Of a stretch of DNA of 64,000 bases, positions 1 through 64,000 are shown piece after piece. The stretch's first letter is position 1. Each line of letters starts with the position of its first letter. Position numbers and translations under genes: made by a program. This DNA comes from Massilia arenae. Lineage in GTDB: Bacteria > Pseudomonadota > Gammaproteobacteria > Burkholderiales > Burkholderiaceae_D. The notes under the pieces were generated by a model, which saw nothing but the letters and a program-made list of their open reading frames with translations, was not told the origin of the DNA and ran no database searches. Location: assembly GCF_008014745.1 (NCBI RefSeq), contig NZ_VPFD01000016.1, positions 124,001-188,000 on the forward strand, given 5' to 3'.

Positions 1-47
1 TGGAGGGACTGCAAACGGGTAGTACGCATCATCTGGAGAGCACTCAT
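1..47 (-). CDS. Possible 5' end of the gene after lptD (surA expected), truncated by window edge
   Basis: Downstream of lptD on the minus strand an ATG at 45-47 opens a frame that stays open to the window edge. It would encode MSALQMMRTTRLQSL, a basic start that could lead into a signal peptide. In many proteobacteria lptD is followed by surA, the periplasmic chaperone for outer-membrane proteins, so surA is the expected neighbour. Only about 15 codons are visible and no strong ribosome binding site is seen. The call therefore rests on gene order alone. Confidence 0.3.
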   Translation of the reverse strand, partial: MSALQMMRTTRLQSL

Positions 48-103
48 TTCAGGATAGTTCACACATCATTGACGAATTATGGACGGCTAGTCTGAACGCT
101 TGC

Positions 104-2362
104 TTATGGACGTCCAATTCCGGTATTCAGTCGCGTATAGCCCGGGACGCTCTTGTTGAACGAATCGAGCGGGTTACCCAGGCCCAGGCGCGACAAGCCA
201 TTGAGCTCGAGCTGGAAGAAGATCGGCGTCGACGTTTCTCGCGCCGCGGTCACGAAGCGCTGCGCGCCCATCCGGAACACCCAGCAATCGGCCTTGTATT
301 CGAGACCGACCAGGCTTTCGATCAGCTTGCCCCCGCCAGCCGGTGAATTGGCTGGCAGCCCCACGCCGTACGACCGCAGCGCATAGCTGACCCGGCCCAC
401 GCCATACCAGCGGCGGCCGATCGGCCACTGCGCCGACAGGTCGATGTTGCGGAAGCTGTCACGTTGATAACGGTATTCGGCGTTCAGCACCTTCATCTGC
501 CCCGGACGCCACTGTACACCCACATTCGAGCTGTACAAACTGCTTCCGCTGGCATCGTATTGTACGCCGCTATCGAAGCTCCAGGACTCGGAAATGGTGC
601 CGGAGGCGGCCAGCAGCATGTCGGAACGGCTCTGGTGTGGCGGTTCGCCCTGGTAGAGGCCCACGCGCGGCTGCTTGAGGTACTGGCGCTGGCCAAAGGC
701 CAGCCGCAGGCGCTCGGAGCCATCTTCCTGGATGAAGCGCGACACCAGGGCGGCCGTCACCTGGTTGGCGTCGGACACCCGGTCCAGGCCGACGTAGCGG
801 TTTTCGGAGAACAGCTGGGCGTAGTTGAAACCGGAGCGGCCGGTGTCGAACAGCGGCACGTCGTCCTGGTTCTCGTACGGCGTGTAGACGTAGAACAGGC
901 GCGGCTCGAGGGTCTGGGTGGAGCCGCCCCCGAACAGCGAGGCCTTGCGCTCGAACACCAGCCCGCTGTCGAGCGAGAAGGTCGGGATCGTGCGCGTGAT
1001 ATCGGTGGGCTTGCCGGGCCGGCTCTCGTGCTTTTCGAGATCGTACTTGGCCGCGTTGTACATCAGCTTGGGCGTGACGAACCAGCCCGGACGCACGATC
1101 GGATAGCTGACCTGGCCCTGCACCACGGCGCGGTTGCCGCCGATGTCGGTAGGGTGGTCGAAGCGGGTCGCCTCGGCGTCGATCGCCCAGTCGAAACCGG
1201 CCACGTCGTAGCGCGCGGCGCGGAAGTTAATCTGCGGCAGGCGGTCGTAGGGGCGCGGCACCCTCAGGTTCGGGTCGGTGTCGGCGGCAGGATCCTGCAG
1301 CACCTGGTAGTTCTGGGCGCGCGCGGAGAGGCTCCAGAACTGGCCATGCAGATCGGTGCGCACTTCGCGCAGCAGCTGGCGCTCGGCGCTGGCCGAGACG
1401 TTGCGCGAGAAGTCGGACGGGTATTCGTCATCCGAGGCGCCATGCAGGTTCCAGCCGTACGACCAGTTCGGCCTGATCGACTGGCTGTGCAGCGAGTCGA
1501 CGCGCCAGCGCGTGGTCTCCGTCTTGCGGTCGTCCGGCAAGACCTCGACATGGGTCTCGCCCTGGTAGGTGCTGCCCAGGTAGCGGCCGGTGGCGCCCAT
1601 CTGGAAGCCGCGGTCGAACATCATGCGCGGATACAGCGTCAGGTCGCGGTTGGGGGCGATGTTGACGTAGTACGGCACCATCACCTCGGCCTTGCCCTGC
1701 GAGCCGAAGCCCACCGTGGGCGGCAGCCAGCCGGAGCGGCGCTGCCCCGACAGCGAGAACGACATCGCCGGGGTGCCCAGGATCGGCACGTCCTTGAAAT
1801 AGATGATGGTCTTGCCGGCCGTGCCGACGTCGCGGCCGCTGTCCAGGCGCAGGGTGCTCGACTTGATGTACCAGTCGGGATCGGGGCCTTCGCAGGTGCT
1901 GTACGTGCCGTTGCGCACGATGGCCTGCTGTTCGCCCAAAAAGTCGATGCGGTCGGCCTCGCCCTGGCCATTGGTGCTGGCCAGGAAGTAGGTCGGATTG
2001 AGCAGATAGCCCTTGCCGGTCTCGAGGTTCAGCTGCAGTTCGTCGCCCTTGTAGCGGTCGCCGAAGCGCCACATGTTCACGTTGCCGGTGGCCGTGACTT
2101 CGTCCTCGACCCGCAGGTAGCAGGCGGTGTCGGCGGTGATGCCGCTCTGGCCGCGCGTGATCTCGACGTTGCGGTCGAGGTCCAGCCGCCGGTCGGGACG
2201 GCCGCCGATCTCCTCGGCCTGGATTACGACGGGAAGTTGATCTTCAGCTTGTGGCGCAGGGGGGGCAGTCTGGGCGAATGCCGGGACCGCGGTTGCGGTA
2301 ACCAGTGCATAGAGCGCGAGGACCTGCCGCGGAGGGAAAGGTTGGCGTGACGACCAGCTCAT
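104..2362 (-). CDS. lptD: LPS-assembly outer membrane protein LptD
   Basis: This is the outer-membrane beta-barrel that, with the lipoprotein LptE, inserts lipopolysaccharide into the outer leaflet at the end of the Lpt bridge. The 752-residue product has a signal peptide of about 30 residues ending VPAFA, a periplasmic OstA-like beta-jellyroll (roughly residues 45-170) and a long C-terminal barrel with many alternating aromatic strands. Length fits the family. I see only three cysteines in the mature protein (C81, C157, C693). E. coli LptD has four, with an adjacent Cys pair near the C-terminus, so here the C-terminal pair is a single Cys in an ADCWVF context and one of the two usual disulfides is probably absent. 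It diverges from amgK, with about 114 bp between them. Confidence 0.95.
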   Translation of the reverse strand: MSWSSRQPFPPRQVLALYALVTATAVPAFAQTAPPAPQAEDQLPVVIQAEEIGGRPDRRLDLDRNVEITRGQSGITADTACYLRVEDEVTATGNVNMWRFGDRYKGDELQLNLETGKGYLLNPTYFLASTNGQGEADRIDFLGEQQAIVRNGTYSTCEGPDPDWYIKSSTLRLDSGRDVGTAGKTIIYFKDVPILGTPAMSFSLSGQRRSGWLPPTVGFGSQGKAEVMVPYYVNIAPNRDLTLYPRMMFDRGFQMGATGRYLGSTYQGETHVEVLPDDRKTETTRWRVDSLHSQSIRPNWSYGWNLHGASDDEYPSDFSRNVSASAERQLLREVRTDLHGQFWSLSARAQNYQVLQDPAADTDPNLRVPRPYDRLPQINFRAARYDVAGFDWAIDAEATRFDHPTDIGGNRAVVQGQVSYPIVRPGWFVTPKLMYNAAKYDLEKHESRPGKPTDITRTIPTFSLDSGLVFERKASLFGGGSTQTLEPRLFYVYTPYENQDDVPLFDTGRSGFNYAQLFSENRYVGLDRVSDANQVTAALVSRFIQEDGSERLRLAFGQRQYLKQPRVGLYQGEPPHQSRSDMLLAASGTISESWSFDSGVQYDASGSSLYSSNVGVQWRPGQMKVLNAEYRYQRDSFRNIDLSAQWPIGRRWYGVGRVSYALRSYGVGLPANSPAGGGKLIESLVGLEYKADCWVFRMGAQRFVTAARETSTPIFFQLELNGLSRLGLGNPLDSFNKSVPGYTRLNTGIGRP

Positions 2363-2476
2363 GGAAAATCGCAGCTCATGGAAAATCGGACATGCACCAT
2401 AAAGGGCGGTTTTTTTAGAATGAATCCCTTATTATATGGGAATTAGCTCAACCAACCGGATTCGTCAGGCTGCTTC

Positions 2477-3535
2477 ATGTCATCTTTGTATCAAAACTCT
2501 TCCACTTCTGTCAGCGCCGACGCGCGTTTGGCGCAGCTGAACGATTGGCTGGCCTCGACCGGCCTGGTGGAAGTCGGAACCGGCCGCCCTGCCTCCGTCG
2601 ATGCGAGCTTTCGCCGCTACTTCCGCTACGACGTCGTTCCCGCCATGCAGGACAAGCTGGGCGCGACCCTGGTCGCCATGGATGCGCCGCCGGAACGCGA
2701 GAACGTGCCGGCCTTCATCCACGTGCAGGGCCTGCTGTTCGAGGCCGGCGTGACCGTGCCGGCGATCGCCGCGCGCAATGTTGAACAGGGCTTCCTGCTG
2801 CTGGGCGACCTGGGCACCACCACCTACCTGGCGCGCCTGGATAGCGACAATGCCGCCTTCATGTATTCAGACGCGGTCGATGCCCTGCTCAAGTTCCAGA
2901 TGGCCAGCCAGCCGGGCGTGCTGCCCGAGTTCGACCGCGCCTTCATCCTGCGCGAGCTGAACATCTTCCCGGAGTGGTACCTGAACCGCCACCTGGGTGT
3001 GACGCTCGACGACAAGCAGCAGGCGCAACTCGACAAGGTATTCGAGGCGATCGCCTCGAACGTGCTGGCGCAGCAGCAGGTGTTCATGCACCGCGATTTC
3101 CATTCGCGTAACCTGATGTTCCTCGACCACGGCAACCCCGGCGTGCTCGATTTCCAGGACGCCGTGTACGGCCCCGTCACCTACGACCTGGCGTCGCTGC
3201 TGCGCGACGCCTATGTCCAGTGGGACGAAGAGATCGTGCTGGACTGGGTGGTGCGCTACTGGCAGAGCGCCAAGCAGGCCGGCCTGCCGGTCAACCCGGA
3301 CATCGACGCCTTCTACCGCGACTTCGAGTTCATGGCCATGCAGCGCCACCTGAAGATCCTCGGCATCTTCTGCCGCCTGAACTACCGCGACAACAAGTCG
3401 CACTATATGGGCGACCTGCCGACGGTGATCGACTACGTGCGCAAGACCGCGAACCGCTACACCGAACTCAAGCCGCTGCTGCGCCTCCTCGACGCGCTCG
3501 AAGACAAGGCGCCGCAAGTCGGCTACACCTTCTGA
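2477..3535 (+). CDS. amgK: N-acetylmuramate/N-acetylglucosamine kinase AmgK
   Basis: This is an aminoglycoside-phosphotransferase-fold sugar kinase that phosphorylates MurNAc (and GlcNAc) at the anomeric position. It is the first step of the peptidoglycan recycling route that bypasses de novo UDP-MurNAc synthesis. The 352-residue product carries the APH catalytic loop HRDFHSRNLM (around residue 213) and the metal-binding VLDFQDAVYGP segment that follows it. The next gene, murU, begins 8 bp after the stop, and this amgK-murU pair next to lptD is the arrangement known from Pseudomonas. Family knowledge links the pathway to intrinsic fosfomycin tolerance. Substrate specificity is inferred from synteny. 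Confidence 0.9.
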   Translation: MSSLYQNSSTSVSADARLAQLNDWLASTGLVEVGTGRPASVDASFRRYFRYDVVPAMQDKLGATLVAMDAPPERENVPAFIHVQGLLFEAGVTVPAIAARNVEQGFLLLGDLGTTTYLARLDSDNAAFMYSDAVDALLKFQMASQPGVLPEFDRAFILRELNIFPEWYLNRHLGVTLDDKQQAQLDKVFEAIASNVLAQQQVFMHRDFHSRNLMFLDHGNPGVLDFQDAVYGPVTYDLASLLRDAYVQWDEEIVLDWVVRYWQSAKQAGLPVNPDIDAFYRDFEFMAMQRHLKILGIFCRLNYRDNKSHYMGDLPTVIDYVRKTANRYTELKPLLRLLDALEDKAPQVGYTF

Positions 3536-3543
3536 GGCCCAGC

Positions 3544-4262
3544 ATGAAAGCGATGATTTTCGCCGCCGGCCGCGGCGAGCGCATGCGGCCCCTGACCGAC
3601 AGCTGCCCCAAGCCTTTGTTGAAAGTGCGCGGGCGGCCCCTGATCACCTGGCACGTGCTGAACCTGGTGCGCGCCGGGATCACGGAGATCGTGATCAACC
3701 ACTCCCACCTCGGCCACATGATCGAGGAAGAACTGGGCGACGGCAGCCGCTACGGCGCGCGCATCGTGTACTCGCACGAGCCGACGCCGCTCGAGACCGC
3801 GGGCGGCATCGCCAATGCGCTGCACCTGCTGGGCGATGAACCGTTCCTGGCCGTGTCGGGCGACATCTATGCGCCCTACTTCGATTTCTCGCTGGCGCTC
3901 GATGCGCTCAAGGATATCGATGCGGTCGGCGTTCCCTACCCGGTCGACAAGCGCGACATCGCCTGGCTGTGGCTGACGCCAAACCCCTGGCACAACCCGC
4001 ACGGCGACTTCGCGCTCGACATGTACACGCTCAAGAACGACGGTCCACCTAAGTGGAATTTCGCCGGCATCGGCGTCTACCGCGCCGAGATGTTCGACGG
4101 GATCGAGGCCGGTGAATTCCTCAAGTTCGGGCCCCTGATGCGCAAGTTCATCGAAGCCGGCCGCGTCGGCGGCGAGATCTACCAGGGCCAGTGGGTCAAT
4201 GTCGGCACCGTGGGCCAGCTGGAAGAACTGAACGCGCCGCTGCGGGCGGCCAAGTCGGCTTC

Positions 4263-4266
<4 letters not shown>
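3544..4266 (+). CDS. murU: N-acetylmuramate alpha-1-phosphate uridylyltransferase MurU
   Basis: This nucleotidyltransferase converts MurNAc-1-phosphate plus UTP to UDP-MurNAc, completing the AmgK-MurU salvage route. The start at 3544 (MKAMIFAAGRGERMRPLTD) is chosen because it opens directly on the nucleotide-binding GxGxRxxPLT motif, followed by KPLL, and follows amgK by 8 bp. A much longer upstream in-frame extension overlaps amgK and is rejected. At 240 residues it has the normal compact size of MurU and lacks the C-terminal hexapeptide domain of bifunctional sugar-phosphate transferases. Its stop overlaps the start of the next gene (ATGA), suggesting translational coupling. Confidence 0.92.
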
Positions 4267-5606
<1,340 letters not shown>

Positions 5607-5619
5607 TGCGGGAAACACG

Positions 5620-6768
5620 ATGACGGAACAAGAGCTGGACTTCGATGTGGCGATCTGCGGCGCCGGCCCGGTGGGCCTGGCGCTGGCCGCCTTCCTGGCG
5701 CGGCGCGGGATGCCGGGTGAGCGCATCGCCCTGATCGACGGCAAGTCGCTGGGCCAGGCGATCTCGGACCCGCGTTCGATCGCGCTGTCCTGGGGCAGCG
5801 TGCAATTGCTGGACGAAGTCGGTGCCTGGCCGCTGCCGGCCACGGCGATCCACCAGATCCACGTCTCGCGCCGCGGCCAATTGGGCCGCAGCCTGATGGA
5901 CCGCCGCGATCACGACGTCGACGCGCTGGGCTACGTCACGCGCTACGGCGCCGTGGTCGATGCCCTGGCGCGGCGCTGCGAAGCGGCCGGCGTCGCCGTG
6001 CTACGCCCGGCGCGCGTGCAGTCGCTGGACGAAACTCCCACAGGTGCGCTGCTGGCGCTGGACGACGGCCGCACGCTGCGTGCTCAGGTGGCAGTGCAAG
6101 CCGAAGGCGGCATCTTCGGCCAGCAAGACGGTCGCGCCAGGAGCCGCGACTACGAACAGACCGCCGTGATCGCGCGCGTGACGAGCGACGCGCCGATCGC
6201 GCACCGCGCCTTCGAGCGCTTCACCGACGAAGGCCCGCTGGCCCTGCTGCCGGAAGACGGCCCCGATGGCCATCAATATGCGCTGGTGTGGTGCGTGCGT
6301 CCCGAGCGCGCCGGAGGAATTCTCGACCTGGACGACACCCAATTCCTGCACCAACTCGGCGACGCCTTCGGCACCCGCCTCGGCACCTTCACGAAAGTCT
6401 CCTCCCGCGTCGCCTTCCCCCTCGGCCTGAACGCCGAAGCGCGCGCCACCGCGCGCACGGTCGCCATCGGCAATGCCGCACAAACCCTGCACCCGGTGGC
6501 AGGCCAGGGCCTGAACCTGGGCCTGCGCGACGCCGCCGTCCTGGCGCGCCAGCTGGCGCGTGGCGCCACGTCGGCCGCGATCGGCCGCTTCCTGGAAGAA
6601 CGCGCGCAAGACCGCAAGCTGACGATCGACCTGACCGACACCATGGCCCGCGCCTTCACCGCCAGCAAGCCGCTGCAGCCGTTGCTGGGCCTGGGCCTCG
6701 CCGCCCTCGACCTGGCCCGCCCCGCCCGCACGCTGCTCGCCGACCTGATGATGTTCGGCCGCCGCTAA
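5620..6768 (+). CDS. ubiH: UbiH/UbiF/VisC-family FAD-dependent hydroxylase (ubiquinone biosynthesis)
   Basis: This is a flavin monooxygenase of the ubiquinone pathway, which hydroxylates the benzoquinone ring. The 382-residue sequence has the N-terminal Rossmann FAD motif (VAICGAGPVGLALAAFLA, residues about 9-26) and the family-diagnostic second FAD motif GNAAQTLHPVAGQGLNLGLRD (near residue 287), including the G-D segment seen in UbiH, UbiI and UbiF. Position directly after pepP supports UbiH rather than UbiI or UbiM, though the exact ring position cannot be read from sequence. It is the last gene of the amgK-murU-pepP-ubiH run and is followed by a palindromic repeat rather than a classical terminator. 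Confidence 0.85.
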   Translation: MTEQELDFDVAICGAGPVGLALAAFLARRGMPGERIALIDGKSLGQAISDPRSIALSWGSVQLLDEVGAWPLPATAIHQIHVSRRGQLGRSLMDRRDHDVDALGYVTRYGAVVDALARRCEAAGVAVLRPARVQSLDETPTGALLALDDGRTLRAQVAVQAEGGIFGQQDGRARSRDYEQTAVIARVTSDAPIAHRAFERFTDEGPLALLPEDGPDGHQYALVWCVRPERAGGILDLDDTQFLHQLGDAFGTRLGTFTKVSSRVAFPLGLNAEARATARTVAIGNAAQTLHPVAGQGLNLGLRDAAVLARQLARGATSAAIGRFLEERAQDRKLTIDLTDTMARAFTASKPLQPLLGLGLAALDLARPARTLLADLMMFGRR

Positions 6769-6782
6769 CCCCTCCCTAATTA

Positions 6783-6846
6783 GGGTCAGAGTCGAATTGT
6801 TTGACAACTTCAGTAAATCAATTGGAAATTAATTCGACTCTGACCC
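6783..6846. repeat. REP-like palindromic repeat, copy 1
   Basis: Two perfect 16-bp arms, GGGTCAGAGTCGAATT (6783-6798) and its reverse complement (6831-6846), flank a 32-bp spacer. The left arm is preceded by TAATTA. The same 16-bp arms occur at 8314-8378. The unit resembles intergenic repeats scattered in Massilia and Janthinobacterium genomes; that resemblance is from memory. It may act as a transcription end for the ubiH operon, but no T-run follows. Confidence 0.8.
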
Positions 6847-6864
6847 CCATTTAGAAGAGGGGAA

Positions 6865-7539
6865 CTATACCTGCGTCAGCAAGGCTTTTGCGGCCGCTTC
6901 CGATGAAGCGGGATTCTGGCCGGTGATCAAGAGGCCATCGACCACCACATACGGGGCCCAGTCGTCGCCACGCGAATACATGGCGCCTTTGGCCTTAAGT
7001 TCGTCTTCCACCAGGAAAGGCACGACATCGGTCAGTTCGACCGCGGCTTCCTCTGAGTTGGCGAATCCTGTGACCTTCCGGCCCTGGACCAGCGGCGTGC
7101 CGTCCGCATTCTTCACATGGCGCAGGACGCCTGGCGCGTGGCACACCAGCGCCACTGGCTTGCCTGCCGCGACGAAGGATTCGATCAGCGCGATCGAGCG
7201 CGGGTCTTCCGCCAGGTCCCACAGGGGGCCATGTCCACCGGGGTAGAACACGGCGTCGAAATCGTCGTGCGAAACGCTGTCGAGGCGCACGGTATTGGCG
7301 AGTTCGGCAGTCGCAGCGGGATCGGCTTCGAAGCGGCGGGTCTGCGCGGTCTGGAAGGCCGGCTCATTGCTCTTCGGGTCGAGCGGTGGCTGGCCACCTT
7401 GCGGCGAGGCCAGCACCAGGCGGGCGCCAGCCTCCTTGAGCGCGTAATAAGGCGCGGCCAGCTCTTCCAGCCAGAAGCCGGTCTTGCGGCCGGTGCTGCC
7501 GAGGGTGTCGTGCGAGGTGAGTACGATCAGGATATTCAT
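6865..7539 (-). CDS. DJ-1/PfpI-family protein, Hsp31/glyoxalase III-like
   Basis: This is a type-1 glutamine-amidotransferase-like protein of 224 residues. It has the nucleophile elbow ALVCHAPGVL (Cys near residue 134) and the FYPGGHGPLWDL segment carrying the conserved glutamate/histidine surroundings seen in Hsp31-like proteins. Family members detoxify methylglyoxal to lactate or act in protein deglycation; which applies here is not known. It lies downstream of the tetR gene on the same strand with a 90-bp gap, and that gap holds a palindrome identical in plan to one in front of tetR. It is therefore likely the TetR-controlled target, induced by reactive aldehydes or other electrophiles (inference). 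Confidence 0.85.
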   Translation of the reverse strand: MNILIVLTSHDTLGSTGRKTGFWLEELAAPYYALKEAGARLVLASPQGGQPPLDPKSNEPAFQTAQTRRFEADPAATAELANTVRLDSVSHDDFDAVFYPGGHGPLWDLAEDPRSIALIESFVAAGKPVALVCHAPGVLRHVKNADGTPLVQGRKVTGFANSEEAAVELTDVVPFLVEDELKAKGAMYSRGDDWAPYVVVDGLLITGQNPASSEAAAKALLTQV

Positions 7540-7559
7540 GGTATCGCTCCTTCATTATA

Positions 7560-7576
7560 GTAGACCAGTCGTCTAC
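7560..7576. promoter_or_regulatory. TetR-type operator in front of pfpI
   Basis: GTAGAC-CAGTC-GTCTAC is a perfect 6-bp dyad with a 5-bp centre, located 21 bp upstream of the pfpI start. It matches the palindrome at 8255-8269 (TAGAC-CGGTC-GTCTA) in front of tetR. Two copies in front of a tetR gene and its neighbour are best explained as binding sites of that TetR protein. Confidence 0.75.
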
Positions 7577-7628
7577 ATGGCGGTTCAAAAAAAGACGCTC
7601 GATTGAAAGCGTCCCGTGCGACCCGCGA

Positions 7629-8234
7629 TCAGCGGGGCAGGTTCAGCAGGTTTTGCGTTGTATTCATTGCTGCATCGAACGGCGATGCATCGCGCACGAT
7701 CTTCGCCATGAGGCTGGCGCCGAGCCAGAGCTGGTACAAGCTTTCGGCCAACTGCGCGGAACTTGCCTGCACCGCAAGCGATCCATCCGCTGCGCCATGC
7801 TCGATCGCATACGCCAGGCGGGCCACGATGTCGGACGTGCCCTGCTTCAAGGTCAAGCGCATCGGCTCCGACAGATCCGCCACTTCCGCTCCCAGCTTGA
7901 CCGCAAGACACTTACCCTGACAATCGTCAAACGACTGGTTGGCGCGCCACGACGCGAAGTAGTTCACCAGCCGCTGCGCCATCGTCATGTCCTGCTCCTG
8001 GAACAGGCGGTCCATATCGGCCAGGTAATCCTCGAAATACTTGGCCAGCAGCGCTTCGCCGAATGCGTCCTTCGACCCGAAGTAATGGTAGAACGATCCC
8101 TTCGGGACACCCGCCGCGACCAGGATTTCGTTCAGTCCTACGGCCGAAAAGCCCTTGCCGGCCATGATGCGCTGCCCCACCGCGACAATATTGTCACGGA
8201 CGTCTGAAGACTCGTGTGTGCTTGTTCTCGCCAT
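7629..8234 (-). CDS. TetR/AcrR family transcriptional regulator
   Basis: This 201-residue repressor has an N-terminal TetR helix-turn-helix (residues about 12-58, with GVPKGSFYHYFGSKDAFGEALL as recognition helix and following turn) and a C-terminal ligand domain. Cysteines in the DDCQGKCLA segment (residues about 105-110) could serve redox or electrophile sensing, as known for NemR-like TetR proteins, but this is an inference. It is the first gene of a tetR-pfpI pair and probably represses both itself (operator 8255-8269) and pfpI (operator 7560-7576). Confidence 0.9.
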   Translation of the reverse strand: MARTSTHESSDVRDNIVAVGQRIMAGKGFSAVGLNEILVAAGVPKGSFYHYFGSKDAFGEALLAKYFEDYLADMDRLFQEQDMTMAQRLVNYFASWRANQSFDDCQGKCLAVKLGAEVADLSEPMRLTLKQGTSDIVARLAYAIEHGAADGSLAVQASSAQLAESLYQLWLGASLMAKIVRDASPFDAAMNTTQNLLNLPR

Positions 8235-8254
8235 GACGACACTCTAGCCATAAT

Positions 8255-8269
8255 TAGACCGGTCGTCTA
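8255..8269. promoter_or_regulatory. TetR-type operator in front of tetR
   Basis: TAGACCGGTCGTCTA has 5-bp inverted arms (TAGAC/GTCTA) around CGGTC, 20 bp upstream of the tetR ATG. The sequence differs by one base from the corresponding 15 bp of the pfpI operator. It is the expected place for autoregulation. Confidence 0.75.
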
Positions 8270-8313
8270 GAACTTTCTAAAAAACTTTCCCCGCCTCTGA
8301 AGCTCTCTAATCA

Positions 8314-8378
8314 GGGTCAGAGTCGAATTATTGAGCAATTTCTCAGCTCGATGTTGTCACTTAATTCGACTCTGACCC
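8314..8378. repeat. REP-like palindromic repeat, copy 2, with an extra half-copy at 8406-8426
   Basis: The arms GGGTCAGAGTCGAATT (8314-8329) and its complement (8363-8378) are identical to those of the copy at 6783-6846; the spacer differs. A diverged single arm with ACTCTGACCCTAATT follows at 8412-8426. The two full copies bracket the tetR-pfpI module. Confidence 0.8.
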
Positions 8379-8439
8379 TAATTATCTGGGTGGCAATTGG
8401 CCAATAAATCTACTCTGACCCTAATTGTTGGGCTATTGA

Positions 8440-9897
8440 TTATTCGACGGCTTTGACCATCGATTCGATGACTTTCTTGGCGTCGCCGAAGACCATCATC
8501 GTGTTGGGCTGGTAGAACAGGTCGTTGTCCAGGCCGGCGTAGCCGGAGGCCATCGAGCGTTTGTTGACGATGATGCTCTTCGCGCGGTAGGCCTCCAGGA
8601 TCGGCATGCCGGCGATCGGGGATTTGGGGTCCTTCGCGGCCGGGTTCACCACGTCGTTGGCGCCCAGGATCAGGACCACGTCGGTCTGGCCGAAATCGCC
8701 GTTGATGTCTTCCATCTCGGCCACCTGGTCGTAGGGGACTTCGGCCTCGGCCAGCAGCACGTTCATGTGGCCCGGCATGCGGCCGGCCACCGGGTGGATC
8801 GCATAGCGCACCGTCACGCCGTGCTCCGTCAGCTTGTCGACCAGCTCCTTCACCGTGTGCTGGGCGCGCGCCACCGCCAGGCCGTAGCCGGGGACGATGA
8901 TGACCGACTCGGCGTTCTGCAGGATGAAGGCGGCGTCTTCGGCGGAGCCCGATTTCACCGGGCGCTGCTCCTTGGCGCCGCCGTCGTCGGCGACGGCCTC
9001 GCCGCCGAAGCCGCCCAGGATCACGTTGAAGAACGAGCGGTTCATCGCCTTGCACATGATGTACGAGAGGATCGCGCCGCTCGAGCCGACCAGCGAGCCG
9101 GCGATGATCAGCATCGAGTTGTTCAGCGAGAAGCCGATGCCGGCCGCCGCCCAGCCGGAATAGGAGTTCAGCATCGACACTACCACCGGCATGTCGGCAC
9201 CGCCGATCGGGATGATGATCAACACGCCCAGCACGAAGGCCAGCGCCGCCATCACGACGAAGGGCGTCCAGGCCGGCGCCACGCCGTCGGCGAAGCAGAA
9301 CATCAGGCCCAGCACGACGATCGCGATCGCCAGCACCAGGTTCAGGATGTGCTGCCCGCCGAAGCGCACCGGCGCGCCCTGGAACAGGCGGAATTTGTAT
9401 TTGCCCGACAGCTTGCCGAAGGCGATCACCGAACCCGAGAAGGTCACCGCGCCGACGAAGGTGCCGATGAACAGCTCCAGCCGGTTGCCGAACGGGAGTG
9501 CGCCATCGCGGGTGGCGATATTGAAGGCCCAGGGTTCGGACACGGCGGCGATCGCGATGCACACCGCCGCCAGGCCGATCAGCGAGTGCATGGCCGCCAC
9601 CAGCTCGGGCATCTTGGTCATCTCGACCTTCTTCGCGGCGTAGGCGCCGATCGCGCCGCCGACCACGACGCCCAGCACCACCAGGCCGAAGCCCGAGCCG
9701 CCGCCCTGCCCCAGATTGCCCTGCAGCTTGAGCATCAGCGCCACCGTGGTCACCACGGCGATTCCCATCCCGGCCATGCCGAAGGCGTTGCCGATGCGCG
9801 CGGTCGAGGGCGAGGACAAGCCCTTGAGCGCCTGGATAAAGCATACCGAGGCGACCAGGTAGAACAGGGTGACGAGGTTCATGCTGATGGCGTTCAT
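8440..9897 (-). CDS. pntB: NAD(P) transhydrogenase subunit beta
   Basis: This is the NADP(H)-binding domain III plus membrane domain of the proton-translocating transhydrogenase, which uses the proton gradient to drive NADPH formation from NADH. The 485-residue protein has multiple N-terminal membrane helices (about residues 1-260) and a C-terminal NADP-binding domain with the VPGYGLAVARAQ motif (about residue 315) and the GANDVVNP loop. It is the last gene of pntA1-pntA2-pntB; its ATG overlaps the pntA2 stop (ATGA). Confidence 0.96.
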   Translation of the reverse strand: MNAISMNLVTLFYLVASVCFIQALKGLSSPSTARIGNAFGMAGMGIAVVTTVALMLKLQGNLGQGGGSGFGLVVLGVVVGGAIGAYAAKKVEMTKMPELVAAMHSLIGLAAVCIAIAAVSEPWAFNIATRDGALPFGNRLELFIGTFVGAVTFSGSVIAFGKLSGKYKFRLFQGAPVRFGGQHILNLVLAIAIVVLGLMFCFADGVAPAWTPFVVMAALAFVLGVLIIIPIGGADMPVVVSMLNSYSGWAAAGIGFSLNNSMLIIAGSLVGSSGAILSYIMCKAMNRSFFNVILGGFGGEAVADDGGAKEQRPVKSGSAEDAAFILQNAESVIIVPGYGLAVARAQHTVKELVDKLTEHGVTVRYAIHPVAGRMPGHMNVLLAEAEVPYDQVAEMEDINGDFGQTDVVLILGANDVVNPAAKDPKSPIAGMPILEAYRAKSIIVNKRSMASGYAGLDNDLFYQPNTMMVFGDAKKVIESMVKAVE

Positions 9898-10232
9898 GCC
9901 TGCTTCTCCTCAATCGTCGCCTCGACCTTTTCCTTCACGGCTTTCGGCTCCTTCTTCTTGAACATCTCCAGCATGCGCTGGGTGACCAGGAAGCCGCCGA
10001 ACACGTTCACCGCCGCCAGCGCCACCGCCACCGTGCCGGCCACGCGCCCGGTCAGGCCCTCGGTCAGGCCGGCGGCCAGCATGGCGCCGACGATCACGAT
10101 CGCCGAGATGGCATTGGTGACCGCCATCAGGGGCGTGTGCAGCGCGGGGGTGACGGTCCAGACCACGTGGTAGCCGACGTAGATCGCCAGCACGAAGATG
10201 ATCAGGTTGATGATGGTGTGGCTGATGTCCAT
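9894..10232 (-). CDS. pntA2: NAD(P) transhydrogenase subunit alpha part 2 (membrane part)
   Basis: This small membrane subunit corresponds to the C-terminal hydrophobic region of E. coli PntA. The start at 10232 (MDISHTIINLIIFVLAIYVG) is preferred over an upstream in-frame ATG at 10295 because the latter would overlap pntA1 and add non-family residues. The 112 residues include three or four transmembrane segments. The PntA subunit is split into two genes, as in Rhodospirillum rubrum and many betaproteobacteria. Confidence 0.93.
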   Translation of the reverse strand: MDISHTIINLIIFVLAIYVGYHVVWTVTPALHTPLMAVTNAISAIVIVGAMLAAGLTEGLTGRVAGTVAVALAAVNVFGGFLVTQRMLEMFKKKEPKAVKEKVEATIEEKQA

Positions 10233-10272
10233 GCCTAGTCTCCTGTCTAGTTCTGGTCCTGCCTGAATCGAT

Positions 10273-11385
10273 CTACTTGCGCAGCACTTCCCCACCGGCG
10301 CACACCAGCGTCGCGGTCACGATCTCGTCCTCGCGGTCGATGAAGAAGCGGTCGTCCTTGTCGATCACGAGCTTGAGGAAGTCCAGCACGTTGCGCGCAT
10401 ACAGGGCCGACGCATCGGCCGGCACCAGCGCCGCCAGGTTCGGCTCGCCGATGATGTGCACCCCGTGCCTGATCACTGTCTTGTCCAGCTCCGTCAGCGG
10501 ACAGTTGCCGCCCTGGGCAATGGCCATGTCGACGATCACGGAGCCCGGCTTCATGGCGCGCACCGTCTCTTCGCCGATCAGGATAGGCGCCTTGCGGCCC
10601 GGGATCAGGGCGGTGGTGACGATGATGTCGGCCAGTTTCGCGCGCTCGTGCACCAGTTCTCCCTGGCGCCGCATCCAGTCGGCCGGCATCGGCCGCGCAT
10701 AGCCGCCGCTGCCCTGGGCGATCTCGCGCTCCTCGTCGGTCACATACGGCACGTCGATGAATTTGGCGCCGAGCGACTCCACCTGTTCCTTGACGGGTGG
10801 GCGCACGTCGGACGCCTCGATCACGGCGCCCAGGCGCTTGGCGGTGGCGATCGCCTGCAGCCCGGCCACGCCCACGCCCATGATCAGCACGCGCGCCGCC
10901 TTGACCGTGCCGGCCGCCGTCATCAGCATCGGCATGAAGCGTCCATAGGTATTGGCGGCCAGGAGGATGGCCTTGTAGCCGGCGATATTGGCCTGCGAAG
11001 AGAGTACGTCGAGCGACTGCGCGCGCGTGATGCGCGGCGCCGCTTCCAGTGCGAAGGCGGTGACGCCGCTCGCGGCCAGCGCGGACAGATTATCGGCGTC
11101 GAAGGGATCGAGCATCCCGACCAGCACCGCTTCGCGCCGCATCAGGCCGCGCTCGGCGGCGTCCGGGCTGCGCACCTTGAGGACCATGTCGGCGCCGAAA
11201 GCGGCGGCGGCATCGACGATGCTGGCGCCCGCCGCTTCATAGGCGCTGTCGGGCACCGCGGCATGCAGGCCGGCGCCGGACTGCACCAGGACCTGGTGTT
11301 TGGCGGCCAGTTTTTTGACGGTTTCGGGTGTTGCTGCAACACGCGTCTCGCCCGGCCTTGTCTCGGCCGGTATGCCTATCCTCAT
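10273..11385 (-). CDS. pntA1: NAD(P) transhydrogenase subunit alpha part 1 (NAD-binding)
   Basis: This soluble NAD(H)-binding domain I of transhydrogenase is related to alanine dehydrogenase. The start at 11385 (MRIGIPAETRPGETRVA) matches the conserved beginning of the family and has a strong GGAGGTG ribosome binding site immediately upstream; the upstream ATG at 11418 is rejected. The 370-residue protein shows a Rossmann region around VLIMGVGVAGLQAIATAKR (about residue 168) and the mobile-loop-type segment near QGSGGYARPMP. It is the first gene of the pnt operon, followed by 40 bp to pntA2. Confidence 0.94.
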   Translation of the reverse strand: MRIGIPAETRPGETRVAATPETVKKLAAKHQVLVQSGAGLHAAVPDSAYEAAGASIVDAAAAFGADMVLKVRSPDAAERGLMRREAVLVGMLDPFDADNLSALAASGVTAFALEAAPRITRAQSLDVLSSQANIAGYKAILLAANTYGRFMPMLMTAAGTVKAARVLIMGVGVAGLQAIATAKRLGAVIEASDVRPPVKEQVESLGAKFIDVPYVTDEEREIAQGSGGYARPMPADWMRRQGELVHERAKLADIIVTTALIPGRKAPILIGEETVRAMKPGSVIVDMAIAQGGNCPLTELDKTVIRHGVHIIGEPNLAALVPADASALYARNVLDFLKLVIDKDDRFFIDREDEIVTATLVCAGGEVLRK

Positions 11386-11626
11386 GACACCTCCGTACGT
11401 TGGAATACTCGAGTGCACTACCTGTCTTTACGGCAAGTGTTCCAATATACCGTCTTTTAATGAATTTGCAATGCTTATGACAAAACTCATGCCGCTCGGG
11501 CGATTTGCCGGCATTTTTGCGACAGATCAAGCCGAATTAACGACAGGCAAGCGCCACAGGAAGGGCAAGGCTGAGCAGAGCAGCCCCCGCCCGAGGTAGA
11601 ATACCGGCTCATTTTCAAGGACAGGC

Positions 11627-12109
11627 ATGAGCGACATCTTCAAACCATCGGTTACCGTGGCTGCGATCATCGAGCACGAGGGCCGTTTCCTGCTGATCGA
11701 AGAAGAGACGAGCGAGGGCGTCAAGCTGAACCAGCCCGCCGGTCATCTCGACCCGCACGAATCGCTGGAACAAGCGGTCGTGCGCGAAGCGCTCGAGGAA
11801 ACCGCCCACGAGTTCATACCGCGCACGCTGGTGGGAATGTATATGTCGCGCTACCACTCGAAGTCGCGCAATGCCGACGTCACCTACCTGCGCTTCACCT
11901 TCGCCGGGGCCGTCGGCCGCAAGTTCGACCAGCCGCTCGACGAAGGCATCCTGCGCACCCTGTGGATGACGCGCGACGAGATCGCCGCCACCGCCGACCG
12001 CCACCGCAGCCCGATCGTGCTCCGGTGCGTGGACGACTACCTGTCTGGCCAGAGCACGCCCCTGTCCCTGCTGCACACCCATCCCTCGGTGTTCGAGGGC
12101 GGGATCTGA
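11627..12109 (+). CDS. nudJ: NUDIX hydrolase, NudJ-like
   Basis: This is a 160-residue Nudix phosphohydrolase. The Nudix box reads G-HLDPH-E-SLEQAVV-RE-ALEET-A (residues about 44-66); the usual glycine after EET is alanine. E. coli NudJ hydrolyses thiamine pyrophosphates and nucleoside di/triphosphates and sits directly before mnmA, as here (18-bp gap). The name rests on this synteny plus family membership. Confidence 0.85.
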   Translation: MSDIFKPSVTVAAIIEHEGRFLLIEEETSEGVKLNQPAGHLDPHESLEQAVVREALEETAHEFIPRTLVGMYMSRYHSKSRNADVTYLRFTFAGAVGRKFDQPLDEGILRTLWMTRDEIAATADRHRSPIVLRCVDDYLSGQSTPLSLLHTHPSVFEGGI

Positions 12110-12127
12110 ATTCAATACGGACGTAAC

Positions 12128-13240
12128 ATGAGCAAGAAAAAAGTCGTGATCGGGATGTCGGGCGGAGTCGACTCCTCGGTCGCGGCGTGGATGCTGAAAG
12201 AACAAGGCTACGACGTGGTCGGCCTGTTCATGAAGAACTGGGAAGACGACGACGACTCCGAATACTGTTCGACGCGCCAGGACTGGATCGACGCGGCCAG
12301 TGTGGCCGACGTGGTCGGGGTCGACATCGAGGCGGTCAATTTCGCGTCCGAATACAAGGACCGCGTGTTCGCCGAGTTCCTGCGCGAATACCAGGCCGGC
12401 CGCACGCCCAACCCGGACGTGCTGTGCAACGCCGAGATCAAGTTCAAGGCCTTCCTCGACCATGCGATGAAGCTGGGCGCCGACCTGATCGCCACCGGCC
12501 ACTACGCGCGCGTGCGCGAGAACACGGGCAGCGGCAAGTTCGAACTGCTGAAGGCTTTCGACGCCACCAAGGACCAGAGTTACTTCCTGCACCGCCTGAA
12601 CCAGGCGCAGCTCTCGAAGTCGCTGTTCCCGCTGGGCGAGATCCCGAAGACCGAGGTGCGCAAGATCGCTGAGAAGCTCAAGCTCCCGAACGCGGCCAAG
12701 AAGGATTCGACCGGCATCTGCTTCATCGGCGAGCGCCCGTTCCGCGACTTCCTTAACCGCTACCTGTCCTATAAACCGGGCCCGATCAGGCTCGACGACG
12801 GCAGCAAGGTCGGCGAACACGTCGGCCTGTCGTTCTACACGCTGGGCCAGCGCAAGGGCATCGGCATCGGCGGCCTCAAATCGCGCAAGACCGCCGACGG
12901 CATCAGCGAGCCGTGGTTCGTGGCGCGCAAGGACATCGAGGCCAACACCCTGTACATCGTGCAGGGCCATGACCACCCATGGCTGCTGTCGAACCGCCTG
13001 GAGGCCGGCCAGGCCAGCTGGATCGCGGGCGAGGCCCCCGATCCGCGCGAGCTGGCGGCCAAGACCCGCTATCGCCAGGCCGACGTGGCCTGCAAGGTGC
13101 TGGCCGAAGGCGACAGCAGATTTGCCCTCGACTTCACCGACCCGCAATGGGCGGTCACGCCCGGCCAGTCGGCCGTGCTGTACGACGGCGACGTCTGCCT
13201 GGGCGGCGGCATCATCGACGCCCGCTCGGGCCCCGCCTGA
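12128..13240 (+). CDS. mnmA: tRNA-specific 2-thiouridylase MnmA
   Basis: This enzyme thiolates the wobble uridine (U34) of tRNA-Lys, -Glu and -Gln, using sulfur relayed from IscS/Tus proteins. The 370-residue enzyme has the PP-loop [13 protein letters not shown] (residues about 8-20). The two catalytic cysteines lie in the VLCNAEIKF and [12 protein letters not shown] segments, and the C-terminal beta-barrel domain is complete. It forms a two-gene unit with nudJ and converges with the EAL gene, whose stop is 7 bp away. Confidence 0.97.
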
Positions 13241-13247
13241 GCAGTCC

Positions 13248-15026
13248 TTAGCGAGCGCGCCCGGCCAGCCATTCGGCCAGCGCGTTCGGGGCCAGCGGGC
13301 GCGCGTGCAGGTAGCCCTGCACCTCGTCGCAGCCCGCCGCGCGCAGGAAATCCTCCACTTCCACCGTCTCCACGCCTTCGGCCACCACCTTGTGGCCCAG
13401 GTCGTGCGACAGCTTGATCATCGTCCCCACCAGCGCGCGCCGGCGTTCGTCATGCGCCAGGTTGCGCATGAAGCTCTGGTCGATCTTGACCACGTTGGCC
13501 GGCAGGCTTTGCAGGTACGACAGGCTGCTGTAGCCGGTGCCGAAATCGTCGATCGCCAACTGCACGCCGGCCTGCGCCAGGCGTTCCAGCGTGGCCTGCG
13601 CCACCTTCGGGTTGCGCATCAGCGCGCTCTCGGTGAGCTCGATCGCCAGGCTCGATGGCGGCAGGCCGTGGCGCACCAGGAGCTTCAATACGCGATCGCA
13701 GAAGTCCGGCTCTTCCAGGTTCACCGCCGACACGTTCACCGCCACCTGCAAGGTGACGCCTTCCTGGCGCCATGCGGCCATCTGGCGCATCGCGGCGGCC
13801 AGCACCCATTCGGTGGTGGCGCGCGCCAGCGAGGTGCCTTCGATCACCGGGATGAATTCACCCGGCGAGATGACGCCCGCCTCGGGATGGCTCCAGCGCA
13901 GCAGCGCCTCGACGCTGGCGCAGGCGCCGTCGTGCAGGCCGACCTTGGGCTGGTACACCAGGTGCAGCTGGTTGCGGCTCTCGAGCGCGGCGCCGAAGGC
14001 GTTCACCAGCCAGAAGCGGCGCTGCAGGATGGCGTCGTGCTCGGACGAGAACACCCGCACGCAGCGCTCGGCGGCCAGGCCGTCGTGGGCCGCGCTGTGC
14101 ATATTGCGCAGCAGGTCCAGCCCCTCGGTCTGGCCGACCGTGAACGGCGCGATGCCGACCGTGACGGTGGTGATGAAGCGCGCCTGGCCGTGGCTGGCGC
14201 GCGCGTCGAGCCACGACTGCATGTGGGTGCGGAAGGTCTCGAGCGTGACGCCGCGCGGCGCGAAGAAGGCGAACTGGGTGCTGCCGACATGATAGATCTT
14301 GCCGGAGCCGGCCAGGCGCAGCTGCGGCACCACGTCGCGCACCATCTCGTCCAGGTAGCCGGCTCCCATCACGCGCTGGGCGTCGCTCAGCTCTTGCGGG
14401 CTGGCCAGGCTGACCAGGGCCGCCAGGCGCATGTCGCCGGCCGGCTCGGCCAGTTCCATGTCGTTGAAGTCGACGATGAACTGGTTGCGGTTGGGCAGGC
14501 CGCTGACCGGGTCGATCCGCCCCAGCGCATGCTGCAGCTCGATCTGCGTCATCACCATCGTCGCCAGGTCCTGCAGCGCCTGGCGCTCGGCTTCCGTCAC
14601 CTGGCGCGGTTCGGTGCCCAGCACGCACATCGCTCCCAGCGCAAAACCGTCGCTGGTCACGAGCGGTGCACCGGCGTAGAAACGGATGCCGTCCGCGGCC
14701 AGCTTGCTGTCGCGAAAATAGGAATTTTCAAGCAGGTCAGGCACGACCAGCACGTGGGCCGTATCGGCCACCTCTGCGCATGGCGCGCGCAGGCGCGGAA
14801 TCGAGTCATGCCCGACGCCGACCTTCGACTTGAACCATTGGCGGTCGCTGTCGGTCAGCGACACCGCCGCGATCGGCAGATTGAACAACTGGGCAGCCAT
14901 TCGCGTGATGCGGTCGAAGGCCTCGCTCGGCGGGGTGTCCAGCAATTCGAGGCGATGCAGGGCTTCGAGACGCGCCGCTTCATGGAGGGACGGGGCCAAT
15001 AGTGCTGGTTCGATCGGTGAGTTCAT
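13248..15026 (-). CDS. GAF - degenerate GGDEF - EAL protein (c-di-GMP phosphodiesterase)
   Basis: The start MNSPIEPALL at 15026 is preferred over an in-frame ATG at 15050. Of 592 residues, about 20-165 form a GAF sensor (RQWFKSKVG and IRFYAGAPL signatures) and about 170-330 a GGDEF domain whose signature is replaced by VGSTQF, so no cyclase activity is expected. Residues about 345-590 form an EAL domain with an intact set: EALLRW, NVSAVNL, ELTES, DDFGTGYSS, VKIDQSF and AEGVET. It should hydrolyse c-di-GMP, with the GAF and dead GGDEF domains as regulators. Its GAF domain resembles that of the divergently transcribed neighbour (15199), implying a shared stimulus. No membrane segment is seen, so it is cytoplasmic. 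Confidence 0.9.
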   Translation of the reverse strand: MNSPIEPALLAPSLHEAARLEALHRLELLDTPPSEAFDRITRMAAQLFNLPIAAVSLTDSDRQWFKSKVGVGHDSIPRLRAPCAEVADTAHVLVVPDLLENSYFRDSKLAADGIRFYAGAPLVTSDGFALGAMCVLGTEPRQVTEAERQALQDLATMVMTQIELQHALGRIDPVSGLPNRNQFIVDFNDMELAEPAGDMRLAALVSLASPQELSDAQRVMGAGYLDEMVRDVVPQLRLAGSGKIYHVGSTQFAFFAPRGVTLETFRTHMQSWLDARASHGQARFITTVTVGIAPFTVGQTEGLDLLRNMHSAAHDGLAAERCVRVFSSEHDAILQRRFWLVNAFGAALESRNQLHLVYQPKVGLHDGACASVEALLRWSHPEAGVISPGEFIPVIEGTSLARATTEWVLAAAMRQMAAWRQEGVTLQVAVNVSAVNLEEPDFCDRVLKLLVRHGLPPSSLAIELTESALMRNPKVAQATLERLAQAGVQLAIDDFGTGYSSLSYLQSLPANVVKIDQSFMRNLAHDERRRALVGTMIKLSHDLGHKVVAEGVETVEVEDFLRAAGCDEVQGYLHARPLAPNALAEWLAGRAR

Positions 15027-15198
15027 GGTTGGCCCCTGGCTGGCGCACATGCACCAGAAATGACGGAATTGACGAGTTATGATTCATTGTTGCAATAAAA
15101 ATTCCCGCAGTCAACAATTATCACCAATTCTATCGTCACATTCGTCATTTTTTTGTTGCTTAGTGTAAAATTCACGTATTGCAGCAATACAGCACACG

Positions 15199-15927
15199 AT
15201 GATGACGAGAACCGACGACGATCCGATCCTGACCACGCGCGAAGCGGCGCGGCTGCTGGGGGTGGCGGTGAGCACCGCCCAGGTCTGGATGGAAGGCGGC
15301 GCGCTGCCGACCTGGAAGACGCCTGGCGGCCATCGCCGGGTGCGCCTGAGCGCGGTGACCCAGCTGATGCGGCAACGCGAGGCCAGCCTGCCCATGGCGC
15401 AGGCCGAGCGGCTCTCCGGCGAGTTCCTCCCGACGCAGTCTCCAGGGTATCCGGTGGCGTCCAACGAAGCGCAGCGCCTGACGGCGCTGGCCGCGACGAA
15501 GCTGATGGACTCGGCCGAGGAAGAAATGTTCGACCGCCTGACGTGGCTGGCCAGCCACGTGACCGAATGCCCCATGGCCCTGCTGACCTTATTGTCCGGC
15601 CAGCGCCAGTGGTTCAAGTCGCGCATCGGTATCGAGCGGCGCGAGACCCCGCGCGAGGTGGCCTTCTGCAGCCATACGATCATGCAGGACGGCGCATTCG
15701 TGGTGGAAGATGCTGGCGCCGACCCGCGCTTCGCCGCCAATCCCCTGGTGACGGGCGCGCCGCATATCCGCTTCTATGCGGGCTATCCGGTACTCGACGC
15801 CAACGGGCTGGCGCTCGGTTCGCTGTGCGTGCTGGACCGCGAGCCGCGCCGCCTGCGCGAGCGCGAATTGCGCGCGCTGCGCGAACTGGCCGCCATCGCG
15901 TCCGACGAAGTCAGGCGCCGCGGCTAA
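15199..15927 (+). CDS. HTH (MerR/excisionase-like) - GAF domain protein
   Basis: The 242-residue protein begins with a MerR/HTH_17-type DNA-binding domain: LTTREAARLLGV then GGHRRVRLSAV (residues about 11-60). It continues with a GAF domain (about 95-240; RQWFKSRIGI, FCSHTI, IRFYAGYPV, SLCVLDREPR). The architecture suggests a one-component regulator whose GAF ligand controls DNA binding. Its GAF resembles that of the divergent EAL protein; the two share a 172-bp intergenic region that probably holds both promoters. The target genes are unknown; the shared promoter region is the obvious first candidate (inference). Confidence 0.85.
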   Translation: MMTRTDDDPILTTREAARLLGVAVSTAQVWMEGGALPTWKTPGGHRRVRLSAVTQLMRQREASLPMAQAERLSGEFLPTQSPGYPVASNEAQRLTALAATKLMDSAEEEMFDRLTWLASHVTECPMALLTLLSGQRQWFKSRIGIERRETPREVAFCSHTIMQDGAFVVEDAGADPRFAANPLVTGAPHIRFYAGYPVLDANGLALGSLCVLDREPRRLRERELRALRELAAIASDEVRRRG

Positions 15928-15933
15928 CGGCGC

Positions 15934-16329
15934 TCACTCGGCCTTCGGTGCCGCCTGCTGCTTCTTGACGAAGGCGATCACGGTATTGCGGATGGTCTTG
16001 AGCACGGTGTCGGCCTTGAACGGCTTGACGATGAAGCCGTGCACGCCGCGCGCCGCCGCCGACTGCACCGCCTGCGCATCGAGCGTGCCCGAGACCAGGA
16101 AGATCAGGGTCTTGGGCAGCTCGGCGCGCAGCTGTTCGACCACGTTGTTGCCGTCCTCGACCTGCTCGCGCGCGATGCAGAGCACGTGTGGGCGGTGCTT
16201 GATCGCCAGGCCGTAGCCGAGCGCGCTGGTGTGGGTCGCCCCCACCACCTCGTAACTGCCGTCGGCCAGCACGGTGCCCAGCATCGACCGCGAGACCGCG
16301 TTTCCATCCACGATTACCGCCTTGAGCAT
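15934..16329 (-). CDS. Degenerate CheY-like receiver domain (pseudo-receiver)
   Basis: This is a stand-alone 131-residue receiver fold. The conserved lysine is kept in GFIVKPF (K102) and a serine occupies the switch Thr/Ser site (FLVSGT, S80). However, the phosphoacceptor position after beta-3 reads PHVLCIARE, placing Ala53 where Asp is expected, and the N-terminal acidic pair is reduced to VDG. It therefore is unlikely to be phosphorylated in the usual way and may signal by protein contact. It converges with the HTH-GAF gene (6-bp gap) and precedes no kinase. Confidence 0.8.
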   Translation of the reverse strand: MLKAVIVDGNAVSRSMLGTVLADGSYEVVGATHTSALGYGLAIKHRPHVLCIAREQVEDGNNVVEQLRAELPKTLIFLVSGTLDAQAVQSAAARGVHGFIVKPFKADTVLKTIRNTVIAFVKKQQAAPKAE

Positions 16330-16344
16330 CGCGTCGCTTTCTGT

Positions 16345-17121
16345 TTAGTGAGAGTCATAGGCCAGCATATTCCAGGTCACGCCCAGGCGCACGTCGAGCT
16401 TGAGCGACACCAGGCAACGCGAGATCTCGAGTATCTCACGCTCGGCACGGAGCCTTTCGCCCAGCGGCGTCTTGAGGATGCCGGCGCCCTGGACCACGGC
16501 GTCGAGGCTGCCGTAGGCATTGAGCAGGCGCGCGGCCGTCTTCATGCCGACCTTGGACACGCCCGGCACGCCGTCGGTCGGGTCGCCCATCAGCGCCAGC
16601 AGGTCGTGCAGCCGCTCGGGCGCCACGCCGAAGCGCTGGCGCACCCAGGCGTCGTCATGCCATTCGTTCTTGAAATGGTCCCATACCAGCGCGCCGTGCG
16701 CGATCAGCGGATGCAAGTCCTTGTCGGTGGTGGCGACGATGGCCTCCCCGCGTCCTTCCGACAGCCAGCGCATCACGCCGGTGGCGATCACGTCGTCGGC
16801 CTCGACCTCGGGAATCGACACCACGTGCAGGCCCGCCGCGCGCAGGCGCTCGTGGAACTCGGGCAGCGCCGCGCGCAGTTCATGGGGCATCGCCGCCCTG
16901 CCTTCGCGATAGCGCGGATACAGGGCGTGGCGCCAGTTATCGCCGCCGTGGTCGAAGGCCGCCAGCACGTGGGTCGGCGCATGCGTATCGAGCACCTTGC
17001 GAAACGACGAGAAGGCGTGGCGCAAGGCGATACTGGCCTTCAGGTCCGAGTCCGGTTCGGGACTGGCCTCGTACACCCGGCGTACGATGTTCAGGCCGTC
17101 GATGGCGAGCAGCTTGGCCAT
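16345..17121 (-). CDS. 5'-3' exonuclease / flap endonuclease, Xni-like
   Basis: This 258-residue protein corresponds to the N-terminal nuclease domain of DNA polymerase I without the polymerase. It has N-terminal LLAIDGLNIVRR, the metal-site segments EVEADDVIATG and ATTDKDLHPLI, and the helix-hairpin region DGVPGVSKVGMKTAARLL. Family members cleave 5' flaps and help process Okazaki fragments or DNA repair intermediates. It lies between a pseudo-receiver and a GST gene on the same strand, with no functional link evident. Confidence 0.9.
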   Translation of the reverse strand: MAKLLAIDGLNIVRRVYEASPEPDSDLKASIALRHAFSSFRKVLDTHAPTHVLAAFDHGGDNWRHALYPRYREGRAAMPHELRAALPEFHERLRAAGLHVVSIPEVEADDVIATGVMRWLSEGRGEAIVATTDKDLHPLIAHGALVWDHFKNEWHDDAWVRQRFGVAPERLHDLLALMGDPTDGVPGVSKVGMKTAARLLNAYGSLDAVVQGAGILKTPLGERLRAEREILEISRCLVSLKLDVRLGVTWNMLAYDSH

Positions 17122-17136
17122 GCTTGATGGATCCTC

Positions 17137-17811
17137 TTACGCCTTGCCGATCTCGTATTTGCCGCCACGCTCGAGCGCGCGCCCGTAAGCCGGGCGCGCA
17201 TGGATGCGCCTGAGGAAATCAAGCAGGTTCGGGTACTTGCCATCGAGCCCGCCGCGCGAGGCCGCCGCCTCCAGCGGGAAGCTCAGCTGGATGTCGGCCG
17301 CCGTGAATTCTTCGCCGGTGAACCAGGGGTGCTTGCCCAGCTCTCCTTCCAGGTAGGCCAGGTGCAGCGCGATCTGCGGCAGCACGAAGCTGCCCTTGAC
17401 CTTTTGCGCGATGCCGCGCGCGATCGGCTTGACGAAGAACGGCATCGGGCTGTTCTCGACCTTGTCGAACACCAGCTTGAGCAGCAGCGGCGGCATCGCC
17501 GAGCCTTCGGCGTAGTGCAGGAAGTGGGTATAGCGCAGGCGCGCCGGGGTGCCGGCCGCCGGCTTCAGGCGTCCCTGGCCGTACTGCTCGACCAGGTAGT
17601 CGACGATGGCGCCGGATTCGGCCACCACCAGCTCGCCGTCGCTGATGACGGGCGACTTGCCCAGCGGGTGCACGGCCTTGAGCTCGGGCGGCGCCAGCAT
17701 GGTCTTGGGGTCGCGCTGGTAGCGCTTGATCTCGTAGTCCAGGCCCAGCTCTTCCAGCAGCCACAGGATGCGCTGCGAGCGCGAGTTGTTCAGGTGGTGG
17801 ACGACGATCAT
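17137..17811 (-). CDS. Glutathione S-transferase family protein
   Basis: The start at 17811 gives a 224-residue protein beginning MIVVHHLNNSRSQRILWLLE, the thioredoxin-like GST N-domain with the SRSQR catalytic/GSH region. A LGKSPVI cis-proline and VVAESGAIVDYL GSH-contact segment follow, then an all-helical C-domain with FTAADIQLSFPLE. A longer in-frame extension runs back over neighbouring genes and is rejected. The role is probably detoxification or thiol redox chemistry; the substrate is unknown. A second, dissimilar GST lies at 25553-26167. Confidence 0.9.
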   Translation of the reverse strand: MIVVHHLNNSRSQRILWLLEELGLDYEIKRYQRDPKTMLAPPELKAVHPLGKSPVISDGELVVAESGAIVDYLVEQYGQGRLKPAAGTPARLRYTHFLHYAEGSAMPPLLLKLVFDKVENSPMPFFVKPIARGIAQKVKGSFVLPQIALHLAYLEGELGKHPWFTGEEFTAADIQLSFPLEAAASRGGLDGKYPNLLDFLRRIHARPAYGRALERGGKYEIGKA

Positions 17812-17870
17812 GGCGGATACGGGAAGTGGCGATGGGCGCCAGCTTAGCACTGTTGCGCATGCGCCAACAA

Positions 17871-17891
17871 GCCCGCGCCGACAGCGCGGGC
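17871..17891 (-). terminator. Hairpin at the end of the feo operon
   Basis: A perfect 8-bp stem (GCCCGCGC / GCGCGGGC) with a 5-nt loop lies 12 bp downstream of the last feo-operon gene. On the minus strand it is followed by TTGTT, so the U-tract is short. A role in transcription end or mRNA 3' stability is likely. Confidence 0.5.
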
Positions 17892-17903
17892 CGTGGAGAC
17901 GGA

Positions 17904-18155
17904 TCAGCGCTGGTGCAGCTTGATCACGCGGTGCTTGCCCGGCGGATCCGGTTGCTGGGGTGCGCAGCCGCTGCCGCAGCTGCCGCCGCCGCAACCGCCG
18001 CCGCCGGTCTTGTCGAGCCAGCGCGCGATGGCCGAGCTGCGCCCGCCCCGGGTCAGGCGCAGCACGATGCGCGCACGCAGGCTGGCCGACATGTACTTCG
18101 CGCCGAGGTACAGCGCGGCCAACGAGACGATGATGACGACGGCCAGTTCCTGCAT
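17904..18155 (-). CDS. Small membrane protein with Gly/Cys-rich tail, third gene of feo operon
   Basis: The 83-residue product has one N-terminal transmembrane helix (ELAVVIIVSLAALYLGAKYM, residues 3-22), a basic middle, and a Gly/Cys-rich tail GGGGCGGGSCGSGC (residues about 52-65) ending in a polar stretch. It starts 3 bp after the feoB stop, so it is certainly co-expressed with feoAB. The layout (one helix plus clustered Cys) recalls the FeoB-associated Cys-rich membrane proteins of other phyla and occupies the place of FeoC. A role in metal handling or FeoB regulation is inferred, not shown. I do not recognise a named family with certainty. Confidence 0.8.
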   Translation of the reverse strand: MQELAVVIIVSLAALYLGAKYMSASLRARIVLRLTRGGRSSAIARWLDKTGGGGCGGGSCGSGCAPQQPDPPGKHRVIKLHQR

Positions 18156-18158
18156 GAT

Positions 18159-20039
18159 TTACGCTCCTGTGATGGCGAGGGTGACGCGGTAGACGATGAA
18201 GGCCGCCACGTAGGCCAGGCCGAACATATAGCCGGCCATGATCCAGGCGTACTTGCGGCTGCCGGTTTCGCGGGCCACGGTGGCCAGCGTCGGCAGGCAG
18301 TGCGGCGCGTAGACATACCAGGCCAGCAGCGCCAGGCCGGTGGCCAGCGACCACGATTCGGCGATCATCGGCGCCAGCAGGTCGCCGACTTCGTCGCCGC
18401 CCGACAGCGCGTACACGGTGCCCAGCGCGCCGACCGCGACTTCGCGTGCGGCCATGCCCGGCACCAGGGCGATCGCGATCTGCCAGTTGAAGCCGATCGG
18501 CGCCAGGATCACTTCCAGCGCACGGCCGATCATGCCGGCCACGCTGTAGTAGATCGGCGGTTCGGTGGCGCCTTCCGGCGCGCCCGGGAAGCTCGACAGC
18601 AGCCAGAGCAGGATCATCATGGTCAGGATCAGGGTACCGACCCGCATCAGGAAGATCTTGGCGCGTTCCCACAGGCCCGAGACCAGTGCGCCCGCTTGCG
18701 GCCAGTGATAGGCCGGCAGTTCGAGCATCAGCGCCTGCTGCTTGAATTCGCTGCGGCGCCGCATGAACCAGGCCACCGCCATCGCCGACAGGATGCCGGC
18801 CATGTACAGGATGAACAGCACCACGCCCTTGAGGTTGAGGAAGCCGGCCACGGTCTGGTCGGGGATGAAGGCCGCGATCAGCAGCGCATACACCGGCAGG
18901 CGCGCGGAACAGGTCATCAAGGGCGCGATCATGATCGTCACCAGGCGGTCGCGCGGGTTCTGGATCGTGCGCGCCGCCATCACGCCGGGAATCGCGCAGG
19001 CGAACGAGGACAGCAGCGGCAGGAAGGCGCGGCCCGACAGGCCGACGCTACCCATGATGCGGTCCAGCAGGAAGGCCGCGCGCGGCAGGTAGCCCACGTC
19101 TTCGAGCAGCAGGATGAAGAAGAACAGGATCAGGATCTGCGGCAGGAACACCAGCACGCTGCCGACGCCGGCGATGATGCCGTCCACGATCAGGCTGTGC
19201 AGCAGGCCTTCTCCGAGCAGGTCGCCGACGAATTCGCCCAGCGCGCCGACACCGGCTTCGATCAGGTCCATCGGCGTGCCGGCCCAGCTGAACACGGCCT
19301 GGAAGATCAGGAACATCAGCGCGGCCAGGATGATCGGGCCCGCGACCGGATGCAGCACCACGTTGTCGACCTTTTCGGTCAGGTTGCCGGTGTCCTTCGC
19401 GGTGGAGACGGCGGCGGCGAGGATCCGGCGCACCTCGCGCTGGGTCTCTTCGACCGGCACCGCGTCGATCGCCGACAGCGGGTTGGCCTTGACCGGCGCG
19501 TCGAACGTCATGCGATCGAGTTCGGCCAGCAGCGCCTGTTCGCCGCCCGACTGGATGGCGACGGTTTCCACCACCGGCATGCCCAGTTCCTGCGACAGCC
19601 TGGCGGTGTCGATCTCGATGCCGCGCTTCTTGGCGACATCGACCATGTTCAGGGTCAGCACCATCGGCAGGCCCAAACGCTTGAGCTCAAGTACCAGGCG
19701 CAGGTTCAGGCGCAGATTGGTCGCGTTGACCACGCACAGGATGGCGTCCGGCGCGGCTTCGCCCGGGCGCAGGCCGGCCACCACGTCACGCGTGATGCCT
19801 TCGTCCGGCGTTTGCGCATTCAGGCTGTAGGCGCCCGGCAGGTCGAGCACGCGGAAAGCGCGGCCGGCCGGCGACTTGAAGCTGCCTTCCTTGCGCTCGA
19901 TGGTGACGCCGGCATAGTTCGCGACCTTCTGGCGCGAGCCGGTGAGACGGTTGAAGAGTGCGGTCTTGCCGCAGTTCGGGTTGCCCAGCAGTGCCACCAG
20001 CGGCGTACGGGCCGCGACTTGTTGATCCATGACTCCCAT
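18159..20039 (-). CDS. feoB: Ferrous iron transporter FeoB
   Basis: This inner-membrane Fe(II) transporter has a cytosolic G-domain. The 626-residue protein has G1 GNPNCGKTALFN (residues 19-30), G3 DLPGAYSL and G4 LNMVDV, then a membrane domain with the gate-type segments including SFACAIPGVMAART (the conserved cysteine in the second half) and repeated hydrophobic helices. The length is somewhat shorter than the E. coli protein (773), mainly in the linker and C-terminal parts, as is common in betaproteobacteria. Translation can start at 20039 or at 20030 (MDQQVAARTP); the two cannot be separated here. It starts a few bases after feoA. Confidence 0.95.
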   Translation of the reverse strand: MGVMDQQVAARTPLVALLGNPNCGKTALFNRLTGSRQKVANYAGVTIERKEGSFKSPAGRAFRVLDLPGAYSLNAQTPDEGITRDVVAGLRPGEAAPDAILCVVNATNLRLNLRLVLELKRLGLPMVLTLNMVDVAKKRGIEIDTARLSQELGMPVVETVAIQSGGEQALLAELDRMTFDAPVKANPLSAIDAVPVEETQREVRRILAAAVSTAKDTGNLTEKVDNVVLHPVAGPIILAALMFLIFQAVFSWAGTPMDLIEAGVGALGEFVGDLLGEGLLHSLIVDGIIAGVGSVLVFLPQILILFFFILLLEDVGYLPRAAFLLDRIMGSVGLSGRAFLPLLSSFACAIPGVMAARTIQNPRDRLVTIMIAPLMTCSARLPVYALLIAAFIPDQTVAGFLNLKGVVLFILYMAGILSAMAVAWFMRRRSEFKQQALMLELPAYHWPQAGALVSGLWERAKIFLMRVGTLILTMMILLWLLSSFPGAPEGATEPPIYYSVAGMIGRALEVILAPIGFNWQIAIALVPGMAAREVAVGALGTVYALSGGDEVGDLLAPMIAESWSLATGLALLAWYVYAPHCLPTLATVARETGSRKYAWIMAGYMFGLAYVAAFIVYRVTLAITGA

Positions 20040-20043
20040 TCGT

Positions 20044-20298
20044 TCAATCCGCCTTGATCGAGACCAGCGCCGCTTCGAACGGGCGCAGGGCGAACGTCGA
20101 CTCGCCGACCTTGACCGCCAGCGGGCCTTTCATCACGCGCTTGAGCACGCGGATGCGCTCGCCCGGCACGAAGCCCAGCTCCATCAGGCGGCGTTGCACA
20201 TCGACGCCGCCCTGCGCATGCGGCGCCAGCTGGACTACGGTGGCACTCTGGCCCGCTTTCAGCGAGTCGAGTGTGGACAGGGAGGGGGCTAGGGTCAT
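20044..20298 (-). CDS. feoA: Ferrous iron transport protein FeoA
   Basis: This is a small SH3-like cytosolic partner needed for FeoB-mediated iron uptake. The start at 20298 (MTLAPSLSTLDSLKAGQSAT) has a GGAAG ribosome binding site 6 bp upstream; an in-frame ATG at 20358 is less likely. The 84-residue protein shows the family pattern RRLMELGFVPGERIRVL. It is the first gene of feoA-feoB-small protein, with a Fur-box-like site about 67 bp upstream. Confidence 0.93.
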   Translation of the reverse strand: MTLAPSLSTLDSLKAGQSATVVQLAPHAQGGVDVQRRLMELGFVPGERIRVLKRVMKGPLAVKVGESTFALRPFEAALVSIKAD

Positions 20299-20364
20299 GG
20301 CAGCTTCCAAATGGTTGTTGCGCTTATGAGACAGCGACAGGAATGATGCCGACATCATAAACCT

Positions 20365-20387
20365 AAATGCGAACTATTACTATTTGC
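20365..20387 (-). promoter_or_regulatory. Fur-box-like site in front of feoA
   Basis: On the minus strand it reads GCAAAT-AGTAATAG-TTCGCATTT. It shares the outer 15 bases exactly with the site at 20482-20504 in front of bfd, and the core follows the A/T-rich NATNAT pattern of Fur boxes. Two near-identical sites in one 235-bp divergent iron-gene region strongly suggest iron-dependent repression. Confidence 0.7.
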
Positions 20388-20481
20388 AGCTTGTCATTGC
20401 CTGGACGAAAAGCACAAAAAAAGTGCACACGATACGCAAAATCCGCTTGCGTTTGCCGCCGAGTTTACAGAAAATAGCAAC

Positions 20482-20504
20482 GCAAATGAGAATGATTCGC
20501 ATTT
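20482..20504 (+). promoter_or_regulatory. Fur-box-like site in front of bfd
   Basis: GCAAAT-GAGAATGA-TTCGCATTT fits the Fur consensus well (AATGAGAATGATTCGCATT against GATAATGATAATCATTATC). It ends 29 bp before the bfd ATG, so Fur binding would block the bfd promoter. Confidence 0.8.
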
Positions 20505-20533
20505 TTATAGTGTAATTAGCAAGGGTAGCTCTG

Positions 20534-20743
20534 ATGATCGTCTGCGTCTGCAACAACATCTCCGACCGTGAAATCCGCCAGGCCGTCGATCTGGGCATCT
20601 CGTCGATTGCTGAACTGCGCAAGGAACTCGGCGTCGGCACCATGTGCGGCACCTGCGTCAGCTATGCGCGTGAAGTCCTGCATACCCATCTCGACAGCAA
20701 GACCACGATTACCGAAGTGCGCCGCCTCCCGCAAGCGGCCTGA
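20534..20743 (+). CDS. bfd: Bacterioferritin-associated ferredoxin Bfd
   Basis: This [2Fe-2S] protein delivers electrons to bacterioferritin to release stored iron under starvation. The 69-residue product has the four ligands in the CxC-x31-CxxC pattern typical of Bfd: C4, C6, C38 and C41. It is divergent from feoA and preceded by a Fur box, fitting induction when iron is scarce. Bacterioferritin itself is encoded 3.3 kb away at 24043. Confidence 0.95.
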   Translation: MIVCVCNNISDREIRQAVDLGISSIAELRKELGVGTMCGTCVSYAREVLHTHLDSKTTITEVRRLPQAA

Positions 20744-20763
20744 CACCAGATCCTGCCTCCCCC

Positions 20764-20791
20764 GCCTCGCAAAGCTGCGAGGCTTTTTTTT
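20764..20791 (+). terminator. Rho-independent terminator after bfd
   Basis: The 8-bp stem GCCTCGCA / TGCGAGGC with a 4-nt loop is followed by a run of eight T. It stands 20 bp after the bfd stop. Confidence 0.92.
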
Positions 20792-20864
20792 GTCCGGGGC
20801 GTCTTAAAAGGTCATTAATCCGGCGGCGTTATACTTCCCGCTCCCGGATTCTCCACCGCTCCCC

Positions 20865-21530
20865 ATGAACATCCTGCTCGTCGAGGACGATGCCATGCTC
20901 GCTGCCGCCATCCGCGAGCGCGCGCGGCAAGAAGGCCTTGTCCTCGACCATGCGGCCGACGCCGAAAGCGCGCGCCTGGCTTTGCTCGACAACGTCTATT
21001 CGGTGATCCTGCTCGACCTCGGCCTGCCGGGAGAGTCGGGCCTGTCCCTGCTGCGTGGCCTGCGCGCGGCGTACAACGCGACGCCGGTCATCATCCTGAC
21101 CGCGCGCGCCCAGATGTCCGAGCGCATCGCCGGCCTGGATGCCGGCGCCGACGACTATCTCGTCAAACCTTTCGAATTCAGCGAGCTGTGGGCGCGCATG
21201 CGCGCCGTGACCCGGCGCAGCGAAGGCAAGACGGTGCCGACGCTCACCTGCCGCAACGTGGTGCTGGACGTGGCGCGCCAGGCCGTCACCTGCGACGGCC
21301 AGCCGGTGCCCCTGAGCGCCTACGAGTACCGCACCCTGCTCGTCTTCATGGAGCGCCCCGGCCACATCATCGCGCGCAGTCACCTGCAAACGCTGATCTA
21401 TGGCGCGGACGGCGACGTCGAGAGCAATACGATCGCCGTCTTCATCCATCAGTTGCGGCGCAAGCTCGGCGAAGACATCATCGAGACCGTGCACGGCCAG
21501 GGCTACCGCCTGGGCAAGGACGTGGCGTGA
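20865..21530 (+). CDS. OmpR-family response regulator (QseB/PmrA-like)
   Basis: This is a 221-residue two-domain regulator. The receiver (1-120) has acidic pair EDD (7-9), phosphoacceptor D51 in VILLDLGLPG, T in ILTAR and K in YLVKPF. A winged-helix DNA-binding domain (about 125-218) ends in GQGYRLG. The following sensor kinase gene starts with a GTG overlapping this stop. Similarity is to the QseB/PmrA/TctD branch. The stimulus is unknown; the convergent MipA/OmpV gene is a possible target by analogy with similar loci. Confidence 0.92.
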   Translation: MNILLVEDDAMLAAAIRERARQEGLVLDHAADAESARLALLDNVYSVILLDLGLPGESGLSLLRGLRAAYNATPVIILTARAQMSERIAGLDAGADDYLVKPFEFSELWARMRAVTRRSEGKTVPTLTCRNVVLDVARQAVTCDGQPVPLSAYEYRTLLVFMERPGHIIARSHLQTLIYGADGDVESNTIAVFIHQLRRKLGEDIIETVHGQGYRLGKDVA

Positions 21531-22885
21531 ACTCGATCCGCGCCCGCGTGCGCTGCGTGTTCAGCCTGGCGCTGGCCTTTTGCTGGATCTGCGGCGGCGG
21601 CGTGGTCGCCATCTATACGGCCAGCAACGAGCACAGCCTGTGGGACGGCAAGCTGCAATCCTTCGGCACCCGCCTGCTGCTGTCGCTGCCGGCCGAGGAA
21701 ATCAACGAGGGCCCGTTCGGCCCCAACCTCGAATTGCCGCCCGAGATGCAGCGCGACCCGGAGAACTTCGCGATCCAGGTCTGGAGCCATGACCGCAGGC
21801 TGATGATCCGCTCGCCGGCCGCGCCCGCGAAGCCGTTCCAGCCGAGCTTTCGCAATGGCTTTGCCAGCGTGGAGGCAAGCGGGAAGACCTGGCGCGTGTA
21901 CACGATCTCGGACCGCGACGGCCTGGTGTCGGTGCAGGTCGCCAACCTGCAAAACGTGATCGACCGCGAGATGTATGGCGAGACGCTGACGGCGCTGGCG
22001 GCGATGACGGCGGTGCTGGTGCTGGTGGCGCTGCTGCTGCTGCATGCGCTGGATCGTTCGCTGCGTCCCCTGTCCGTGATCGAGCGCGCGCTGTTGCGGC
22101 GCAAGGACTTCGACCTGACGCCGCTGCCGGTGGCGGCGCTGCCGGTCGAGCTGCGGCCCCTGGTCACCTCGTTCAACCACCTGCTGGTGCAGCTCGACAA
22201 GGCGGTGGCGAACGAGCGCCGCTTCCTGGGCGACGCCGCCCACGAGCTGCGCACGCCGCTGTCGGTGCTGCAGGCCCACGTCGACGTCGCCCTGCATGCG
22301 CGCAGCGACGCCGAACGCGCGGAAGCGCTGCAGATGCTGCAGCAGGGTGTGCGGCGCAGCGCGCGCATGGCCGAGCAGTTGCTCGACGTGGCGCGGCTCG
22401 ATGCGATGTCGTGTTCGATCAGCACCGAAGCGCTCGACCTGGCTGTGGTGGTCGAGCATGTGGTGCATGAATATACCTATCACGCGCAGCGCCTCGGCTG
22501 CACGCTCGTCTCAGTGAAGACGCCGGCCTGGGTCGAGGGCAATCTCGACGAGCTCGGGACCCTGCTGCGCAACCTGCTGGACAATGCGGTGCGCTTCGCG
22601 CGCGACGGCGGACGGGTGGAGGTGGCCTGCGGCGTGGGACCCGATGGACCGTGGCTGAGCGTGGCCGACGACGGCCCCGGCGTGCCGGAGGCCGAGCACG
22701 GCGCCATCTTCCAGCGCTTCTACCGCCTGCCCGGCAACCAGGGCCGCGGCAGCGGCATCGGCCTGTCGCTGGTGGCCGCCATCGTTCGCCTGCACGATGC
22801 GCGCATCGAGACCGGCAGCGGGCTGGCCGGCCGCGGCTTCGCGGTGCGGGTCGCCTTCAGAACGCGTACAGATAGCCCAGCTTGA
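21527..22885 (+). CDS. Sensor histidine kinase
   Basis: The start is a GTG at 21527 overlapping the regulator stop (GTGA). A longer frame upstream lies inside the regulator gene and is rejected. The 452-residue protein has an N-terminal membrane helix (about 9-30), a periplasmic domain, a second helix (about 148-172), and the H-box DAAHELRTPLSVLQ. The ATPase motifs are NLLDNAVRFA (N), DDGPGVP (G1) and GSGIGLSLV (G2). It pairs with the preceding OmpR-type regulator. Its last 29 bp overlap the 3' end of the convergent MipA/OmpV gene. Confidence 0.92.
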   Translation: MNSIRARVRCVFSLALAFCWICGGGVVAIYTASNEHSLWDGKLQSFGTRLLLSLPAEEINEGPFGPNLELPPEMQRDPENFAIQVWSHDRRLMIRSPAAPAKPFQPSFRNGFASVEASGKTWRVYTISDRDGLVSVQVANLQNVIDREMYGETLTALAAMTAVLVLVALLLLHALDRSLRPLSVIERALLRRKDFDLTPLPVAALPVELRPLVTSFNHLLVQLDKAVANERRFLGDAAHELRTPLSVLQAHVDVALHARSDAERAEALQMLQQGVRRSARMAEQLLDVARLDAMSCSISTEALDLAVVVEHVVHEYTYHAQRLGCTLVSVKTPAWVEGNLDELGTLLRNLLDNAVRFARDGGRVEVACGVGPDGPWLSVADDGPGVPEAEHGAIFQRFYRLPGNQGRGSGIGLSLVAAIVRLHDARIETGSGLAGRGFAVRVAFRTRTDSPA

Positions 22886-23654
22886 TGCTGCTCTCGGTGG
22901 AGCGTTCCACCAGCGGACTGTCCTTGATCTCGCTGCCCAGCGACTTGGCGCTGACGTCGACGAAGAAGTTGTGGCGGCGCTGGAAGGCGTAGCCGAAGCG
23001 CACGCCGGCCTCGATCGCCTGCGACGAGTCGCCGCTGTAGGCGCTGCGGCCCGCGCGTACCTCGTTGGCGCGCACGCCATAGTAGTAGTCGACGTAGTCC
23101 TTGTCGTACCACTCGGCCCCGATGCGCGGGGTGATGGTGACGGCGCCAGTGCGGAATTCGCGGTTCAGTTCCAGCTTGATGCGCTTGCCCTCGGCGTCTC
23201 CGGTGGCGGCGGTGAATTCGCCCGCCACGCTCGTGGCGCCGCTGCGCCAGATCGCGGCGCCGCCCAGCCACAGGCCGCCCTTGCGTTCTTCCATGCCGGC
23301 CAGATAGGGCGAGTCCTTGGCTTCGTAGCCGTCGTTGGCGTAGCGCGCGCGCAGACGGAACTGCAGCGGGCCATACGATGGCAGCTTGTAGTCGATACGC
23401 GCGCCGAACACACTCAGGTGCTTGCTCTCGTACAGCACCAGCGGCAGCGGGTCGACCTCGTCGTCGAAGTCGCGCAGCGGGCTTTTATCGAAGCCGGCGC
23501 CGAAGCCGAGGCCCCACTGGGAGGTCTTGGGCAACGCTTCGGCGGCGAGCTGCTCGGGCGCCACGACCTGGGCGGATGCCGGCACGAGGCAGGCAGGAAC
23601 GACACAGGCCAGTGCCGGGGCCAGGATGCGAAAGGGGTGAAGTGCTTGGTTCAT
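22857..23654 (-). CDS. MipA/OmpV-family outer membrane protein
   Basis: The 265-residue protein has a signal peptide (about residues 1-28, ending ASA-Q) and a beta-barrel-like remainder of alternating strands ending in an aromatic residue (LGYLYAF), as needed for Bam recognition. The DYYYGVRANEV segment and the SGDSSQAIEAGVR region match the MipA/OmpV pattern. MipA is an MltA-interacting scaffold in E. coli; other members are adhesins or antimicrobial-stress proteins. It converges with and overlaps the sensor kinase gene by 29 bp. Confidence 0.8.
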   Translation of the reverse strand: MNQALHPFRILAPALACVVPACLVPASAQVVAPEQLAAEALPKTSQWGLGFGAGFDKSPLRDFDDEVDPLPLVLYESKHLSVFGARIDYKLPSYGPLQFRLRARYANDGYEAKDSPYLAGMEERKGGLWLGGAAIWRSGATSVAGEFTAATGDAEGKRIKLELNREFRTGAVTITPRIGAEWYDKDYVDYYYGVRANEVRAGRSAYSGDSSQAIEAGVRFGYAFQRRHNFFVDVSAKSLGSEIKDSPLVERSTESSIKLGYLYAF

Positions 23655-24042
23655 CGATGTCCTCTAACGGTGGGGCGAATCGCCTGTCGCCTATCCTGGC
23701 GGCGGGCGTACCATGGCGCGCCACGGCAGGGCGAACAATGCCAAGCTGTGATTAATAGGTTTTTAATGCGGTTTTTAACGCGGTTTTTAATGCGGTTTTT
23801 AATGCGGGAAAGAAGCTGGAGATAATGGCTGAATGCAGTGAAACGAGACGCGGTCTCATTTCATTTTTGCGGTAGCGAGAAGCGTTATCAACGTGGAGTG
23901 AGAACGGTTTTTATTACGCCGCATTTTGTGGCTTTTTCTTCGATTTAATGCGCTTTTTTCGCTAATTTTCTCCCTTTTGAGGGCATATTTCGTCGGCTTG
24001 TTTGCTATCATTGAGCCCATTCAAAATCATCAGGGGCTCCAA
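23655..24042. other. 388-bp intergenic region between mipA-like gene and bfr
   Basis: No gene is supported here. It holds the upstream regions of two divergent genes, a 12-bp tandem repeat (23758-23805) and an A/T-rich tract before bfr. I looked for a Fur box in front of bfr and did not find a convincing one. An in-frame extension of bfr to 23926 encodes a hydrophobic stretch foreign to bacterioferritin. Confidence 0.6.
23758..23805. repeat. Four-copy 12-bp tandem repeat
   Basis: The unit GGTTTTTAATGC is repeated four times in perfect register, with a single T-to-C change in copy two. It lies 103 bp upstream of the mipA-like start and 237 bp upstream of bfr. It could be a regulatory array or a slipped-strand tract; copy number may vary between strains. 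Confidence 0.9.
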
Positions 24043-24513
24043 ATGAAAGGCGATCAAAACGTTCTCCGTCTGCTGAACGCACAGCTGACCAACGAACTCA
24101 CCGCGATCAACCAGTATTTCCTGCATGCACGCATGTACCGCCATTGGGGCCTGGAAAAACTGGGTAAAAAGGAATACGAAGAATCGATCGGCGAAATGAA
24201 GCACGCCGACAAGCTGATCGACCGCATCCTGATGCTCGACGGCCTGCCGAACCTGCAGGCGCTGCACAAGCTGATGATTGGCGAATCGACCCAGGAAATG
24301 CTGGAATGCGACCTGAAACTCGAACGCGGCGCGCAAGTGACCGTCAAGGAAGGCATCGCCGCCTGCGAAGCGGCCGCCGACTACGTGTCGCGCGACCTGT
24401 TCCTGATGATCCTGGAAGACACCGAAGAGCACATCGAGTGGCTGGAAACCCAGCTCGACCTGATCGTCAAGGTCGGCATCCAGAATTACCTGCAGAGCCA
24501 GATCGCTTCGTGA
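24043..24513 (+). CDS. bfr: Bacterioferritin
   Basis: This haem-containing 24-mer ferritin stores iron. The start at 24043 ([12 protein letters not shown]) is the conserved bacterioferritin start; the longer upstream frame is rejected. The 156-residue protein keeps ferroxidase ligands E18, E51, H54, E94, E127 and H130 by alignment with the E. coli protein, and the haem-ligand methionine in the [10 protein letters not shown] helix (M52). Its electron partner Bfd is encoded at 20534. Confidence 0.95.
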
Positions 24514-24561
24514 TTTGATGTGGCCGGCGACGTCGTTTGGCGTTGTCGGCTGATCGTTTTA

Positions 24562-24591
24562 CTTAGGTTCCCGCCTTCGCGGGAACGACCC
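24562..24591. repeat. Short palindromic repeat (GTTCCCGC type), copy 1
   Basis: CTTAGGTTCCCGC-CTTC-GCGGGAACGAC lies in the gap between the convergent bfr and pfkB-like genes. The core GTTCCCGC/GCGGGAAC is a perfect 8-bp stem. Near-identical copies occur as an inverted pair at 58597-58699. It may double as a bidirectional transcription end. Confidence 0.8.
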
Positions 24592-24611
24592 ATCAACGCG
24601 GCTGGAAGTTG

Positions 24612-25552
24612 TCAGCGCCAGCGCGTCATCCACTTGTCGTAGAACCCCATATCCCTCGGCACCGCGCCGGGAATCGCGCAGATCGCGCCGGCGAATTCGT
24701 TCGCGCGCGCCAGGCTTGTTTCCAGCGGCCAGCCGCGCATCCGTCCCAGCAGGAAGATCGCCGCAAAGGCGTCGCCCGCCCCCACCGTATCGATCACGAA
24801 CGGCGGGGCCGGATGATCGCGCTGGGTCAGCACCCGGCCCTCGCTGTCGAAGTACACCGAGCCGCGGTGGCCCAGGGTGACGATCAGGGCGTCGAGCGAG
24901 AACATCTTGAGCAGTGCCTGGCACGAGGCGTGCACCTCGTCGGCCGCCAGCGGCGGATCGTCGGGCTTGATCTGGAAGTGCCAGCCGAACAGCGCCTGCA
25001 ATTCTTCTTCGTTGACCTTGACGATGTTCGCCGCCTGCAGCGAACGGGTGACGCCGCGCTCGTCGTACTGGCCGTCGCGCAGGTTCAGGTCGAGGAAGCG
25101 CACTGCCGTGCCGGCGGCGCTGTCCAGCACCGCCTTGAGCGCGCCGCGCGACGCCTCGTGGCGCTGGGCCAGCATGCCGAAATAGACGATGCCCGGCGTG
25201 ACACCGTCCACGCTCGCCACCGCCGCGGCGCGGTCGATGAAGTCATAGGCCTGGTTCGGCAAGATCGTGAAACGGTGGCCGCGCGCGCCGCGCTCGACCA
25301 GCACGCGGCCGGTCTCTTCCAGCGGGTCGCGCTGCAACCCGGCCTCGCTCATGGCGAAGCGCTCGAACTCGGCGTGCACCAGCTGGCCGCTCTTGTCGTC
25401 GCCGATGCGGGTGATGGCCAGGACCGGCGCCATGAAGGCGGCCAGGTGGCGCGCCACGTTGAACGGCGCCCCGCCGACGACCTGCTCGGGCTGAAAATCG
25501 TCGACCAGCGCTTCGCCGAACACCACGGCGGTGGACATGCCCGGCGCGCCGT

Positions 25553-25556
<4 letters not shown>
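24612..25556 (-). CDS. PfkB-family carbohydrate kinase
   Basis: This is a ribokinase-fold sugar kinase of 314 residues. It has N-terminal VVGGAPFNVARHLA (residues about 26-39, substrate-binding glycines) and the C-terminal catalytic signature DTVGAGDAFAA with its aspartate base. The substrate is probably a sugar such as fructose, but it cannot be fixed from sequence. The ATG at 25556 overlaps the GST stop; MSTAVVFGEAL at 25538 is an alternative start. Frame openness upstream of 25556 is a shadow of the GST gene. Confidence 0.88.
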
Positions 25557-27704
<2,148 letters not shown>

Positions 27705-27712
27705 GCGATATC

Positions 27713-27742
27713 AAGCGATGCCGCCGTCCGGCGGCATCGCTT
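27713..27742. terminator. Bidirectional hairpin between purB and tonB-dependent receptor gene
   Basis: A perfect 14-bp inverted repeat (AAGCGATGCCGCCG and complement) around 2 nt lies between two convergent stops. Downstream T content is low on the plus strand (TTCTTC), but the position and stem strength suggest transcription termination in both directions. Confidence 0.75.
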
Positions 27743-27744
27743 CT

Positions 27745-29700
27745 TCAATAATCCCACCGCAACCTGACGCCCACCCGGCGCTCGAACTGGGCCCAATACG
27801 TGCTGGAGCCAAACTCCGCATGCCCGCCGTTCAGGTTCTCGCCAAATACCGACAGGGCCAGTCCCGGCCGCACACGCCAGCCGAAGCGCGCATCGAGCGC
27901 CGTGTACGACGCCACCCGTGACGCCGGCATCTCGCCCACCCGGCGCACGGTGACGTCGATCTCGCGCGCGTCGTCGATGTTGTAGCTCGATCGTAGTTGC
28001 GCGGTATGCGAGGGGTCGCGCCGCGCCGCCCGCAGGCCCGCCACGTCGTTGCCGCCGGGTTTGAGCTGCAGGCGCTGGTGCAGCGCGGTCCAGCCGGCAG
28101 ACAGGCGCCAGCGCGGCATCGGTTGCCAGCTGCCCCAGGCTTCGATGCCGCTGGCGCGGCCTTCCATCAGGTTGTCGAACTGCAGGTAGCTGCCGCTGGG
28201 ATCGAGTTCTTGCGTGCGCAGGTGGTCGTAGTCGGTATGGAACAGGGTGACCGAATACGACAGCGCCGCCGTCGGTTGGCCGCGGTAGCCCAGCTCGATC
28301 ACGCGCGCCACTTCGCTGCGCACCTCGGGCCCGCCACGCAGGATGAACGGCGGCTGCCCCGGCACCCAGGCGTCGGCGTCCAGCCGCGCCGGCGCGCGCA
28401 CGGTGCGCGCCGCCGAGGCCCAGAAGGCGTGCTGCGGCGACATGCGCCACGACAGGCGTGCGCTCGGCAACCATTCGACACCGGTGTAATGGTTGTACTC
28501 GGCGCGTCCACCCAGCGTCAGGCGCCAGGCGTCATCCAGTGCGATCTCGTCTTGCACGAACAGGCTGCCCCAGCGCTGGTTGGTATCGGCCGGCAGGAAG
28601 GCCACGTATTGGGTGTTGCCGACGCGGTCGCGCGTCTGGCGGTAGTTGGCGCCCCACATCAGCCCATGGCGGCCGGCGACCGGCAGCGTGTGCTGGAACT
28701 GCAGGTCGGCCGTGGTCAGGCGCTCGCTGAACAAGGGCGGCGATTCGCGCACCGTGTGATCCAGGTAGGCCTGGACGGCGACCTCGCCGCCGTCCGCGAG
28801 CTGACGCTGCCAGCGCGCGGTCAGGTTGGCGCCGTCGGAGCGCACGCGATCGAGATCGGTGGGGCCGCCCGGCACCGCGATTTCTCCCGGCTGCGGCTGG
28901 TCGAGCCGCCCCTGGTAGACGTTGCCGACCACCGAGTAACGGTCGCCGCCCTGCTCCCAGTCGGCGCGCACGCCGGCATGGCTGCGCCGGTAGGCGTCGT
29001 CGATGCGTCCGCCGCCGACCCGGTCGCTGTCGCTGCGGCGCATGAACTTGCCATAGGCGCGCCAGGCCACGCCGCCCGCGCTCGTGCCGCCCTGGCGGAA
29101 GGCGGCGCCGCCGCTGCCGTCATTCGCGCCCTGCAGCGCCAGCATGCCGCCCTGGGTGTCGCGCGCCGAGCGGGTCGTGATGTTGATGACGCCGTTGACC
29201 GCGTTCAGGCCCCACATGACGCCGCCCGGCCCGCTCACCACTTCGATGCGCTCGACGTCTTCGAGCAGCACCTCCTGGGCGTCCCAGAACACGCCGGCAA
29301 ACAGCGGCGTGTACACCGAACGGCCATCGATCAATACCAGCAGCTTGTTCGACAGCACGCTGCCGCCGCTGTTCTGGCCGCGCGCGCTGATCGAATAGGC
29401 ATAGCCGTTGACGCGCGCCACGTGCAGGTTGGGCGCCAGGCGCAGCGCCTCGGGCAGCGAATCGGCGCCGGAGCGGCGGATGTCGTCGGCCGTGATCACG
29501 AACACGGCCGCCGGCGCATCCTGCAGGCGCTCGGGGCGCTTCGACACCGAGGTCACCTGGATATTGGCCAGCTCCTCGATCGACAGGTCGGCCAGGTCGG
29601 CCTGCCCGGCGGGGGCGGCAATGGCGGGCAGCGCCAGCCAGGCGGCAACGCCCGTGGCCAACACAAGGTTCCGGCAGCAATAAGTGATAAACACGTTCAT
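27745..29700 (-). CDS. TonB-dependent outer membrane receptor
   Basis: The 651-residue receptor has a signal peptide (ending ALPAIAA, about residue 29) and an N-terminal plug domain. The plug has the VTSVSKRPERLQDAPAAV TonB-box-proximal/plug start, DDIRRSGADSLPEAL and IEVVSGPGGVMWGLNAVNGVIN. A 22-strand-type barrel follows, ending LRWDY. The plug resembles cobalamin/siderophore and colicin-type receptors. The ligand is not predictable; no transport genes lie next to it. Confidence 0.9.
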   Translation of the reverse strand: MNVFITYCCRNLVLATGVAAWLALPAIAAPAGQADLADLSIEELANIQVTSVSKRPERLQDAPAAVFVITADDIRRSGADSLPEALRLAPNLHVARVNGYAYSISARGQNSGGSVLSNKLLVLIDGRSVYTPLFAGVFWDAQEVLLEDVERIEVVSGPGGVMWGLNAVNGVINITTRSARDTQGGMLALQGANDGSGGAAFRQGGTSAGGVAWRAYGKFMRRSDSDRVGGGRIDDAYRRSHAGVRADWEQGGDRYSVVGNVYQGRLDQPQPGEIAVPGGPTDLDRVRSDGANLTARWQRQLADGGEVAVQAYLDHTVRESPPLFSERLTTADLQFQHTLPVAGRHGLMWGANYRQTRDRVGNTQYVAFLPADTNQRWGSLFVQDEIALDDAWRLTLGGRAEYNHYTGVEWLPSARLSWRMSPQHAFWASAARTVRAPARLDADAWVPGQPPFILRGGPEVRSEVARVIELGYRGQPTAALSYSVTLFHTDYDHLRTQELDPSGSYLQFDNLMEGRASGIEAWGSWQPMPRWRLSAGWTALHQRLQLKPGGNDVAGLRAARRDPSHTAQLRSSYNIDDAREIDVTVRRVGEMPASRVASYTALDARFGWRVRPGLALSVFGENLNGGHAEFGSSTYWAQFERRVGVRLRWDY

Positions 29701-29813
29701 GAGCCGATTTTACATTCAGCCGGGCCAAATGGTGCATGTTTTACAAGTCCGTGCTAGTGTCTGCAACAGAAATCACACTCTGCAGCACGGTGACCGCTTT
29801 TTTGCTATAGTTG

Positions 29814-29837
29814 GTTAGTTCTAACTCGTACTAGTTA
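29814..29837. promoter_or_regulatory. Overlapping dyads in front of the cytochrome b561 gene
   Basis: GTTAG-TT-CTAAC (29814-29825) overlaps TAACT-CGTACT-AGTTA (29822-29837). Both are perfect 5-bp-arm dyads just before the cytochrome b561 start at 29851. They look like an operator for an unknown regulator. The short arms leave room for chance. Confidence 0.4.
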
Positions 29838-29850
29838 CTTGAATACAAAC

Positions 29851-30399
29851 ATGCGCCGCTATACGCTGCCCGCTATCGTGCTGCACTGGCTGATCGCCAT
29901 CGCCATCATCGGCACGTTCACGCTCGGCCTGGTCATGACCGATATCCAGGGCATCACCATGGCCAAGCTCCGCTACACGAACTGGCACAAATGGGCCGGC
30001 GTCACCGTGCTCGGCCTGGCCGCGCTGCGCCTCTTGTGGCGCCTGTTCAATGACCCGCCGCAGTATGCCGACGCGATGCCGGCCTGGCAGCGCGGCGCCG
30101 CGCATGGCCTGCACGTGCTGCTGTACGTGCTGATGTTCGCGGTGCCGCTGTCGGGGTATTTCTTCAGCCTGGCGGCCGGCTTCCCGGTCGTGTATTTCGG
30201 CGAGATCCCGCTGCCGGTGCTGATCGGCCCCGATCCCGAGCTGCGCGTCCTGCTGCGCGGCGTGCACTACTGGCTCAATATGCTGCTGGCCGCCCTGGTG
30301 GCCCTGCACGTGCTGGCCGCTTTCAAGCACCTGCTGGTCGACCGCGACGGCGTGATGCAGCGCATGCTCCCCATCCCTACTCCGAAGGAAAAACGATGA
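29851..30399 (+). CDS. Cytochrome b561 family protein
   Basis: This four-helix inner-membrane di-haem cytochrome is expected to oxidise ubiquinol. The 182-residue product starts MRRYTLPAIVLHWLIA; histidine ligands are visible in LHW (helix 1), NWHKW, AHGLHVLLY and LHVLAAFKHL. A TTG at 29839 would add four residues. It overlaps the first yceI gene by 4 bp (ATGA), forming the common cybB-yceI-yceI arrangement. Confidence 0.9.
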   Translation: MRRYTLPAIVLHWLIAIAIIGTFTLGLVMTDIQGITMAKLRYTNWHKWAGVTVLGLAALRLLWRLFNDPPQYADAMPAWQRGAAHGLHVLLYVLMFAVPLSGYFFSLAAGFPVVYFGEIPLPVLIGPDPELRVLLRGVHYWLNMLLAALVALHVLAAFKHLLVDRDGVMQRMLPIPTPKEKR

Positions 30400-30950
30400 A
30401 ACCATTCAAGGCCTTGCTGGTTGCGACCCTGGTCGGCGCCAGCGCCATCGCCATCGCCGTCCCGCTCAAGACCGATTCGGCCAAGAGCAGCGTCTCGGCC
30501 GTGTTCAAGCAGATGAACGTGCCGGTGGAAGCGCCGTTCCGCAGCTTCAGCGCCGCCATCGACTATGACGCGGCCAAGCCGGCCGCCTCGAAGGCGAACG
30601 TCGAGATCAATACCGCCAGCTTCGACATCGGCGACCCGATGTACAACAAGGAAGTCGCCAAGAAGGAATGGTTCAATTCGGCGCAATTCCCGAAAGCCAG
30701 CTTCGTGTCCACCAGCATCGCACCAAGCGGCGCCGGCAAGCTGAACGTGTCGGGCAAGCTGACCCTGAAGGGCAAGACCGCTGACGTCACCTTCCCGCTC
30801 GCGGTCAAGGCCGAAGGCGGCAAACAGGTATTCGAGGGGCAGCTGCCGATCAAGCGGCTGGCCTTCAACATCGGCGAAGGCGAGTGGAAGGACACGAGCA
30901 TGGTCGCCGATGAAGTCGTCATCAAGTTCCGCGTCACCGCAGCACCATAA
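30396..30950 (+). CDS. YceI family protein (first copy)
   Basis: This is a periplasmic lipocalin-like barrel; family members bind polyisoprenoid or quinone-like lipids. The 184-residue protein has a signal peptide (about 1-21, ending ASAIAIA), followed by the YceI pattern: [39 protein letters not shown] and [13 protein letters not shown]. It is coupled to the upstream cytochrome b561 and followed 35 bp later by a second, diverged yceI gene. Confidence 0.9.
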
Positions 30951-30985
30951 TTCACCACCACCACACTCACAAGGGACATCACTAC

Positions 30986-31555
30986 ATGAAGATCAAGCAC
31001 CTGATCGCGGCCGCCGCCGCCCTCGCCGCCAGCACCGCCTTCGCCGCGCCGGTCACCTATGACATCGAGCCGAACCACACCTACCCAAGCTTCGAGGCCG
31101 ACCACATGGGCCTGTCGGTATGGCGCGGTAAGTTCAACAAGTCGAGCGGCAGCGTGACCCTGGACCGCGAAGCCAAGACCGGCTCGCTGGACATCACCGT
31201 CGACATCAACAGCATCGACTTCGGCCACGAAAAGATGAACGAGCACGCCAAGAAGCCGGACATCTTCGACGCCGCCAAGTACCCGACCGCGACCTTCAAG
31301 TCGAAGTCGATCAAGTACACCGGCGATGTGCCGACCTCGGTCGACGGCGAGCTGACCCTGCACGGCGTGACCAAGCCGCTGACGCTGCAGATCGACAAGT
31401 TCAAGTGCATCATGCACCCGATGCTCAAGAAAGAAGCCTGCGGCGCCGACGTGGTGGGCACCTTCAAGCGCGACGACTTCGGCATCAGCTTCGGCCTGCC
31501 GAACTTCTCGCCGGAAGTGAAGCTGGCGATCCAGGTCGAAGCCGTCAAGCGCTGA
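30986..31555 (+). CDS. YceI family protein (second copy)
   Basis: The 189-residue periplasmic YceI protein has a signal peptide (about 1-20, ending TAFAA). The classical motifs are [29 protein letters not shown] and [13 protein letters not shown]. It is closer to the canonical E. coli YceI than the first copy; the two share fold but limited identity. It is last in the operon, followed by a strong terminator. Confidence 0.93.
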
Positions 31556-31574
31556 TCGATCGAACCATGTGAAA

Positions 31575-31607
31575 AGCCCCGCCGGTTCGCACCGGCGGGG
31601 CTTTTTT
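31575..31607 (+). terminator. Rho-independent terminator after yceI
   Basis: AGCCCCGCCGGT-TCGC-ACCGGCGGGGCT is a 12-bp perfect stem with a TCGC tetraloop and a following T-run, 20 bp after the stop. The A-run on the left makes it usable for the convergent gene as well. Confidence 0.95.
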
Positions 31608-31630
31608 ACGACCGTTTCAACGCGGTGCGA

Positions 31631-32953
31631 TCAACGCCCGTCGCGATCGAAATCACCCGGGATCGCGCGCTCGACGCGGTGCCAGCCGGCGCGGGTGGCC
31701 GACTTGGCCTGGTCCCACTTCAGGCGCGAATTGCCCTTCGAGCGGTCCCATTCGCCTGCCAGGTGGCTTTCGTTGGCGTCATAGCCGCCATCGTATTTGC
31801 CATAGCTGTTGTAGCCCAGCGCATAGGCCGGCGCGTAGTCGTCATAGGTGTAGCCCGGCGTGTAGTACGGCTGGGTCTGGTACTGGGTGCGCCAGTACTC
31901 GTTTTCCTCGTGCGGATTGACCATGTGGCCGACGCCCTTGCCGGCCGCGCCGCCCGCCAGGCCGCCGATCGCCGCGCCCGCCGCCACGCCCAGTGGGCCG
32001 GCCGCAGCGCCGATGATCGCACCCGCGGTCGCGCCGCCGCCGGCGCCCACGCCCTGCGCCAGGTTATGGTCATGCAGTTCGTCGCCGACCTTCGGATTGA
32101 CGACCTCGCCCGCGCCACGGCCTGCCGCACCCCCGGCCAGGCCGCCGACCACGGCGCCCGCCGCCATCCCGATCGGACCGCCGACGGCGCCGATCGCCGC
32201 ACCGGCGGCTGCGCCGGTGCCGGCGCCCACGCCCTTGGCCAGGTGGTGTTCGGCCAGGTCGTCGCCGGCCTTCGGATTGACCACTTCACCCACGCCCTTG
32301 CCGGCGATGCCGCCCGCCACGCCGCCGACCACGGCGCCGGTCACGGTGCCGATCGGACCGGCAACGGTGCCGACCGTGGCGCCCAGCGCCGCGCCGCCTG
32401 CGATGCCCAGGCCGGCGCCGATCACGTGCGAGCCGCCCTGCTTGGTCCAGGATTCCTGGATGTGGGCCGCGTCTTCGTCGGAGCGGGTATGCACGCCCAT
32501 CACGATGCCGCCGTTCTTGATGCCTTCTTCATAGTGCTTGGCGCGTTCTTCGGGGATGCCGGCGCCGATCAGCGCGCCGATCAGGCCACCCGTGATGCCG
32601 CCCGCGCCGGCGCCGGCCAGGGCCGCCGCCAACGGGCCGGCGACGACCACGCCCAGGCCCGGCAGCACCAGCGTGGTGCCGACCGCCGCGATACCGGCCA
32701 GCACGGCGCCGATGGTGCCGCCGATGCCGGCGCCGATGCCCGCGCCTTCGGCCGCCTTGCTGCCCAGTTCCGTATCCTTATCGGCGAAGTGGGTCGTGCG
32801 GGTGGTGTCGGACATCATCAGGTTGACGTCGTCGCGGGTATAGCCGCGATCGGACACGGTGCCATAGGCGCGCTCGGCGCTGGCGCGGTCGGGGAACAGG
32901 CCGGTGACCATGCGCTGGTTCTGGTCCTGACGATTGGTGTCGTAGCTGCTCAT
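31631..32953 (-). CDS. Glycine-zipper repeat protein with general-stress (YflT/17M-like) domain
   Basis: The start at 32953 (MSSYDTNRQDQNQ) gives 440 residues; an upstream frame to 33133 lacks support. Residues about 15-55 (MVTGLFPDRASAERAYGTV) and 140-175 (ERAKHYEEGIKNGGIVMGV) form a YflT-like stress domain split by a glycine-zipper segment. Three tandem glycine-zipper units of about 60 residues follow (from about 184), of the type GAxxGAxxGxxAGPxGxxxGAxVGGxAGG, the first two ending in GEVVNPK. The C-terminus is Tyr-rich, then basic (SRLKWDQAKSATRAGWHRVE). Such proteins are usually envelope-associated and stress-induced. The function is unknown. Confidence 0.8.
   Translation of the reverse strand: MSSYDTNRQDQNQRMVTGLFPDRASAERAYGTVSDRGYTRDDVNLMMSDTTRTTHFADKDTELGSKAAEGAGIGAGIGGTIGAVLAGIAAVGTTLVLPGLGVVVAGPLAAALAGAGAGGITGGLIGALIGAGIPEERAKHYEEGIKNGGIVMGVHTRSDEDAAHIQESWTKQGGSHVIGAGLGIAGGAALGATVGTVAGPIGTVTGAVVGGVAGGIAGKGVGEVVNPKAGDDLAEHHLAKGVGAGTGAAAGAAIGAVGGPIGMAAGAVVGGLAGGAAGRGAGEVVNPKVGDELHDHNLAQGVGAGGGATAGAIIGAAAGPLGVAAGAAIGGLAGGAAGKGVGHMVNPHEENEYWRTQYQTQPYYTPGYTYDDYAPAYALGYNSYGKYDGGYDANESHLAGEWDRSKGNSRLKWDQAKSATRAGWHRVERAIPGDFDRDGR
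31910..32435 (-). repeat. Coding tandem repeat: three glycine-zipper units
   Basis: Within the preceding CDS, three units of roughly 64, 60 and about 50 codons repeat the same glycine-zipper sequence. Units one and two end with VVNPKxGDxLxxHxLAxGV; the last is cut after MVNPHEEN. Internal duplication is the likely origin, and copy number could vary. Confidence 0.75.
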
Positions 32954-33255
32954 GTCAAATCCTTTCTGGTAGTTGGGGTGGCCAGGCGCTGTCGAAGCGG
33001 CACTGCCAGGGAGGTCCACCTTATGCCCATGAGCTGCATGGCTCTGTTCGATGACGCACGGTTGACACAGACCCGCCGAAATGCGGCCAACGCGGCCACG
33101 ATCGATCGGACCGGTGCATGAACAGCGATGCAAAAACGCTATCTAACGTGAGTTGCCGCACCGACCTGACGGGGACGCATCTCTAGACTTTTTCCCATGG
33201 TCACGGCAATTGTTGGGCCTGGGGGTATGTCTTTTTACTTGAGGAGGAAGCAACC
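32954..33255. other. 302-bp intergenic region
   Basis: No gene is supported. It contains the upstream regions of the divergent glycine-zipper gene and the glsB-like gene. A GAGGAGG-type ribosome binding site precedes the latter (33241-33247). No palindrome or repeat stood out. Confidence 0.6.
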
Positions 33256-33525
33256 ATGTTATTCATCATCTGGATCGTCGTCGGCGGCATCCTGGGCTGG
33301 CTTGCCAGCATGGTCATGAAAACCGACGCAGAGCAAGGCATCATTCTTAACGTCGTCGTAGGTATCATCGGCGCCTTCCTGGGCGGCTGGCTGCTGTCGC
33401 CGCTGTTCGGCACCGGCACCATCAACTCGGACGACTTCAGTGTCGCTTCGCTCCTGGTCTCGTTCCTGGGCGCGGTCATCCTGCTGGCCATCGTGAATCT
33501 GCTGCGCCGCGGTCGCGTTCGTTAA
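33256..33525 (+). CDS. GlsB/YeaQ/YmgE family stress-response membrane protein
   Basis: This 89-residue membrane protein has three hydrophobic segments (residues about 2-18, 28-48, 58-84) separated by short loops. It carries the family's GGILGWLASMVMK start and GIIGAFLGGWLLSPLFG centre (transglycosylase-associated family). It is stress-induced in several bacteria; the biochemical role is unknown. It has a GAGGAGG ribosome binding site and ends before a strong terminator. Its neighbour across the promoter region is another stress-type protein. Confidence 0.9.
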   Translation: MLFIIWIVVGGILGWLASMVMKTDAEQGIILNVVVGIIGAFLGGWLLSPLFGTGTINSDDFSVASLLVSFLGAVILLAIVNLLRRGRVR

Positions 33526-33549
33526 TGAGTACGACACGCAATCTGTAAA

Positions 33550-33580
33550 AACCAACGCCACGTGCGTTGGTTTTTTTTCC
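33550..33580 (+). terminator. Rho-independent terminator after glsB-like gene
   Basis: AACCAACGC-CACGT-GCGTTGGTT is a 9-bp perfect stem followed by a run of eight T. It ends 16 bp before the phospholipase D gene start. Confidence 0.92.
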
Positions 33581-33595
33581 TCTGTGGTTTTATTG

Positions 33596-34873
33596 ATGAG
33601 CCCAAAAATGTTCTGGACAGTGTTGATCACGGTCGCCGCGACGCTGGTGCTTGGCGTGCTGGCGCTGAATTTCATGCCGAGCGAAAAGCAGATCGAACGG
33701 CAACTGACACGGCAGTACGACACCCACGACCCGCAATTCCGCCGCTCGATGGGTGTGCTGCTCGGCCCCCCTATTCTTGAAGGAAACAAGGTCGACGCCT
33801 TGATCAATGGCGACCAGATCTTCCCCGCCATGCTGGCCGCGATTCGCCAGGCGGAAAAGTCGATCAACCTGGAAACCTATATCTACTGGTCGGAATCGAT
33901 CGGCAAGGAATTTTCAGAAGCGTTGTCCGAGCGCGCCCGCGCCGGCGTGAAGGTCCACGTCATGCTCGACTTCATGGGCAGCATGAAGATGGACAATGCG
34001 CTGGTGGACGAAATGAAGAAAGCCGGCGTGCGCGTGCAGCGCTATCACAAGCCGGTATGGTGGAAGCTGGCGCGCATGAACAACCGCACCCACCGCAAGC
34101 TCTTGGTCATCGACGGCAAGATCGGTTTCACTGGCGGGGTCGGCATCGCCGACCAGTGGCGCGGCAATGCCGAAGACGAGAATCACTGGCGCGACAGCCA
34201 TTTCAGGATCGAAGGCCCGGTGGTCGGCCAGATCCAGGCAGTGTTCAACGACAACTGGACCAAGGCCACCGGCGCAGTGCTGGACGGTCCCGACTACTTC
34301 CCGGCGCTGGAACCAAAAGGCACGATGCCCGCCCAGATGTTCTCGAGCTCGCCGACCGGCGGCAGCGAGAGCATGCACCTGATGTACCTGATGTCGATCA
34401 CCGCCGCGCGCGAGACGATCGACCTGTCGGCCGCCTATTTCGTGCCGGATGACCTGACCGTCCGCACCCTGATCGCGGCCGCGAAACGCGGCGTGCGGGT
34501 GCGCCTGATCACGCCTGGCCCGATCATCGATTCCGACCTGGTCAAGGCCGCCTCGCGCGACCGCTGGCCCGAGCTGCTCGATGCAGGTGTGCAGATCTCG
34601 GAATACAAGCCGACCATGTACCACGTCAAGACGCTGATCGTCGACAAACTCCTGGTATCGGTCGGTTCGACCAACTTCGACAACCGCTCGTTCAGCATCA
34701 ACGACGAGGCCAACCTGAACGTGCTGGATGAAGACTTCGCGGCGCAGATGAGCGAGATCTACGAACAGGACTGGGCACGCGCCACGCCGGTGACCGAGCA
34801 CAAGTTCGCGCAACGCCCGTGGTGGCAGCGCTTCAGTACCTGGGCGGTGTCGCTGGTCGACAAGCAGCTGTAG
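33596..34873 (+). CDS. Phospholipase D / cardiolipin synthase-like protein
   Basis: The 425-residue protein has an N-terminal membrane anchor (about residues 4-24) and two HKD half-sites: HRKLLVIDGKIGFTGG and HVKTLIVDKLLVSVGSTNFDNRS. It would form a phosphatidyl-enzyme intermediate and transfer to phosphatidylglycerol or a similar acceptor (ClsB/ClsC-like). The start MSPKMFWTVL at 33596 is chosen; a GTG four codons upstream is possible. No clear ribosome binding site is seen between the preceding terminator and the start, which is unusual. Confidence 0.88.
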   Translation: MSPKMFWTVLITVAATLVLGVLALNFMPSEKQIERQLTRQYDTHDPQFRRSMGVLLGPPILEGNKVDALINGDQIFPAMLAAIRQAEKSINLETYIYWSESIGKEFSEALSERARAGVKVHVMLDFMGSMKMDNALVDEMKKAGVRVQRYHKPVWWKLARMNNRTHRKLLVIDGKIGFTGGVGIADQWRGNAEDENHWRDSHFRIEGPVVGQIQAVFNDNWTKATGAVLDGPDYFPALEPKGTMPAQMFSSSPTGGSESMHLMYLMSITAARETIDLSAAYFVPDDLTVRTLIAAAKRGVRVRLITPGPIIDSDLVKAASRDRWPELLDAGVQISEYKPTMYHVKTLIVDKLLVSVGSTNFDNRSFSINDEANLNVLDEDFAAQMSEIYEQDWARATPVTEHKFAQRPWWQRFSTWAVSLVDKQL

Positions 34874-34952
34874 TAAACACGGCGAAACGAAGGAAAAACG
34901 GAATTTGCTTGCGCGCTCGAAATAGCGGTTGACGATCCAGCATGGGATTACC

Positions 34953-34984
34953 ATACTCATGGACGCTCCGAGGTCCATGAGTAT
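34953..34984. promoter_or_regulatory. Perfect 12-bp hairpin just before the S46 peptidase gene
   Basis: ATACTCATGGAC-GCTCCGAG-GTCCATGAGTAT: the arms match over 12 bp around an 8-nt loop, ending 24 bp before the ATG at 35009. It is not followed by a T-run on either side, so it is probably an operator or a 5'-UTR structure rather than a terminator. Confidence 0.75.
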
Positions 34985-35008
34985 CCCTTCCCAACCAAGA
35001 TTACGCGC

Positions 35009-37168
<2,160 letters not shown>

Positions 37169-37189
37169 TCGTTCTTTCTTCTTCCAAAG

Positions 37190-37220
37190 GCCGCGTCACC
37201 GCAAGGGGCGCGGCTTTTTT
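37190..37220 (+). terminator. Terminator after the S46 peptidase gene
   Basis: GCCGCG (37190-37195) and CGCGGC (37209-37214) flank a 13-nt loop and are followed by TTTTTT. It is a weaker, longer-loop hairpin but well placed 21 bp after the stop. Confidence 0.75.
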
Positions 37221-37329
37221 CATGGGCTTTTGCACAGTTTATTCCGTCGTTTCGCCCGCCTGTCGCGTACGCCGTGACGCGTCGGGGGTCGCTCGCTACA
37301 CTCGATTCAAATAATGTCGGGAGAGCGAA

Positions 37330-38424
37330 ATGAAAAACACCCTGATCTGCTGCCTGGCCGCGCTGGGCATGCTGTGCGCGAACGCCTCGGCACAGGACAG
37401 TGTCGACGCAAAGCGGCTGGCCGGCGCCCGCGCCGCGGTCGAAGACCTGCAGCGCATCGTGGCGCCGCATGGCGTGCAGGATTCCTATAAAACCCGCATC
37501 GGCGGCATCGACCAATGGATCAATGTGCGCGGCCAGGACCGCGCCAATCCGATGATCCTGTTCGTGCACGGCGGTCCGGCCTCGCCGATCACACCGACCA
37601 TGTGGCAGTTCCAGCGCCCGATCGAGGAATTCTTCACGGTCGCCAACTACGACCAGCGCGGCGCCGGCAAGAGCTATGGCGAGACCGATCCCGCCATCGT
37701 GGGCGAGACGATCCGCATCGAACGCTACGTCGACGACCTGATCGAGGTGGCCGAACACCTGCGCGGGCGCTACGGCCAGCAGAAGCTGGTGCTGATGGCG
37801 CACAGCTGGGGCACCGTGATCTCGATGGCGGCATCGTTGAAGCGTCCCGACCTGTTCCACGCCTACGTCGGCATCGGCCAGGTGATCAGCGTGCGCGAAA
37901 ATGAACGCATCGGCTTCGAGTATGCGCTGGAACAGGCGCGCATCCACGACGACAAGGAGGCGCTGAAGGAGCTGCAGGCGATCGCGCCCTATCCCGGCAG
38001 CCAGCCGATCACGCGCGAGCGCATCGTGGCCGCGCGCAAGTGGCCGCAGCACTACGGCGGCCTGTCGGCCTACCGCAGCGAGTCCACTTACTTCTTCAAG
38101 GGGCCGCTGCTCTCGCCCGACTACACGATCGACCAGGTCAAGGCCATCGATGCCGGCAGCCTGCTCACGCTGGGCCGGCTGCTGCCGGAATTCGTCGAGG
38201 TCGACTATTCGAAGGTGAAGGAATTCCCGATCCCGGTCGTGATGTTCCTGGGCCGCCACGACTACACGACGCCGACTGCACCGACCGAGGCCTGGCTGGC
38301 GCAGGTGAAGGCGCCGTCGAAGCGGGTGGTGTGGTTCGAGCGTTCGGCCCACATGGCGCCGTGGGAAGAGCCGGGCAAGACCCTGGTCAGCCTGCTGGAG
38401 TATGTGCGGCCGCTGACGCAATGA
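37330..38424 (+). CDS. Secreted alpha/beta hydrolase (proline iminopeptidase-like)
   Basis: The 364-residue protein has a signal peptide (MKNTLICCLAALGMLCANASA, residues 1-21). The alpha/beta-hydrolase core includes the oxyanion region LFVHGGPAS (about 79-87), YDQRGAGKSYG, nucleophile elbow AHSWGTV (Ser about 159) and a late histidine in FERSAHMAPWEEP. The HGGP and DQRGAGKS motifs are those of proline iminopeptidase-like hydrolases, and a periplasmic location is predicted. A solo LuxR gene begins 80 bp downstream on the same strand. No substrate is known. Confidence 0.87.
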   Translation: MKNTLICCLAALGMLCANASAQDSVDAKRLAGARAAVEDLQRIVAPHGVQDSYKTRIGGIDQWINVRGQDRANPMILFVHGGPASPITPTMWQFQRPIEEFFTVANYDQRGAGKSYGETDPAIVGETIRIERYVDDLIEVAEHLRGRYGQQKLVLMAHSWGTVISMAASLKRPDLFHAYVGIGQVISVRENERIGFEYALEQARIHDDKEALKELQAIAPYPGSQPITRERIVAARKWPQHYGGLSAYRSESTYFFKGPLLSPDYTIDQVKAIDAGSLLTLGRLLPEFVEVDYSKVKEFPIPVVMFLGRHDYTTPTAPTEAWLAQVKAPSKRVVWFERSAHMAPWEEPGKTLVSLLEYVRPLTQ

Positions 38425-38503
38425 GTTGACACTCCGGCATACTTATCGTTACGCTCCGGGGTGACAGCAAGTCCATCCGTGCTTGCTCACCCACAGGGCC
38501 CGC

Positions 38504-39235
38504 ATGCTGCGCCAGTTCGAAAGCCTTCTCCTTGCACCAGACCGCGACCGGCTTGCCGCCAGCCTGCGTCGGGCGGTCCATGCGATCGGTTTCGAATCCT
38601 TCTACTATGGCGCACAGGCCCGCAGCGGCTTGGCGCTCGACGTCGCCGACCTGAGTTCGCCACGGATCCTGACCGACTATTCGCCGCAATGGGGACAGCG
38701 CTACGGAGAAGCGGGCTACGCCAGCATCGATCCAATGGTCCAGGAATGCAGCCGGTCGATGATTCCCATTATCTGGCACCGGCATCCTTCGGTGCCGGAC
38801 AAGGGCAAGGACCGGCTGTTCGACGAAGCCCGCCAGCATGGCCTGGCGACCGGCATGACCTGCTCCATCATCGGCGGCCCCGGCGAGCTGGCGCTGCTCA
38901 GCCTGACCATGGAGAACGACCGCCAGGCCGATCGCCGCACCGTCGAACGGCAAGTCAGCCAGGGCCATATGCTGATGAGCTACCTGCACGAAGGCCTGCG
39001 CCGCCTGGACCGGCAGGCCGCACAGGCAGTCCCACCGATCCGCCTGACCGCGCGCGAAAAGGAAATCCTCACCTGGATCAGCGCCGGCAAGACCTCCTGG
39101 GAGATCGCCTGCATCCTGGCGGTGGCCGAGAGGACGGTCATCTTCCACGTCGATAACGCGATGCGCAAGCTCGATACCCGCACCCGTACCCAGGCCGTCG
39201 CCAAGGCCCTGGCGCTGGGCCTGATCGCGCCCTGA
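38504..39235 (+). CDS. LuxR-family regulator with autoinducer-binding domain (LuxR solo)
   Basis: This is a 243-residue quorum-sensing-type regulator; the ATG at 38504 is preferred over a TTG at 38483. The N-terminal autoinducer-binding domain has the conserved pattern Y-P-W-Y-Y-DP-V-P-W in DYSPQWGQRYGEAGYASIDP and IPIIWH. The C-terminal LuxR HTH is LTAREKEILTWISAGKTSWEIA followed by TVIFHVDNAMRKL. No luxI-type synthase gene lies in the window, so it is a solo that may sense its own or foreign acyl-homoserine lactones, or another ligand. A CTG-N10-CAG palindrome follows its stop. Confidence 0.92.
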   Translation: MLRQFESLLLAPDRDRLAASLRRAVHAIGFESFYYGAQARSGLALDVADLSSPRILTDYSPQWGQRYGEAGYASIDPMVQECSRSMIPIIWHRHPSVPDKGKDRLFDEARQHGLATGMTCSIIGGPGELALLSLTMENDRQADRRTVERQVSQGHMLMSYLHEGLRRLDRQAAQAVPPIRLTAREKEILTWISAGKTSWEIACILAVAERTVIFHVDNAMRKLDTRTRTQAVAKALALGLIAP

Positions 39236-39243
39236 GCGCCACC

Positions 39244-39259
39244 CTGTAACTCCTTACAG
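39244..39259 (+). promoter_or_regulatory. lux-box-like palindrome upstream of the 39381 gene
   Basis: CTGTAA-CTCC-TTACAG is a perfect 6-bp dyad that fits the CTG-N10-CAG rule of lux-type boxes. It is 9 bp after the luxR stop. A TACAAT -10-like hexamer at 39284-39289 would place the start of transcription near 39296 and the palindrome centre near -44. That is the position LuxR-type activators use. Confidence 0.6.
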
Positions 39260-39380
39260 CTCGTTTGCGCGCAGCACCGTTCCTACAATGCGTGAACGCC
39301 CTGCCAGGCCGGGGCGCTGCGGCAGGCAGGCGCCTGTCATCACCCTCAATGCACCCGGCGGACCCGGTCCGCACCCCACC

Positions 39381-40682
39381 ATGCTCATCGATATCGACGA
39401 CCTCAAGAAACAACTCAACAGCACCGTAGCCAGCGAAGTCCTGGAAGCGGAGAAGGAGGCCATCGCGCTGCTGGAACAGGGCAATCTCGAAGCGGCCGAC
39501 CTGCTCATCAGCGCCTATGCGGAAGGCGCGCCGCTGATCCGTCCGGACCGGATCAAGGAGTTCAAATACACGAAGATGGCGGCCGATCTCGGCTCGGATT
39601 TCTGTCGTTACTGGCTGGCCAAGCTGCAGCATGGGTCGAAGGATTATGCTGGCGCGATCGAGAACGCCACCAGGGCCCATGCCATGGGCATACCCTACGC
39701 GGCGACCTTGTTGGGCAAGATGATGCTGGCCGGCGAGGGCCAGCCGGCCAAGCCGCTCGACGCCCTGCAAATCCTGTCGGACAGCGTCGACAAGGACGAG
39801 AATACCGATGCCGCGCTCCTGATCGCACAAGTCTATATGGAAGAAAAGGTCGTTCTGCGCAATGCGCAAGGAGCTTATGACATTCTCCAGCGACTGGCTC
39901 ACGTGTTCGAGCGCTCGGCGCCGGCCCTGCGCGCCGACTACCTGGCCTTCAAGGCGGAATCGATCCGGCTGGGCGCGGCCCCGGGACCTGGGGAGAGCTA
40001 CGAACAGCTGATTTTCCAGGCGGCCGATCTCGGCAACGAATCGGCGGTCATCGCGCGCGGGAAACTGCAGACGGATAGGCTGGACCGCAAACTGAAAGCG
40101 GAGTGGGACGCCATCAGCCAATTCCATGCGATGGCCAAGAAATGGAAGATGTCCCTGAAAGTCGGCGTACTGACCGGAGCAGTTACGCAGAACAGATCAT
40201 CTTTGTACAACAACAGCGATGGCCGCGTCGGCGTGACAAATTCTCGCGTGCGCGTGCTTACCCTGGTCACGGCCTCCGGTCAGGAATTTACCGTCACCGC
40301 GCATCGCAAGGGAACAGTGACGACCGGTCGGCGGTATGCCGTCGTTTACGTCGGTCCGCACGATAGCGATGAAGGGGTTCACGCCATGGTCTACAATTTG
40401 GAGAGCGGTGACGTCATCAAGACCTTGGGACATCCCCTGGAAACATACAAGGGTGGGACTTTCCAAGTATTGTTCTCGGCGGCAGGCGTCGTCATGTGGC
40501 TGGTCTTGTCCCTCTGGTTTGTCATCATGGTCATGGACCACTTTACCTTCGGCAGCTTCCTGCTCTGGCTGGTGTCGGCGACCGTCGCGTTGAAGTTGCT
40601 GATGTGGCCACTGACAGGTTATAAAAAGGGACTGGCCGATGCACGCGCCTTCTTCGAGACGCACCGCGACAAAATGATGTGA
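39381..40682 (+). CDS. Uncharacterised protein: Sel1-like helical repeats plus C-terminal membrane helices
   Basis: The 433-residue product (start MLIDIDDLKKQL at 39381) has an alpha-helical N-terminal half (about 1-250) with TPR/Sel1-like spacing (TKMAADLGSDFCRYWLAKL, ATRAHAMGIPYAATLLGKM). A beta-rich segment follows (about 270-355; VRVLTLVTASGQEFTVTA). Two transmembrane helices lie near the C-terminus (about 372-395 and 397-418), before a short basic tail. No signal peptide is seen, so most of the protein should be cytoplasmic. I recognise no named family beyond these features. It lies downstream of a solo luxR gene and a lux-box-like palindrome, making quorum-type control likely (inference). 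Confidence 0.75.
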   Translation: MLIDIDDLKKQLNSTVASEVLEAEKEAIALLEQGNLEAADLLISAYAEGAPLIRPDRIKEFKYTKMAADLGSDFCRYWLAKLQHGSKDYAGAIENATRAHAMGIPYAATLLGKMMLAGEGQPAKPLDALQILSDSVDKDENTDAALLIAQVYMEEKVVLRNAQGAYDILQRLAHVFERSAPALRADYLAFKAESIRLGAAPGPGESYEQLIFQAADLGNESAVIARGKLQTDRLDRKLKAEWDAISQFHAMAKKWKMSLKVGVLTGAVTQNRSSLYNNSDGRVGVTNSRVRVLTLVTASGQEFTVTAHRKGTVTTGRRYAVVYVGPHDSDEGVHAMVYNLESGDVIKTLGHPLETYKGGTFQVLFSAAGVVMWLVLSLWFVIMVMDHFTFGSFLLWLVSATVALKLLMWPLTGYKKGLADARAFFETHRDKMM

Positions 40683-40689
40683 GGCGCGC

Positions 40690-41328
40690 TCAGCGCATCA
40701 GCGCCGTAAGTTCGGCCGCAATCTGCTGGCCCAGCGAATAGATGTGGAAGCCGTCGACGAAGCCGTGGTGGGCCTGTACCGAGAATGGCAGCACGAGCTT
40801 GCCGTCCGGACCGTCACGGAAGCGCCCCCAGGCCAGCGAAGGAATGTCCGAGCGGCCGACGCGCGTGGTCGGATGCTGGATCGAGGTGAACTCGAGCCAG
40901 GGAATGCAGGTAACGAACACCTGGTCCTTGGCGTCGCGCGGCGACAGGGTCGCATAACGCTGGTTCAGCCCCGTCATGCCCATCGCCGCGACACCGGCCG
41001 CGCGGCCGCGCGCGACGAATTCGCGCAGGTCGTCGGACCAGTCGAAGGTCGCGAAATTGAGGTCGTCGTTGAGGTTCTTGACGGTGAACGACGGAATCAG
41101 GCGCTCGATGCGGATCACTTCCTCGTCGTGGATGCGATAGCGGAAGTTCTCGATCTTCAGGACCGAGCGCAGCACCGCGCACAGAAGCACGTGGAAGGGC
41201 GCCAGGTCCTGCTCCTTGCACCAGGGCCGGAAATCCGGCAGCTCGAGCGGGAAGCACAGGTTGACCGACGGGCTGTCCATGCCGTCGAACAGCGCGAAAC
41301 GGTCGCGCCGCTGTTCGAACTTGTCCAT
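40690..41328 (-). CDS. CatA-like (chloramphenicol acetyltransferase family) O-acyltransferase
   Basis: This is a 212-residue trimeric CAT-fold enzyme. The catalytic motif HHGFVDG (HHxxxDG, near residue 189) is intact, and the central FVTCIPWLEFTSIQHP segment matches the CAT core. Many genomic CatA-like proteins do not confer chloramphenicol resistance, so the acceptor is unknown. The gene starts one base after the stop of an APC permease and is surely co-transcribed with it, suggesting that it acts on an imported amine or amino acid (inference). Confidence 0.85.
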   Translation of the reverse strand: MDKFEQRRDRFALFDGMDSPSVNLCFPLELPDFRPWCKEQDLAPFHVLLCAVLRSVLKIENFRYRIHDEEVIRIERLIPSFTVKNLNDDLNFATFDWSDDLREFVARGRAAGVAAMGMTGLNQRYATLSPRDAKDQVFVTCIPWLEFTSIQHPTTRVGRSDIPSLAWGRFRDGPDGKLVLPFSVQAHHGFVDGFHIYSLGQQIAAELTALMR

Positions 41329-41329
41329 C

Positions 41330-42811
41330 TTACTTCGCCTTGTTCAGGCGGCTGTTGCGCATGCCGTAGCCGAAGTAGGCCACGACCGCCACCGCCATCC
41401 AGATGAAGAACACGCGGAAGGTGGCCGGCGACAGGTCTTTCATGATGTACAGGCAGGCCAGCACCGACAGGCCCGGGATCACGTAGGGGCCGAACGGCAC
41501 GCGGAAGCCCGGTGGCGCATCCGCGCCCTGGCGCTTGCGGATCACCGGCACCGCGATCGAGACCACCATGAAGGCGGTCAGCGTGCCCATGCTCACCATA
41601 TCCCACAGGAAGGTGGAGTCGACGCTGCCGGCCACCATGCCCACTACCACGCACACGATCATGGTGTTCTTCACCGGCGCCTTGGTGCGTGCGCTGACCT
41701 TCTGGAATACCTGCGGGATCAGGCCGTCGCGGCTGATCGCATACAGGATGCGGGTCTGACCGTAGATCGTCACCAGGGTCACCGAGAACACCGAGACCAC
41801 CGCGCCGGCCGACAGCACCAGCGCCGGCCAGGCCTGGCCGGTCACGTTCTGCAGGATCACCGACAGGCCGGCCTGCTGGCCTTCGAACAGGTGGGCCGGC
41901 TGGGCGCCCATGGCCGCTACCGCGACCAGCATGTAGAACACGGTCACGATGATCAGGGCGGCCAGGATCCCGATCGGCACGTTGCGGCGCGGGTCCTTGA
42001 CCTCTTCGCCGGCGGTGGCGATGGTGTCCAGGCCGATGAAGGAGAAGAACACGGTGCCGGCGGCGGCGGTCACGCCGGCCATGCCGGCATAGCCCGATGC
42101 CTCGTTGGTATTGAAGAATGGCTGGAAGTTGTTGGCGTCGAAACCGGTGAAGGCGATCGCCGCGAAGAACACCAGGATCGCCAGCTTGATGATCACCATG
42201 ATGGCATTGGTGGTGGCCGACTCCTTGGCGCCGCGCACCAGCAGGAAGCCGCACAGGATCACCAGGATGATCGGCGGCAGGTTGATATTCCCCGGATGGA
42301 AGGTCACGGCATGGTGGTCCGAGACGAACATCGGAGAGCGAAGCTGCTCCGGTATCTGCCAGTTGAAGGCGTTGAGCAGGAAGTTGTTCAGGTAGTCGGA
42401 CCAGCCGATCGAAGTCGCGCTGGCCGCCAGCCCGTATTCGAGCAGCAGGCAGGCGGCGACGATGAAGGCCGCGAATTCGCCCACGGTGGCGTAGGCGAAG
42501 GAATACGAGGAACCCGAGGCCGGCACGCGGCCGGCCAGTTCGGCGTAGCACAATGCCGTCAGGCCGGCGGTCAGCGCGGCCAGCAGGAAGGACAGGATGA
42601 CCGCCGGACCGGCTTTCGGCACCGCTTCGACCATCGTGAAGAAGATGCCGGTGCCGATGGTGGCGCCGACGCCGATCATGATCAGCGGGAACAGGCCGAG
42701 CGAGCGATGCAGGCCGGGCAAGGCGCCGGCGACGCCGACGCTGGCGGTATCCTCATGGTGGGGTGCTGCCGATTTGGTACGTAACAGCTTCTGGCCCAGG
42801 GTCTGGTTCAC
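41330..42811 (-). CDS. APC-family amino acid permease
   Basis: This inner-membrane transporter of about 493 residues has 12 or more hydrophobic helices. Its N-terminal unwound-helix motif IGVGATIGTGIFF (substrate site) and the EEVKDPRRNVPIG loop are typical of the cationic/general amino acid (CAT-like) branch. The start is probably the GTG at 42811 (VNQTLGQKLLR), which has a GAAGGA ribosome binding site 7 bp upstream; an ATG at 42847 is the alternative. It is followed immediately by the CatA-like acyltransferase gene. Confidence 0.9.
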   Translation of the reverse strand: MNQTLGQKLLRTKSAAPHHEDTASVGVAGALPGLHRSLGLFPLIMIGVGATIGTGIFFTMVEAVPKAGPAVILSFLLAALTAGLTALCYAELAGRVPASGSSYSFAYATVGEFAAFIVAACLLLEYGLAASATSIGWSDYLNNFLLNAFNWQIPEQLRSPMFVSDHHAVTFHPGNINLPPIILVILCGFLLVRGAKESATTNAIMVIIKLAILVFFAAIAFTGFDANNFQPFFNTNEASGYAGMAGVTAAAGTVFFSFIGLDTIATAGEEVKDPRRNVPIGILAALIIVTVFYMLVAVAAMGAQPAHLFEGQQAGLSVILQNVTGQAWPALVLSAGAVVSVFSVTLVTIYGQTRILYAISRDGLIPQVFQKVSARTKAPVKNTMIVCVVVGMVAGSVDSTFLWDMVSMGTLTAFMVVSIAVPVIRKRQGADAPPGFRVPFGPYVIPGLSVLACLYIMKDLSPATFRVFFIWMAVAVVAYFGYGMRNSRLNKAK

Positions 42812-42926
42812 GGCAAGTCCTTCGGTGCACGGTTGCGATCGCGGCACGCCAGCCGCAGCTCGACAGTCTCAAAATGAAGGAGCGATTATAGGGGACTACG
42901 CCCCCCTCGCAATAAATAGTTTAAAT

Positions 42927-42949
42927 AAGGTGCATTCTCAGAGCATCTT
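42927..42949 (+). promoter_or_regulatory. NsrR-like site upstream of hmp
   Basis: AAGGTGCATTC-T-CAGAGCATCTT matches the 11-1-11 NsrR palindrome (AAGATGYATTT-N-AAATRCATCTT) at 9 of 11 and 8 of 11 positions. It lies 108 bp before the hmp start, next to a TAGAAT -10-like hexamer (42953-42958). NsrR repression relieved by nitric oxide is the expected control. Confidence 0.75.
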
Positions 42950-43057
42950 TGATAGAATTTCTTCCGTTGACTTACCGTCGCCCGCAAACGAAGACCATCA
43001 GGCGGGTATTTTTTTAGCTTTAAACATGCTTTTAAACTGCATCTATAAGGACTTCCC

Positions 43058-44248
43058 ATGATTTCTGCCGCTTCCCGCCCCTATATCGACGCTTCGGTTC
43101 CCGTCCTGCGCCAGCACGGTCCGGCCATCACGACCACCTTCTACGCCAATATGTTCAGGGCCCACCCGGAGCTGCGGAACCTGTTCAATATGGGTAACCA
43201 GGCCAGCGGCGTGCAGCAGCAGTCGCTCGCCTCGGCGCTGTTCGCCTACGCCGCCAACATCGACAACGCCGCCGCCCTCGGCCCGGTGGTCAGCCGCATC
43301 GTGCACAAGCACGTCTCGGTCGGCCTGACCGCCGCCCACTATCCGATCGTCGGCTTCCACCTGCTGGGCGCGATCAAGTCGACCCTGGGCGATGCCGCCG
43401 TCGACCCGCTGATGAAGGCATGGGAAGAAGCCTATGGCTCGCTGGCCAAGGTCTTCATCGATGCCGAAACGAAGATGTATGCGGATGCCGGCATCGAAGC
43501 GGGCTATCTGCGTCCGATGCGCGTGCTTGACGTCGTGCAGGAAAGCGAGAACGTGCTGTCGATCCGCTTCGTGCCGCAGGATGGCGAGCCGCTGCCGCCG
43601 TTCAAGGCCGGCCAGTACGTGAGCGTGGAAGCGATCTTCGACGACGGGTTCCGTCAGCTGCGCCAGTACAGCCTGTCGGATGCGCACGGCGTCGATTCGA
43701 TGCGCATCTCGGTCAAGCGCGAGGAGGGCAACGACAACATCCCGGCCGGCGCCGTGTCGAACTGGCTGCACCGTAACGTGGAAGCGGGCGACATCCTGCA
43801 GGTCAGCTACCCGTTCGGCGACTTCCTGCCGGATACCGAGTCCGACGAGCCGGTGGTGCTGCTGTCGGCCGGCGTGGGCATCACGCCGATGATCGGCGCA
43901 CTGAACCGCATCGCCCTGGTCAATCCGCAGCGCCGCGTGATCTTCGCGCACGCCGCGCGCTGCCCCGAGCATCACCCGCACCAGCGCGACATCGCCGCCG
44001 CCAAGGCGCGCATGCCGAACCTGGAAGTGGTGATCTTCCTTGAACAGGGCAACGCTCCCGGCACCCTGCCCGGCTTCATGGACCTGGCGCGCCTGCCGAA
44101 GTGGCCGCGCAGCGAGACCAACGTCTATATGTGCGGCCCGCTGCCGTTCATGCAGGCGCAATGGAATGCGCTGCTGGAAGACGGCGCCCCGGCGAGCCGC
44201 CTGCACCGCGAGGTGTTCGGCCCGGACCTGCTGGACAACCTGCTCTAA
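43058..44248 (+). CDS. hmp: Flavohaemoprotein / nitric oxide dioxygenase
   Basis: This enzyme oxidises nitric oxide to nitrate using O2 and NAD(P)H. The 396-residue protein has an N-terminal globin (1-140; FYANMFRAHPELRNLFN, proximal His in RIVHKHVSVG near residue 85). A ferredoxin-reductase-type FAD domain follows (about 150-260; RQYSLSDAHG) and an NAD domain (about 265-396; LLSAGVGITPMIG, YMCGPLPFMQ). All three domains are complete. Convergent with the GIN-domain gene, the two stops overlap by 4 bp. An NsrR-like site lies upstream. Confidence 0.96.
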   Translation: MISAASRPYIDASVPVLRQHGPAITTTFYANMFRAHPELRNLFNMGNQASGVQQQSLASALFAYAANIDNAAALGPVVSRIVHKHVSVGLTAAHYPIVGFHLLGAIKSTLGDAAVDPLMKAWEEAYGSLAKVFIDAETKMYADAGIEAGYLRPMRVLDVVQESENVLSIRFVPQDGEPLPPFKAGQYVSVEAIFDDGFRQLRQYSLSDAHGVDSMRISVKREEGNDNIPAGAVSNWLHRNVEAGDILQVSYPFGDFLPDTESDEPVVLLSAGVGITPMIGALNRIALVNPQRRVIFAHAARCPEHHPHQRDIAAAKARMPNLEVVIFLEQGNAPGTLPGFMDLARLPKWPRSETNVYMCGPLPFMQAQWNALLEDGAPASRLHREVFGPDLLDNLL

Positions 44249-45105
44249 TCGAGCAGGTGCACCCGGTCGCCAGTGATGCTGCGCTGGGCCGGGTGGCCGT
44301 ACACGCGGATGCCGCCCGAGCCCGAGGTGCGGGCGAACAGCGATTGCTTGACGGTGGCGCGGATGCCGGCGGCGCCGCTGGCGCCGAGGTCGGCGTCTTG
44401 GGTTTTCAGGTCGGCCAGGTCGACGTTGGCCGAGCCGCTCACGCGGGCGCTCAGCGAGCGTACCGCGCCGCTGGCGTCAAGCGAGCTCGATCCGCTCAGC
44501 TCCAGGCGCGCATGATCCCCTTTCACCTGCCCCAGGCGCATGCGGCTCGATCCCGACAGGGTCGCGTCGATGCCGTCAGCCTGCAGGCGGCTAGCGTCCA
44601 GCAGGCCCGAGCCGCTGGAACGCGCATTCAGGTTGCCCACCTTGCCCGCGAGGCGCACCTCGGACGAACCGCTCCGGCGCACGTCGAGCGGCGCGCCATT
44701 CAAGTCGCTCACCTCGACGCGGGTGGCGCCGGAAGCGCGCACTTCACTCAGGCGCGGCGTGGTGTAGACGATACGCAGCGGCGTCTTGCTGCGCAGGCTC
44801 TTCTCGGAATAGATGCGCAGGGTGTCACCCTGGGTCTCGGTGCGGATCAGCGACAGCAGGTTGCTGTCCGCCTCCACCGCCAGCGACGGCGCCGGACCGA
44901 CGCGCACCTCGACCGGCAGCGAACCGCTCACGTCCAGCGCCGCCAGCGCCTTGACCTCGCGCTGGTCGCGCGCGGCCACGCCATCGCCCTCCTTCGCATC
45001 GCTGCTCCACGCGGTGTGCACGCGGGTGTCTCCGTCGCCTGGGGCGACGATGATGGCGCAGCCGGAAAGAACGGCAAGGGAAGCGAGGGCGATGAGGGTA
45101 CGCAT
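44245..45105 (-). CDS. Head GIN domain lipoprotein (DUF2807)
   Basis: The start at 45105 (MRTLIALASLAVLSGC) gives a lipoprotein signal with lipobox LSGC at residues 13-16. The 286-residue protein is a beta-helix-like repeat of short strands with recurrent SGSS/SGSG turns (RRSGSSEVRL, RSSGSGLLDA, LSGSSRMRL, ELSGSSSLDA), the hallmark of the DUF2807 head-GIN fold. It is anchored in the envelope; the function is unknown. A longer upstream frame to 45189 lacks the signal and is rejected. Confidence 0.88.
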   Translation of the reverse strand: MRTLIALASLAVLSGCAIIVAPGDGDTRVHTAWSSDAKEGDGVAARDQREVKALAALDVSGSLPVEVRVGPAPSLAVEADSNLLSLIRTETQGDTLRIYSEKSLRSKTPLRIVYTTPRLSEVRASGATRVEVSDLNGAPLDVRRSGSSEVRLAGKVGNLNARSSGSGLLDASRLQADGIDATLSGSSRMRLGQVKGDHARLELSGSSSLDASGAVRSLSARVSGSANVDLADLKTQDADLGASGAAGIRATVKQSLFARTSGSGGIRVYGHPAQRSITGDRVHLLD

Positions 45106-45228
45106 GGCAGTCCAATCAGGTTGTTGTTCGAGTGATGCCACTCTAGCAAGCGCCCTCCCCGGTCGCCATCTGCATGCGACAAACTGCAAAAAAGGCGTGT
45201 TGGACGGCGCATGGACGGCGCGAATGGA

Positions 45229-46320
45229 TTAGCCAAATAGCGTCTTGTGCTCGCGCGGCTGCGAACGCAGGTACTGCGGCGGCGCGAATACCTGGTCCCC
45301 CAGTTCGGCGGCCGCATGCCATGGCCAGCGCGGGTCGAACAGCATGGCGCGCGCCAGGCCGATCAGGTCGGCCTGGTCTTTCTGCAGGATGGTTTCCGCG
45401 TGCTGCGCTTCGGTGATCAGGCCGACGCCGATGGTCGGCAAGCCGGTTTCTTCCTTGATGCGTTCGGCGAAGCCGATCTGGTAGCCCGCGCCCAGCGCGA
45501 TCTGCTGATGGGGCGAAACGCCGCCGCTCGAGACGTGGATGAAGTCGCAGCCGAGGCGTTTCAGCTCCTGTGCCAGGCGCACGCTCGCCTCCAGATCCCA
45601 GCCGCCTTCGACCCAGTCGGTTGCCGAGATGCGCATCCCGGCCGTCATCGACGGCACGGCCGCCCGTACCGCGGCGAAGACCTCCAGCGGGTAGCGCATG
45701 CGATTTTCGAGCGAACCGCCGTATTCATCGTCGCGGCGATTCGCCAGCGGCGACAGGAACTGGTGCAGCAGGTAGCCGTGGGCGCCGTGCAACTCGATCG
45801 CGTCCAGGCCCAGCGCATGGGCGCGTTGGGCAGCGGCGACGAAGGCGTCCTTCACGCGCGCCAGGCCCGCGGCGTCCAGCGCCAGCGGCGCCGGGTCACC
45901 TTCGGCATGCGGCACGGCGGACGGGGCCTCGGTCTGCCAGCCGCGCGGCTCATCGGGCTGGATCGCGGCTCCGCCCTCCCACGGTACCTTGGTCGAGGCC
46001 TTGCGGCCGGCGTGGGCCAGCTGGACGCCCAGCTTGATCGGGGAATGACGGCGGATCGCGGCGACGATCGGCGCCAGGGCATTCGCGTGCTCGTCCGACC
46101 ACAGGCCCAGGTCATCCGGCGAGATGCGGCCTTCGGGCACGACGGCGGTGGCTTCCAGGATCAGGAGGGCGGCACCGGACAACGCCAGGTTCCCGAGGTG
46201 GATCATGTGCCAGTCGGTGGCCAGGCCATCGACGGCGGAGTACTGGCACATCGGGGCGATCACGATGCGGTTGGACAGCTCCAGCGAACCGAAGGAATAA
46301 GGGGAAAACAGCTTGCTCAT
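45229..46320 (-). CDS. NADH:flavin oxidoreductase, old-yellow-enzyme family (YqjM/XenA-like)
   Basis: This 363-residue FMN ene-reductase is a TIM barrel with MCQYSAVDGLATDWHMIHLGN (short family type, Cys near residue 25 as in YqjM-class enzymes). HGAHGYLLHQFLSPLANRR is the phosphate/flavin and substrate site, and IGLARAML lies at the C-terminus. It reduces activated C=C bonds and some nitro compounds; the in vivo substrate is unknown. It lies downstream of the arginine operon on the same strand, but a terminator separates them. Confidence 0.92.
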   Translation of the reverse strand: MSKLFSPYSFGSLELSNRIVIAPMCQYSAVDGLATDWHMIHLGNLALSGAALLILEATAVVPEGRISPDDLGLWSDEHANALAPIVAAIRRHSPIKLGVQLAHAGRKASTKVPWEGGAAIQPDEPRGWQTEAPSAVPHAEGDPAPLALDAAGLARVKDAFVAAAQRAHALGLDAIELHGAHGYLLHQFLSPLANRRDDEYGGSLENRMRYPLEVFAAVRAAVPSMTAGMRISATDWVEGGWDLEASVRLAQELKRLGCDFIHVSSGGVSPHQQIALGAGYQIGFAERIKEETGLPTIGVGLITEAQHAETILQKDQADLIGLARAMLFDPRWPWHAAAELGDQVFAPPQYLRSQPREHKTLFG

Positions 46321-46382
46321 GGTGACTCCTGCGTGTCGAGAAGGACAAGTCTAGTCCTGTCCACCGATTCGTGCAGGGCGCG

Positions 46383-46406
46383 AAAAAAAACGGGCCGCAG
46401 CCCGTT
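46383..46406 (-). terminator. Rho-independent terminator at the end of the arginine operon
   Basis: On the minus strand AACGGGC-TGCG-GCCCGTT is followed by a run of T (TTTTTT). It begins 4 bp after the astE stop and closes the operon. Confidence 0.9.
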
Positions 46407-46410
46407 ATGG

Positions 46411-47397
46411 TCAATCGATGCGCACCACCATGATCCCGGCGCGCAAGCCCACCCGCACGTCGGGGTTGGGGAACACGACCAGTTCCTCGTCGTGCTCGAC
46501 CGTGTAGACCGTGTCGCCGTCGGAAGCGATCACCTCTCCCCGCTTCATCGGCGTGAAGTTCCAGGTCTCGCGGCCCACGCGCATGCTGAACGCATCGGAC
46601 AGCTTCATGATCGAGCGCGCCGTCGCGAACACGTGCGGCGCCACCTTCGCTTCCCCGGCCGGCTGGCCGCGCAGCAAGCGCTCCAGCGCCTTCGACGCAT
46701 CGGCGAACTGCGACAGGTCGTTCTGTCCCAGCGTGCCGACCCGCCCCAACTCGACCGTGGTGCCGGCCGCGCCGAGATGCTCGGACGTGAAATAGCTGTA
46801 GGTGCCGGCGGAGGCCGGATTCATGATGATGGCCTGGATCCCGGCCTCGCCCATCCACGCGATCAGGCTTTCGCGGGCCCGGTCCTCGATCAGCTCCGGC
46901 ACGATCGCGAACATCGGATAGTGCGAAGGCCGGATCGCCGTGTGCAGGTCGAGGTGCCAGCGCTGCGGCCCGCTGCCTTCGAAAAAGGCACGGGTGACGT
47001 CGATCAGCACGTCGGCGCGGCCAGCCTCGAAAGTGCCGGCCAGCGAACCACGCTCCAGACGGAACATCCGGTTCAGGTCCGCATCGATGAAGCGCTTGGC
47101 CGAACGGATCGCATCGATATTCCCGACGCACAGCATCAGGTCCACCGCCAGCGCTTCCGGCGTGCGCGACAGCGCCTCGACCAAGTACGCGAGCATCTCG
47201 ATCGGTCCGGTTTCGTCGCCATGCACGCCGACCGACACCAGCACGCTGGGTCGGCCGGCATCCGGCGTCGCCGCCTTGACGGTCAGCACGCCGGAGGCCG
47301 GCTGAGCGACCGCAAAGCCGGCGCTTTCGAAGCGCTGCGCGACCGAGGCGAAATCCGCCTCGGCCAGCGCGCGCACTGCTTCAGGCAATGCGCTCAC
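46411..47397 (-). CDS. astE: Succinylglutamate desuccinylase
   Basis: This is the last step of the arginine succinyltransferase pathway: N-succinylglutamate to succinate and glutamate. The 328-residue M14-like zinc hydrolase has the zinc site SVGVHGDETGPIE (about residues 45-57) and the third ligand in LDLHTAIRPSHYP. It starts 3 bp after gdhB, whose enzyme removes the glutamate it forms. It is the final gene of the operon, followed by a terminator. Confidence 0.95.
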   Translation of the reverse strand: MSALPEAVRALAEADFASVAQRFESAGFAVAQPASGVLTVKAATPDAGRPSVLVSVGVHGDETGPIEMLAYLVEALSRTPEALAVDLMLCVGNIDAIRSAKRFIDADLNRMFRLERGSLAGTFEAGRADVLIDVTRAFFEGSGPQRWHLDLHTAIRPSHYPMFAIVPELIEDRARESLIAWMGEAGIQAIIMNPASAGTYSYFTSEHLGAAGTTVELGRVGTLGQNDLSQFADASKALERLLRGQPAGEAKVAPHVFATARSIMKLSDAFSMRVGRETWNFTPMKRGEVIASDGDTVYTVEHDEELVVFPNPDVRVGLRAGIMVVRID

Positions 47398-47400
47398 GAC

Positions 47401-50400
47401 TCAAGCCGCCAAACGCTCTGGGCTCAGGCCTTCGGACAAGGCCCACACGTCCAGCATCGCCTGTTCCAGGTCGGCCGGCTGGGCGAAGCCGGTCAGGCCG
47501 CGCGCGGCCATCACTTCTTCCACCGCCGCTTCCACATTGCCATCCTGGCCCGCACGCTCGATCACCTGCAGCAGCAGGCGCTGCTGGGCGCGGCGCAGCG
47601 ACTGCAGCGCGTAGTTGCGCAGCTGTTCCTGCGACTTGCTCTGCGCCGGCAGCTTCAGGCCCAGTTCCAGCGTATCGATGCCCACCTTCTGGCGCAGCAC
47701 GGTGCCGATCTGCAGGAACTGCAGCAGGGTCATGCCGCTTGGACGCTGCACCGACACGGCAGCGAACAGGAACGAGGCCTGCGATTCGATGATCTCGACC
47801 GCCTTCCAGGCCGCAGCGAACGGCACCGGCAGGCCGGTGTGGCCGTCGGCTTCCGAACGGATCTGCGGCGCCTGGCTCCCGTCGGCCTCGGCGAACAGGG
47901 TCGACAGTTCCTTGAGGCCTTCCGAGTTGGCCGGCAGCGACAGCACGCCTTCGACGGTGGCGCGCAGCATCGCGCGGCTGCGGTTGTCGACCGAGACCGA
48001 CACGTCGCGCGGCACCACCAGGGCGTCATGGTCGAGCGCATCGAATACCGGCGCCAGGTGCAGGGCCGCCCAGGCACGCGCCCATGCCTTGACCACTTCG
48101 GTCTCGTCGATGCGGTGTTCCAGCGCCAGGTCGCGCAGTGTCAACGGGCCGCAGCGGTTGACCGCTTCGTTGGCCAGCACGGTGGCCAGGATGGTGTTGG
48201 CCAGCGGATGATCCAGTGGATCGCGGGTCGCGACCAGCTGGGCCGGGAAGTAAGGACGCAGCAGCGAGTCTGCCCATGCTTCGCCCGTCAGCTCGAGCGC
48301 GGCCAGGGTGCGCTTGAAGCGGTTCTTGACGTTGGCGATCACCACCGCCAGCTCCGGCGCCGTCAGGCCCAGGCCCAGCGACTTGCGGCGCTGCAGCTCG
48401 ACGTCCGTCGGCAGCTGTTCCAGCTCGCGCGAAACGGCGCCTTCGGCTTCCAGGTTGCCGATCAGGGTGATGTAGCCGTCGACCACCGCGCTATTGGCCT
48501 GCGCCTGCACTTCGCGCGTCAGCAGGTGGGTTTGCAGCGTATTGTCGCGCAGGACCAGGCGCTCGATCTCGCCCGTCATCTCGTTCAGGATGCGGTTACG
48601 GTCGGCTTCAGGCAGCTTGCCGGCATTGACTTCGGTGTCGAGCCAGATCTTGACGTTGACTTCGTGGTCGGAGCAATCCACGCCGGCCGAGTTGTCGATC
48701 GCATCGGTGAAGATGCGGCCACCGGCGAGCGCGAACTCGATACGGCCGGCTTGGGTCGCGCCCAGGTTGCCGCCCTCGGCAACCACCTTGCAGCGCAGTT
48801 CGTTGCCGTTGACGCGGATTGCGTCGTTGGCGCGGTCCTTCACCTGGGCGTGGGTCTCGGTCGAGGCCTTGATATAGGTGCCGATGCCGCCGTTATAGAA
48901 CAGGTCGACCGGCGCCTTGACGATGCGGTGCATCAGTTCCTGCGGTGGCAGCGAGGTTTCCTCAATGCCCAGCACTTCGCGGATCTGCGGCGACAGCTCG
49001 ATCGAGCGGGCGTTGCGCGGGTACACGCCGCCGCCAGCCGAGATCAGGTTCTTGTCGTAGTCTTCCCACGACGAGCGTGGCAGCGCGAACATGCGCTCGC
49101 GCTCCTTGAACGACACTTCGACATCCGGGGTCGGATCCAGGAAGATGTGGCGGTGGTCGAAGGCCGCCACCAGTTTCAGCTGGCGCGACAGCAGCACGCC
49201 GTTGCCGAACACGTCGCCCGACATATCGCCGACGCCGGTCATGGTGATCGGGTTGTTGGCCAGGTCGTGGCCCAGTTCGTAGAAGTGGCGCTTGACCGCT
49301 TCGAACGCGCCCTTGGCGGTGATGCCCATCTTCTTGTGGTCGTAGCCGTTCGAACCGCCCGAGGCGAAGGCGTCGCCCAGCCAGAAGCCGCGTTCGACGG
49401 CGATGCTGTTGGCGATGTCGGAGAAGGTCGCGGTGCCCTTGTCGGCCGCCACCACCAGGTAAGGGTCATCGCCGTCATGGCGCGCGGTGGCGCTTGGGGC
49501 CACGATCTCGCCCTGCACGCGGTTGTCGGTCACTTCCAGCAGGCTGGCGATGAACAGGCGATAGACTGCTTCGCCTTCGGCCGCCACCACTTCGCGCGGG
49601 GCGCCGGTCGGCATCTGCTTGCACACGAAGCCGCCCTTCGAGCCGGCAGGGACGATGACGGCGTTCTTGACCATCTGCGCCTTCACCAGGCCCAGCACCT
49701 CGGTGCGGTAGTCTTCCATGCGGTCCGACCAGCGCAGGCCGCCGCGGGCGACCGGGCCGCCGCGCAGGTGCACGCCTTCGAAGCGGCGCGAGAACACATA
49801 GATCTCGCGGAAGGGACGCGGCTCCGGCGCCAGCGCCAGGTTGCTGGTGTCGACCTTGAAGATGATCTTCTCGCCGCTGTTCTGGAAGTAGTTGGTGCGC
49901 ACGGTGGCCAAGGCCAGGTCGACCAGCGCGCCCATGATCTCTTCGGTGTCGGCGTGGTTCACGCTCGGCAGGCCGGTCTTGAGGGTGTACAGCTTGCTGC
50001 TGCCTTCGTTGCGTTGCTCTTCGCTCAGGCTCGGGTCGAAGCGCCCGATGAAGCCGGCGACGAATTCCTTCACCAGGGCCGGCTGGGTGCGCAGGGTCTC
50101 GGCCATGTAGCGCACCGAGAACTTCGAGCCCAGCTGGCGCCAGTAGCTGATGTAGGCGCGCACCAGCTGCACTTCGCGCAGCGACAGGCCGCCTTCGATG
50201 GTCAGGCCGTTCATGCGGCCGTCTTCGGCCTCGTCGTTGAACAGGGCGCTGAACAGCTGCTCGGCCACCTGGGGGATGCCCGGCTTGGCAAGCTTGGCCG
50301 CGCTCTCTGCATCGACCGTCAGCGCGGTCACGTAGCGGCGCACGCCATCCAGGCCGGTGTGGCGGTAGGTCTGCTCGCGGTCGACCGCGATGCCGGCGTT

Positions 50401-52092
50401 CTGCAGAGCCGGCAAGATGCGCGACAGCGACGGCACGGTCTCGCTCGAATACAGGCGGATCGAGGCGCCGGCGGCGTCATCGTGTTCGATGCGCGCGGTC
50501 ACGCGGTCCGGGCGGCATTTGGTCAACAGCGCGTGCACGTCGCGGAACGCGGTTTCGGGCGTGGTCGCGGTGACGAAGTTGACCGGCAGGGTCGGCACGA
50601 TCTTGCGCATCAGGCTGCGCTGGCGGCTTTCGTCGACCGAGTTGATCAACTCGGCGAAGCGGTCATGCCAGCCATCGAGCACGCCCAGCAGCGGACGCTG
50701 GATATCGCTTTCCAGGTCGAGCGGGTAGCGCGCGGCGTGGGCGGTCAGGTAGACGCGCGCCAGCGGGCCGTCGGCCACCAGGGTCTGGACGTCGACGTCG
50801 CGCGCGCCCGAGCTTTCCTTCAGGGCGGCGGCCAGGCTGGATGCAACGGCGGCGCTGAAACGCTCGCGCGGCAGGTAGACCAGCACGTTCAGGTGGCGCT
50901 GGTAGACGTCGCGGCGCGCGAACACCTTGGCGCGCGGCTGCTTGTACAGCGAGACCACGGCGCCGCAGACTTCGGCCAGCCATTCCGGCTCGGCTTCCAG
51001 CGCTTCGGTGCGCGGCAGCGATTCGAGGATCTCGATGAATTTCTCGGCGCGGAAGCCTTCCTGGCGCACGCCGGCGATGGAGAGCACCTTGGCCACGCGG
51101 CCGCGCGCGAACGGCAGGCGCGCCAGCGGGGTCGAGGTGGCGGCGCGGGTGAACAGGCCGATGAAGCAGTGCTCGCCCAGGATCTTTCCTTGCGCATCCA
51201 GGTCGCGCACCCCGATGAAGTCCAGCGGCGCATCACGGTGCAGGGTGCCGGCCACGTCGGCCTTGACGATCGACAGGTTCTCGGCGCGCAGCGACAGGGT
51301 TTCGAAGTCGCCCGGGATGCTGGCCAGGCAGGTGCCGTAGACCGGGTGCGCGGTGTCCTTCAGCACGCCGATGCGGCTCGGAATATCGCGTTCGAGTTCG
51401 CGCGCGCCCGGCTTGACGACATAATAGGCGTAGCCGAACGGCTCGAAGCCCTCGTTCTTGGCCCACTCGAGGAAGGCCGCGACTTCCTGGCCTTCCGGGG
51501 TGCCGGCGGCAGCGGCGGCGGCGGCGACTGCCGTCATGCGGTCGCCCATGGCGACGGCGTCGCGCTGCACGGTGGCGGCGTCGTTGGCGACCATGCGCAG
51601 GCGCGCGGTCAGCTTGTCCAGTTCTTCGAACTGCAGTTCATCGTTCAGCAGGCACAGGACGATCGATTCCAGCGGGCTGCCGGCTTCGCCGACGGCGACG
51701 AAGGCGCCATTGGCGTCGCGGCGCACCGGCAGCACGGCGTTCATCACGCCGGCGGCGGTCAGGCGCTCTTTGCGCAGGGCCATGACGAAGGAGTCGACCA
51801 GGTAAGGACGGTCGTCGTTCAGAATCAAGAGTGCGGTGGCGGTGCCGCCGCGGCCGTCCAGGTAGCGCATGGTGGCGATCTGCGCGCCGGGGCCGCTGCG
51901 CTGGGCCAGTTGCGAGAACCCTTCCACCAGCACCGGCGCCAGGCTTTGCGGCGCGGTGCCGGCCAGGTCTTCGTCGTCGAGCGATCCGATCCAGGCGGCG
52001 GTCAGGGCATTGACCTGGGCGCTGTCGGCGGACTGGTTGGCGTTGACCAGCGCGAGCGTCTGGTTGCGCAGATCGTTGGGCATGTCTTTCAT
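47401..52092 (-). CDS. gdhB: NAD-specific glutamate dehydrogenase, large (180 kDa) type
   Basis: The 1563-residue catabolic glutamate dehydrogenase has N-terminal ACT-like regulatory regions (about 1-700), the catalytic core with RGGLRWSDRMEDYRTEVL and PAGSKGGFVCKQ (about 800-870), and a C-terminal helical domain. It oxidises glutamate to 2-oxoglutarate. In Pseudomonas the homologue is induced by arginine through ArgR and allosterically activated by arginine. Here it sits inside the ast operon between astB (101-bp gap) and astE (3-bp gap). The start at 52092 has a GGAG ribosome binding site; MPNDLRN three codons in is an alternative. Confidence 0.96.
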   Translation of the reverse strand: MKDMPNDLRNQTLALVNANQSADSAQVNALTAAWIGSLDDEDLAGTAPQSLAPVLVEGFSQLAQRSGPGAQIATMRYLDGRGGTATALLILNDDRPYLVDSFVMALRKERLTAAGVMNAVLPVRRDANGAFVAVGEAGSPLESIVLCLLNDELQFEELDKLTARLRMVANDAATVQRDAVAMGDRMTAVAAAAAAAGTPEGQEVAAFLEWAKNEGFEPFGYAYYVVKPGARELERDIPSRIGVLKDTAHPVYGTCLASIPGDFETLSLRAENLSIVKADVAGTLHRDAPLDFIGVRDLDAQGKILGEHCFIGLFTRAATSTPLARLPFARGRVAKVLSIAGVRQEGFRAEKFIEILESLPRTEALEAEPEWLAEVCGAVVSLYKQPRAKVFARRDVYQRHLNVLVYLPRERFSAAVASSLAAALKESSGARDVDVQTLVADGPLARVYLTAHAARYPLDLESDIQRPLLGVLDGWHDRFAELINSVDESRQRSLMRKIVPTLPVNFVTATTPETAFRDVHALLTKCRPDRVTARIEHDDAAGASIRLYSSETVPSLSRILPALQNAGIAVDREQTYRHTGLDGVRRYVTALTVDAESAAKLAKPGIPQVAEQLFSALFNDEAEDGRMNGLTIEGGLSLREVQLVRAYISYWRQLGSKFSVRYMAETLRTQPALVKEFVAGFIGRFDPSLSEEQRNEGSSKLYTLKTGLPSVNHADTEEIMGALVDLALATVRTNYFQNSGEKIIFKVDTSNLALAPEPRPFREIYVFSRRFEGVHLRGGPVARGGLRWSDRMEDYRTEVLGLVKAQMVKNAVIVPAGSKGGFVCKQMPTGAPREVVAAEGEAVYRLFIASLLEVTDNRVQGEIVAPSATARHDGDDPYLVVAADKGTATFSDIANSIAVERGFWLGDAFASGGSNGYDHKKMGITAKGAFEAVKRHFYELGHDLANNPITMTGVGDMSGDVFGNGVLLSRQLKLVAAFDHRHIFLDPTPDVEVSFKERERMFALPRSSWEDYDKNLISAGGGVYPRNARSIELSPQIREVLGIEETSLPPQELMHRIVKAPVDLFYNGGIGTYIKASTETHAQVKDRANDAIRVNGNELRCKVVAEGGNLGATQAGRIEFALAGGRIFTDAIDNSAGVDCSDHEVNVKIWLDTEVNAGKLPEADRNRILNEMTGEIERLVLRDNTLQTHLLTREVQAQANSAVVDGYITLIGNLEAEGAVSRELEQLPTDVELQRRKSLGLGLTAPELAVVIANVKNRFKRTLAALELTGEAWADSLLRPYFPAQLVATRDPLDHPLANTILATVLANEAVNRCGPLTLRDLALEHRIDETEVVKAWARAWAALHLAPVFDALDHDALVVPRDVSVSVDNRSRAMLRATVEGVLSLPANSEGLKELSTLFAEADGSQAPQIRSEADGHTGLPVPFAAAWKAVEIIESQASFLFAAVSVQRPSGMTLLQFLQIGTVLRQKVGIDTLELGLKLPAQSKSQEQLRNYALQSLRRAQQRLLLQVIERAGQDGNVEAAVEEVMAARGLTGFAQPADLEQAMLDVWALSEGLSPERLAA

Positions 52093-52146
52093 CTTGCTTC
52101 TCCAAAGTTGTGTGCCTGGTGCGTCGACAGCTCGTGGCCCGACGCG

Positions 52147-52164
52147 GCCCTGCTTATACAGGGC
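52147..52164. other. Intercistronic hairpin between astB and gdhB
   Basis: GCCCTG-CTTATA-CAGGGC is a 6-bp stem with a 6-nt loop in the only long gap in the 3' half of the operon. It lacks a T-run, so it may mark mRNA processing or a stability boundary rather than an end. Confidence 0.45.
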
Positions 52165-52193
52165 AGGGATCTTCCCGCCCGAATACTACATCG

Positions 52194-53534
52194 TTACCAA
52201 TCGTACAGCCCCGGCAGTCCGAGGATGCGGGTGAGTTCTTCCAGTGCAGCCGCGCATTCCAGCGCCAGCTGCGGGTCGGCCAGGTCCTGGGGCTCGACGC
52301 GGTCGCGGTAATATTGCTCGACCCAGGCGACCAGCCGCGCATACAGCGCCTCGGTCATGATCACGCCCTGGTGCATGGCGGCGGCTTCCTCGTCGGTCAG
52401 CACCACGCGCAGGCGCAGGCAGGCAGGTCCGCCGCCGTTGCGCATGCTCTGGCGGAGGTCGAATTCGACCAGCTCGTTGATCGGGCCGCCGCTGGCGACC
52501 AGGCCGGCCAGGTAATTCGACACGGCTGCGTTTTCGCGGCATTCGTGCGGCACCACCAGCGCCATGCGACCGTCCGGCTTCGAGAGCAGCTGGCTGTTGA
52601 ACAGGTAGCTGGCCACGGCGTCGGCCACCGGCACCTGGCTGCTCGCCACGCGCACCGACTGCAGCTCGGTATCGACGCCGGCCAGGGCGCGCCGCAGCGC
52701 GTCCAGGGTGCCCGCTTCGTCGGCGAACGCCTGCTCGTGATGGAACAGCACGTTGCCGTTGCCGACCGAGATCACGTCGTTGTGGAACACGCCCTGGTCG
52801 ATCACGTCAGGATTCTGGGCGGCGAACACGGTGCGCGCCGGGTCCAGGCCGTGCAGGCGCGCGATGGCCTGCGAGGCCTCGAGCGTCTGGCGCGCCGGGT
52901 ATTTCTTCGGCGCCGGGGCCGACGGATCGAACTCCACGCGGCCATAGACGAAGAATTCGACGCCGGGCGCGCCATGGCTGGCGGCGAAGCGCGTGTGGTT
53001 GGCGGCGCCCTCGTCGGCGAAGGCCGGCACCGACGGCAAGGTGTCGTGCACCACGAAGCGATTGCTGTCGGCGAAGATCGCGCGCAGGGTGCGGGTTGCC
53101 TGCAGATGCTCTTCGGAGCGGTGCAGCTTGTTGTTCAGGTTCGCGGCAGTAAAGTGCACGCGGCCGTCGAGCGAGTCGGCCGACGGGCTCACGGTGCCGG
53201 CATTCGCGGTCCACATCGGCGCGGCCGACCAGGCGCAGGCCAGGATCACCGGCGCTTCGCGCCAGGCGCGCCCCAGCACGTCGGCATCGGTGCCCGAAAA
53301 ACCCAGGCTGCGCAGCAGGCGGAAGTTCGGACGACCCTGCGGCGGCATCACCGCCTGGGCGAAACCGCGCGCGGCCAGTTCGCGCATCTTGGCCAGGCCC
53401 TGCAGCGCGGCCTGGCGCGGATTCGAGGCCGCGCGCACGTTGTTGAACGAGGCGACGTTGCCGAACGAGAGGCCGGCATAGTTGTGCGACGGGCCGACCA
53501 GGCCGTCGAAGTTGAATTCACGGGCGTCGCGCAT
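52194..53534 (-). CDS. astB: N-succinylarginine dihydrolase
   Basis: This step-2 enzyme converts N-succinylarginine to N-succinylornithine, two ammonia and CO2. The start at 53534 ([21 protein letters not shown]) contains the conserved [18 protein letters not shown] start; the longer upstream frame overlaps astD and is rejected. The 446-residue amidinotransferase-fold protein carries the catalytic Cys in [12 protein letters not shown] near residue 365. It starts 2 bp after the astD stop. Confidence 0.96.
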
Positions 53535-53536
53535 GC

Positions 53537-55021
53537 TCAGGCTCCTTGCCCCGGGAAGGCCAGGCCGGGCGACAGCTTGGCCGGCATTTCCAGTGCTGCG
53601 GTCTCGATCGAGGCCACCGGATAGGCGCAGTAGTCGGCCGCGTAATAGGCGCTCGGACGGTGGTTGCCCGACTTGCCGACGCCGCCGAACGGCGCCGAGC
53701 TGGCCGCGCCCGTGGTCGGACGGTTCCAGTTGACGATGCCGGCGCGGGCGCGCACGGCAAACCGCTTCCACAGTTCTTCCGACGGCGACAGCAGCGCGGC
53801 AGCCAGGCCGAATTCGGTGGCATTCGCCACGCGCAGGGCGTCGTCGAAGTCGTTCACGCGGATCACCTGCAGCAGCGGGCCGAACCACTCTTCGTCGGGG
53901 ATGCCTTGCGCATCGGTGGTGTCGACGATGCCGGCCGTGACGAAGCCGGCGTTCGTATCGAGCTGGCGCATCTGCAGCAGGATCTTTCCACCTTTCGTCG
54001 CCATATCGGCCTGCGCCTGCACCAGGCGCGCTGCAACGGCGCTCGAGACCACCGGTCCCATGAACGGCTGCGGCTCGGCATTCGACGGGCCAACCTGCAA
54101 CTGGGCTGCCACTTCGACCAGGCGCTTCAGGAAGACCTGCCCTGCCTCGTTATCCTGGATGACCAGGCGGCGCGCGCAGGTGCAGCGCTGGCCGGCCGAG
54201 ATGAAAGCCGACATCACGGTGTGATGAACGGCGGCGTCGATATCTTCGACGCCCCACACCACCAGCGGATTGTTCCCGCCCATTTCCAGCGCCAGCATCT
54301 TGCCCGGCTGGCCGCCGAACTGCTTGTGCAGGGCCGCGCCGGTCTGGCTGCTGCCGGTGAACAGCACGCCATCGATCAGCGCTTCCTGGCCCAGCGCGAT
54401 GCCGGTCTCGCGGCCGCCGTTGACGAGATTGAGCACGCCCTTCGGCAGGCCGGCCTTCTCCCACAGCTCGACGGTTTTCACCGCCGTGCGCGGCGCGTAT
54501 TCGCTCGGCTTGAACACGACGGTATTCCCGGCGATCAGGGCCGGCACGATGTGACCGTTCGGCAGGTGGCCGGGGAAGTTATACGGGCCGTAGACGGCGA
54601 ACACGCCGTGCGGACGGTGACGCAGCACGGCATTGCCGTCGGCGACCTTGGCCTGGCTTTCCCCGGTGCGCGCGCCGTAAGAAAGGACAGAAATGTCGAT
54701 CTTGTTGGCCATGGTGGCCACTTCGGTGCGCGCTTCCCACAGCGGTTTGCCGACTTCCTCGGCGATGGTCGCCGCCAGTTCCTCGGCATTTTCTTTCAGC
54801 AGGTCGCGAAAGCGCGTTGCGATGGCGATGCGTTCGTCGAGCGAGGTCAGTGCCCAGGCTTCAAAGCCGGCATGCGCAGCGGAAGCGGCGCGCGTCACGT
54901 CCTGGGCCGTCGATTCATTGCTGGTCCAGGTCTGGCTGCCGGTCGACGGATCGATGGTCGCCAGTTCGCGACCGCTGCCGGCGAGCCACTCGCCGTTGAT
55001 GTAGTTCGAAAGATTAGCCAT
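53537..55021 (-). CDS. astD: Succinylglutamate-semialdehyde dehydrogenase
   Basis: This step-4 enzyme is an NAD-dependent aldehyde dehydrogenase producing N-succinylglutamate. The 494-residue sequence starts [12 protein letters not shown] and has the general-base Glu in [11 protein letters not shown] (about residue 250) and the catalytic Cys in [11 protein letters not shown] (about residue 283). It overlaps aruG by 8 bp. The name follows from operon position; by sequence it is a typical AstD. Confidence 0.96.
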
Positions 55022-56060
55022 GGGAAGTCTTCCTGGTATTGAGTGTCAGGGTACGCACGTTGTCGCCCGCCTGACAGCGCAGCTGCGCCAGCTCGGCGGG
55101 GTTCAGGACCACGCTGGTGGCGCCCGGCACGGCGCGGGTCAGGATCATCCTGAAGTCGTCGAGGCGCGTGTTCGATACCAGCATGTGCTCGGTGTCCGGC
55201 GCCGCTTCCTCGTCCGCCAGGCCTTCGGCCGCCACCGCCAGCACGCTGTCGCGCACCGCGCGCAGCTCGGACACGCGGCCTTGCAGCACCGGACCGGCGT
55301 CGAAGATGTCGACATAACCTTCGTAGTACATGCCCTCTTGCTCCAGCAGGCGGCGCGCCGGCTGGGTCGAGGTGTGCACCTTGCCGATCACGTCGACCGC
55401 CGACTGCGGCAGGTAGTCGACATACAGCGGCTGGCGCGGCATCAGTTCGGCGATGAAGGATTTCTTGCCGATCGCGGTCAGGCCGTCGACGTGGTTGAAA
55501 TCCATCTTGAAGAAGTGGCGGCCCAGGCCTTCGTAGAACGGCGAATCGCCGGCCTCGTCCTGGTAGCCGCGCATCTCGGCGATGATTTTTTCGGTGAACA
55601 GGTGCTGGAACTGGGCGATGAACAGGAAGCGGCTCTTGGACAGCCACTTGCCGTTGAAGCCGGCGCGGTACTGCGGCAGCAGGAACAGCGAGCACAGTTC
55701 GGTCGAGCCGGTGAGGTCGTTCGACAGGTACAGCGTCTCCATCCGGGTGAACACGTTCAGCTCGCGGCTGCAGTGCACCAGGGTGCCGATGCGGTAGTTG
55801 TAGAACGGCTCGGTCAGGCCGACCGCGCCCTTGATGGCGCACACGCCGGCGATGCTGCCGTCTTCAGTGTGCTCCAGCACGAACATATAGTCGCGCTTCT
55901 CCGGCACGATGGTTTCGGCGAACGAGGCTTCCGACGTCGCCAGGCGCTGGCCCAGCATCTCCGGATCGGGTTTCAGGGTGGTCATGCCGCTGCCGGCCTG
56001 GCGCGCCATTTCCATCAGGGCGTCGAGGTCGGACAGTCTGGAAGAACGGATCACGAGCAT
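55014..56060 (-). CDS. aruG: Arginine N-succinyltransferase, AruG-type (beta) subunit
   Basis: This step-1 enzyme subunit transfers succinyl from succinyl-CoA to arginine. The start at 56060 (MLVIRSSRLSDLDALMEMA) overlaps the aruF stop by 10 bp. The 348-residue GNAT-like protein has the family segments GRHFFKMDFNHVDGL and EGYVDIFDAGPVL. It is homologous to the adjacent aruF product; two related subunits are known for the Pseudomonas heteromeric enzyme. Confidence 0.94.
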   Translation of the reverse strand: MLVIRSSRLSDLDALMEMARQAGSGMTTLKPDPEMLGQRLATSEASFAETIVPEKRDYMFVLEHTEDGSIAGVCAIKGAVGLTEPFYNYRIGTLVHCSRELNVFTRMETLYLSNDLTGSTELCSLFLLPQYRAGFNGKWLSKSRFLFIAQFQHLFTEKIIAEMRGYQDEAGDSPFYEGLGRHFFKMDFNHVDGLTAIGKKSFIAELMPRQPLYVDYLPQSAVDVIGKVHTSTQPARRLLEQEGMYYEGYVDIFDAGPVLQGRVSELRAVRDSVLAVAAEGLADEEAAPDTEHMLVSNTRLDDFRMILTRAVPGATSVVLNPAELAQLRCQAGDNVRTLTLNTRKTSHG

Positions 56061-57112
56061 GCTGGTTCTCCCTGGATGCGCACGCACACCACCTCGTCGC
56101 CGGCCGAGACGCCCAGCGCCTGCTGGACCTCGCGCGGCAAGTCGATGCTGTGCGCATGTTCGATCGGTGCACAGCGCACGGTCACGGCGCGGAAACCGTT
56201 GTCGACGCTGGCGACGGCGTAGTCGACGGGGCCGATGTCGGGTGCATGAGCCGGCGCATGAGCAGGCCCTGCGCCCACGCGCAGCTTGTGCGAGGCGCAG
56301 AACGAGCGCAGCGCGTTCTTGTGTGCCTGCAGGATCGGGCCGCCGTCGAAGATGTCGATGTATTCGTCGGCCTCGAAACCTTCTTGCGCCAGCAGGTCGA
56401 AGGCCATCTGGCCGCCCGGATGGATCTGGCCCAGCGCGGCCTGGGCGTCGCCCGGCAGCAGCGGCACGTAGACCGGATAGTGCGGCATCAGCTCGACGAT
56501 CAGGGTGCGGTTGCGGGCGCCCTCGATCAGGCGCTCGGCCTCGAGGAAGTCCATCTTGAAGAACTTGCGGCCCAGCGCATTCCAGAACGGCGACTGGCCG
56601 TCGGAATCGAGGCGCCCGGCCAGCGGCACGAAGAAGCGGTCGCCGAAACGGTGCGGCGCCAGCATGGCGTACAGCAGGCGCGCGCGCGACAGCAGCGCGG
56701 CCTCGATGCCGGCGCTGTCGCGGTGGCGCAAGAAGAAACCGGACAGCTGCGAATAGGCGGTGAGCTCAGAGCACAGGGTCAGCGCGTGCACGCTGTGGCT
56801 GATGTTCAGGTCGCGCGAGACCTGCTGGATCACGTCGTTGCGGAACGCGAAATAGGTGCCGTTCGAGCCGGCCGAGGCGTGGATGATGGCGGTGCCGACC
56901 ACTTCGCGCGAGCGCAGGTCTTCCAGCACGAACAGATACGACTCTTCGCTCGGGATATCGATCTGGGCCGCGAACGAGGCGAGCGAGCGCTCGACCGCGG
57001 CGACTATGCCTTCACGCGTGCGCGGGAGCGTGTGCACGCCCGGCATCGAGATGGCCGCCATCGCTTCCAGCGCGCCGATATCCGCGCGATCTACCGGACG
57101 GACAACATACAT
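56051..57112 (-). CDS. aruF: Arginine N-succinyltransferase, AruF-type (alpha) subunit
   Basis: This is the second step-1 subunit, 353 residues, paralogous to aruG (shared GRKFFKMDFLEAERL and DEYIDIFDGGPIL motifs and an N-terminal VRPVDRADIGALEAMA start). In Pseudomonas AruF and AruG together form the arginine/ornithine succinyltransferase, while E. coli has the single AstA. It is separated from astC by 90 bp and overlaps aruG. Confidence 0.94.
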   Translation of the reverse strand: MYVVRPVDRADIGALEAMAAISMPGVHTLPRTREGIVAAVERSLASFAAQIDIPSEESYLFVLEDLRSREVVGTAIIHASAGSNGTYFAFRNDVIQQVSRDLNISHSVHALTLCSELTAYSQLSGFFLRHRDSAGIEAALLSRARLLYAMLAPHRFGDRFFVPLAGRLDSDGQSPFWNALGRKFFKMDFLEAERLIEGARNRTLIVELMPHYPVYVPLLPGDAQAALGQIHPGGQMAFDLLAQEGFEADEYIDIFDGGPILQAHKNALRSFCASHKLRVGAGPAHAPAHAPDIGPVDYAVASVDNGFRAVTVRCAPIEHAHSIDLPREVQQALGVSAGDEVVCVRIQGEPACS

Positions 57113-57202
57113 TGAGTACTCCCTGGTGAAACGTAAGTGGAGACAATGCGGACGGCCGGCCTCACCCTCCCGGGCGGGCCGGCCACGACCGGAGTTTGGC
57201 GA

Positions 57203-58444
57203 TCAGGCGCCGGTGAATTCCGCCACCGCCGCGCGCATCAGGCGGTCGGCTTCGGCGATCTGTTCGTCCGTCACCACCAGGGCGGGCGCCAGGCGCACGA
57301 CGTCCGGGCCGGCGATCAGCAGCATCAGGCCCAGCTTCTCGCACAGCTTGGTGTAGTCCTTCGAACGGCCCTTGACGCCTTCGGCCATCGGCAGGCCGAT
57401 GAGCAGACCCATGCCGCGCGGCTGGCCGAACACCTGCGGATGATCCGCCGCCAGTTGCTGCAGATTGGCCATGATCTTGGCGCTGGCTTCCTTGACGCGG
57501 CCCAGGAAGGCTGGCTGGTTGATCAGCTCGAGGACCTTGAGGCCAACGCTCGAGGCCAGCGGGTTGCCGCCGTAGGTGGTGCCGTGGGTGCCGACCGCCA
57601 GGTACTGGGCGATCTCGGTGGTGGTCAGCATGGCGCCGATCGGATAGCCGTTGCCCAGCGCCTTGGCCGAGGTCAGCACGTCCGGCACCACGCCCATCTG
57701 CTCGTAGGCGAACAGGGTGCCGCAGCGGCCCATGCCCGACTGCACTTCATCGAACACCAGCAGCGCGCCGGTCTTGTCGCAGAACTCGCGCAGCGCCTTC
57801 AGGTAGTCGGGATTGCCCGGGATGACGCCGCCCTCGCCCTGGATCGGCTCGACGATCACGGCGGCGACGTCGTCGGTGATGGCGGCGCGCGCCGCTTCGA
57901 TGTCGTTGTACGGGATGTGGGAAAGGTCTTGCGGCAGCGGCTCGAAGCCTTCGGTGTACTTCGGCTGGCCGCCGACCGAGACGGTGAACAGGGTGCGGCC
58001 GTGGAACGACGACAGGCAGGACACGATGCGCGACTTGTGCGGACCGAACTTGCCGTGCGCGTACTTACGTGCCAATTTGAGGGCCGCTTCGTTGGCTTCG
58101 GCGCCCGAGTTGCAGAAGAATGCGCGTTCGGCAAAGGTGGCCTGGATCAGGGCCGAGGCCAGGCGCAGCACCGGCTCGTTGGTGTAGCCATTGCCGATAT
58201 GCCACAGGGTGTTGAGCTGTTTGGTCAGCGCTTCGTTCACTTCCGGATTGGCGTGGCCCAGGGCGGTGACGGCGATGCCCGAGGTGAAGTCGAGGTAATG
58301 CTTGCCTTCCTGGTCCCACAGGTCGAGGCCCGACGCGCGCACCGGTACCATCGCGGCCGGGGCGTAGGTAGGGACCAGGACCTCGTCAAAAGTCTGACGG
58401 CTAACCGGCAGCGTGGCGATACCCGAATCAAGCTTTGCGTTCAT
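57203..58444 (-). CDS. astC: Succinylornithine transaminase (AstC/AruC)
   Basis: This step-3 enzyme is a class-III PLP aminotransferase converting N-succinylornithine to the semialdehyde; homologues also act as ArgD in arginine synthesis. The 413-residue protein has SGIAVTALGHANPEV, EPIQGEGGVIPG, the DEVQSGMGRCG PLP-phosphate segment, and the PLP lysine in TSAKALGNGYPIG (about residue 260). It is the first gene of the operon; its promoter region holds an ArgR-like operator. Confidence 0.95.
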   Translation of the reverse strand: MNAKLDSGIATLPVSRQTFDEVLVPTYAPAAMVPVRASGLDLWDQEGKHYLDFTSGIAVTALGHANPEVNEALTKQLNTLWHIGNGYTNEPVLRLASALIQATFAERAFFCNSGAEANEAALKLARKYAHGKFGPHKSRIVSCLSSFHGRTLFTVSVGGQPKYTEGFEPLPQDLSHIPYNDIEAARAAITDDVAAVIVEPIQGEGGVIPGNPDYLKALREFCDKTGALLVFDEVQSGMGRCGTLFAYEQMGVVPDVLTSAKALGNGYPIGAMLTTTEIAQYLAVGTHGTTYGGNPLASSVGLKVLELINQPAFLGRVKEASAKIMANLQQLAADHPQVFGQPRGMGLLIGLPMAEGVKGRSKDYTKLCEKLGLMLLIAGPDVVRLAPALVVTDEQIAEADRLMRAAVAEFTGA

Positions 58445-58508
58445 GGCTTCTTTTCCTCATCCAATCAATGTGGGTGGTGCGGGATGGAATCACCGCATGA
58501 TCGGCCCA

Positions 58509-58550
58509 TTATAGAAACGCTTCCTGACAACTTCTTTTAGAAGTGCGACA
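58509..58550 (-). promoter_or_regulatory. ArgR-type (AraC family) direct-repeat operator and -10 of the arginine operon
   Basis: On the minus strand it reads TGTCGC-N8-AA-N5-TGTCAG-N8-TC, two half-sites exactly 21 bp apart. The Pseudomonas AraC-type ArgR half-site is TGTCGC-N8-AA-N5 in direct repeat (recalled from literature). A perfect TATAAT at 58513-58508 lies at the downstream edge, with no good -35, which fits an activator-dependent promoter for astC. The operator starts 65 bp upstream of the astC ATG. Confidence 0.75.
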
Positions 58551-58566
58551 GGCATTTTCATTTTTG

Positions 58567-58699
58567 GACGACTGGGTAAGGCCCAGCCTTGCCCAGTCGT
58601 CCCCGCGAAGGCGTGGACCTAAGTTTGCTTGCGCCATGGCTGCGTTAAATAGCATCGGCGATGCATGCAAACTTAGGTTCCCGCCTCCGCGGGAACGAC
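58567..58699. repeat. Repeat cluster: long hairpin plus inverted pair of GTTCCCGC-type repeats
   Basis: 58567-58601 folds as GACGACTGGG-T-AAGGC-CCA-GCCTT-G-CCCAGTCGTC. Overlapping its right side, 58597-58627 and 58672-58699 are inverted copies of the unit found at 24562-24591 (GCAAACTTAGGT, then GCGGGAACGAC), around a 44-bp spacer. The arrangement is like a bacterial interspersed mosaic element. It lies between the regulator gene and the arginine operon promoter and may insulate them. Confidence 0.8.
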
Positions 58700-58731
58700 G
58701 TGCTGGGGCAGCAGGGCAAGAGGGTGAGTGC

Positions 58732-59670
58732 CTACTGCGCCAGCTTGCGTTGGCGCTCCTCGCGCGGCGTATTCCCAAACAGCGCGCCAAATGCCGTCGA
58801 GAAATGCGAGCCGGAGGAAAAGCCGCACATCAACCCCACCTGCACGATCGAGTGATTGGTGTCGAGCAGCAATTGGCGCGCACGGCGCAGGCGCAGTTCG
58901 AGGTAGTAGCGCGACGGCAGGCTGCCCAGGTATTGCTTGAACAGGCGTTCCAGCTGGCGCCGCGAGATGCCGGCCAGCTGGGCGATCTCGTCGGTCGAGA
59001 GCGGCTCTTCGATATTCGCCTCCATCAGCGCCACCGCCTCGGACAGCTTGGGCTGCAGGGCGCCGAAGCGGGCCTGCAGCGCCACCCGCTGGCGCTCGTC
59101 CGGACCGCGCACGCGGTCGATGCACAGGGTTTCCTTCACTTGCGCCTGGACCGTGGCGCCAAACAGCAGCTCGACCAGCCGCAGGGCGAAGTCGATGCTG
59201 GCCGCGCCGCCGCAGCATGTGAGGCGGTTGGCGTCGACCTCGTACAAATGGGGGGTGAGCAGGGCCTGCTCGGCCTGGGCGTTCACGTCCGGATACAGGG
59301 CCCAGGGCAAGGCGGTGCGCACGCCATGCAGGACGCCGGCGTCGGCCAGCCACAGCACGCCGGCCCCCACCCCGCCCCAGTACGGCGCGGCGCGGCAACG
59401 CTCGATCAGCGCGCGCAGGTTGGCCGGCCGCAGGGCGGCCTCGGCCTCATCGGCCACCAGCAGCACCAGGTGCCAGTGGCGCCCGGGATCGCTCATGAAT
59501 TTGTCGGGGCCGCGCACGTCGACGTGCAGGCGGTCCGGCCCCAGCACCTTGGCCGCCAGGCGCAGCGGCTGATACAGCCCGGACCAGGTTAGCGCATCGG
59601 GCTCGCCGGCGTTCACCAGCAGGATGCGCAGCGGGCGCTCCTGCGCCAGCAGGGACAGGTCAGGCTGCAT
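58732..59670 (-). CDS. argR: GlxA/ArgR-type AraC-family regulator (probable activator of the arginine operon)
   Basis: The 312-residue protein has a DJ-1/PfpI-like (GATase1) N-terminal domain (about 15-195) lacking a clear catalytic Cys elbow (GGVGAGVLWLA). Two AraC helix-turn-helix motifs follow: STDEIAQLAGISRRQLERLFK and IVQVGLMCGFSSGSHFSTAF. This is the architecture of Pseudomonas ArgR, which activates the aru operon and gdhB in response to arginine. It lies directly upstream of astC on the same strand, and the astC promoter carries a matching site. Its name is inferred from these facts. Confidence 0.8.
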   Translation of the reverse strand: MQPDLSLLAQERPLRILLVNAGEPDALTWSGLYQPLRLAAKVLGPDRLHVDVRGPDKFMSDPGRHWHLVLLVADEAEAALRPANLRALIERCRAAPYWGGVGAGVLWLADAGVLHGVRTALPWALYPDVNAQAEQALLTPHLYEVDANRLTCCGGAASIDFALRLVELLFGATVQAQVKETLCIDRVRGPDERQRVALQARFGALQPKLSEAVALMEANIEEPLSTDEIAQLAGISRRQLERLFKQYLGSLPSRYYLELRLRRARQLLLDTNHSIVQVGLMCGFSSGSHFSTAFGALFGNTPREERQRKLAQ

Positions 59671-59846
59671 CGCGGCGGGTGAGGGATGCCATGGCTGCAG
59701 AAGGGGACGCGCGACGGACGTGATGAAAGGACATGGTCGTCTATCATACCGGAGTTCAATCGGCGCGTTTCGCGCCAGCCATGCCTCCGGCAGAATCTTG
59801 CGTGGCGGGCAACGTAAGGCGCGGCGGACGGCTATAATCCCCGCCC

Positions 59847-60353
59847 ATGGGGGAACGATATCTAAAAAGCGTCCGGCTGCTGGCCGAGTGCATGCAGGGC
59901 TTCGAGCGCGTCTCGGGCGATGCGGTGCGCCAGAACGGGTTGACGCATGCGCAGTTCGATATCATCGCCACGCTGGGCAATACCACCGGCATGAGCTACA
60001 AGGAACTGGGCGAACGTACCCTGATCACCAAGGGCACCCTGACCGGCGTCATCGAACGCCTGGAACAAAAAGGCCTGGTGCTGCGCGAGCGCAGCTGCGA
60101 CGACAAGCGATCGTTCTTCGTGCGCCTGACGCCTGCCGGCGATCAAGTGTTCTGCGATGTGTTCCCGAAAGTGATTGCACGTGGAAAAGAATTATTCACC
60201 GCCTACAGCGATGCCGACTTCGCCGTGCTCGAAGACGCGCTCGGCCTGCTGCGCGAGCGCATCCGCGCCAATGGCGCCTGCGCCCGGCATGACGGCAGCG
60301 ACGATGGCGACCGCCCCACTCCCTCCCTATTCCACCTGAAGGAAACGCCTTGA
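59847..60353 (+). CDS. MarR-family transcriptional regulator
   Basis: The 168-residue winged-helix protein has helix-turn-helix TGMSYKELGERTLITKGTLTGVIERLEQKGLV (residues about 48-80) and the wing DDKRSFFVRLTPAG. Its C-terminal tail (after about 145) is polar and unusual. It overlaps the next small gene by 4 bp (TTGA). The ligand and targets are unknown. Confidence 0.9.
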   Translation: MGERYLKSVRLLAECMQGFERVSGDAVRQNGLTHAQFDIIATLGNTTGMSYKELGERTLITKGTLTGVIERLEQKGLVLRERSCDDKRSFFVRLTPAGDQVFCDVFPKVIARGKELFTAYSDADFAVLEDALGLLRERIRANGACARHDGSDDGDRPTPSLFHLKETP

Positions 60354-60631
60354 AAACCTCTCTTATCGACGGCAAGAAGCCACCCCATTTCGACAAGCAC
60401 ATCATCGGCAACATCCTGCTCGACGTCGCTCCACTGGAAGAAGTGCGCGATGAACCGATGCTGATCGGCGTGCGCAACGAAGCCGGCGAGATCTATCGCC
60501 TCATCGGCGCCGCCAAACTTAACAGCTACATGAACGCGGTCGAGGAACTGCTCGATCTCGGCCTGGTCGACGAGCTCGAAAACCTCGAAGAACAGAAGGA
60601 AGGCTGCGACGCCATCTTCAGCGAAGAGTAA
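60350..60631 (+). CDS. Small conserved-looking protein coupled to marR
   Basis: The 93-residue soluble, acidic protein begins at a TTG that overlaps the marR stop and has a GAAGGAAA ribosome binding site, so the coupling looks real. It has no membrane segment or recognised motif; it reads as one alpha/beta unit (HIIGNILLDVAPLEEV) with an acidic helical end (VEELLDLGLVDELENLEEQ). The function is not recognised. It may act with the MarR regulator. Confidence 0.75.
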   Translation: MKTSLIDGKKPPHFDKHIIGNILLDVAPLEEVRDEPMLIGVRNEAGEIYRLIGAAKLNSYMNAVEELLDLGLVDELENLEEQKEGCDAIFSEE

Positions 60632-60719
60632 GAGCCCGGAGGCCGCAGCGCCATTGAAATCGATACCACAGGGCAATATTTTTACAAGCAGGGTGTTGTG
60701 TTAGGGGTATAATTTTTTC

Positions 60720-61553
60720 ATGGACCAAGTCTCCGCACTCGACAGCATCGCCGCCGAAGCCAGCCGCGGCGAACTTGCCTTCCCCACCAGCGTCTCCGCC
60801 TCGCTGACCCTGCAGCGGGCGCTAGGCGAACCCGACTGCCATATCGACGCCGCCGCCCGCCTGGTGCAGGCCGAGCCGCTGCTGGCGGCGCGCACGGTCG
60901 CGATCGCCAACTCGGTGGCCTATAACCGCAGCGGCAACGACGTCACCAATGTGCGCGCGGCGGTCCAGCGCGTGGGCTTTCGCACCCTGGGCGCCCTGGC
61001 GACCTCGGTCATCGTGCGCCAGCTGGCCAGCGAAATCCGCGACCCGGGCCTGCGCCACAAGGCCGACCAGCTGTGGGCCCACTCGGCCCACGTGGCCGCG
61101 CTGGCCCAGGTGATCGCGCGCCGCGTGTCCTTCGTCGATCCCGAAACAGCGCTGTTCGCTGGCATCGTGCACGAGGTCGGCGGCTTCTACCTGCTGTCGC
61201 GCGCCGAAGCCCTGCCCGGCCTGCTGGACGACAATCTCGATGCCTGGCTCGACCATGGCGAAGCGGCCATCGGCCGCGGCGTGCTGCACAAGCTGGGCGT
61301 CCCAGCCCCGGTGATGGACGCGATCGAGGCGCTGTGGGTTGGCATGCGCGCGCTGCCGCCCGAAACCCTGGGCGACACCCTGCTGCTGGCCAATGACCTG
61401 GCGCCCTTGCCATCACCCCTGTTCGCGCCGCCCGGCGCCACTACCCATGCCGCAGCGGCCACCATCGACTTCGTGTTCGGCGAAGGCACGCTCAAGGGCG
61501 TGCTGGAAGAATCGGGCGAGGAAGTGAAGAGCCTGACGTCGGCCCTGATGTAA
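60720..61553 (+). CDS. HDOD domain protein
   Basis: The 277-residue protein has an HDOD domain over most of its length: SVSASLTLQRALGEP start, AVQRVGFRTLGALATSV, LWAHSAHVAALAQVI, FAGIVHEVGGFYLL. HDOD is an HD-related helical fold usually lacking catalytic metal ligands and linked to stress and second-messenger signalling. No other domain is present. A c-di-GMP phosphodiesterase is encoded elsewhere in the window, with no proven link. Confidence 0.88.
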   Translation: MDQVSALDSIAAEASRGELAFPTSVSASLTLQRALGEPDCHIDAAARLVQAEPLLAARTVAIANSVAYNRSGNDVTNVRAAVQRVGFRTLGALATSVIVRQLASEIRDPGLRHKADQLWAHSAHVAALAQVIARRVSFVDPETALFAGIVHEVGGFYLLSRAEALPGLLDDNLDAWLDHGEAAIGRGVLHKLGVPAPVMDAIEALWVGMRALPPETLGDTLLLANDLAPLPSPLFAPPGATTHAAAATIDFVFGEGTLKGVLEESGEEVKSLTSALM

Positions 61554-61562
61554 GCATCCCAC

Positions 61563-61593
61563 AAAAAAAAACGCCCGCTCGGTAAGGAGCGGG
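61563..61593 (-). terminator. Hairpin with minus-strand T-run
   Basis: CCCGCTC-GGTAAG-GAGCGGG (61574-61593) has a nine-A run on its left (61563-61571). Read on the minus strand this gives stem plus T-run; on the plus strand there is no T-run. No minus-strand gene lies to its right. It may be a decayed bidirectional terminator of the HDOD gene. Confidence 0.5.
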
Positions 61594-61821
61594 CCAAGTC
61601 CAAAACTAGGGATGTCCTGAAAGAGACAGCTTCATCTTATGCTCTCGGCGTAGCGCACTCCGTACGTTCACGCACACTGGCCATCACTCTTTTCGCTTCT
61701 CCTGTTCCGGGCCATTGCCGGCCCAGCCGTGCATTTCCCATCCTCGCTTTCTGCTAAGGTCGTTCTGCCAGGACGCGACTGCAGAGCGCGTCCGGCGCAA
61801 TCACGCTCTGGAGGACATCCC

Positions 61822-62619
61822 ATGAAAATCAGCCTGAACGACCAGGTGGCGCTCGTGACCGGCGGCGACTCCGGCATCGGCCGCGCGATCAGCATCGCCT
61901 TCGCCGCGGCCGGCGCCAAGGTGGTGGTCAACTACAACAGCAGCAAAGAGAAGGCGGACGAGGTCGTGCAAGCGATCGAGCAGGCCGGCGGCCACGCGCT
62001 CGCGGTCCAGTGTGACGTGTCCAGCGAAGACGACGTCGCGCGCCTGTTCGACGCCACCGACAAGGCTTTCGGCGGCCTCGACATCCTGGTCGCCAATGCC
62101 GGCATGCAAAAGGATGCCGGCATCGCCGAGATGTCGCTGGATGACTGGAAAGCCGTGCTCGACGTCAACCTGACCGGCCAGTTCCTGTGCGCTCGCGCCG
62201 CAGTGAAGCGCTTTCGCCAACAGGGCAACCGCGGCCGCATGCGCGCCAACGGCGTCATCCTATGCATGAGCTCGGTCCACGAAACCATCCCCTGGGCCGG
62301 CCACGTCAACTATGCCGCGTCGAAGGGCGGCATCGGCATGTTCATGCGCTCGCTGGCCCAGGAAGTCGCGCAGGAGCGCATCCGCGTCAACGGCATCGCC
62401 CCCGGCGCCATCCGCACCCCGATCAACGAAGACGCCACCGAAGGCGAGGCGGGCAAGAAGTTGCTTGAGCTGATTCCGTATAAACGCATCGGCGAGACCG
62501 ACGACGTGGCCAACCTAGCGCTGTTCATGGCGTCCGACCTGGCCGACTACATGACCGGCACCACGGTCTATGTCGACGGCGGCATGTCGCTCTACCCAGG
62601 ATTTGAAGACAATGGCTGA
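61822..62619 (+). CDS. SDR-family oxidoreductase (glucose 1-dehydrogenase-like)
   Basis: This is a classical short-chain dehydrogenase of 265 residues with start MKISLNDQVALVTGG and GGAGG ribosome binding site (61810-61814). It shows TGGDSGIGRA (NAD(P) binding), NAG (VANAGMQ), a catalytic Ser in CMSSVHETIPWAGHVNYAASKGG with YxxxK, and C-terminal YVDGGMSLYPGF. The glucose-dehydrogenase-like end is typical. It overlaps the following GH15 gene by 8 bp, suggesting joint function in sugar metabolism. Confidence 0.9.
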   Translation: MKISLNDQVALVTGGDSGIGRAISIAFAAAGAKVVVNYNSSKEKADEVVQAIEQAGGHALAVQCDVSSEDDVARLFDATDKAFGGLDILVANAGMQKDAGIAEMSLDDWKAVLDVNLTGQFLCARAAVKRFRQQGNRGRMRANGVILCMSSVHETIPWAGHVNYAASKGGIGMFMRSLAQEVAQERIRVNGIAPGAIRTPINEDATEGEAGKKLLELIPYKRIGETDDVANLALFMASDLADYMTGTTVYVDGGMSLYPGFEDNG

Positions 62620-64000
62620 ACCAAACGCAACCCGCCCACCGCGCCCGATCGGCGACCACGGCGCCATTGGCAATATGGCCACGATCGCCCTCGTGGCGCT
62701 CGATGGCGCCATCGACTTCTTGTGCTGGCCCGACTTCGACAGTCCCAGCATCTTCGCCGCCCTGCTCGACCCCGAACAGGGCGGCCACTTCACCATCGCA
62801 CCCGAGGACGGGGACATGCGCGTGGTGCAGACCTATGTACCCGACACCAATGTGCTGCTCACGCAGTGGATGGGCGAAACGGCCAACGTCGAGATCATCG
62901 ATTTCATGGTCGGTCCCGAGGAACTCGGCCATGGTCCGGTGCGCCTGGTGCGCCGGGTGCGGGTCAGCAGCGGCGAGGCCCGCATCCGGATCGACTGCCA
63001 GCCGCGCTTCGACTATGCCCGCCAGCAGCCCGAAGTGACGGTGGGGCAGGACCACGCGCTGTTCGCGGCTCCCAACGCCCCGCGCCTGCGCCTGTCGGCG
63101 CCGGTGGAATTCGTGGCGACCGACGGCGGCGCCAGCGCTTCGGTCTTGCTGCACGATGGCGACGTGATGGATTTCGTGCTCGACGAGGATGGCGACTCGC
63201 GCCTCGATGCCGGCGCGCGCGACGCCCTGCTGGCCGAAGTCGTGCGGCGCTGGCAGGACTGGACCAGTCGCTCGACCTACAAGGGCCGCTGGCGCGAGGC
63301 GGTCAACCGCTCGGCGCTGGTGCTCAAGCTGATGACCTCGTGCCGCCACGGCTCGATGGTCGCGGCCGCGACCTTCGGCCTGCCCGAGGTATTGGGCGGT
63401 GAGCGCAACTGGGACTACCGCGCGACCTGGATCCGCGATGCCTCGTTCACCGTGTATGCGCTGATGCGGCTCGGCTACACCGACGAGGCCAAGGCGTTCA
63501 CCCGCTGGGCGGCCGAACGGCCGAAGCACGACTCGACCGAGAGCCACCTGCGCATCATGTATGCGCTCGACGGCAGCCAGATCGGCGAGGAAATCGAACT
63601 CGACCACATGGCCGGGTATGCCGGTTCCAGGCCGGTACGCATCGGCAATGCCGCCGCGACCCAGCTCCAGCTCGACATCTTCGGCGCCCTGCTCGACGCC
63701 ATCTACCTGAGCAACAAGTATGGCGAGGCGATTTCGCATGCCGACTGGGTGGGCGTGTGCGAGGTGGTCAACTATGTCTGCGACAACTGGCAGCGGCCCG
63801 ACATCGGCATCTGGGAAGGCCGCGAGGAGCCGCGCGAACACCTGCATTCCCAGCTCATGTGCTGGGTGGCGGTCGACCGCGCGGTGCGCCTGGCCAGCAA
63901 GCGCTCGCTGCGGGCGCCATTCGAGCGATGGATCGCGGCGCGCAACGATATCTCCCGCTATATCTGGGACACGTTCTGGAACGAAGATCTCGGCCACTTC
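62612..64000 (+). CDS. Glycoside hydrolase family 15 protein (glucoamylase/trehalase-like), 3' end outside window
   Basis: The frame opens at ATG 62612 (MAEPNATRPPRPIGDHGAIG) and runs without stop to the window end, giving 463 codons of an expected 600 or so. It has the GH15-type N-terminal beta-sandwich (FLCWPDFDSPSIFAALLD) and the start of the (alpha/alpha)6 barrel with GGERNWDYRATWIRDASFTVYAL. Actinobacterial relatives are trehalases or glucoamylases; the substrate here is open. It is translationally linked to the SDR gene by an 8-bp overlap. Confidence 0.88.
   Translation, partial: MAEPNATRPPRPIGDHGAIGNMATIALVALDGAIDFLCWPDFDSPSIFAALLDPEQGGHFTIAPEDGDMRVVQTYVPDTNVLLTQWMGETANVEIIDFMVGPEELGHGPVRLVRRVRVSSGEARIRIDCQPRFDYARQQPEVTVGQDHALFAAPNAPRLRLSAPVEFVATDGGASASVLLHDGDVMDFVLDEDGDSRLDAGARDALLAEVVRRWQDWTSRSTYKGRWREAVNRSALVLKLMTSCRHGSMVAAATFGLPEVLGGERNWDYRATWIRDASFTVYALMRLGYTDEAKAFTRWAAERPKHDSTESHLRIMYALDGSQIGEEIELDHMAGYAGSRPVRIGNAAATQLQLDIFGALLDAIYLSNKYGEAISHADWVGVCEVVNYVCDNWQRPDIGIWEGREEPREHLHSQLMCWVAVDRAVRLASKRSLRAPFERWIAARNDISRYIWDTFWNEDLGHF

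Follow-up and report, generated by a model that had tools for sequence, protein, structure and literature searches.

A LuxR solo, a predicted lux box and a polymorphic membrane-protein gene as a candidate two-gene accessory module in Massilia arenae

The closest described counterpart of the locus considered here is QscR, a LuxR solo of Pseudomonas aeruginosa, for which the part of the report drawn on here describes one genomic binding region, situated at the linked operon and with the site spanning -54 to -29 (PMC6113619). However, linkage is not always accompanied by control, given that, in the consulted portion of work on fluorescent pseudomonads, the solos tested mostly did not regulate their adjacent genes (PMC8546723). 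The key residues of LuxR proteins are given, in the section of the source used, as W57, Y61, D70, P71, W85, G113, E178, L182, and G188 in TraR numbering (PMC4338825), and quorum loci with RsaM are reported for Massilia in the excerpted account (PMC10710839). For lasso peptides, the available part of a 2019 review describes gene regulation as poorly understood, mentions an AHL-influenced repressor, ScmR, for capistruin, and presents CapD as the protein thought to provide export and immunity in the capistruin cluster (PMC6963729).

The window, by which is meant the whole stretch of 64,000 nucleotides analyzed, carries a luxR open reading frame that begins with the ATG at 38504 and ends with the stop at 39233-39235 (Table 1). 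An earlier sequence-only reading had described its product as a LuxR-type protein with conserved autoinducer-pocket residues and with no synthase gene nearby, and both statements hold. The Autoind_bind and GerE domains score 100.2 and 65.3 bits (Pfam cut-offs 23 and 23.5), and the nine key residues are kept as W63, Y67, D76, P77, W91, G117, E185, L189, and G195, being located by motif and by the LasR alignment rather than by direct alignment with TraR. In a comparison with solved structures, LasR is the best match (chains at 120.5 bits), with QscR at 100.9 bits. The source genome (5,974,536 bases, or 5.97 Mb, in 80 contigs, rated 100% complete) encodes two LuxR proteins with both domains and one LuxI, the latter being the sole PF00765 match and lying on contig C10, 500 nt after the other luxR. 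The window luxR has no adjoining luxI, and no unpaired luxI is present in the genome. Because the only LuxI adjoins the other LuxR, the window protein is a solo in a genome probably capable of making its own acyl-homoserine lactone (AHL), so that a signal of its own would be possible for it. The C10 locus (L040:6300-8374) is of the las type, with an RsaL-like gene (PF22495, 78.9 bits) on the opposite strand between luxR and luxI.

Table 1. Features of the luxR-box-target locus, in window coordinates
Feature	Position	Strand	Evidence
LuxR-family regulator (solo), 243 aa	38504..39235	+	Autoind_bind and GerE (Pfam); nine key residues; sole luxI of the genome on another contig
Predicted lux box, 20 bp, core dyad CTGTAACTCCTTACAG at 39244-39259	39242..39261	+	Kept in place in G050 and G054; one base from the G526 luxI box
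Predicted -10 hexamer TACAAT, 24 nt past the dyad	39284..39289	+	Spacing 24/23/24 nt in window/G050/G054; 24 nt in the G049 lasso promoter
Predicted target, 433-aa membrane protein of no named family	39381..40682	+	19 homologues; no Pfam/NCBIfam match at 0.001
Sel1/TPR-like helical solenoid, residues 1-245	39381..40115	+	
Break between conserved and polymorphic half, residues 222-238	40044..40094	+	Best breakpoints in five pairs
Beta domain, residues 247-348	40119..40424	+	Structure model; no fold assigned
Two long C-terminal helices, predicted membrane hairpin, residues 359-432	40455..40676	+	Structure model and hydropathy
Accessory stretch (luxR, box, target) missing in four sister genomes	38421..40693	.	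Empty site in G020, G059, G009, and G035; edges vary by a few bases

The perfect CTG-N10-CAG dyad that had been pointed out after the luxR stop is present, separated from the stop by 8 bases (it starts at the ninth), and is composed of two 6-bp arms and a 4-bp spacer. The TACAAT at 39284 is likewise confirmed, and if transcription starts 7 nt after this hexamer, near 39296, the dyad centre, 39251.5, corresponds to -44.5, in line with the position near -44 proposed before. The dyad thus has the form of a lux box (a CT-N12-AG dyad of about 20 bp at an activation position), the position depending on the predicted -10. It is the sole window match at up to two mismatches (0.23 expected; at least one match in 19 of 100 shuffles) and the only exact CTGTAAN4TTACAG of the genome, where five sites exist at one mismatch, one of them upstream of the LasR-like gene. 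The pattern at up to two mismatches is not enriched in the genome, where its 36 sites compare with 47 of the reversed control pattern. When the 145-nt gap was shuffled by dinucleotides, a CTG-N10-CAG in which 6 or more of the 8 pairs matched arose within the first 21 positions in 4 of 5000 cases, and anywhere in the gap in 38 of 5000. Neither a terminator-like nor a consensus sigma-70 site was called in 38400-39420; the missing consensus pair would be expected of an activator-dependent promoter. Separately, an identical 16-mer, CTTTAAAAATTAACAG, occurs on six contigs of the genome (C32, C46, C47, C49, C51, and C53) and perhaps belongs to a repeated element.

Conservation of the palindrome upstream of target orthologues had been proposed as a check, and the comparison does not refute the prediction. 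A total of 31 luxR loci were scanned (30 from a longer list of LuxR matches in the genus, plus the LasR-like locus of the source genome), and the dyad stands just past the luxR stop in all three loci with the target gene, these being the luxR-box-target loci examined as DNA, and in none of the 28 others, where no CTG-N10-CAG is found within 250 nt after luxR. In the congeneric genomes G050 and G054 the matching place is occupied by CTGTAAGGGCTTACAG and CTGTCACTTGTGACAG, respectively, with letters changed on both arms and the dyad retained, and the distance to the hexamer is 24, 23, and 24 nt for TACAAT in the window, TAGAAT in G050, and CAGAAT in G054. Moreover, in G526, which belongs to a different family of the same order, a luxR with 39% identity to that of the window is followed by CTGTAACTTCTTACAG, one base different from the window box, and then by a luxI (Autoind_synth, 133.2 bits), although the best -10 at that distance in the luxI promoter, TCTCAT, is less clear.

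The gene behind this promoter begins at a start codon chosen by homologue alignment, with no clear ribosome-binding site seen before 39381, and has a G+C content of 59.2%, compared with 66.0% for luxR and 65.6% for the window. Its product had been read as Sel1-like repeats, a beta-rich segment, and two C-terminal membrane helices, an architecture borne out by the structure model and by hydropathy peaks at residues 367-385 and 390-411; the solenoid fold resembles Sel1 proteins (6ok3 and HcpC, 1ouv). Of 20 family members, 10 match the Sel1 profile at E<=1, the lowest value being 7.3e-06, and the window protein gives no match at 0.001. The statement that it belongs to no recognized family also stands, as Pfam and NCBIfam searches of the 433 residues returned no match at 0.001. 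A 7-row alignment of the C-terminal half alone, searched against 6799 length-limited candidates, gave no relative at 0.01; the target had no match among 72,556 plasmid records, and 36000-42000 contained no RNA family at the gathering threshold. Defence-system models gave no match at 0.1 to the target, the G054 target, or the B and C proteins of the G054 lasso cluster described below. A probable reading of the target is a Sel1/TPR scaffold on the cytoplasmic side, anchored in the membrane, whose beta domain and membrane hairpin come in several exchangeable versions.

Differing versions are apparent in a comparison of the window protein with its homologues P0001-P0005, of which P0004 comes from the isolate Massilia sp. 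CFBP9012 (414942-base contig) and the other four from metagenomes. All 15 pairs share 94-99% identity over residues 1-222, whereas over residues 238-433 the identity is 40-57% in 11 of the 15 pairs and 73-94% in four. For example, P0002 and P0005 have 2 aligned differences before residue 223 and 46% identity over 238-433, and the window protein is 97% identical to P0004 up to residue 231 and 45% beyond (2dLL 159.9). Against P0002 the window protein shows a patchwork of 0.73 (238-300), 0.94 (301-350), and 0.61 (351-433), and against P0001 no drop is observed (0.97 and 0.94). The best breakpoints in five window-clade pairs fall after residues 222, 229, 231, and 238 (the last being residue 263 of P0002, which has 25 additional N-terminal residues), with 2dLL values of 182.7, 165.7, 159.9, and 114.2, and a milder 58.4 for the window protein and P0002. 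In the comparison pairs P0011/P0014 and P0011/P0012, from the other clade, the change is nearly even (2dLL 14.2 and 11.2), and in P0009/P0017 it is moderately uneven (2dLL 33.1; 0.88 before residue 173 and 0.64 after); all eight pairs, five window-clade and three comparison, were picked after viewing the alignment. The C-terminal half evolves faster in the whole family (mean all-pair identity of 0.41 vs 0.63). Nevertheless, a constant rate ratio cannot yield both even and abrupt pairs, so that, judging from these alignments, swapped C-terminal halves are the likelier explanation of the sharp identity break.

Full-length relatives of the target are present in 3 of 62 congeners, own genome included (47% identical in G050 and 39% in G054), and a fourth congener, G021, matches over residues 18-132 only (E 3e-4). 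Among 392 family-sampled genomes 12 match the target, the full-length cases being again the own genome, G050, and G054, and the other nine reaching at most 27.5 bits, over the repeats. The genomes with the full-length target are those with the three best LuxR matches of the genus (100, 62, and 42%). Searches of a protein collection gave 19 target homologues, scoring being confined to the 8000 candidates with most words in common, and, with 1e-40 as the limit, 39 LuxR relatives; five of the 19 were assigned to the same source as a LuxR homologue on the basis of equally long longest contigs, two of them below 4.1 kb. The distances in the LuxR and target families correlate with r 0.75 over 8 pairs, of which three are verified as DNA and five inferred from those equal-sized contigs, and 10 of 20000 permutations were as high. 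In the LuxR tree, which carries long-branch warnings, the window protein lies in a 19-row clade (100/99), the G054 protein in another clade, of 5 rows (100/100), and the LasR-like protein of the source genome across the midpoint root from that of the window. The label of linkage to the membrane gene changes 8 times on this tree, as in shuffles, with neighbours known for a minority of rows; among the rows labelled as pairs, luxI is confirmed by Pfam for G526 only. At 1e-48 the G054-type LuxR is found only in G054 itself among the 392 sampled genomes, and against plasmids it gives a single partial match, to a LasR gene.

The suggestion that the secreted hydrolase upstream (37330) belongs to the unit does not survive this comparison. 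The hydrolase directly precedes luxR in the window and in G050, where luxR and the membrane gene also sit after it, but at E<=1e-60 it is matched in 34 of 62 congeners and not in the module genome G054, and in the four sister genomes G020, G059, G009, and G035, where it is 92-96% identical to that of the window, it ends a few bases from a CAT-like gene, luxR and the membrane gene being absent. The hydrolase is therefore background at the locus and lies outside the unit. The empty sister sites together with the G050 arrangement imply either an old presence of the module here, followed by loss in the sisters, or its exchange through recombination in the flanking DNA. The site is variable in another genome, G042, where a different 539-aa open reading frame stands on the minus strand between the hydrolase and the CAT-like gene (L093:6443-8062). 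The CAT-like acetyltransferase itself (window 40690-41328, minus strand; PF00302, 56.6 bits, below the NCBIfam chloramphenicol acetyltransferase cut-offs) is kept in the sister genomes, and resistance is not implied.

Outside the window, the G054 luxR adjoins a lasso-peptide cluster on the plus strand (L039:8236-12293) that ends in the membrane-protein gene. The order after the box is a precursor-like peptide (51 aa, no family match), a lasso B2 protein (57.6 bits to NF033537, cut-off 33), a cyclase of the Asn-synthase type (79.1 bits to PF00733, with scores to the NCBIfam lasso cyclase models staying below cut-off), and the membrane-protein gene, the next scanned gene being a dihydrouridine synthase. 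A related cluster is found on the minus strand in G049 (L118:4214-6918), with identities of 61% for B, 67% for C, and 75% over 36 residues for the precursor; luxR and the membrane gene were not matched beside it. Upstream of its precursor stands CTGTCAGTTCTTACAG, followed after 24 nt by GATAAT, so that both clusters have a common promoter type, box-24 nt-NANAAT, which suggests AHL control of these lasso peptides. At 1e-80 the G054-type cyclase is limited to G054 and G049 among the 392 sampled genomes, and lasso B2 occurs in 3 of 62 congeners, the third being G028. The own genome has no lasso B2 and no Transglut_core3 match, and the window has no lasso genes.

Taken together, the domains, the key residues, the box with its conservation in position and spacing, and the gene linkage are best explained by a QscR-type two-gene accessory module formed by a LuxR solo and its linked target, a reading to which we give a probability of about 70% for the regulatory part. 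We infer that the solo would bind an AHL supplied by neighbours or by the LuxI of its own genome, that the AHL-bound dimer would occupy the dyad at about -44, and that it would recruit RNA polymerase to a promoter that has a good -10 but lacks a consensus -35, thereby switching on the single adjoining membrane-protein gene. Against this stand the absence of genome enrichment of the box class and the placement of the G054 LuxR in a subclade other than that of the window protein. The earlier idea of an undescribed signal-responsive unit is then retained for the LuxR solo, the lux-type box, and a linked target of no named family, and abandoned for the hydrolase.

A different assignment of the box is unlikely although it has points in its favor. 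In this case, the box would be read mainly by the LasR-like regulator of the C10 luxR-rsaL-luxI locus, and the solo would be a modulator, a decoy, or a heterodimer partner. A LasR-like LuxR and a LuxI are present in the genome, a one-mismatch site, CTGAAATTTGTTACAG, lies upstream of the C10 luxR, similar sites are found upstream of luxR in G020, G035, and G009, all of them devoid of the module, and the G049 lasso cluster has the promoter with no luxR of the window type matched beside it. However, the dyad upstream of the C10 luxI is of another type, CTATCAATGCTGATAG (CTATCAGACCTGATAG in G049), and the target gene travels with the window LuxR rather than with the LasR-like regulator, a common protein in the genus.

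Equally improbable is a QscR-like brake, in which the membrane protein would delay the own quorum system or raise its threshold. The available part of the P. aeruginosa report describes a deletion of the linked operon that phenocopies the qscR mutant (PMC6113619), the source genome also has a las-type system, and a brake is compatible with the two-gene module, differing from it solely in the job of the target. Nonetheless, the target is unlike PA1895-1897, to which that part of the report attributes fatty-acid hydroxylase or desaturase-like domains (PMC6113619), and the swapped C-terminal halves are left unexplained by a brake. By far less probable is a plant-signal LuxR of the XccR/OryR/PsoR class paired with the proline-iminopeptidase-like hydrolase (TIGR01250, 64.9 bits), which directly precedes luxR in the window and in G050; this class has, in the portion of the source consulted, W57M and Y61W, and it is rejected by the intact W63 and Y67, the hydrolase score being also far under the cut-off of 167.65 and the linkage being lost in G054. 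A chance palindrome or a weak luxR terminator, to which the short arms and the position directly past the stop codon would be suited, is just as remote and is rejected, since no terminator-like site was called there and the dyad is kept in place with changes on both arms, at a fixed distance from the -10-like hexamer, and matches a luxI box.

Returning to the two-gene module, the job of its target can be guessed at from the lasso cluster. Strain-specific immunity or recognition is a weakly held guess, made because in one genome, G054, the lasso cluster ends in the membrane gene and no capD-like exporter was seen in the scanned downstream region. More doubtful is the wider picture of a quorum-controlled polymorphic membrane family, with a conserved Sel1/TPR scaffold and strain-swapped beta-plus-membrane halves, that would form a Massilia-type accessory module and once end a LuxR-controlled lasso cluster, serving as a density-induced immunity or kin-recognition device of which the window copy might be an orphan immunity gene. 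If the module reading is true, one receptor, one box, and one gene make a compact, testable unit, and because the module is absent from close sister species its effect would be readable by deletion or by transfer among environmental Massilia strains kept in the laboratory. Moreover, the apparent C-terminal swapping suggests a role of the target in strain-strain interactions, by which a LuxR solo would be connected with bacterial competition. Among the titles listed for LuxR solos, Massilia, Sel1 repeats, and lasso peptides in the open-licence literature, none describes a luxR-box-target module, which is no proof of absence.

Finally, the locus can be set against the known systems. With XccR, OryR, and PsoR and their pip genes it shares a LuxR solo beside a proline-iminopeptidase-like gene, whereas the residues equivalent to W57 and Y61 are intact here and the hydrolase is outside the conserved unit. 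The capistruin-type lasso clusters are similar for G054 and G049 only, where a precursor-like peptide, B2, and an Asn-synthase cyclase stand behind a similar promoter; on the other hand, the window lacks lasso genes, its genome lacks a B match, and the G054 cyclase is under the model cut-offs. With Sel1-like repeat proteins (6ok3; HcpC, 1ouv) the target has in common the N-terminal helical solenoid, to which it adds a beta domain and a membrane hairpin without Pfam/NCBIfam match at 0.001, the C-terminal half being polymorphic. The luxR-box-luxI tandem of G526 has the same order and direction of luxR, box, and target, a box one base different, and a LuxR 39% identical, but a synthase gene in the place of the membrane-protein gene. 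In the QscR/PA1895-1897 system of P. aeruginosa, according to the part of the report used, a LuxR solo also stands beside its target in a genome with another luxI and with a box at an activation position (-54 to -29 there; predicted centre about -44.5 here), whereas that target is a divergent operon of three genes whose domains resemble fatty-acid enzymes and the one here a single tandem Sel1/TPR membrane gene (PMC6113619). By sequence, LasR gives the window LuxR a higher score than QscR does, so that the protein would resemble QscR in its working at most and is not classified as QscR. The predicted signalling resembles the known QscR type, and the target is new.
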